A stretch of 26,406 bases of DNA from a virus. The notes beneath the pieces are model-generated. The model did not search any database and was not told the origin of the DNA. It was given only the letters and a program-made list of their open reading frames with translations. The stretch is taken from the IMG/VR virus record IMGVR_UViG_3300009001_000081, positions 1-26,406 of that record; one strand, given 5' to 3'. Below are positions 1-26,406 of this stretch, piece by piece. Positions within the stretch are counted from its first letter, which is position 1. Every line of letters starts with the position of its first letter. The translations under genes and the position numbers were made by a program.

Positions 1-216
1 CTAGATGATGGTTCAGTGAACCAAGAACTAGTCGATATAATCTACCACGATTCACAAGATATGACAAAATGGGAAATGACTGATTTTATAGGTAACGTAT
101 ATAATCGTTTGGTCATCTATCAAGGTGATCTTTTTCATACATCGCTTGATTATTTTGGTACTGATATGCATAACGGTAGACTATTTCAAACCTTTTTCTT
201 TGACACTAAAAACTAA
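1..216 (+). CDS. 2OG-Fe(II) oxygenase-like (DUF6445-like) protein, C-terminal fragment
   Basis: The reading frame is open from the first base, so this is the 3' end of a longer gene whose start lies outside the window; the internal GTG at 16 is probably not its start. The visible 71 residues contain NRLVIYQGDLFHTS followed 14 residues after the histidine by RLFQTFFFDT. Phage and bacterial 2OG-Fe(II) oxygenase-like and DUF6445 proteins have this arrangement: a distal iron-ligand His in a hydrophobic strand, then an Arg that could bind the 2-oxoglutarate carboxylate. The likely role is hydroxylation or another oxidative modification, substrate unknown. The N-terminal half with the HxD ligands is not visible, so activity cannot be judged. 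The gene ends 3 bp before the next start, which suggests co-transcription. Confidence 0.5.
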   Translation, partial: LDDGSVNQELVDIIYHDSQDMTKWEMTDFIGNVYNRLVIYQGDLFHTSLDYFGTDMHNGRLFQTFFFDTKN

Positions 217-219
217 TAT

Positions 220-444
220 ATGGGATTTAACAAAATGTACCTTCCAGAGGTAAACGAACTAAAAGAGTATTTAACAACACATGGCAATCAGGCTTTCTTA
301 AAAAGATGGGTAGAAACTTATCAACGTAGAGATGCAGTGATTGGCCCAAGTGAGTCAATTGAATTTATTAAACAATTTATAAATCAGACATATAATGTTA
401 GTAGATCTGATAATGTGGACGTTTCAGGCTCTACAAAAGCGTAA
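220..444 (+). CDS. Small hypothetical protein (74 aa)
   Basis: I do not recognise this protein. It is soluble-looking and mainly helical, with a charged N-terminal half (LPEVNELKEYL, AFLKRWVETYQRR) and a polar Ser/Asp-rich C-terminus. There is no signal peptide, membrane segment or cysteine. The ATG follows the previous stop by 3 bp and has a TAATAT leader with no Shine-Dalgarno sequence, as elsewhere in this window. The tight spacing on both sides and shared A/T-rich composition support a real gene in the same transcript. It may be a small assembly factor or accessory protein, but nothing in the sequence fixes a function. Confidence 0.6.
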   Translation: MGFNKMYLPEVNELKEYLTTHGNQAFLKRWVETYQRRDAVIGPSESIEFIKQFINQTYNVSRSDNVDVSGSTKA

Positions 445-457
445 AATAAAAAATAAT

Positions 458-1021
458 ATGAGTACACAACAGCAAGACACCACTCAAGCTGAGGTTTTCT
501 ATGTTTGGGGTAAATCAGAACGTGCGGGTGATATAGTTCAAGAAGACACTACAAAACCTGATTCAAAATGGATGAACTTCACGGATGGTACTAGGTGTAA
601 CCGAGAACTAGTAGGTGAATATCTTTTAAAGACTTCGAGTGAAGAAGATGCTAAAAGCTTAGCATTGTCGTTTAATCCAGCGGCGAACATAAATGTCAAT
701 CGATCAACTAAAGTTGAGGTTAAAACTACAACTGCACCAAAACCTGAAGTTAAAGAAGAGGTTAATGTGATGATGGAGATGCTTAGAAAAATGAGCGCTA
801 AAAATCAAGCAGAAATGCCAGTTAAAGTTAATATTCCATCAAAGCAAGTCTATGATCTACTAAAAGATCAAATGGATATTACAAAAAAGGACCTTAATGA
901 GCAGATTGGCCTGCTTGTAGAGAGTCAGATAGATAATTTAAGAGATCAATTAAAAGAACAGATCGAGTCATACATTAAATCTTATTATAATGGAACAACA
1001 GCAACAACAATCGACGCCTAA
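458..1021 (+). CDS. Hypothetical protein with C-terminal coiled coil (187 aa)
   Basis: Function not recognised. I chose the ATG at 458 (MSTQQQDT...) because it follows the upstream stop by 13 bp and has the A-rich leader seen at other starts; an in-frame ATG at 395 would overlap the previous gene by 50 bp. The N-terminal third (AEVFYVWGKSERAG, then WMNFTDGTRCNRELVGEYLL) looks like a small compact domain. The middle is a Lys/Thr/Pro/Glu linker. The last 60 residues are a strongly charged helix with heptad-like spacing (DLNEQIGLLVESQIDNLRDQ), suggesting oligomerisation. The last 32 bp overlap the start of the next gene, so the two are probably translationally linked. A scaffold or chaperone role would fit the neighbourhood but is only a guess. 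Confidence 0.6.
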   Translation: MSTQQQDTTQAEVFYVWGKSERAGDIVQEDTTKPDSKWMNFTDGTRCNRELVGEYLLKTSSEEDAKSLALSFNPAANINVNRSTKVEVKTTTAPKPEVKEEVNVMMEMLRKMSAKNQAEMPVKVNIPSKQVYDLLKDQMDITKKDLNEQIGLLVESQIDNLRDQLKEQIESYIKSYYNGTTATTIDA

Positions 1022-1382
1022 TCGTCGTCAACGTCGTGCAATGATGAAGGCACAAGGAATTCTCAAAGCACTAAGTAAAATGCCATATTTTGGTGAAGTT
1101 AGATCTAAAGTACGTCAAGAGAACATTGCGTATGGCAAAAAGATCCACGCTGAAAACACAAAGCGCAATGAAGAATTAAATGCTACTAGATTAGAAGCAA
1201 TTCTTGATGGTTTAAAAGTACAGTGGACTGAACAAGGCTACAACAAAGAAGAAATGGCAAAGCTTGAAGAAGCTTGGGCGTGTAGAGCTATTAAAGATAA
1301 AGAAACTTATCGCGAAGATAAAAAACGTGCTAAGCAACTATTAGCAGAGGTAAAAGCTTCGAGAGAAGCTAGAAACAAATAA
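990..1382 (+). CDS. Basic hypothetical protein with Gln-rich/Arg-rich N-terminus (130 aa)
   Basis: Function not recognised. The protein begins with a run of glutamines followed by the basic patch NRRQRRAMMK, and the rest is almost entirely charged helix rich in Lys, Glu and Ala. The high positive charge suggests nucleic-acid binding or binding to an acidic partner. The start at 990 overlaps the upstream gene by 32 bp in another frame. ATG codons at 1041 and 1044 would remove the overlap and the basic N-terminus, so the exact start is uncertain. I keep 990 because the RRQRR patch is encoded before those codons and overlapping starts are common here. Confidence 0.55.
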   Translation: MEQQQQQSTPNRRQRRAMMKAQGILKALSKMPYFGEVRSKVRQENIAYGKKIHAENTKRNEELNATRLEAILDGLKVQWTEQGYNKEEMAKLEEAWACRAIKDKETYREDKKRAKQLLAEVKASREARNK

Positions 1383-1391
1383 TTATTTAGA

Positions 1392-1715
1392 ATGATTACA
1401 GTTAGCATTGAACCGGCTGATAACGGTGTTATCAAATTTCTGTTCGACGATAATGTCAACGGTGGTGGAGAAGAGTATACTTCTAGAATTGTCTATGAGT
1501 TTGAAGGTAAAAATGCTAGATTCAATCAGGCTAAATTTTTAACAGACTTAATTCTGGATCTAGGTATTGCTACAGGCAATGACCTAGATTCAGATAAGTT
1601 GGTGATTAAAACCGAGTGGGGTAACAAATATGTACCTACTCAAACAGAATTAAAGAATAGGATCCAGCAATTAGAGAAATCTATTGAGACGCTGAGATCA
1701 ATGGTTAAGGAATGA
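1392..1715 (+). CDS. Hypothetical protein, beta-rich with C-terminal coiled coil (107 aa)
   Basis: Function not recognised. The first 80 residues alternate in a beta-like pattern (ITVSIEPADNGVIKFLFDD, then RIVYEFEG). The last 30 residues form a predicted coiled coil (ELKNRIQQLEKSIETLRSMV). A small beta domain on a coiled-coil stalk suggests an oligomeric accessory protein. The ATG follows the upstream stop by 9 bp behind an ATTTAGA leader. The stop overlaps the next ATG (ATGA), a normal sign of translational coupling. Confidence 0.6.
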   Translation: MITVSIEPADNGVIKFLFDDNVNGGGEEYTSRIVYEFEGKNARFNQAKFLTDLILDLGIATGNDLDSDKLVIKTEWGNKYVPTQTELKNRIQQLEKSIETLRSMVKE

Positions 1716-2116
1716 CATTAAAAGTTGAAGGCGTATGGTGTAAAACTCGAACTGAATTTGACAAGATGTCAAAATCAAAAGACTACGACCTGTCCGTATC
1801 TTATTTCGATATTTACAATCGTTTAATTAAAAGCGATCCATATAGCTCTGAGCCTTCATCTATTATTGTAGCGCTCTATATTCGTAAAATGCTACAAAAA
1901 CTCTTTAACGATCTAATAGAAAAAGATGAGATTAACATAGTCTATATGTTTAAAGATCTTGACGCAAAAACAGTTGCAGGGTTTAAAGACTTTATGCAAG
2001 ATTTGGCAATTGATCGTGACGTTAATTTTGATCTAATTATAGTTAATCGCTGTGACTATCCTAAGCGCGGTGTTTTGAGTAAGTTTGATAACGTCAAATT
2101 TATAGACAATGATTAA
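1712..2116 (+). CDS. Hypothetical protein with Rossmann-like alternation (134 aa)
   Basis: Function not recognised. The second half alternates hydrophobic strands and helices (INIVYMFKDLDAKTVAGF, then FDLIIVNRCDYP), which resembles a small alpha/beta fold. I see no P-loop, nuclease or kinase motif, so no enzymatic role is assigned. It starts in an ATGA overlap with the previous stop and ends overlapping the next gene by 8 bp. It therefore sits in a chain of coupled small genes. With no signal peptide or membrane segment it should be cytoplasmic. Confidence 0.6.
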   Translation: MTLKVEGVWCKTRTEFDKMSKSKDYDLSVSYFDIYNRLIKSDPYSSEPSSIIVALYIRKMLQKLFNDLIEKDEINIVYMFKDLDAKTVAGFKDFMQDLAIDRDVNFDLIIVNRCDYPKRGVLSKFDNVKFIDND

Positions 2117-2705
2117 GCATAGATTATTTGCCAAGGGTGAACAAATTCAGGCTCTAATCTCTACCACACAACAACCTAATCTTCTTATCCCAGTTAGAGC
2201 CACCATTTACGACGTCAAATTCGACGATGTAAATCCTCAATATCAAATTAGAATTAAGAAATTCTATGACAACGCATACTTCTTAAAAAAGAATCTATTT
2301 GGTGGTAGGTTTATTAAAAACTTTGAGGGCAAAGACACTAAAATTAATCTTAAGAGGACTAACTATAGTACCGTTAAAGATATTGAAGACAATATATTTA
2401 ACGGAGAGAAATGGAAGAACTATCTAATCACAGTCGACTCAGTATTCTGTACAAAGACGCGAGAAGAACAGATCCAACTGTTTAATAATATCCAAACATT
2501 TCAAATAGAGATGTGCTTAAAAGAGCTCTATGAGCTTAGTAACAGATCTACATATTCAGGCGAATTTAGATTTGATGCCAAGGGTGAATATGTCGCAGCC
2601 CTTAAAAAATTCTTAGGCGACAGATTTCCAAAACAAAAAGATTGGGCTGACGAACTTCTCTATAGACCAGAATCTGGTGAGATGGACGATGTAGAATGGG
2701 TTTGA
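2109..2705 (+). CDS. Hypothetical protein (198 aa), last gene of the small-gene run
   Basis: Function not recognised. The protein is mixed alpha/beta and basic in its first half (YQIRIKKFYDN, LKKNLFGGRFIKNF), with an acidic C-terminus (RPESGEMDDVEWV). Acidic Trp-ending tails occur in proteins that dock to a partner, but no partner can be named. It starts 8 bp inside the preceding gene. It ends at a TGA, one of few stops here that is not TAA, and that TGA merges into a GATATATA motif. It is followed by the first sizeable non-coding gap (72 bp), so it probably closes an operon of small late or assembly genes. Confidence 0.6.
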   Translation: MIKHRLFAKGEQIQALISTTQQPNLLIPVRATIYDVKFDDVNPQYQIRIKKFYDNAYFLKKNLFGGRFIKNFEGKDTKINLKRTNYSTVKDIEDNIFNGEKWKNYLITVDSVFCTKTREEQIQLFNNIQTFQIEMCLKELYELSNRSTYSGEFRFDAKGEYVAALKKFLGDRFPKQKDWADELLYRPESGEMDDVEWV

Positions 2706-2713
2706 TATATAGA
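2704..2713 (+). promoter_or_regulatory. Weak GATATATA motif overlapping a stop codon
   Basis: GATATATAGA overlaps the stop of the upstream gene, 64 bp before the next ATG. It shares the GATATATA core with the stronger candidates at 2751, 11011, 12376 and 26152 but departs at the end. It could be a second upstream promoter or chance in AT-rich DNA. Confidence 0.2.
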
Positions 2714-2723
2714 TAAAGGTCAA

Positions 2724-2744
2724 ATTATATTAAGTTATTATATT
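2724..2744 (+). repeat. Direct repeat ATTATATT x2
   Basis: Two identical 8-bp copies of ATTATATT lie at 2724-2731 and 2737-2744, start to start 13 bp. They stand just upstream of the GATATATATT element at 2751. The spacing is a little over one helical turn, which could suit a bound protein, but short AT repeats arise easily by chance. Confidence 0.25.
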
Positions 2745-2750
2745 GGCCGC

Positions 2751-2760
2751 GATATATATT
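2751..2760 (+). promoter_or_regulatory. Candidate late promoter GATATATATT before the hub block
   Basis: GATATATATT stands 17 bp before the ATG of the 605-aa structural gene, in the 72-bp gap that separates the small genes from the baseplate hub genes. The same 10-mer recurs at 11011, and a one-base variant at 12376 and 26152, always before a gene after a gap. No shared -35 element is visible. T4-type late promoters are also a single TATA-like box without a -35, so a phage late promoter is the natural reading. Confidence 0.5.
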
Positions 2761-2777
2761 AAAAACACATTCATTAA

Positions 2778-4595
2778 ATGGCAGGAACACTTCAATTTAT
2801 AAGTAAACTTGGACCTAGAATCACATATAAGTATTTGGATCCGCCTGGTGGTGAAGAGACTACAATCGGGACTCCCCAAAAAAAGATGGGAATTTGGTTT
2901 CTTGGTGATGATAAACTTGTAGGGTATTCTGAACCCGATCCAGAACCTGAAACTCCAGCCTCTCAAGGTAATACTACTGTTGAGCCTGAGCCTGAACCTA
3001 AGGCGCCTAGTCTTTCAAAGTATGGTAATGTAGAACTTGATGCCAGATCATATACAGTCGGTAAGGAAGTTAGTGGTGAAGGTGGTACTAAAACTGAAAA
3101 GTCTGGTCAAACAATTCCAGGTGGCCAAGGTGTAAGATCTCTATTTAACCATTGGGCTCTACACAAATATAAAAACCATGCAAACGGTAGCCCTGACGAT
3201 ACAGGTTCTCAAGTTGATAATTACAATAAAACTGTTTATTACCATGGAGAAGCTGGCGCTCCAGATCCAACTGCTAGAAACATTATTCAAGATTCTATAA
3301 ACGAAAAGAGTTTAGGTTATACTTATAATATAAGTGACTTTGTGCAATGTGAACACTATGGTAAAATCTCTAATGATTATATGATTACTCTTAGAAGGTT
3401 TGCATATCCAGTGGGCGATGACTTAAAAAATATGTTAACACCCGGTAACGATGGTAAACTTATAGATGGTTCACAGCCTGATTTGGCCAGAGCTATTACT
3501 TGGATGTCACCTAAATTAGGTAATGACATGAAAGAGATTCTTAAGTTTGGTACTAAGTTTAGTTGGAAAGAAGTTGAATCGGAATTACAAAAAGTAACCT
3601 CATCAAGTACAAACAACAACAAAGTGGGTTCAATGATTGATGGTAGCCCATTGGCCAGCGCAATTAATGCGGGTGTAAATGGCTATAGTGCCGATCAAGC
3701 CGCTAGAATTAAAGAAAAGGGTGCAGGTTGGGATCCAACTACTGAAACATATCCTAACAAAGTTTATGGACCTCTTAATGTTATTAAAAAAGTTTTAACT
3801 AGAGAGCAAGGTCTAGAATTTAATCAAGAGTTTACTCTTAAGTTTCATTATGATCTTAAGGGTTTTACTAATACGAGTCCGAAGGTGGCATTTATGGATA
3901 CACTTTCAAATGTTTTAGCCTTAACTTATAATAACGCACCGTTTTGGGGAGGAGCTACTAGATATTTAGGTAATGGTTCAACGGTACCGCCATTTGGTGA
4001 TTTTCAAAAACTAAAAAGCGGTGACTATGAAGGCTTTTTAACTTCTATTGGTGATCAACTTAAAGGAGCTGCTTCAGCCTTTGCTGATGCAGGTGCTGCA
4101 ATTAAAGAAGCAATGACTGGTGGTGGTATAAATGCACTTGGTGATTCTAAGATTATGGACAACCTTATTGGTGGTGGTCTAATGAAAATGTTTAACTCAC
4201 CACAAGGTGCAGCTGTAGCCGCTTCATTTATTTCAGGTGATCCGACAGGTATGTGGCACGTAACAATTGGTAATCCAATGAATCCTATGATGGTAGTTGG
4301 TAACTTAGCCTTAGAGTCAAGTAACGTTGAATTTGAGGGACCATTAGGTTATGAAGGTTTTCCATCTAAAATGATTTTAACAGTAAACTTAAAACCGGCT
4401 AGACCAAGAGATAAGGGTGAAATTGAAAGTATGTTTAATGCCGGTAGAGGCCGTATGTATTTACAGCCTGAAGTTGAAGGCGCTGTTGATCTAGATAAAA
4501 TGGTTAACTTATCAGCTTATGGTGGTAAAGATAAAACAAATAAACACTTTACGAGTGCGTTCGCTAAACGTATCTCTGATATGAATGCAGGTTAA
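2778..4595 (+). CDS. Probable baseplate/tail structural protein (605 aa)
   Basis: The position, first in a hub/spike block, and the composition (Gly, Asn, Thr, no catalytic motif, no signal peptide) indicate a virion protein. Residues 52-76 form a Pro/Glu linker. Residues 173-211 (YTYNISDF...MITLRRFAYPVGDD) and 330-395 (NQEFTLKFHYDLKG...NNAPFWGGA) look like beta-rich structural segments. Residues 400-480 are Gly/Ala-rich and helical. Residues 490-562 (GMWHVTIGNPMNPMM, MILTVNLKPARPRDKGEIES) look like a tail-tube-type beta domain. I infer a baseplate protein at the tube/hub interface, perhaps analogous to T4 gp48 or gp54 although much longer (those are about 320-365 aa). A structure prediction matching tube-initiator proteins would confirm this. 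Confidence 0.5.
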   Translation: MAGTLQFISKLGPRITYKYLDPPGGEETTIGTPQKKMGIWFLGDDKLVGYSEPDPEPETPASQGNTTVEPEPEPKAPSLSKYGNVELDARSYTVGKEVSGEGGTKTEKSGQTIPGGQGVRSLFNHWALHKYKNHANGSPDDTGSQVDNYNKTVYYHGEAGAPDPTARNIIQDSINEKSLGYTYNISDFVQCEHYGKISNDYMITLRRFAYPVGDDLKNMLTPGNDGKLIDGSQPDLARAITWMSPKLGNDMKEILKFGTKFSWKEVESELQKVTSSSTNNNKVGSMIDGSPLASAINAGVNGYSADQAARIKEKGAGWDPTTETYPNKVYGPLNVIKKVLTREQGLEFNQEFTLKFHYDLKGFTNTSPKVAFMDTLSNVLALTYNNAPFWGGATRYLGNGSTVPPFGDFQKLKSGDYEGFLTSIGDQLKGAASAFADAGAAIKEAMTGGGINALGDSKIMDNLIGGGLMKMFNSPQGAAVAASFISGDPTGMWHVTIGNPMNPMMVVGNLALESSNVEFEGPLGYEGFPSKMILTVNLKPARPRDKGEIESMFNAGRGRMYLQPEVEGAVDLDKMVNLSAYGGKDKTNKHFTSAFAKRISDMNAG

Positions 4596-4600
4596 TAGCT

Positions 4601-5449
4601 ATGAATCTAAAATCTCTATATAACAAAACGAAGGATACAGTTAAGCTAGTCTTAACTCAACCTACTATGATTTTTAGAAACATGGTAGGAGCCGAAATTG
4701 TGGCTGAACATATTGTTAGAGATGATGATATTGTTAGACCAGATCGCATCGCATTGCTTTATTATGGTGATCATAGTAAGCTTGATATGATCTTAAAATT
4801 TAATAATATTTCTGATCCTTTTAGTTTGATGCCAGGTGAAACAATTTTTGTTCCCTCACCAACAACGGCATATTATAAGCTTGAAAGACCAGGTGCTTAT
4901 GAAGAAAATATTGTTAAACAACAGTTTATTGACACTAAGCGATTAAGCAAGAAGGATCAAAAAAGAGTCGAAGCTCTTAAAAAGAAATACAATAAAGAGA
5001 CACTATTGCCACCTAACGTAATTCCAGTAGGTAAAAAGAACTACGAATTCGATGGTTCTGAAGTTAGAATGGGTGCACAAGTACAAACTGATGCTGTAGT
5101 TGAATCTATTACAGCTGAATTAATTGCTGCTGCAAATGCTGAGGGCATTGAAGTAGTAACCGAAACTACAACTGTAGATATACCTGCGGGTGGTACTGGA
5201 ATTACTTCTGGAAGTGGCTCAGGTTCTGGCTCAGGCTCTGGTGCAGGTTTAACAGGTACACAGCTTGATAACTTACTTGATCAAAACTCAGGGGTGCAAG
5301 GTGCTTCAAGTGGTAATGGTACAGACGGTGCTGACAAAAATGATACTGCCGATAATGTAGGCGGAAATAACGGTGACGGTACAGCGCCTTCTGGTGACAA
5401 TAATACCTCGGGCGGCTTAGATATGTCTGATAGCCCTTGTAATAAATAA
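4601..5449 (+). CDS. 53: Baseplate wedge/hub protein, gp53-like with LysM-like domain (282 aa)
   Basis: Residues about 40-86 (RDDDIVRPDRIALLYYGDHSK...FNNISDPFSLMPGETIFVPS) fit a LysM-like fold. The same pattern, a short 'start, wait, step' motif ending in PGE-x-I-x-V-P, occurs in T4 gp53-type baseplate proteins. In T4, gp53 completes the wedge and links the inner baseplate. This protein is longer than T4 gp53 (about 196 aa). Residues 105-130 are a basic helix. From about residue 195 the tail is low-complexity, Gly/Ser/Asn/Asp-rich and probably disordered. It starts 5 bp after the 605-aa gene and is followed 6 bp later by the hub gene. A peptidoglycan-binding LysM protein is the alternative, but the context favours the baseplate. 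Confidence 0.6.
   Translation: MNLKSLYNKTKDTVKLVLTQPTMIFRNMVGAEIVAEHIVRDDDIVRPDRIALLYYGDHSKLDMILKFNNISDPFSLMPGETIFVPSPTTAYYKLERPGAYEENIVKQQFIDTKRLSKKDQKRVEALKKKYNKETLLPPNVIPVGKKNYEFDGSEVRMGAQVQTDAVVESITAELIAAANAEGIEVVTETTTVDIPAGGTGITSGSGSGSGSGSGAGLTGTQLDNLLDQNSGVQGASSGNGTDGADKNDTADNVGGNNGDGTAPSGDNNTSGGLDMSDSPCNK
5207..5242 (+). repeat. Ser-Gly codon repeat in the gp53-like gene
   Basis: Twelve codons encode six alternating Ser-Gly pairs (residues 203-214) using mixed codons (TCT, AGT and TCA for Ser; GGA, GGC and GGT for Gly). The codon mixture indicates selection on the protein rather than recent slippage. It forms a flexible linker before an Asn/Asp/Gly-rich tail. Confidence 0.7.
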
Positions 5450-5455
5450 TAATAG

Positions 5456-6961
5456 ATGGATTTAGATCACAATATTTTAGCGGTCGTAGAACCAGCTTTG
5501 ATGCCTACTGAGATTAAGATTTATGCTGCCGGTGAAGAAGAAGGCGGTGATAAAATCACTAAGCAGATGGGTAATATCGAGCCATTCATTAAGGTTAATA
5601 AATATGTGTTCGGTAGAAATCAAGTTAGGTCAGTAGATCTAACATTAAGTGGCGTGGTGCCAAGGTGTGTAGTAGAAGTTGAAGATACTAAAAGTGGTTT
5701 TGAAGTTGATTCATATCCTCGAGACGGTGATGTATTTACGCTCTTAATTAATTCTAAAAATCAAGAGACATTTAAGTCTATTCATATGGACTTTAGTATC
5801 ACTAATATTATTGCTGGCAAAGGCGTTGAAGGTGCTCCAGCTTTAATCACAATGGAAGGTATTGCAAAGATCCCTAAACTATTTGGTGAAAACTGTCAAA
5901 AGCTTGACAATGCAGGTTCTCTAGATCACATGGAAATGGTCGCACGTGAATTAAAATTAGGTTTAGCCACTAACATCGATGAAACAGATGATACTATGGC
6001 TAGAATTCAGGCTTATGAAACTTATTTAGAGTTTATTAAGTCTATTGCTGAAGATTCATATATTAGTGACGATGCTTTTCAAAAGTATTACATTGATCAA
6101 TACTATTACTTAAACTATGTAGAGGTAAATAGAATCTTTAACTCAAGTAATCCATCAATTGAAGAACTACAACAAAGTTTAGCTTCATCATCACAATCAT
6201 ATGGTGAAAAGGGTAATGCAGATGGACCAGATCCTGATAATGCAGAAATGCCACTTTTATTAACAAATTTCTTAGAAGTAAAAGGCCTAAATATTTATGT
6301 AGAAGAAGTTGAAATTATTAACAATTCTAATAAAATTAGTTTAAAGGCCGGTAATAAGAGAAACGTTATGATTTATGATGATAACGGTGAAGATAGCGAG
6401 CGCTTACAACAATTCGATATTGAACCATTAAGCTCAACTAATCTAAGAGATATTGAAGAACCACTAAAAGGTAAAAGAGATGAAGAAGACTATCAAGACA
6501 ATGTAAAATATAAGTACATTGGTCGTCAAGATACTGGTGAAGATGGTTTAGGTAATGTACACTCAAGCTCGGTCTTTGCTAAATTGCACAATAAGCAAAA
6601 CGAAATGGAGACACAAAAGATGAAAGTCAAAGTGACTCTAAATAGTTTTAATCCAGCACTCTACAAATATCAAAAGATTCCGCTATTAATGTACCACTAT
6701 GACGGTCAAAAAATAGGCCATGCAACATTGACTAAAATGGAGCATGAAGAAGCTGGATTTAACGAGCAAGGTTTAGGCTTAAAAAGCGAAGATACTGGAG
6801 AAGGTCAACCAAGTCAAATGATGGATAGATTTTTAACAGGCTTTTATATTATTGAAAATATTGATATTACATACGACTCAACAGTTGGTTTGACGCAAGA
6901 AGTTACACTAATTAGAAGAGAATGGCCAACTAAGATGGCAGATCTTAGGACGCCTGAATAA
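5456..6961 (+). CDS. Baseplate hub protein, gp27/gpD-like (501 aa)
   Basis: Gene order (before the spike) and sequence pattern point to a central hub protein of the gp27/gpD family, which forms the trimeric ring that carries the spike. Residues 1-140 are beta-rich, with DVFTLLINS and IHMDFSITNI strands of the tube-like type. Residues 157-230 carry a helical segment (HMEMVARELKLGLATN, TYLEFIKSIAEDSYISDD, IDQYYYLNYVEVNRIF). This resembles the inserted 'lagging, slow-joining' region of gpD-like hubs, where a peptide processes position and cell contact. Residues 265-500 are again beta-rich. T4 gp27 is 391 aa, so this is enlarged. Acidic linkers at about 335-365 are probably surface loops. It follows the gp53-like gene by 6 bp. 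Confidence 0.6.
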   Translation: MDLDHNILAVVEPALMPTEIKIYAAGEEEGGDKITKQMGNIEPFIKVNKYVFGRNQVRSVDLTLSGVVPRCVVEVEDTKSGFEVDSYPRDGDVFTLLINSKNQETFKSIHMDFSITNIIAGKGVEGAPALITMEGIAKIPKLFGENCQKLDNAGSLDHMEMVARELKLGLATNIDETDDTMARIQAYETYLEFIKSIAEDSYISDDAFQKYYIDQYYYLNYVEVNRIFNSSNPSIEELQQSLASSSQSYGEKGNADGPDPDNAEMPLLLTNFLEVKGLNIYVEEVEIINNSNKISLKAGNKRNVMIYDDNGEDSERLQQFDIEPLSSTNLRDIEEPLKGKRDEEDYQDNVKYKYIGRQDTGEDGLGNVHSSSVFAKLHNKQNEMETQKMKVKVTLNSFNPALYKYQKIPLLMYHYDGQKIGHATLTKMEHEEAGFNEQGLGLKSEDTGEGQPSQMMDRFLTGFYIIENIDITYDSTVGLTQEVTLIRREWPTKMADLRTPE

Positions 6962-6977
6962 TTAGAATATATAGTAA

Positions 6978-8303
6978 ATGCAAGAGGACTTTAGTAAACA
7001 TAGAAATGAATTTAGAAAAGGCTCTCAATTACGTAAGTTCAACGAGGATCCTACGTATTTGAGCTGGTTTTTTATGTTCGATTATACGTCGCAAGAGTCG
7101 CCCTTGTTTAACGGTGCTGCGAATAACTATTTAGAAAATGTAGTTGGTGGTGATTATGGTAAAGCATTATCAACTAGACTAAGTTCTTTTATTAAACTTT
7201 TTCAAAGAATTAACAAAGAGATGCCATGGTTTTGGCAAAGTTTAGCTGGCATTGAAGCGGCAATGCAATATCAAAACTTAGAAGAGCCTTTTTGGGGAGC
7301 TAACAAGCCTAAATTAGAAATAGAGTGTCTTGAAGAAAACGTAGACTTAACTGCTATTGCATTAATGGATCTTTATAAAAGAGCTATTTTTGATTTTAAC
7401 AGATGGGTAGAAATTGTCCCTAAAAACTTACGTCATTTTAGAATGTATGTGATTGTTTCTGAGATTAGACAATTTCAACAAGATATTGCTGCCAGAAATA
7501 CAGATTCTAGAGGTCGCATAGGTGATCATAATCCAAAGGGTCAAGGCAGTTATGCTTCTCCAGATGATACACCACTTAATACTGAAATGGGTTTAGCGGC
7601 TAAACCATTTGTTAAATTACAATTTGACTTTTGTGAATTTAGCATAGATGACATTAGTGCGATGTTTGCAGATTTAGGTAGAAATCCTGAACTTAAAAAA
7701 CCTAAAATTGGTATTTTTTGGGAATCAGCTAAGCAAGTGGGTCAAAATTTTAATGTTTCAGAAGATGTCTCAACAGAGGGATTAGCGGTACCTGGCAAGA
7801 TTCCAGACTATCAAACTGGTCCATTTGATCCTAAACAAGCAATAAAAGATATTGCTAATAAAAAAGCACAAGAGGTTAAAGATGCCTTTGATGCTAAAAA
7901 GAAGAGCATTCAAAATGCACTTAACCCCCAATCTAATAGTGAAATCGGTAATGTCTTCGGTGGACCTGGACTTTTTGGAGGTGCAGCATCAACCCTTGTT
8001 GGTGGTTTAGCTGATTCAGTTGCAGGCAGACTACTATTAGGTAATGTTCACGGATTGGGCGGTATTGGTTCTATTCAAGATGCTATTCAAGCAGGTAGTA
8101 TTAATGCAGTCGCTAATTTAGCTGGCCAATTATTTGGTCAAAGAAGTAGACCGGGTTCGGGTGACTTGAGCCCTGGTAACATTTACCCTAAAGACAACTT
8201 TGCACTTGACTCATCACCAGATGGCAACATTACACCTAAAAAAGTATATGATCCGATCGCTCCAGATAGAGACGATCCAATAAACGATAACGTACATGAA
8301 TGA
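6978..8303 (+). CDS. Probable tail tube-like/tube-initiator baseplate protein (441 aa)
   Basis: The N-terminal half has segments that read like a phage tail-tube or initiator protein: WFFMFDYTSQESPLFNG, then FIKLFQRINKEMPWFWQSL, then KLEIECLEENVDLTAIALMDLYK, and VPKNLRHFRMYVIVSEIR. A final beta segment (FVKLQFDFCEFSIDDI) lies at about residues 213-230. The C-terminal third is Gly/Ala-rich and amphipathic (about residues 325-390) with a charged, probably disordered end. Such proteins sit between the hub and the tail tube, as T4 gp48 and gp54 do, although no direct T4 homology is obvious to me. The gene lies between the gpD-like hub and the spike and overlaps the spike gene by 8 bp. No enzyme motif is visible. 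Confidence 0.5.
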   Translation: MQEDFSKHRNEFRKGSQLRKFNEDPTYLSWFFMFDYTSQESPLFNGAANNYLENVVGGDYGKALSTRLSSFIKLFQRINKEMPWFWQSLAGIEAAMQYQNLEEPFWGANKPKLEIECLEENVDLTAIALMDLYKRAIFDFNRWVEIVPKNLRHFRMYVIVSEIRQFQQDIAARNTDSRGRIGDHNPKGQGSYASPDDTPLNTEMGLAAKPFVKLQFDFCEFSIDDISAMFADLGRNPELKKPKIGIFWESAKQVGQNFNVSEDVSTEGLAVPGKIPDYQTGPFDPKQAIKDIANKKAQEVKDAFDAKKKSIQNALNPQSNSEIGNVFGGPGLFGGAASTLVGGLADSVAGRLLLGNVHGLGGIGSIQDAIQAGSINAVANLAGQLFGQRSRPGSGDLSPGNIYPKDNFALDSSPDGNITPKKVYDPIAPDRDDPINDNVHE

Positions 8304-9012
8304 TAAAGAACTTTACAAAGACAATCTTAGAGAGACGCATTGGCTTGGTGAGGTCATTATCAACGAAGATCCACTATTAAAAGGTCGATGTAGAGTCAAA
8401 GTATTCGGTAAATTTGACCTTTTACCAGACGATGCAATTCCATGGGCCACTCCAATGAACCGCGATCAAGTTGGTGCACATGCAGTGCCAAGAGTTGGTG
8501 ATATTGTAGCAGTACGCTTTGATAATGGTAACATCTATCACCCTGAATATTGGTTTCAAGTTGATCAAAACAAAGACCTAAAGACAGACATTCTCGAAGC
8601 TTCTGATAAGCCTCACGATGTGATAAGCTTAGTATATGATGCTGAAAGAAATCTTCGCATCTATCACTCGCCAGAAGACGGCTTAGTGATTACGAGAGGC
8701 AGCGGTGCTAAGGAACGTCCAATGATTCAGATTGACGAAGAAGGTTTTATTAAGATAAGCACAGATGCTAAGATGTTCTTAGACTCAGGCGATATATTTG
8801 TCTCAAATACTGGTGAAAGCGGTGCAGATGAAACTGAACCGGCCGTTAGAGGTCAGTCTTTACAAGATTGGTTGCAGGCTTTATTAGATGATTATGTTGC
8901 ACATATTCACCCAACTGGCGTTGGACCTTCTGGTCCTCCGATGCCACCTACAACAACGACTGTTGGTAGGTTATCAAGTACACATATTAACTATCAACAA
9001 AAGAGTAAGTAA
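8296..9012 (+). CDS. 5: Baseplate spike protein, gp5/gpV-like OB-fold (238 aa), no lysozyme domain
   Basis: Residues 14-88 match the N-terminal OB-fold of spike proteins: a strand (THWLGEVIINEDPLLKGRCRVKVFG), then LPDDAIPWATPM, then VPRVGDIVAVRFDNG and HPEYWFQVD. Residues 95-175 look like the start of a beta-helix (MIQIDEEGFIKIS, DSGDIFVS). The end (residues 184-216) has AVRGQSLQDWLQALLDDYVAHIHPTG followed by GPSGPPMPP. The HIH motif resembles metal-binding HxH sites at the tips of P2/Mu-type spikes. T4 gp5 is 575 aa and carries a lysozyme; here that domain is absent, as in P2- and Mu-type spikes. It punctures the outer membrane during contraction, consistent with a Gram-negative host. It overlaps the upstream gene by 8 bp. 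Confidence 0.75.
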   Translation: MNDKELYKDNLRETHWLGEVIINEDPLLKGRCRVKVFGKFDLLPDDAIPWATPMNRDQVGAHAVPRVGDIVAVRFDNGNIYHPEYWFQVDQNKDLKTDILEASDKPHDVISLVYDAERNLRIYHSPEDGLVITRGSGAKERPMIQIDEEGFIKISTDAKMFLDSGDIFVSNTGESGADETEPAVRGQSLQDWLQALLDDYVAHIHPTGVGPSGPPMPPTTTTVGRLSSTHINYQQKSK

Positions 9013-9014
9013 TC

Positions 9015-11000
9015 ATGCCCGTAATTTGGCCAACATTTATATCAGCGGCAGCAAGTACTATCTCTAGTCAACAATTTACAAAACCAGGAGGACTTGCTAC
9101 ACAATCATATGAAGTGCCTAAGGTTGGATCTGATCAAGTTGAAGTCTTTCAGTTTCCACCTAGTAAAGAACATGCAGACGCACTTGCAGAATCAGTAAAA
9201 CCTGGCAATCCAGTAAATGCTAATTTAGCAACAAATCCTACTGATTTTACTAATATTGGAAGTACTAATCTATTAAGCGGTAGATATGATTTTGGTGTAG
9301 CGATAGCACAAGACTATCTTAATGCAGTTAAAAATGCAGCTCAAACTCCAGTTGGTGCATTTCACATTAATAATCCAGCAGCCGAAGAGTTTTTAAAAAA
9401 CGGGTATGGCCTAGTATTTGAGAGGATGTTAAAAGAGGGTGATTTACCCTTAATGGATCAAAAGGATGCAGATGGTAATATTATTTCAATGGGTAAAGAG
9501 TCACATCCAGACTATGCAGATTTACTTTGTCCAGAACCAGTCGAACCACCAGATCCAGTAGAAGAAGAAAAGAAAAGAATTAAGAAATTTAATAAATTTA
9601 TTGAAGATCATAAAAACGATCCTAAATATGGTTTACTTAAGTTTAAGTTTTTTGAGTTTCATTGTTTAGATGGTAACGAATCAAATGATGATATTATAGC
9701 TATATTTGCAAATAGAATTCTACAGAAATTTGATACTATAAGTAATAAAGATAATCAATTTAAGTATCTTAGATGGGCTACTAGTTTGGGTAAACAAAAC
9801 TATAAAGATTTAACAGAGTATGAAATTGCTAGTGCAAATTATAGCTTGAGACAAAGATGGCCATATCCTAATGTTAGAAACGGTGTTATAAACGATATTC
9901 AAAACGCAGGATACAATTGGGAAATTATAGTAGACGGTGTTTCTAGGGTAGTTAAAGAGGCTATGGACACTGTTTTTCCGGCATATGAAGTTATAGAAAA
10001 AGATTGGAGAGGTGATGTTATTTATACATATATTGAACTAGATTTATATAAAAGGGTGTCTAGGGGTAGAAAGGCGGCAACGCCGATGCCAAAACCAAGC
10101 TCTAGTGAAGAAGAATTATGTTCATTAGATCCATATAAAATACAGGTTTCTTATAATAGAGAAAAAGGTACATATGAGTCTATTGGTGACGACGGTCAAC
10201 CTAAAACAGAAATAGTTGAAAGTAAAAGGCCTAAAATATTAACTGATAATGTAGTAACATTTTTTACATATGATGGAGATGCTCAAAAAACGTTTTACAC
10301 ATATGCTACTAATAATGTTGCAAACGGAGAAGAAACTAATGTAATTATTGATAATTATAAAATTATATGGTGGGATAAAGACACGTCTTATGTTGATCTT
10401 AAGTATGTAAAAAATGAATACGAAAATAAATGGTCTAAAATACCACCAGCTGTAAGTAGTATTAGTCCAGATGCTTCTGATCCTGAAGCGGCTTTAAATC
10501 AATTTTTAGCAATAGATCCAAAAACGGGTGGAACACTTTTTAAGTTTCAATATTATCAAACAGAAAAGGCAAAGCAAGAAGCTGAAGAATGTGATGCTAA
10601 TGAACCTGAAAACGATATACCATATAGTTGGCCAGGTGGAGATCCATACGAAGAATTAGCACAAATAACTATCACGTATTGGTATTTGTGTATTGTAAAA
10701 CCATTTCAACCTCTTACTTCAATGCCACCTGCATTAATTCCCCCACCTCTAACTGGTATTTATATACCGATTTATTATGGTGGTAAAAAACGATTAGCTA
10801 ATAACCTAAGAAGGGCTTGGAATACTGGTAAAACATTTAGTCAATTGCCAGTACCTCAACCACCAGCAATTGCAGTGGCAACAGCTCTGTCTTTTGCGTA
10901 TGCAATGCACTTATTAGAGTTTAAATTAATCTATTTAGGTGGTATCCCAACACCAATTGGCCCAGTGCCTATGGTTGGTTTTGTACCCGTCGTGTTCTAA
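9015..11000 (+). CDS. Spike-adjacent virion protein of unknown function with hydrophobic Pro-rich C-terminus (661 aa)
   Basis: I do not recognise a named family. The gene starts 2 bp after the spike gene, so its product is probably made with the hub. Residues 91-145 are helical (GVAIAQDYLNAVKNAAQ, EFLKNGYGLVFERML). Residues 172-200 form a Pro/Glu then Lys linker. Residues 205-350 (WATSLGKQNYKDLTEYEIASA, DWRGDVIYTYIELDLYKR) and 370-520 look like mixed globular domains. Residues 548-661 are strikingly hydrophobic and Pro-rich: ALIPPPLTGIYIPIYYGG, a basic segment (KKRLANNLRRAWNTGK), a helix of about 20 residues (AIAVATALSFAYAMHLLEF) and a final GFVPVVF. This could be a membrane-interacting, hub-plug or ejected protein. 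It also uses many ATA isoleucine codons. Confidence 0.55.
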   Translation: MPVIWPTFISAAASTISSQQFTKPGGLATQSYEVPKVGSDQVEVFQFPPSKEHADALAESVKPGNPVNANLATNPTDFTNIGSTNLLSGRYDFGVAIAQDYLNAVKNAAQTPVGAFHINNPAAEEFLKNGYGLVFERMLKEGDLPLMDQKDADGNIISMGKESHPDYADLLCPEPVEPPDPVEEEKKRIKKFNKFIEDHKNDPKYGLLKFKFFEFHCLDGNESNDDIIAIFANRILQKFDTISNKDNQFKYLRWATSLGKQNYKDLTEYEIASANYSLRQRWPYPNVRNGVINDIQNAGYNWEIIVDGVSRVVKEAMDTVFPAYEVIEKDWRGDVIYTYIELDLYKRVSRGRKAATPMPKPSSSEEELCSLDPYKIQVSYNREKGTYESIGDDGQPKTEIVESKRPKILTDNVVTFFTYDGDAQKTFYTYATNNVANGEETNVIIDNYKIIWWDKDTSYVDLKYVKNEYENKWSKIPPAVSSISPDASDPEAALNQFLAIDPKTGGTLFKFQYYQTEKAKQEAEECDANEPENDIPYSWPGGDPYEELAQITITYWYLCIVKPFQPLTSMPPALIPPPLTGIYIPIYYGGKKRLANNLRRAWNTGKTFSQLPVPQPPAIAVATALSFAYAMHLLEFKLIYLGGIPTPIGPVPMVGFVPVVF

Positions 11001-11010
11001 AAAGTGAAGA

Positions 11011-11020
11011 GATATATATT
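11011..11020 (+). promoter_or_regulatory. Candidate late promoter GATATATATT before the S1-like gene
   Basis: GATATATATT is identical to the element at 2751 and lies 26 bp before the S1-like ATG, in a 46-bp gap. The repetition of the same 10-mer before two separate gene groups is the main support. A distinct start for this gene would let it be controlled apart from the upstream baseplate genes. Confidence 0.5.
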
Positions 11021-11039
11021 ATGTTACACCTTTAATATA
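11015..11039 (+). repeat. Inverted repeat in the S1-like gene leader
   Basis: TATATTA (11015-11021) pairs with TAATATA (11033-11039), a 7-bp all-A/T stem with an 11-nt loop. It overlaps the 3' end of the GATATATATT element and ends 7 bp before the ATG. The stem is weak (no GC), and AT-rich DNA often gives such matches. It would matter if it is an operator or a translational control element. Confidence 0.3.
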
Positions 11040-11046
11040 AAAAATA

Positions 11047-12360
11047 ATGACTGAAAAAAAGAAAAGAGCTAGAATCGGAGAGGCTACAGCCGAAACTAAA
11101 GAACTCAACATCAAGGTAGAAGAAAGAGTAGCTGAAAATATCGATAACATTGATCAACTAAAAAACAAGGAGGATCAATCTACAACAGATTCAGAATTTT
11201 ACGACGCAGATGGTAACTTTATGTGGGAAGCATATGAAGCAACTTGTCCATCTCACACTAGAAAACCAAATCCACACATTCGTACTAGAAAGGGCGATAA
11301 AGTCTATTCTAGAGAATCTTATGCCCAAGAACTTTATGATATTTACAGCAATGTAGATAACTACGACAATATCAAAACTAAGGTATTGCCAGGTGAAATT
11401 CACGAAGGAACTATTTTTGGTATTAGCACAGAATGGATTAGTGTCGACATTGGTTACAGAGAGCTTGTTTATGTTAAGTACGGTAAAGAAACACCAGAAG
11501 TACAGCAAATGTCTGTTGGTGAAGAGACCGCAGTCTTAATTACTAACGTACAGCCAGGTGAACACATTAGTGGATCTATTAGTGGTGGTGTTAAGCAAAA
11601 GGTATTTATGGATCTTAGAGACGGTGTTGAATCAGGCGATACAGCTTGGGTCGGTCGAGTTTCTCATATGATCGAAAATGGTGGTTACATTGTTAGAATT
11701 CAAGGCATTGATTGCTTTATGCCAGGTTCACTAGCTGGAATTAATAAACTACATGACTTCTCATCTATTGTTGACACTGAGATGTATGTTGTTCCGGTTA
11801 GTTTCTCACCAGAAAGAGGTACATTAGTAGTTTCACACAGAAAGTATTTACAAGCCCTAATTCCAGATGCAATTGAAGATCTTAAACAAAATATCGAAAA
11901 CGAGCAAGTTGGTAATGTAACAGGAACTGCCAAATATGGTGTCTTTGTAGAGTTTAATAAATGTTTGACTGGGATGATTCACTCTAATGACTTAGATCAA
12001 GAAACAATGGCTAAGTTTAAGGCTAGAGAAATTAAACCAGGTGATGAAATTAGATTTAAAGTTAAAGATATTATTAATCACAAAAAGATTACGTTAACTC
12101 AAAAGACTGAAGTTACACATAATCCATGGATGAATATCAACTCTCGCTATCAAATGCCATCTACAGTCTCAGCTAAAGTTAAGACTAAAAAAGATTACGG
12201 TTTATTCATTACGATTGAAGAAGGTGTAACTGGTTTGCTTCATGTAAGTGAACTAGGGGAAGACACAATGTCTGTTTTTAAACCAGGCGATGACATCACT
12301 GTACAAATTACTAGAATTGACGAAGATGCTATGAAGGTATTTCTTAAAATGCCTGAGTAA
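11047..12360 (+). CDS. Ribosomal protein S1-like RNA-binding protein, four S1 repeats (437 aa)
   Basis: Four S1 (OB-fold) repeats are visible. R1 is at about 114-180 (VLPGEIHEGTIFGISTEW, ISVDIGYRELVYV). R2 is at about 197-268 (GDTAWVGRVSHMIENGGYIV, then DTEMYVVPVSFSPERGTLVV). R3 is at about 287-352 (VGNVTGTAKYGVFVEFNKCL, TGMIHSNDL, IKPGDEIRFKVKDI). R4 is at about 371-435 (PSTVSAKVKTKKDYGLFITI, EEGVTGLLHVSEL, FKPGDDITVQITRID). Bacterial S1 normally has six repeats and binds mRNA at the 30S subunit, mattering most for messages without a Shine-Dalgarno sequence. Residues 1-110 are charged and lack a recognised domain; they may replace the ribosome-binding N-terminus. I infer a phage factor that helps translate its A/T-led messages or controls RNA. 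It has its own promoter-like motif and lies among baseplate genes. Confidence 0.85.
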   Translation: MTEKKKRARIGEATAETKELNIKVEERVAENIDNIDQLKNKEDQSTTDSEFYDADGNFMWEAYEATCPSHTRKPNPHIRTRKGDKVYSRESYAQELYDIYSNVDNYDNIKTKVLPGEIHEGTIFGISTEWISVDIGYRELVYVKYGKETPEVQQMSVGEETAVLITNVQPGEHISGSISGGVKQKVFMDLRDGVESGDTAWVGRVSHMIENGGYIVRIQGIDCFMPGSLAGINKLHDFSSIVDTEMYVVPVSFSPERGTLVVSHRKYLQALIPDAIEDLKQNIENEQVGNVTGTAKYGVFVEFNKCLTGMIHSNDLDQETMAKFKAREIKPGDEIRFKVKDIINHKKITLTQKTEVTHNPWMNINSRYQMPSTVSAKVKTKKDYGLFITIEEGVTGLLHVSELGEDTMSVFKPGDDITVQITRIDEDAMKVFLKMPE

Positions 12361-12369
12361 CTCGAACGA

Positions 12370-12406
12370 GAGTGTGATATATAATCCAAACGGTAATATC
12401 ATACTC
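12370..12406 (+). repeat. Inverted repeat spanning the promoter motif before the amidoligase-like gene
   Basis: GAGTGTGATAT (12370-12380) pairs with ATATCATACTC (12396-12406): an 11-bp stem with one G-T pair and a 15-nt loop, ending 4 bp before the ATG. The left arm contains the first half of GATATATAAT. This is the best stem-loop in the window. No T-run follows it, so a simple intrinsic terminator is unlikely. An operator, or an RNA hairpin controlling translation, fits better. Confidence 0.45.
12376..12385 (+). promoter_or_regulatory. Candidate late promoter GATATATAAT before the amidoligase-like gene
   Basis: GATATATAAT lies 25 bp before the ATG in a 50-bp gap, nearly the same spacing as at 11011 (26 bp). 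The identical 10-mer recurs at 26152. It sits inside an inverted repeat (12370-12406). Confidence 0.5.
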
Positions 12407-12410
12407 TTAG

Positions 12411-13721
12411 ATGCAAAAGCTAAATAAAAATTCTACTAGGGAACAACTCTTGAACTCTGCGCTTGTTGGTGTGGAGTTCGAGTTTTATTCCAACCTAGAG
12501 TTAGAAGAGACCAAAAAGTCATTATCTGAACTTTTGGGAAGAAAGATTCAATTAGAGGATAAAGCTCATTCAGACTTTCAACCTGATGATAAAGTCTTTA
12601 AATTGGAACCTGATATGTCAGGCGGTAAAGGACTCATCGAGCTGGTTACGGGTGCAATGCCTTATAGAAATACCAGGATTGTCATCATTAAGATGCTTAA
12701 TTGGATCAAAGAGAATGGCTATACAAATGATAGAGCCAGTATTCACTTAAATGTTTCATTTGATAATCAGTACTTAGAAGATCCTACAATGATTTCTAAG
12801 ATGAACACTCTAAAATTTATCTTGGAATTTGATGAGGCTAGAATATACAAATTCTTCCCTAATCGTGAAAATTCTACATATGCTAAAAGTATTAAGTGGA
12901 TTATGCCAAAAAGAGAGGCATACTGGTTTGACGAAGATCACATTGAACCTAATAACTTTAAGTTTGCTGACACAAAGTATTACGGCATTAACTTCTCTAA
13001 AAAAGAGAAGAACTATTTAGAGTTTAGATACCTAGGTGGTGAAAATTATCACGAGAAAAAAGAAGCCATTTTGCACCTCTTAGATCGTTTTATTTTACAG
13101 GTTTGGAATTCATGTAATGATCCAAGATTTACGCCTGAAAATAGAATAGAATTAAAAAGAATCTTAAACAAGAATTTACCACTTATTGAGATGCTTAGAG
13201 ACTATAAGAAACTTAATAAGTATTGGCCTAAGATTAATCTTTTAGTAGACCTTCAGGATAATGATCAAATCATTAAAGTACAGTGGGATCGTATTAAAGA
13301 AAGAGTATTAAATCTCATAGTTGACGGATCTTTAGAAGCTGGTACAATTAATTATGACTCTGATTATTCAACAATTCAGGTTAAAGATGGAGTTATGAAC
13401 ACTGCATATAACATCGATGGTTTTGAATTTATAGATTGTGAAATTAGAGGTAATGTAATGAATGCTTCTATTTATGGCGGTACAGTTGAAGGCTCTATGC
13501 TTGTAAGATGTAACATGTATCAAGGCGCTGAAATAAAAGACAGTAAGGTCGAATCGTGCTATGTTCACGGTAGTGTAACTGCAACCAATTGTTTTGTATT
13601 CGGTAGAGATGGCGTCTTTAAAGGCAAAATGGTTGGAGGTATTTATAGAGAAGGTTTCTTAGGCAAAGAGGCGAGAATAGATGATACTACTGAAGTGGTA
13701 GTAAGTAAAAAAATAAAATAA
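12411..13721 (+). CDS. Amidoligase-like enzyme (COOH-NH2 ligase family) with beta-helix-like C-terminus (436 aa)
   Basis: Residues 18-25 (LVGVEFEF) give the paired acidic motif that begins amidoligase_2 and related glutamine-synthetase-fold ligases. Further signature parts follow: EPDMSGGKGLIELVTGAMPY (66-85), with Glu77; then SIHLNVSF, with His112; and YLEFRYLGGENY (203-213), with Glu204 and Arg206. In this family these residues bind Mg-ATP and the carboxylate for making an amide bond. Residues about 310-425 have repeated short beta-strand motifs (NVMNASIYGGTVEGSMLVRC, EIKDSKVESCYVHGS), as in a right-handed beta-helix. The substrate is unknown: a peptide, a phage or host protein, or cell-wall material. 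The gene has its own promoter-like motif and follows the S1-like gene after 50 bp. Confidence is high for the fold, low for substrate. Confidence 0.7.
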   Translation: MQKLNKNSTREQLLNSALVGVEFEFYSNLELEETKKSLSELLGRKIQLEDKAHSDFQPDDKVFKLEPDMSGGKGLIELVTGAMPYRNTRIVIIKMLNWIKENGYTNDRASIHLNVSFDNQYLEDPTMISKMNTLKFILEFDEARIYKFFPNRENSTYAKSIKWIMPKREAYWFDEDHIEPNNFKFADTKYYGINFSKKEKNYLEFRYLGGENYHEKKEAILHLLDRFILQVWNSCNDPRFTPENRIELKRILNKNLPLIEMLRDYKKLNKYWPKINLLVDLQDNDQIIKVQWDRIKERVLNLIVDGSLEAGTINYDSDYSTIQVKDGVMNTAYNIDGFEFIDCEIRGNVMNASIYGGTVEGSMLVRCNMYQGAEIKDSKVESCYVHGSVTATNCFVFGRDGVFKGKMVGGIYREGFLGKEARIDDTTEVVVSKKIK

Positions 13722-13724
13722 AAG

Positions 13725-14567
13725 ATGAGCGAAATTAGAAGCGGTAGCGAAAATAATCTAACTACTCCTAGAGATTTTGGTGAAAACTGTTTGAATGCGT
13801 TTTTAACCGAAATTGGTGATGAGATTACCGGCGCTTGTATGGTCCCTGTTAATTTACCACAAAGAGAGGTTGTTAACATTATTAAAAGAGCTAAAAAATG
13901 GTTCTATAAAAAATATGAGGATTCAGTAAAAGAAAACTATTACCACATTCCAAATAGTGTCTTTAGTAGCGAGTACTTTAAAAATAATCGTACATTAAAC
14001 TTACCTGGCCCCAGTGTTGACGGTGGCGGTGCTGTTTATTCAGTCTATGGTGTTCATGATTTGGCCAGTGGTTGGAATTCGACTGGTATGGGAATGGATA
14101 TGAGATTCCAAGGTGGTGCTGATTTTGCTATTGAAAAAATGTTATTTAGAGGTATGTACGATGGTTCAGGCCCAGCTGAAGCTGCGGAAGAATTACAGTA
14201 CTATGTTCTAAATGCCAGTTTAGCTGATATGTCTAGAATGATTCTTGAAAATCCTATTTCTTATCAATATTCAAGATTAACAGGTGAGCTTAAGTTTATG
14301 GGTGATACACCTAAGGGTGATGTTATTCTAGAGGTTTATGAAACTTTACCAGACTGTGCCCTTTACGATGATGAAATTTTCTTTAGATATATTAGTGCTA
14401 AGATCAAACAGTCATTAGGAGCTAAGCTAGGTATCTTTAAGTTCGCACTACCTGGTAATGTTGAGTTTGATTATGGCGCCATCAAGGATATGGGCGATGA
14501 AGAATTAGCTGCAATTGAGGAAGAAATCAAAGGTGACGAAGGGGTCGATTGGATGTTCCACAGCTAA
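13725..14567 (+). CDS. 13: Neck (head-tail connector) protein, gp13-like (280 aa)
   Basis: The N-terminal region (DFGENCLNAFLTEIGDEITG, VNIIKRAKKWFYKKYEDSV) resembles the helical part of phage adaptor/neck proteins. The C-terminal part is the best clue: IFFRYISAKIKQSLGAKLGI followed by FKFALPGNVEFDYGAIKDMG and EELAAIEEEI. This matches my knowledge of T4-like gp13 proteins, where a helix (AKxLIKxxWGxNLxKF) runs into an LPGGVxF(N/D) strand and an acidic EEI helix. T4 gp13 is about 309 aa, so the length fits. In T4, gp13 and gp14 close the head and join the tail. The middle (SVDGGGAVYSVYGVHDL) is Gly-rich. It starts 3 bp after the amidoligase-like gene and precedes gp25 by 21 bp. Confidence 0.6.
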   Translation: MSEIRSGSENNLTTPRDFGENCLNAFLTEIGDEITGACMVPVNLPQREVVNIIKRAKKWFYKKYEDSVKENYYHIPNSVFSSEYFKNNRTLNLPGPSVDGGGAVYSVYGVHDLASGWNSTGMGMDMRFQGGADFAIEKMLFRGMYDGSGPAEAAEELQYYVLNASLADMSRMILENPISYQYSRLTGELKFMGDTPKGDVILEVYETLPDCALYDDEIFFRYISAKIKQSLGAKLGIFKFALPGNVEFDYGAIKDMGDEELAAIEEEIKGDEGVDWMFHS

Positions 14568-14588
14568 AAAAATCAGATACATATATAA

Positions 14589-14945
14589 ATGGAATTTTAC
14601 ATTAAATACATAGGCGACCCTAACTATCAAACTGATCAAGTTCAAAACAACGGTGAGATAGAGCAGTTAATTACTCAAATTGAGACGACACTGTTTACCG
14701 ATACTGGCGATGTTTTAGGATCACCTGATTTTGGTTGTGCATTAGAAGATATGATTTACGAATTAAATCAAACTGAGTCGGCTATTAAAAATGTAATAGA
14801 TTCTCAAATAAGAAGTTACTGCCCGTTGGCAGGCAAATATAATGTTGTTTCTAAAGTTAGCTTTTTTAAGGGTGAAGTTAGAGACATTGCGTACATAGAT
14901 ATTACAATAGATAGTAAGTATTTAGTACAAATAAATATTAGGTAA
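14589..14945 (+). CDS. 25: Baseplate wedge protein gp25 (118 aa)
   Basis: This is the small, strongly conserved sheath-initiation and wedge protein of contractile tails (gpW/gp25 family, T4 length 132 aa). The pattern is typical: NNGEIEQLITQIETTLFTDTG, GSPDFGCALEDMIYELN, then AIKNVIDSQIRSYCP, and a closing beta-strand section (DIAYIDITIDSKYLVQINI). gp25 nucleates sheath polymerisation and joins gp6 in the inner wedge. It is followed directly by gp6 (one base between the TAA and the ATG), the order seen in many myoviruses. The sequence GATACATATATAAATG runs into the start codon and is a weak relative of the promoter motif, but it leaves no leader. Confidence 0.85.
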   Translation: MEFYIKYIGDPNYQTDQVQNNGEIEQLITQIETTLFTDTGDVLGSPDFGCALEDMIYELNQTESAIKNVIDSQIRSYCPLAGKYNVVSKVSFFKGEVRDIAYIDITIDSKYLVQINIR

Positions 14946-14946
14946 A

Positions 14947-16776
14947 ATGGCTGAATTAAAATTTTTAAGCACACTTAGATCTTCTGCATCTCAAATTAGA
15001 GACGATGCTAGAACCTATATTACTAGGGTCTATAAGCGTGCAAACACACTTTTTACTGAGGCTTCTCCATTTGCTCAAATTCTTTCAGTCTTATCTGAGA
15101 TAGCTGAATTGATTATGTTCTATATCGAAGATGCTACAGTTGAACAAAACATTTATACTGCTCAACAACCCGAGTCTATTTATGGACTTTCGAGATTGAC
15201 TGGTCACGATGCGACTAGAGGCTTTGCAGCGACAGGTGAAATTGAATTTAGATGGAAGCCAGGCGCAGATTTTAGTAAAATCGCAGGTACTGGTTTAACA
15301 ATTGACTCTAGAGCTAAACTTAAGTTTGATGCAAACGGTTTAATGTATACACTACTTACCGATAAAGATAGATTTAGACTAGAAAAAACTAATAAATTAT
15401 CAATTAAAACCGCTATTATTCAAGGTGAATTTGAATCACAAAAGTTTACAGGTTTAGGTACAGCATTACAATCATTTAACGTACAAACTCGAGGCCTTTC
15501 TGATCACAGCAAGGTAAGCGTAAGTGTTAATGGTGAAAAATGGACTAAACACGAATCACTTTATGATTTGCAAAGAAATGAAAAAGGCTACCTACTTAAA
15601 ACAGGTATTTCTGGAGGTTTAGACATTTATTTTGGTAACGAAGCGTTTGGTATGATGCCTCCAAAAGGTTCTGAGATAGAAGTTGAATATGTTAAGCATG
15701 TTGGACCAACTGGTAACTTACCTGATGGTGCAGACTTAACTGTTAAATGGGATGCTGAAGGTGAAGATTCATTGGGCGAAATGCATGATCTTAACCAATT
15801 CTTAGATGTAATCATTACGTCTTCACCAAAAATGGGCGCTGATAAAGAGTCAACTGTCTTTACTAAAGTTATGACTCCACTTGCTAGTAAATCGTTTGTT
15901 TTAGCAACGCCTGATAATTACGAATATTTCCTATCAAGATATGGTTTATTCTCATATATTGATGCATATAATACAACAGATGATCAATACCTAGATGACG
16001 ATAACGTGATCTATATTTTCGCAGTGCCTGATGTTAGAAAGAAATTGGCAAGTGGCCAAGACTATTTCTCAATTCCACAACAAGAAATGTTCTTTGATCA
16101 AAATGAGTATGATAAAATGTACCAAGTACTTCAGGATAGCGGCCAACAAATGGTAACTACTGAAGTTGTTTTTGTTAAACCTCAAATTAGAAAGTACAGC
16201 ATGGATGTAAACATTAGATACTTTGAAGGTTTCACTAAAGAAGAACTTGCAACTGAAATTAGAGAGCGTATCGGTACATATCTATTAAATATTACTAGAA
16301 GAGATAAATTACCAAAATCTGATATTGTGTATATCTTAGAAGAGATTGAAGGTATTGATGCAGTTAACGTTAGATTTATTTCAGAAACTGAAGAGACTGC
16401 TAGAAGACTTGGTTACTTTGAATCTGTAACTACAACTGTGGTACCACAAGAGCCTGTAACTTTGGAAACGGTCGGTAATGGTAAACAAAAATATGTTTTC
16501 TTTAAGCGTATTGAAGAGGTTGAAACGGTGACAGTTGATGAAACAACTATTATTCCAGAAACAGTCAAAGGACTTGATCAATGGGGTGATATTATTATGG
16601 AAAAAGAAGAAGTTGCTGTATTTAGAGGCGGATGGCAAGACAGAGACGGTGATGAAATCGTTGACGATGTATTGATCAACGCTGAAGCTGCATTAAGTAT
16701 TAACTTCGACGGAAATCCTGTGCCTAGAACAATTTACACTAGAGTACAGGCTGGAAATAGAAAAGCACTTAGATAA
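14947..16776 (+). CDS. 6: Baseplate wedge protein gp6/gpJ-like (609 aa)
   Basis: Position directly after gp25, length (T4 gp6 is 660 aa) and pattern identify the gp6/gpJ wedge protein, which forms the ring that holds the wedges together. The N-terminal helices (STLRSSASQIRDDARTYITR, FAQILSVLSEIAELIMFYIE, YTAQQPESIYGLSRLTGHDA) are characteristic. Residues about 90-270 are beta-rich. Residues 395-480 (EVVFVKPQIRKYSMDVNIRY, TREELATEIRERIGTYLLNI-like segment) match the gpJ C-terminal region. The last 120 residues are acidic, with Val/Thr-rich segments and two possible extra beta elements. It ends in an ATAATG overlap with the next gene (last A of TAA shared). Confidence 0.8.
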   Translation: MAELKFLSTLRSSASQIRDDARTYITRVYKRANTLFTEASPFAQILSVLSEIAELIMFYIEDATVEQNIYTAQQPESIYGLSRLTGHDATRGFAATGEIEFRWKPGADFSKIAGTGLTIDSRAKLKFDANGLMYTLLTDKDRFRLEKTNKLSIKTAIIQGEFESQKFTGLGTALQSFNVQTRGLSDHSKVSVSVNGEKWTKHESLYDLQRNEKGYLLKTGISGGLDIYFGNEAFGMMPPKGSEIEVEYVKHVGPTGNLPDGADLTVKWDAEGEDSLGEMHDLNQFLDVIITSSPKMGADKESTVFTKVMTPLASKSFVLATPDNYEYFLSRYGLFSYIDAYNTTDDQYLDDDNVIYIFAVPDVRKKLASGQDYFSIPQQEMFFDQNEYDKMYQVLQDSGQQMVTTEVVFVKPQIRKYSMDVNIRYFEGFTKEELATEIRERIGTYLLNITRRDKLPKSDIVYILEEIEGIDAVNVRFISETEETARRLGYFESVTTTVVPQEPVTLETVGNGKQKYVFFKRIEEVETVTVDETTIIPETVKGLDQWGDIIMEKEEVAVFRGGWQDRDGDEIVDDVLINAEAALSINFDGNPVPRTIYTRVQAGNRKALR

Positions 16777-17042
16777 TGTTTGATAATTTATTTTTATATA
16801 AGAAAACACGTGTTTATGATAATGCTAAATCTAGAAAAGATGATAGGCTAAATATTGGTTATGATTACACAAATGAGCCCTTTTTAGCTAGAATGCTTTC
16901 AAGACACATTATTAGAAATCAAACATTAAATGACTTTTTAATTTTTATAGATGATTATATTTTTAATCTATTAAAGGGTGTTAAAGTTTTAAAGAGTTAT
17001 AAAAACTACACTGTGAAAAAAGACGACAAATACATTAGATAA
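16776..17042 (+). CDS. Small basic protein between gp6 and the gp7-like gene (88 aa)
   Basis: Function not recognised. The ATG shares its A with the gp6 stop and its stop shares an A with the next ATG, so translation of the three genes looks coupled. The protein is rich in Lys, Arg, Tyr and Phe with several short hydrophobic helices (EPFLARMLSRHII, LNDFLIFIDDYIFNLL) and a basic end (KSYKNYTVKKDDKYIR). It has no membrane segment of full length. A small wedge component or an assembly chaperone would fit the position. No other evidence supports either role. Confidence 0.6.
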   Translation: MFDNLFLYKKTRVYDNAKSRKDDRLNIGYDYTNEPFLARMLSRHIIRNQTLNDFLIFIDDYIFNLLKGVKVLKSYKNYTVKKDDKYIR

Positions 17043-19795
17043 TGTACAATAACCTAAGATTTTTTAATGGGTTAACCACAGATTTAAACTTGGTTAAAAA
17101 CTCACAAGGTATTTGGGCCGGTAGAATTTACATGCCTGAAGTTTCTGTGCAATTATATGAAACTGTCAACCTTTTTGTTTTAGAAGAGTGTAAGTATTTA
17201 GGCGATTTAACACCAAACACACCAGTTGCCGAATCTGTAGATCCAACTCAATTTGTTTTTAAATGGAAACAAGGTAATTTAGCCGACTCTGAAGATATTA
17301 TCTTATACTCAGCTAAGTTAGATGACGGCATGTATAAAATAGAAAATCTTACCGAGGTTAGACATGATCTAATTGATAGTTCAGTTTCTCCAGGGTTTGA
17401 TACGAATGGTGTTAGAGAAGTAAACACAAAGCAAAATGTAGCACTTCAAGTAAATGTAGCACTTAGCTCTAAAATAGAGGGTCCACACACAAGAACACTA
17501 GAAGTTTATGAATCAGTTAATGGGACAGAAACTCTAATTGCCTCAATTCAATTTTATGGTGAGGTTGAAGCTGAAGATGAAAGACTTAAAACATTACTTC
17601 AAAACTTTGGCGCTACTTTAGATGAAGGTGACTTTTTATTGTTTAAAGATCATGACATTAGTGAAATGTCACCAGATTATGTATTACTTAATCAAAAAAG
17701 AAAGGAGCTTTTATTAGAACTCCATAACATTAAGCCTTTCGTTGGCACATATAAAGCTATTTTAAATGCGATCGACTTTTTTGGCTATGATAGAATTACA
17801 CTTAAAGAGTATTGGATCAATGTAGATAAATCAAGCAATAGCTTTGGTAAACTCTATGCGGTGCCGGTGCCAAATGCATCTAAGAGAGGTGAGATGATTC
17901 GCAAGAAGATGCGTTTCAAAGTACCTAGTAACACAACTAAAAAGACAAGTAGATTCTCTTTAGTTTACAGATTAAATGAGCCTAATGGCACCTTTGATTA
18001 CTGGGATATTCCTAATGTTGATGAGGTATTTGATTACACACCAGATGAGGTTATTATTAAATTATATGGGCTAAAAAATAAGTTACAACGAGAGTATTTA
18101 CCTCTTAATGCTAAAATTATTGATATTACCGGTGAAGGTGATTATTTTGCTCAGAAAAACTTAAATGTTTGGAACATTCAAAATGGTATTGGGTTCTTTA
18201 GTGAAGGGCATGATATTAAATTTGAAATGCATCCCAAAGAGCGTCCTATTTTTATCGAGGACACCTCAATGGTTTTAAAGTCAATGCTAGATCAAAATGA
18301 TCCTACTTCGAATTATGATTTATTCTTGAACATGATTCCTGGGACTGAAGATCAATTAACTGAAGCACAACGTATAGAGCTTAAATCGATCTATAAAGAA
18401 TTTTACGAAACCTACTATAACAGAGAATTACACTCATATAATCAAAATATTCCTGTCGGTGCTCCTGTAACTTTAGACGGTACTTTGACATTTGATGATA
18501 TTTGGGATGAGGCTGACTTTACATGGGAAGATGCAATGGACGCTAACTCAAATCTTAAAGTAACATGGGAAAACTGGTGGAAACGTTGGGTTTATGAAGT
18601 TGAATGGGTAGTTACTAATCACGAGCGAGGATATAATCAATCGTTTAGAGGACCAATCGACGACTTTTTAGTTTTACCTCTAAATTTACCATATAGTGGC
18701 AAGTACAGCGTAGAGTTTAGAACATATGACTTGTTTGGTCATAGGTCACATTATAGAAAGGACGACTTTGTTGACGTTAGACTTAAAGAACTTGAACTCT
18801 ATGGTATTTACAAGTGGAAAGAAGACACAACTTGGAATGATAAAGTTTTAGACTGGAGAGAAAGCGGCGGCTATTGGGATTTTGCACAAGACAATTTGAC
18901 AAAAATTGATGATAGCATTGCTACTCTTTATTTGACTCTAGATAGAGCAAATTACGTTCACATGGAAGATGATCAAGGTGTTAGATTCTCAACAGTTAGA
19001 AGATACTTTGATATTTACTCAGAAGATGGTTTTAGTGAAACTACTGGGCCATATCAATGGGACGAATGTGATTTTAGATGGAATGACACTAAGCACTTAT
19101 GGTGGAAAGCTATGAGAGTTGGTTCTGATTTAACGGCTAGCTTTAAAATAGATCATATTGAACAAGGTGATCAATTGGTGATTGAGCATACAAATCCAAT
19201 TACTAGAGAAATTACTACAGCAACTCACACTATTACTTCGCCAAGCCCAGTAAGTTATTCTGATATTGGTGGTTGGAATGCTGTTATAAATGAACTCAAT
19301 GATAGTACAGATCCTATTATTAGTAAGTTTAATTACAATGTTGTATTTGAGGACATCGATGGTACAAATCCACTAGCTTCAGATATTTTTAGATTTATTT
19401 TAGCAGTTGGTTGGGAATACTCATATACGTACGATTACTCGAATGTATACATAGTAAAAGCAAATCCATCTAGTAACTCAGCAGTGTCTGGTGAAACCCA
19501 TGTTGTACATTACAATCCTACATGGGACGATACTCGAGTATTTAAGAGTTTTGCTGAAGTTGAAAGATCAACTCACGTAACGATTTCTACTGATATTTCT
19601 AAATTTCCAGGCGCTAAGAACGCTATTTGGAGAATTCAGAATATAACTAACCCAGAAATCACTGATATATACTATAATAATATGTGGCTTACCTACATTT
19701 TCAAATATCCAGGGTACTACTCTATTGAACTTGAAGCGGAAGACACATATGGTAATAAGAACGTTGTAAAACGAAACATGTTAAAAGTAAAATAA
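17042..19795 (+). CDS. Large baseplate wedge protein, gp7/gpI-like with Ig/PKD-like modules (917 aa)
   Basis: Position after gp6 and size (T4 gp7 is about 1032 aa) suggest the gp7 wedge protein, which links gp6 to gp10 and the periphery. Residues about 195-260 (FLLFKDHDISEMSPDYVLLN, LLLELHNIKPFVGTYKAILN, FFGYDRITLKEYW) resemble the helical core of tail protein I-like baseplate proteins. From about 480 the chain is modular. There are two Ig/PKD-like units, near 515-580 (SGKYSVEFRTYDLFGHRS) and 843-917 (PGYYSIELEAEDTYGNK). Tryptophan-rich repeats occur at about 483-517, 590-612 and 671-689. These modules probably face outward. It starts within the preceding stop and is followed by fibre-like genes. 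Alternative: a fused wedge and fibre-attachment protein. Confidence 0.5.
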   Translation: MYNNLRFFNGLTTDLNLVKNSQGIWAGRIYMPEVSVQLYETVNLFVLEECKYLGDLTPNTPVAESVDPTQFVFKWKQGNLADSEDIILYSAKLDDGMYKIENLTEVRHDLIDSSVSPGFDTNGVREVNTKQNVALQVNVALSSKIEGPHTRTLEVYESVNGTETLIASIQFYGEVEAEDERLKTLLQNFGATLDEGDFLLFKDHDISEMSPDYVLLNQKRKELLLELHNIKPFVGTYKAILNAIDFFGYDRITLKEYWINVDKSSNSFGKLYAVPVPNASKRGEMIRKKMRFKVPSNTTKKTSRFSLVYRLNEPNGTFDYWDIPNVDEVFDYTPDEVIIKLYGLKNKLQREYLPLNAKIIDITGEGDYFAQKNLNVWNIQNGIGFFSEGHDIKFEMHPKERPIFIEDTSMVLKSMLDQNDPTSNYDLFLNMIPGTEDQLTEAQRIELKSIYKEFYETYYNRELHSYNQNIPVGAPVTLDGTLTFDDIWDEADFTWEDAMDANSNLKVTWENWWKRWVYEVEWVVTNHERGYNQSFRGPIDDFLVLPLNLPYSGKYSVEFRTYDLFGHRSHYRKDDFVDVRLKELELYGIYKWKEDTTWNDKVLDWRESGGYWDFAQDNLTKIDDSIATLYLTLDRANYVHMEDDQGVRFSTVRRYFDIYSEDGFSETTGPYQWDECDFRWNDTKHLWWKAMRVGSDLTASFKIDHIEQGDQLVIEHTNPITREITTATHTITSPSPVSYSDIGGWNAVINELNDSTDPIISKFNYNVVFEDIDGTNPLASDIFRFILAVGWEYSYTYDYSNVYIVKANPSSNSAVSGETHVVHYNPTWDDTRVFKSFAEVERSTHVTISTDISKFPGAKNAIWRIQNITNPEITDIYYNNMWLTYIFKYPGYYSIELEAEDTYGNKNVVKRNMLKVK

Positions 19796-19804
19796 ACAAA
19801 GAAA

Positions 19805-20377
19805 ATGGCAAACATTACTGAAATCTTAGGTACTGACTCGGTATCTTCGTCTAGACCAATTATCAATACTAATTTTGAGTTATTGAATGATGAGTTAGCT
19901 AGTGTAATTTCTCTCTTAAATCCAACAACTCAGGTTTTAAGTGGAGTTTCTAATATTACAACAGCGGCTATTACTGTTTCGCAAAACAACTTAAACCTTC
20001 TCCAAGTTAATGGTAACGGTGGCGTTATCAACACTGACTTTGCGTTTAATAATGCTATCACAATGGGTGGTAAAGTTATTAAGAGCGGTGTTGTAGGTAC
20101 CACAGTTGCTCCGACTGCAACTTTGCAGCTGACTACACTTGAAGCTTCAACTTATTTTGTTGACGCGGCCTTTACATTGCCTTCAGGTGATGACGGTCAA
20201 GAAGTAACGGTAATCGTTGGATCTACAGCTTCAGCTGCAGTTTCAATTTTAACCGGAGCAGGTGTTACTTTAGGCGCTACTTCTATTTCTTTAGATGCAG
20301 CAAACTCTTCAGTAACTTTAAGATGTTTTAGCGATAAATGGTACGTAGTTAGCTCGCACGCAGCTACAATCCAATAA
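19805..20377 (+). CDS. Fibre-like virion protein (190 aa)
   Basis: Function inferred from composition and place. Residues 1-30 have a polar start with VSSSRPIINTNFELLNDELA, a helix of a type seen at the N-terminus of phage fibre and appendage proteins. Residues 40-90 are Asn/Val/Thr repeats (NITTAAITVSQNNLNLLQVN) as in beta-structured fibre shafts. Residues 95-188 look like a compact beta-sandwich head (TATLQLTTLEASTYFVDAAF, LPSGDDGQEVTVIVGS, SVTLRCFSDKWYVVSS). No catalytic motif, signal peptide or membrane segment is visible. It lies 9 bp after the gp7-like gene. A short tail fibre or baseplate decoration trimer is the likeliest reading, with host-surface binding possible but unproven. Confidence 0.55.
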   Translation: MANITEILGTDSVSSSRPIINTNFELLNDELASVISLLNPTTQVLSGVSNITTAAITVSQNNLNLLQVNGNGGVINTDFAFNNAITMGGKVIKSGVVGTTVAPTATLQLTTLEASTYFVDAAFTLPSGDDGQEVTVIVGSTASAAVSILTGAGVTLGATSISLDAANSSVTLRCFSDKWYVVSSHAATIQ

Positions 20378-20398
20378 ACAAAATTGATAAAAAGATAA

Positions 20399-22336
20399 AT
20401 GGCTACTCCTTTAGTTAGAATACCTCAGCCGCAAGGTGGCACGATGTATGCGTTCGCATCTTCAGCGAGAGACATAACTAGGGCCTTTAACAACCCAGAT
20501 ATTAAGTTTGAGTTTAGTAAATACGCTTTACTGGACTTACCAGACTTTACCCAATCTGTTAACGGTTCTAATACGATTGATTATGAGCTTAATTTAAAAC
20601 AAGCTTCTGGTCAGTCTTATGTTGCTTCGATGCCGAATGTTGACTTCGCACAAACCTTTCAAAATTACGCACTTAACTTAGAAGAACTTCTTTTAGGGGA
20701 TGATGATTATGATCCAATCATTCTACAATCAGACGCTGAGAAAATCTTCTTTAAATGGCTTTCTGCCTTAGGTGCTATTGATTTTAGGCCGACTGATTCT
20801 AACGAGAGCGTATTAGGAAACTACGCTGAAAATGATAATGCAATCTTAGGTGGTTCTAATTATGATAAAGTAGTTAAGTATCTTGGTTCTATCGACGCTG
20901 AAAACGATATTACTTATAAAGACAATACCTATCACGAGGTTTACATTAATGTACCAACTTCGGTTGGTTATACACCACTAGTCCTATTTAAGCCAACCGA
21001 TTATAACACAACTGCAACTAAGTTGTATGCAAGCGATTATATTGAAGGCAGAGCTGGACAACAGCACCCAGATCCTAACATCAATATTGATACTATTGTT
21101 GATGCTTATACACAAAACAGTGGTGCATACTATGATATTCAAACGAATGCTACAAATAGTGTTCAAATCGATTTTAATGCGGCTAATTATGCTCCGATTC
21201 AAAATGATCCAGACGTTAAGTCACTATTAGACTACGCTAAAAAGGGTCAAGATTTTAGATTCAACGCTGTATTAGTTTATTACGATCTTTATAGTGAATC
21301 AGTGCCTGCAAATAGATCGACTAACCTTTATGGTATCTTAATTCTTGATGATATTCAAGATGCGTTTGGTCCTGGTACAAAAATTCACGAACAAATTAAG
21401 TATAAGCCAAACGAGGTTACTGGCCTTAATGGTAATGCTTACTCTTTAAAGTTAAACTTAAAATTCAACTCATCTCTCGATAATGTCGGTGTAGAAACTT
21501 CAGTTAATGATTTTACTACATTCTCAATGGATCTATTTATGGATACTACGACTGCCTTAGAGAATGCAACTGAATTACTTTTAGCGGCCAACACAAGATA
21601 TTCTTCAATTGTCGATAGACTAGATGACATGGAAGGACTACTTGTAAATGGTCAAGATGCTCAAGAAATTATTGCTAGATTAGAAACTTTAGAAACAGAT
21701 TTTGAGAACGCTTCTATTCAATTAGAAGACTCAAGAGCGCTTCTTAATCTGATCACTAAAGCACATGATAAAATTAACCAACTAATTGACGGTACCATTC
21801 CTGTTGAATTACAGTATAACACTGATGTTATTTTTAATGGTCAAGGTACTCAAGTTGACAAATCAATTGCTAATAAAATTAAAGTTAATAATACTGTATA
21901 TGGTTACTCTTTAAATGAGGTTTGGCTATGGAATATGATTGGTCAATATTTAGCTGTTCAATTGGGTGGATCAACCTTATTTGATGCTAATGATGACGGT
22001 AACGGCGCAGACAAATTTGCTGTTTGGACTAAGTTATTGGCTTACACAAATAGATTGAGTTTAAAGGGACTATTTTTAACAGGCCCTAATGCAGACTTGA
22101 ATATATACATTGATGATAGTTTCAATGCTTGGAAAGCAGGTCAAACCATTAAAGTTGCATTTGATACAATTGACATGGATGGGTATGACATTAAGTTTTA
22201 CACTGGAAAATCAACCGGTTTTGATAAACTTGTAGCAGACATTGACGTTACTCAATTAATAACAAACAAACCGTATATAGAGATAACTTGTATTGATCCT
22301 ACAAATTATGTCTTTGAAGCTGATATTTTAAGATAA
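20399..22336 (+). CDS. Probable baseplate/appendage structural protein (645 aa)
   Basis: I do not recognise a named T4 counterpart. The N-terminus (TPLVRIPQPQGGTMYAFASS, DITRAFNNPDIKFEFSKYAL) looks like a baseplate attachment region, and its pattern is familiar to me from structural genes of T4-like Bacteroidota phages. Residues about 60-380 are mixed beta and Asn/Asp-rich loops, as in virion surface proteins. Residues 395-470 are a coiled coil (SIVDRLDDMEGLLVNGQDAQ, IIARLETLETDFENASIQLE), implying a trimer or dimer. The C-terminal 170 residues are beta-rich. The position, between the gp7-like/fibre genes and the 1262-aa protein, suggests a gp8, gp10 or adaptor role. The start lies 21 bp after the 190-aa gene in an AAGATAA leader. 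Confidence 0.5.
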   Translation: MATPLVRIPQPQGGTMYAFASSARDITRAFNNPDIKFEFSKYALLDLPDFTQSVNGSNTIDYELNLKQASGQSYVASMPNVDFAQTFQNYALNLEELLLGDDDYDPIILQSDAEKIFFKWLSALGAIDFRPTDSNESVLGNYAENDNAILGGSNYDKVVKYLGSIDAENDITYKDNTYHEVYINVPTSVGYTPLVLFKPTDYNTTATKLYASDYIEGRAGQQHPDPNINIDTIVDAYTQNSGAYYDIQTNATNSVQIDFNAANYAPIQNDPDVKSLLDYAKKGQDFRFNAVLVYYDLYSESVPANRSTNLYGILILDDIQDAFGPGTKIHEQIKYKPNEVTGLNGNAYSLKLNLKFNSSLDNVGVETSVNDFTTFSMDLFMDTTTALENATELLLAANTRYSSIVDRLDDMEGLLVNGQDAQEIIARLETLETDFENASIQLEDSRALLNLITKAHDKINQLIDGTIPVELQYNTDVIFNGQGTQVDKSIANKIKVNNTVYGYSLNEVWLWNMIGQYLAVQLGGSTLFDANDDGNGADKFAVWTKLLAYTNRLSLKGLFLTGPNADLNIYIDDSFNAWKAGQTIKVAFDTIDMDGYDIKFYTGKSTGFDKLVADIDVTQLITNKPYIEITCIDPTNYVFEADILR

Positions 22337-22337
22337 T

Positions 22338-25300
22338 ATGAATACTAATAACTCAATTTCTAATTCGCTCAAGAAGCTTCTTGAAATTAACTCTAACTCA
22401 TTAAAAATTTATGAGAGAATTAATGAAGCTATTACTACGGATTTAAAAGATGTACCATTAGAAGTCATTACTGATGAGGGTACAACTAAGACCGTATATG
22501 TACCTTCTTTTGGGTTTATGAAGCGAGAGCTAGAAAGATTAGACACTAATCTTAAGGCTTTAACAGGATTGGGTAAAGGTAATACTAAGATTAAATTGCC
22601 AGATGGCACATATCAAAATATTGTTACTTCAAGATTAAAAGCTCCAGCAAATGATATTTCGTCTCTAATCAGACCATCTTCATTTACTACTAAGAGCAAC
22701 TATTTCTTTGAAGATTTTTTAAACCCTCTTTTAACTACAACTTTAAACGTTACAGGTCAAATTCCAAATGACACTGAAAGAGTTTTAGTTAAGAGAATTA
22801 TTTTCGATTCTACTAACGTGCCATCAGTTGAGTTCTTTAAGGAAAACTATAAGAACCAAGAAGGTATTGATTACTACACAGCACTTAGAGACATTGCTAA
22901 TAATAACTTAACGTATATCGTTGACGAAGAAGTTAGAGACCTACCATATAGAGTTAATCAATATATTGGTAAGTTTGATGTATTGTCAATTGATTCGGCT
23001 AAAAAAGACGTTATCGTTGAAGGCACAACTGTTAAAAGATCGGTTAAGTTAATCACACTTGACAAACTAACTTACTCTGATAACGATAAAGATCTTGATC
23101 AAACAGAATTGTTAAAAGTTGGTGATGAGTTAATGGTTAACTCTGGCAACAGAAACACTAGATATAAGATTTCTAAAATTGATGGTTCAACTCGTCAAAT
23201 TGAAGTTCAATTAGTAGAGGGTTACGATCCTATTAAGATTGGCACTGACGTACTATCGATTTATAAATATAACACAACTGCGTTAAACATTGAAATTAGT
23301 TTAGGGTTTAACGAGAGAGTCCTCTTATTTGTTAAGGCGATTGATTCAGATTCTGGCATGTTAGCAGAAAATTGGTCACCTGGTATTGGTTTCTATACTA
23401 ACGAAATGATCCTTCTTCAAGAAGATGGTTCAGAGATTAGGTTAGATGACTATTACAAGGACAACGTTGCTGATTTCGGTCAATATATTAAAGCATTAAA
23501 AGAGGACGCTATTCCACCGGCTACGGTTGGTGTAACTCCAGATGCTCCAACACTTGAAGCTTCAAACTTTAAGGTGGTTCAGATCAACTCACACTTAACA
23601 CAAAATGATACTGCTGATAAAATTAAAAAGCTTTCAGCGGATAAGACGACAGTTGAAGAAACAATTAAGAAGCTTGACGATACAATAGCTAAGAAGAGAA
23701 CTGAAATCTCTACTAAGAAGTATGAGTCTGATATTCAAAAAGACAAGGACAAGAGTGAATTAAATGCACTTATCGAGGAAAGAGCTAGTGAAACTAAACT
23801 CTACAACTCACTTGTAAATCAGATTCAATCTTTGGCTTCAGGCACAAACGTTACTAACATTGCACCTAAATATCGCGTTAGAGGTTTTTGGGCCGTTCCA
23901 TCTCCAAAGAAAGTTGCAGACACTACTGATCAACAAGTAGTTCAATTTGCTATTCAATATAGATACTTATCGACGAGTGGTAAGGCAGGCGAAGTTGCTC
24001 AACTACCATTTACAGATGGCACTAGAGAAAAGACTGCGGTCTTCTCAAATTGGAATGAGATTAGAACCAAGGTTAGAGATCGTGCAAGAAATACTGACAC
24101 CGGTAAATTTGAGTGGAAAGAGAGTCTAGTTGAAGATGGTCAAGAGATCAACTTTAACCAATTAGATATTGCTATTAATGAAGGTGAACTAGTTGAAATT
24201 AGAGTTAAGTCAGTTTCAGAAGCTGGTTATCCTGCAAACCCAATCTTTAGTGACTGGTCAGAGCCAATCACAGTTGATTTCCCAGAAGCTGAAATCGATA
24301 CAACGGATCTTGACAATTTGGTAGAGAAAAACTTAGCTGAAGTTGCAGCCGTTAAAATCTCAGACGAATTGACAGCAAGAGGTGTTTACACTCACGTTGA
24401 TGAAAGCTTTACAGCTAACGAAACATATTATGCTCACACTGCAACTAACATTGCATCGGGCTTTCTTTCACCAGAACAAAAACCAGTTTCTGTCTTTGAC
24501 AAATTGACTGAACTTGAAAATCAGATTAGAGCTCTTAAAGAGGGTATTGAAGCTGAAGTTGGTGAATTGGTAGTTAAGCTTCAAGCAGAAGATGGTACAG
24601 TAACAATCGTTAAGAACAATACAGTTAATCAGATTTTTGCTGGTTACTATGTTGATGAGGTAGCTGAACTTTCTGTTAAGAAAGGACACATCGTTACTAA
24701 GACATTTAAACTACTTTTAGAAAACACTAAAGCAACTCAACTTGAACTTGTATCTAGATTGACTGGTGATAGAAACCAGCCAGCATACAAGTCTTCAAAC
24801 GCGGCTTCGACTATTACAACAAATGGCTTTGGTACATTAACAAATGATCAAGGTACTACTGCAATTGATACTAAAGTTGAGTCTGATACTTATTACACAA
24901 CGGAAGGTAAATACGATTTGGCACCGATTCAGTTCCAAAACATTTCATCTACTGAAATTTCAACATATGATTTATTAGAAGATGCGCCATATCAATCTGC
25001 TCAAAGACGTGGACAATTTGTCTACTCGAGATATATGGACATTGCTAATCAAAATCCACACTATATTACTTCGCCATTAACTGCGGGTACGGCGACTCTT
25101 AATAGTTATGAGTACACTTTAAGTTATGCTTCTTTTGAAGGTACAGCTGGTAATATATCATTGATTCAAGGAAGTGGAGATGGAAACTCTAGTGATTTTA
25201 TTTGGACCGGTACTTTTGGTAAGAACCAAAATGTAACTAGTTGGATTACTCCAGATCTTACTCAAAGATTTGATGCTTCTATGATCGACGTGTGTTCTAT

Positions 25301-26126
25301 TAGCACAATTGGTGCTGCAAACTATAATAGTGGATTGTATTTCCATAAAGATCACCCGGATTTAGAAAACATTTATGCTGGTTGGACTAGTGATGAAGAT
25401 GGTAACAGCACGGTTTCAAACCCAGCTGCGGTTACAGATTCTGAACAACAAACAAGCTTACAAGCGCTAATCAACAATGCTGGTTATAGTATGCCAATCA
25501 CAGCAACTCTTGTTACTGGCACTTCGTTTAGAACTGCAAGTAACGCAGTCTTTGGATCATCAGCAGTTGATGCAGATCCTGTTAAATCTAAGCAACAATT
25601 AGCATATCAATACACTGATTTAATTGCAGCGGGTGCACGTTCATTCAAGATGAGCTTTGATGCTAACGATCAATACCTATTAGGTGGTAGATCATGTGGA
25701 GCCTTCTTATACTTGTCTCCTATTAATTTAACGACACTTTCAGTTGATGGTGAAACTAAGCAATCAAGAAAGCAAGTTAAAGGCAGAGACAACTCAACAT
25801 TAGGCAACTCAAATGCTTTATCACTTGACGTTGTATTCCAATATAGAATGACTGATTACTTCGGTAACGACGCTTCGTCTGATATTGGTAGAATTGGTGG
25901 TCAAGCTAAATTAAGTTTCCCTAACTTAACGTATACTAAAAAGATTGGTCTAGATATTTTTGACAAATATGATACTCAATTCTCGTTTGATCTAGAAGTC
26001 TTCGCTAAATACAGTCCTAAGGGTAAAAACTTAAATTCTATTAGAGCGGCTCAATTAGTAAGAAATGTGCCTACATCTACAAACTTAGCATCTAAGCCTA
26101 GACTGTTCCAATTTGAATCACGCTAA
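22338..26126 (+). CDS. Large tail/baseplate appendage protein with coiled coil and FN3-like domain (1262 aa)
   Basis: This is the largest gene in the window and starts 1 base after the previous stop. Residues 1-80 are helical (SLKKLLEINSNSLKIYERIN, FGFMKRELERLDTNLKALTG), probably for docking. Residues 120-400 are beta-rich. Residues about 422-500 form a Lys/Glu/Asp-rich coiled coil (KIKKLSADKTTVEETIKKLD). Residues about 510-648 resemble a fibronectin type III domain (YRVRGFWAVPSPKK; QFAIQYRYLSTSGKA; VEIRVKSVSEAGYP; FSDWSEPITVDF). A second short coiled coil lies at about 715-740. The C-terminal 450 residues are Ser/Thr/Asn-rich beta structure. The architecture fits a long virion appendage or baseplate-peripheral protein. 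It might be the analogue of T4 gp10/gp12 or a fibre hinge, but the sequence does not settle which. Confidence 0.5.
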   Translation: MNTNNSISNSLKKLLEINSNSLKIYERINEAITTDLKDVPLEVITDEGTTKTVYVPSFGFMKRELERLDTNLKALTGLGKGNTKIKLPDGTYQNIVTSRLKAPANDISSLIRPSSFTTKSNYFFEDFLNPLLTTTLNVTGQIPNDTERVLVKRIIFDSTNVPSVEFFKENYKNQEGIDYYTALRDIANNNLTYIVDEEVRDLPYRVNQYIGKFDVLSIDSAKKDVIVEGTTVKRSVKLITLDKLTYSDNDKDLDQTELLKVGDELMVNSGNRNTRYKISKIDGSTRQIEVQLVEGYDPIKIGTDVLSIYKYNTTALNIEISLGFNERVLLFVKAIDSDSGMLAENWSPGIGFYTNEMILLQEDGSEIRLDDYYKDNVADFGQYIKALKEDAIPPATVGVTPDAPTLEASNFKVVQINSHLTQNDTADKIKKLSADKTTVEETIKKLDDTIAKKRTEISTKKYESDIQKDKDKSELNALIEERASETKLYNSLVNQIQSLASGTNVTNIAPKYRVRGFWAVPSPKKVADTTDQQVVQFAIQYRYLSTSGKAGEVAQLPFTDGTREKTAVFSNWNEIRTKVRDRARNTDTGKFEWKESLVEDGQEINFNQLDIAINEGELVEIRVKSVSEAGYPANPIFSDWSEPITVDFPEAEIDTTDLDNLVEKNLAEVAAVKISDELTARGVYTHVDESFTANETYYAHTATNIASGFLSPEQKPVSVFDKLTELENQIRALKEGIEAEVGELVVKLQAEDGTVTIVKNNTVNQIFAGYYVDEVAELSVKKGHIVTKTFKLLLENTKATQLELVSRLTGDRNQPAYKSSNAASTITTNGFGTLTNDQGTTAIDTKVESDTYYTTEGKYDLAPIQFQNISSTEISTYDLLEDAPYQSAQRRGQFVYSRYMDIANQNPHYITSPLTAGTATLNSYEYTLSYASFEGTAGNISLIQGSGDGNSSDFIWTGTFGKNQNVTSWITPDLTQRFDASMIDVCSISTIGAANYNSGLYFHKDHPDLENIYAGWTSDEDGNSTVSNPAAVTDSEQQTSLQALINNAGYSMPITATLVTGTSFRTASNAVFGSSAVDADPVKSKQQLAYQYTDLIAAGARSFKMSFDANDQYLLGGRSCGAFLYLSPINLTTLSVDGETKQSRKQVKGRDNSTLGNSNALSLDVVFQYRMTDYFGNDASSDIGRIGGQAKLSFPNLTYTKKIGLDIFDKYDTQFSFDLEVFAKYSPKGKNLNSIRAAQLVRNVPTSTNLASKPRLFQFESR

Positions 26127-26134
26127 GCTTAAAC

Positions 26135-26153
26135 TCTAACCAGTTTGGTTAGA
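26135..26153 (+). repeat. Inverted repeat after the 1262-aa gene
   Basis: TCTAACC (26135-26141) pairs perfectly with GGTTAGA (26147-26153) around a 5-nt loop, 8 bp past the stop codon. The right arm runs into the GATATATAAT element. There is no T-run, so it is not a textbook terminator, but an RNA 3' end or an operator is possible. Confidence 0.4.
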
Positions 26154-26161
26154 TATATAAT
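26152..26161 (+). promoter_or_regulatory. Candidate late promoter GATATATAAT before the last gene
   Basis: GATATATAAT, identical to 12376-12385, lies 39 bp before the ATG at 26201 in a 74-bp gap. It is flanked by inverted repeats on both sides. Its position at the boundary between the 1262-aa gene and the next gene supports a separate start of transcription. Confidence 0.5.
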
Positions 26162-26181
26162 AGAGAACACAGACTCTATTA
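26158..26181 (+). repeat. Inverted repeat in the leader of the last gene
   Basis: TAATAGAG (26158-26165) pairs perfectly with CTCTATTA (26174-26181) around an 8-nt loop. It overlaps the end of the promoter-like element and ends 19 bp before the ATG. It matches the pattern at 11015 and 12370, where a hairpin also overlaps this element. Confidence 0.4.
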
Positions 26182-26200
26182 ATAAAAGATTAAGCACTAA

Positions 26201-26406
26201 ATGGCTGCAATTTCAATAAAGATTACAAACGCAACGTATGCTGATGCTGCAACAGCCTGTTCAAGCGGGCCTGCAGTTATAAGCAGTGACAATCAAACAC
26301 TTTGGTATAACGACAGCGAAGGTAGTTTAAGCGCTCTTCCACAGGGAGGCTTACAGCTTTATACTGAAGAAGCGCTCACCAATGAATGGACAGGCACAAG
26401 TACGTA
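26201..26406 (+). CDS. Fibre-like/structural protein, N-terminal fragment
   Basis: The frame opens with ATG (MAAISIKITNATYADAATAC) and stays open for 68 codons to the end of the window, so it is a partial gene. Visible residues are Ser/Thr/Asn-rich with SSDNQTLWYNDSEGSL, a pattern common in small beta-structured phage appendage proteins. The rest is off the window, so function is unknown beyond a probable virion or fibre role. It follows the candidate promoter at 26152 and has no Shine-Dalgarno sequence in front of its AAGCACTAA leader. Confidence 0.6.
   Translation, partial: MAAISIKITNATYADAATACSSGPAVISSDNQTLWYNDSEGSLSALPQGGLQLYTEEALTNEWTGTST

Follow-up and report, generated by a model that had tools for sequence, protein, structure and literature searches.

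The late-promoter-like element upstream of an amidoligase-like gene (AMD) was found to form one arm, the 5′ one, of a hairpin that is conserved, covaries and ends at the AMD start codon. The window in which it lies is the whole 26,406-nt stretch of DNA analysed here (virus record IMGVR_UViG_3300009001_000081, positions 1-26,406), and the focus was on positions 11,001-13,721, where AMD follows a gene for an S1-like protein (Table 1). From the gene order, the elements, the covarying hairpin, the fold and motifs of AMD and the gp55-like sigma factor of relatives, all read from sequence, we consider it probable that S1 and AMD belong to two adjacent late units, with AMD behind a hairpin lock that bears the promoter.

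Table 1. Position of genes, elements and hairpin arms in the window
Feature	Position	Strand	Evidence
S1-like gene	11047..12360	+	437 aa; Pfam S1, phmmer against bS1, structure model
AMD (amidoligase-like) gene	12411..13721	+	436 aa; Pfam, motif residues, model, fold match
S1 element GATATATATT, late-promoter-like	11011..11020	+	Exact pattern; kept upstream of S1 in relatives
AMD element GATATATAAT, late-promoter-like, of the AMD-neck-gp25-gp6 unit	12376..12385	+	Exact pattern; relatives
AMD leader hairpin, 5′ arm, overlapping the promoter-like element	12368..12380	+	Folding, leader comparison
AMD leader hairpin, 3′ arm, separated from the AMD ATG by two bases	12396..12408	+	Folding, leader comparison
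Genes 3′ of AMD (neck, gp25, gp6, tail region); no further GATATATAWT	13725..26126	+	ORFs, profile searches, pattern scan
GATATATAWT copy at the start of the upstream unit, in front of the 2778 gene	2751..2760	+	Pattern scan, relatives
GATATATAWT copy past the unit; the gene that follows has its ATG at 26201	26152..26161	+	Pattern scan

Gene order and GATATATAWT elements

The genes of the window are arranged in the order hub (8296), 9015, S1, AMD, neck, gp25 and gp6, which confirmed the place of the pair given by the initial annotation, between the hub/spike and the neck/gp25/gp6 genes. The two ORFs and their S1 and Amidoligase_2 identities were likewise borne out by coordinates and Pfam matches. 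Several window genes taken as virion parts gave no family match in the profile searches, which leaves tentative the view of the initial annotation that no other genes of this stretch look unlike virion parts.

Exact copies of GATATATAWT were found four times in the window compared to 0.38 expected, a number that was reached in 1 of 100 shuffles; when one mismatch was allowed, there was no excess in the window (8 vs 9.8 expected). The element is located 26 bp upstream of the ATG of S1 and 25 bp upstream of that of AMD, and also in relatives each gene stands behind its own promoter-like element. Each gene thus has the element that had been attributed to it, but the element is not particular to the pair, as it is also found in front of two other genes, one at 2778 and one past 26126.

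In five relatives, the element showed a strand bias of 40:0 in favour of the coding strand, with a single match for the reversed control pattern, and for 40 of the 44 sites (window included) an ATG ORF of 40 aa or more began at most 55 bp further on. Nine of the 44, in G001-G003 and G005, are followed by an ATG at exactly 2 bp and make up a second class, which is odd for a promoter and not explained by a simple one. The element was less clear in LR756500 (27 matches vs 9 for the control pattern) and absent from G006 (0 vs 1).

A gp55-like late sigma factor (phrog_234) was detected in 6 of 11 related records with E values of 6e-10 to 2e-12; these six are the records of 119 kb or more, the others being 73-92 kb fragments, and it was not found in the 26-kb window itself. 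GATATATAWT can be read as a putative late promoter of the close clade, with presumptive start sites just downstream. A search of the literature found no publication tying GATATATA to a phage late promoter.

The distance from the AMD element to the next GATATATAWT was 13.7-13.8 kb in five of five cases (the window and four relatives with a matching AMD element), and the S1 and AMD elements were 1.3-1.4 kb apart in the window and four relatives; in G001, the fifth relative, the sequence of the AMD element is GATATATACT, which the pattern misses. In addition, among 93 distinct AMD copies (a set for which the best 80 of at least 570 confirmed loci were kept), the neck gene followed within 30 bp in 85, and in the other eight it was found at 45 bp (two), 509, 865 and 2938 bp (one each) or gave no match (three). 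Therefore, since the neck gene follows AMD and no element appears for 13.7-13.8 kb, AMD heads the structural unit and S1 is left alone.

An S1 gene was present at most 100 bp upstream of AMD in 87 of 92 distinct copies of the same set, after setting aside one copy that had no room upstream. The remaining five comprise LR756500, with S1 at 1293 bp, and four copies with no S1 nearby. As the best 80 of at least 570 confirmed loci were kept, these linkage counts describe close relatives. In four phages of 634-735 kb, S1 and AMD are 48 to 441 kb apart according to the record coordinates (LR756503 and LR756501 agree in length and in match positions); Lak-A2 (MK250019) contained S1, without a match for AMD being found, and T4 gave a match for neither.

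Regarding the proposal of the initial annotation that the two genes form a separately controlled cassette, their joint occurrence stands for the close clade, but it is lost in the four giant phages and in Lak-A2, so that outside this clade the case named by the initial annotation as a refutation does occur, and the idea of separate joint control is not supported. Because AMD continues into the neck gene and the element is general, the cassette as a control unit was dropped.

In L010, L013, L015 and L055, 1.9-2.8 kb of extra genes were observed between the 9015-like gene and S1, so the 9015/S1 junction takes insertions.

The hairpin in the AMD leader

The stem of the hairpin pairs up to 13 of 14 positions. 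When the region from -60 to +15 was folded, 18 of 19 distinct AMD leaders scored z < -2 (mean -3.55), and among 198 leaders from eleven other genes, folded over the same window, 8 did so. In a second program run, nine AMD leaders had z values between -2.0 and -5.0 and five S1 leaders between -0.8 and 0.9, although two S1 leaders scored -2.6 and -2.7 with a different fold window. As a control, the leader of T4 gene e was recovered by its z-score (-3.91), with TATAAATA in the 5′ arm; one of four other T4 leaders also scored -2.74.

Comparison of 46 distinct AMD leaders, taken from the best 80 of at least 570 loci, revealed GATATATA on the 5′ arm in all 46, 41 of them as GATATATAWT, and an ATAT[CT] anchor of the 3′ arm 12-18 nt before the ATG, also in all 46. 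Several pairs of the stem showed two-sided changes between groups in this same set. Pairing of the arms over 12 positions was 0.895, compared to 0.854 when the 3′ arms were re-dealt, a value as high being obtained in 0 of 5000 trials with kinship uncorrected, and it reached at most 0.562 in slid registers; the covariation excess is modest. Among 24 distinct arm pairs, G-U type pairs outnumbered A-C type pairs by 20 to 10. The hairpin is missing in LR756500 and G006, where the element is rare or absent, which confines it to the close clade.

The predicted accessibility of the initiation region was lower in read-through RNA for 21 of 21 AMD leaders (0.27 vs 0.63), and the drop was smaller for S1 leaders (0.57 vs 0.76; 19 of 24). 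This measure was given little weight, as it assumes a transcript start about 4 nt past the element and failed to separate T4 gene e (0.34 vs 0.37).

In the mechanism that we propose, S1, which lies alone between two late-promoter-like elements, would be made late, and AMD would open a late unit of 13.7 kb that also encodes neck, baseplate and tail parts. Read-through RNA coming from upstream would fold the hairpin, hide the start and keep AMD off; RNA begun at the element would lack the 5′ arm and allow AMD to be translated, as in T4 gene e. The lock predicts that AMD is silent until late, and the protein made at that time would most likely have a virion protein, or some other late substrate, as its target.

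A precedent for this arrangement, a late promoter located in a start-hiding hairpin of T4, is described in PMC3014915. As in the leaders of T4 e, soc, 49 and I-TevI, a late-type element is located on the 5′ arm and the 3′ arm extends to the start codon, and relatives of the window encode a late sigma factor of the gp55 kind that serves T4 late transcription. In contrast, the AMD element is GATATATAWT instead of the T4 TATAAATA, there is no Shine-Dalgarno sequence to hide, and the putatively blocked gene is an amidoligase-like one heading a structural unit. If the proposal is correct, the T4 lock with its promoter in the hairpin would also operate in large phages that are uncultured and make mRNAs devoid of Shine-Dalgarno sequences, a late structural unit would have acquired an amidoligase as its leading gene, and one two-armed leader would offer a concrete test of late control where no host of the phage is in culture.

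Alternatively, instead of locking translation, the hairpin could be where the S1 message has its 3′ end, protected or processed, or it could act in the DNA as an operator that covers the promoter. The hairpin begins about 8 bases past the S1 stop codon, a place at which messages often have protected 3′ ends, and inverted repeats that span promoters frequently serve as operators. Nevertheless, the near-constant distance of the 3′ arm from the AMD ATG argues against both options, and no T-run follows the hairpin in the window. Moreover, the arms vary between groups while their pairing is kept, with the G-U excess noted above, a pattern more in keeping with RNA than with a fixed site in DNA. We thus regard this interpretation as possible but rather unlikely.

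The S1 family is known for unfolding RNA, and it is conceivable, although improbable, that the phage S1-like protein melts the AMD hairpin, AMD being then made from read-through RNA once S1 accumulates. If so, a relative of a ribosomal protein would be the timing switch of a structural unit.

A hairpin was also observed at the element at 26152 (26131-26206 in the window, and the equivalent position of four relatives), with z values of -1.6 to -3.7 in the five records. Its 5′ arm overlaps the end of the element, and the start codon is 38-47 bp further on.

The S1-like and AMD proteins

The S1-like protein matched Pfam PF00575 (E 8e-21), and by phmmer its residues 112-434 are collinear with residues 17-345 of Escherichia coli bS1, D1-D2 included. 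It consists of a low-confidence N-terminal part of about 110 aa (pLDDT <55 over most of residues 1-110 of the structure model) followed by four S1 domains that correspond to D1-D4 of bS1; as the alignment is limited to bS1 17-345, D5-D6 are missing. The best score against the NCBIfam rpsA equivalog was 154 bits, below the cut-off of 524, and residues 39-218 alone found no match among solved structures. In bacterial genome contigs, 0 of 13 S1 pattern matches were confirmed with the narrow patterns used.

Shine-Dalgarno-like tetramers were found for 0 of 20 window genes and for 22 of 387 ORFs of at least 120 aa, and 7 of 11 related records (G001-G003, G005, G007, G008 and G010) encode a bS21 besides the S1-like protein. 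SD-poor huge phages with S1-domain proteins have been described in PMC7162821, and the Mahaphages of that study are predicted to infect Bacteroidetes; in other reports, phage bS21 is late-expressed (PMC9723584), and structure close to the start codon reduces translation in Flavobacterium johnsoniae (PMC6847099). The likely host of the phage studied here is a member of the Bacteroidota. The combination of S1-domain proteins, few Shine-Dalgarno sequences and a bS21 in relatives is shared with these systems, whereas here S1 is alone behind a late-promoter-like element, beside the neck operon. A shortened phage relative of bS1 would probably favour phage mRNAs without Shine-Dalgarno sequences, and translation takeover by this protein, from a late-type promoter, is possible.

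AMD matched PF12224 (Amidoligase_2) with E 2e-5 and 25.1 bits, over a cut-off of 22, and 7 of 16 AMD relatives matched the family at E 0.01. Its structure model (pLDDT 88.4) comprises a domain of glutamine synthetase (GS) fold at about residues 8-240 and a C-terminal beta-solenoid at about residues 308-430, and was superimposed on glutamine synthetase with Z 11.3 and 3.5 Å over 181 residues. Residues E22, E24, E77, H112, N114, E204 and R206 are invariant in 16 of 16 relatives; those of the ExE, H and R motifs are taken to be catalytic. Pentapeptide_4 matches were obtained in 5 of the 16. A search of solved structures with the single sequence gave nothing beyond chance matches, and a profile gave weak pentapeptide-repeat matches.

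The best viral structural match of AMD was a phage protein over its full length (TM 0.83), and many of its matches were phage proteins named amidoligase. No ATP-grasp match was found in Pfam, and the fold list contained GS-type chains, absence from such a list not being proof. In bacterial genome contigs, 0 of 58 AMD pattern matches were confirmed, also with narrow patterns. Fold and motifs make AMD a predicted ATP-dependent carboxylate-amine ligase, and from the position of its gene we would guess that the target is a late virion protein or another late substrate.

The LUZ24-like phages and Cellulophaga phage phi14:2 encode Amidoligase_2 proteins of the same Pfam family and glutamine-synthetase-type fold, beside genes for a glutamine amidotransferase, an ATP-grasp enzyme and GGCT in early or replication regions. 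For the LUZ24-like phages, the early cluster with its partner enzymes is reported in PMC3890496; that of phi14:2 appears similar, with gp052 taken as the amidoligase from its length. AMD might accordingly be part of a peptide-ligase cluster that makes a small metabolite, and its family and the many amidoligase-named structural matches agree with this. However, a Pfam search of 20 of the 23 window genes found no partner enzyme, and AMD carries a beta-solenoid tail and opens a structural unit, whereas the known clusters are in early or replication regions; we find such a role very unlikely.

RimK, which adds glutamates to S6, is an ATP-grasp enzyme. The idea that S1 and AMD are a single host-takeover cassette, in which AMD modifies S1 or a ribosomal protein as RimK does, draws on the tight pairing in close relatives, which extends to L043, where AMD has 35% identity and S1 is still adjacent at 4 bp, and on the carboxylate-amine ligase chemistry predicted for AMD; no support was found for the RimK link, and this is the least credible reading, since the fold matched by AMD is that of glutamine synthetase and Pfam gave no ATP-grasp match, a conserved acidic tail was not found in the S1-like protein, the genes are apart in the four giant phages and AMD gave no match in Lak-A2, and AMD is tied to the neck gene and its structural unit.

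Capsid-targeting-like N-termini in relatives

N-termini of the type MKYIKEYEEFILE or MKHIKLFEQFINE, which we liken to the T4 capsid-targeting sequences, were observed on many ORFs of relatives (L001, L005, L175, L082, L209 and others). A link between AMD and such N-termini in the giant relatives was considered and rejected: they occur throughout those genomes, so no link to AMD is claimed.

In four records, 14 of 498, 16 of 385, 8 of 167 and 12 of 151 ORFs carried such N-termini, and a control in one of the four gave 8 of 1760 internal methionines. In LR756500 (L001), neck and gp25 are separated by about 8 kb of small genes (21062-28780), several of which start with N-termini of this kind; in the window, the gap between the two is 21 bp. 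Their similarity to the T4 sequences suggests that protein cargo may be packed into the head.

Follow-up and report, generated by a model that had tools for sequence, protein, structure and literature searches.

Ribosomal protein S1 in huge phages, and its link to missing Shine-Dalgarno (SD) sites, was published in 2020 by Al-Shayeb et al., who proposed a role for the protein from its domain content and the SD correlation (PMC7162821). Late expression together with the structural genes has been measured for another phage-encoded ribosomal protein, the bS21 of Bacteroidota phages (PMC9723584), and the jumbo cyanophage PhiMa05 encodes a bS1. In E. coli, domains 5 and 6 of S1 are dispensable and domains 1–3 are enough for 30S binding (PMC3858243). 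The contacts of E. coli bS1 with uS2 are Phe5, Gln7, Phe9, Glu10, Lys43 and Phe79, of which Lys43 goes into the uS2 zinc pocket, and its mRNA patch comprises Lys117, Phe120 and Phe130 (D'Urso et al., 2023, PMC10123108). Bacteroidota initiate translation without SD pairing, with bS1 as the suspected reader of A-rich leaders; in F. johnsoniae this A-rich leader region is the suspected bS1 site (PMC6847099), and addition of host bS1 affected one mRNA little and another about twofold (PMC9976891).

Here we describe an S1-like gene in a 26.4 kb virus record, a fragment (IMG/VR record IMGVR_UViG_3300009001_000081, 26,406 nucleotides, called the window below). It resembles the huge-phage S1 of 2020 in family, in having relatives in large phages, in the lack of SD and in having several S1 domains (PMC7162821). 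With Bacteroidota bS1 (rpsA) it shares domains 1–4, an FxWDAYE N-terminal motif and a basic uS2-contact residue, but it has no domains 5–6, is very divergent, scores below the rpsA cut-off and has about 20 additional residues separating the FxW motif from the helix that follows. Like the bS21 of Bacteroidota phages, it is a phage-encoded ribosomal protein, lies near structural genes and would sit at the same 30S site; the two proteins are nevertheless different, and late expression was measured for bS21 (PMC9723584) whereas for S1 we infer it. The PhiMa05 protein is likewise a phage-encoded bS1, but it groups with Vampirovibrio host-type genes, that is, a capture from another host line (PMC13157829; compared by description). 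The initial annotation of the window held that S1 itself, in a late phage setting, was what stood out, a point already published in 2020 (PMC7162821). Of its interpretation as a whole, the S1-like phage gene and the late cluster stand, while the emphasis on S1 itself, the SD reasoning and a wholly unrecognised N-terminus are not supported in the form given. The gene and its parts are as follows.

11047..12360, + strand: phage S1-like gene, 437 aa, ATG start
11212..11355, + strand: N-terminal segment, codons ~56–103, with a GNFMWEAYE motif and a helix (93–103) in ESYAQELYD, resembling the N-terminus of Bacteroidia bS1
11380..11586, + strand: S1 domain 1, residues 112–180
11632..11850, + strand: S1 domain 2, residues 196–268
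11899..12105, + strand: S1 domain 3, residues 285–353
12148..12348, + strand: S1 domain 4, residues 368–434

The four S1 repeats initially noticed in the 437-aa protein were all recovered by bS1 alignment, NCBIfam and AlphaFold2. The Pfam S1 family (PF00575) matched with an E-value of 8.3e-21, two repeats being significant by themselves, and the best of the NCBIfam S1 models reached 4e-45. According to phmmer, residues 112–434 are colinear with residues 17–345 of E. coli bS1 (E 2.8e-39). Structure prediction gave the same picture as the profile search: the AlphaFold2 model, built on a 69-row alignment, contains four OB barrels with a mean pLDDT of 86.9. When this model was searched with Foldseek and VIA-align, the top solved structures were bS1, 30S-bound bS1 included; the comparison covered residues 94–437, which aligned onto bS1 1–348 with a Z-score of 15.3. 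Our results confirmed that the four S1 OB-folds of the phage protein match cellular bS1 domains 1–4 in order. Compared with the bS1 repeats, domains 1–4 are retained and domains 5–6 are absent, the chain stopping after domain 4; the S1 of Lak phages seems to keep three domains, ending after the third. Since E. coli S1 can dispense with domains 5–6 and binds 30S with domains 1–3 alone, the phage protein corresponds to a minimal functional set. We do not claim membership of cellular rpsA, because the protein scored 142.8 bits against the cut-off of 577 bits of the curated rpsA equivalog TIGR00717, which 20 of 61 sampled genuine bS1 from the phylum Bacteroidota also miss, and because it does not have the six-domain bS1 architecture seen in Bacteroidota hosts. 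A PHROGs search with the S1 protein returned no family at E 0.1.

Conservation was analysed in 69 diverse relatives, kept below about 82% identity. Arg138, in domain 1, occupies the position of E. coli Lys43 and is a lysine or arginine in all 69, in a domain whose mean conservation of physico-chemical class is 60%. In domain 2, Tyr214 and Phe224 correspond to E. coli Phe120 and Phe130, and both positions are aromatic in 69/69. Domain 3, in which Phe300 is invariant (69/69) and His312 is found in 67/69, forms together with domain 2 the most conserved part of the phage S1.

The first 110 residues had been described as having no recognised domain. A recognisable bS1-type segment nevertheless lies at ~56–103, and AlphaFold2 gave low confidence only for residues 1 to ~50. 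At the equivalent place Bacteroidia bS1 has FDWDAYE or FNWHNF, and an F-x-W within the first 150 residues was found in 95 of 132 sampled Bacteroidia bS1; the E. coli protein starts with MTESFAQLFEE. The pattern F.W[DE]A[YF]E arose once in 200,000 shuffles and is present in 64 of 97 phage relatives. Against a profile of 95 Bacteroidia bS1 N-termini, 7 of 69 phage relatives outscored all 20,000 shuffles; the window's own N-terminus gave a weak 6.3–6.6 bits, inside the shuffle range. Since this single-sequence score is not significant, the case for the N-terminus rests on the family. A global profile alignment paired the phage and Bacteroidia N-terminal motifs, and the combination of the FxW motif with an ESYAQ-type helix occurs in the window's lineage and in Lak phages, not in other huge-phage lineages. 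The short N-terminal segment is probably homologous to that of Bacteroidia bS1, a resemblance that points to a putative Bacteroidia host or source.

The S1 gene had been placed within a baseplate cluster, and the genes that flank it bear this out: a gpV-like gene, a gp25-like gene (weak matches) and a wedge/J gene.

8296..9012, + strand: gpV/gp5-like baseplate hub OB protein
9015..11000, + strand: variable 661-aa protein directly upstream of S1
12411..13721, + strand: amidoligase-like gene (PF12224, E 2e-5)
13725..14567, + strand: hit in the C-terminal region of phrog_211, a family annotated as head-tail adaptor
14589..14945, + strand: gp25-like baseplate wedge protein (weak matches)
14947..16776, + strand: baseplate wedge / baseplate J protein

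The amidoligase-like gene is the next set gene after S1 throughout the lineage, although an extra gene may sit between the two; in other huge phages its homolog is placed elsewhere in the genome. In five relatives (L011, L013, L016, L017 and L020), about 2 kb of additional sequence separates S1 from the variable 661-aa gene, and the slot directly upstream of S1 gives the impression of a turnover hot spot for genes. At 22338–26126 the window encodes a 1262-aa protein (phrog_29329) that is conserved in Bacteroidota jumbo phages and whose homolog lies directly upstream of S1 in phages of 635–642 kb.

A search of virus databases for the same gene order, suggested at the outset, found 19 contigs in a first scan and then well over 100 separate contigs that share the S1 gene order. 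Among the same-order relatives, L305 is 256 kb long and L231 is 429 kb. Among loci found via the amidoligase-like gene, S1 was present, in the same slot, in 70 of 70 that could be tested, five more being cut by contig ends, and eight large relatives searched whole had one S1 copy each. Profile scans with S1 retrieved at least 591 and at least 514 relatives. The S1 gene belongs to one divergent phage clade of at least about 590 IMG/VR stretches. Membership of the huge-phage family was assessed by tblastn and profile matches plus a tree, in which the S1s of huge phages of 462–735 kb, those of Lak phages and that of the window form one clade with a support of 100/100, parted from bacterial bS1 by a very long branch. 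The phage S1 is therefore not a recent capture; owing to the same long branch, the tree gave no placement within Bacteroidota. In another huge-phage lineage, S1 adjoins a large conserved virion-type gene, homologous to the last long gene in the window. These data support the window S1 as a phage-encoded member of the huge-phage S1-like family. One S1 hit was set aside, in a record labelled Acinetobacter phage MD-2021a (L235, CAKLQH020000011.1) whose gene order in that stretch is bacterial (cmk, rpsA, himD, pyrF), and short S1 records from Listeria, Enterococcus and faecal material were taken, without a full check, as likely bacterial fragments.

Among cultured phages, those whose virion genes come closest infect Tenacibaculum, Chryseobacterium and Flavobacterium; further matches were to PAU, for which Sphingomonas is the recorded host, and, more weakly, to a few Rhizobium phages. 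An SD-like 4-mer was found upstream of none of 23 window genes, of 5% of genes in PTm1 and 0% in MA9V-1, compared with 72% in E. coli, and the Bacteroidota phages tested have in common an A-rich stretch at −14 to −11. PTm1, pT24, MA9V-1, MaF61 and PAU were searched, and neither S1 nor bS21 was found in them. As PTm1 and MA9V-1 have no S1 and are also without SD, the lack of SD does not explain S1, and we rejected SD compensation as the sole cause of the phage gene. The initial argument that S1 helps because phage messages lack SD thus keeps its premise, the lack being real, and loses its conclusion. The lack of SD would be a trait of the host phylum, and the SD–S1 correlation reported in 2020 is probably an effect of that phylum.

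Short motifs precede the S1 gene and its neighbour.

11011..11020, + strand: GATATATATT, promoter-like motif in front of the S1 gene
12376: GATATATAAT, motif of the amidoligase-like gene

The GATATATA(A/T) motif stands before ORFs at window positions 2751, 11011, 12376 and 26152. Of 212 GATATATA(A/T)(A/T) sites counted in the window together with its close relatives, 208 lie no more than 60 nt before an ORF; this figure, like all leader statistics here, is approximate since the first ATG was taken as the start codon in relatives. In each of four large contigs, the GATATATA(A/T)T sites, 48 in all, were on one strand, and the reversed-pattern control gave few sites. The S1 leader GATATATAATATGTTACAC..TTTAATATAAAAATAAATG is kept in many relatives, even with a different upstream gene. 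We opened 14 motif sites in one 150 kb relative and found portal, prohead protease, neck and tail sheath genes downstream, as well as genes for a tail-fibre-like protein, the amidoligase-like protein and one ribonucleotide reductase. The ribonucleotide reductase site suggests that use of the motif may extend beyond late genes. The GATATATA(A/T)T motif is promoter-like, probably a (late) phage promoter class of the window's lineage, and that S1 has its own copy of a motif common to virion genes points to probable late expression. In a relative, the tail-fibre-like protein encoded at L426:76–1731 contains collagen repeats and gives a weak match to intein/Hint.

Taken from sequence and predicted structure, the putative features of the phage S1 support a fit with mRNA loading on the host 30S, and the protein is probably a late, minimal S1 acting on the host 30S in a Bacteroidota host. 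Late in infection the N-terminal helix and domain 1 would dock the protein onto uS2 of the host 30S, beside or replacing host bS1. Domains 2–4 would then bind late phage messages by their A-rich leaders, which lack SD, and keep these leaders at the exit channel, and the rate of late-mRNA initiation would rise when the demand for virion proteins is very large. Against this minimal-S1 reading count the score below the rpsA cut-off, the FxW motif and ESYAQ-type helix not seen in other huge-phage lineages, the ribonucleotide reductase site, the effect of added host bS1 on two F. johnsoniae mRNAs, little for one and about twofold for the other (PMC9976891), and the very long branch, which allows a changed function. 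A rival reading is a decoy or shut-off, with uS2 or host mRNAs taken up by the short S1, host bS1 blocked and host translation lowered rather than phage translation raised. The strong divergence from host bS1 and a uS2-contact residue kept although domains 5–6 are missing are in its favour, but a plug would not be expected to have its RNA-binding domain 3 among its most conserved parts, the late-type promoter motif suits production more than early shut-off, and E. coli bS1 without domains 5–6 still functions (PMC3858243); we consider such a decoy unlikely.

The fixed position of the gene in the baseplate cluster, and its place beside a large conserved virion-type gene in the other lineage too, would also suit OB-folds recruited to the baseplate or packaged, with no ribosome action in the producing cell. 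We regard a virion component as very improbable, given that residues contacting ribosome and RNA are strictly kept and that cultured phages of Bacteroidota, though related in their baseplate genes, make tails without S1. S1 domains bind mRNA, and host S1 activates T4 RegB, a precedent for a phage S1 that would partner a nuclease of the phage or shield late mRNA. Such a role would not need the conserved uS2-contact residue, however, and the S1 neighbours searched yielded no recognisable nuclease gene; we give a part in RNA stability, and with it the action with a nuclease proposed initially, a small chance. As to a host gene assembled into the contig, the case named at the outset as one that would undo the reading, synteny and tree rule it out: despite the N-terminal kinship with Bacteroidia bS1, the gene order is identical in well over 100 contigs and the phage S1s form their fully supported clade on its long branch, so that misassembly or recent capture has a practically negligible probability.

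In a late, minimal S1 that acts on the host 30S, the kept ribosome-gripping residues and the switch motif of the particle genes would mean that the phage protein probably helps the late takeover of protein production. Beyond the 2020 description (PMC7162821), our analysis adds the match to bS1 domains, the conservation of the uS2 contact (K/R at the Lys43 position) and of RNA-facing aromatics, the Bacteroidia-type N-terminus, the baseplate locus and the gene's own promoter-like motif; it also finds the SD correlation confounded by host phylum, the lack of SD not explaining S1. For the role of the phage S1, the argument from the SD correlation gives way to specific marks of ribosome function that can be tested: a basic residue kept throughout, an N-terminus of host type and a promoter motif common to virion genes. 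Of 16 large contigs with S1, 8 (L320–L325 among them) also had a bS21 gene, as did 4 of 7 public records of huge phages. It is conceivable, though doubtful, that the phage S1 and, in many lineages, a phage bS21 remodel the site where mRNA leaves the host 30S late in infection; if true, the two would make a virus-specialised ribosome that favours A-rich, SD-less phage late messages over those of the host. A naturally minimal, four-domain S1 could also help to probe how bS1 reads the A-rich leaders of Bacteroidota (PMC6847099).
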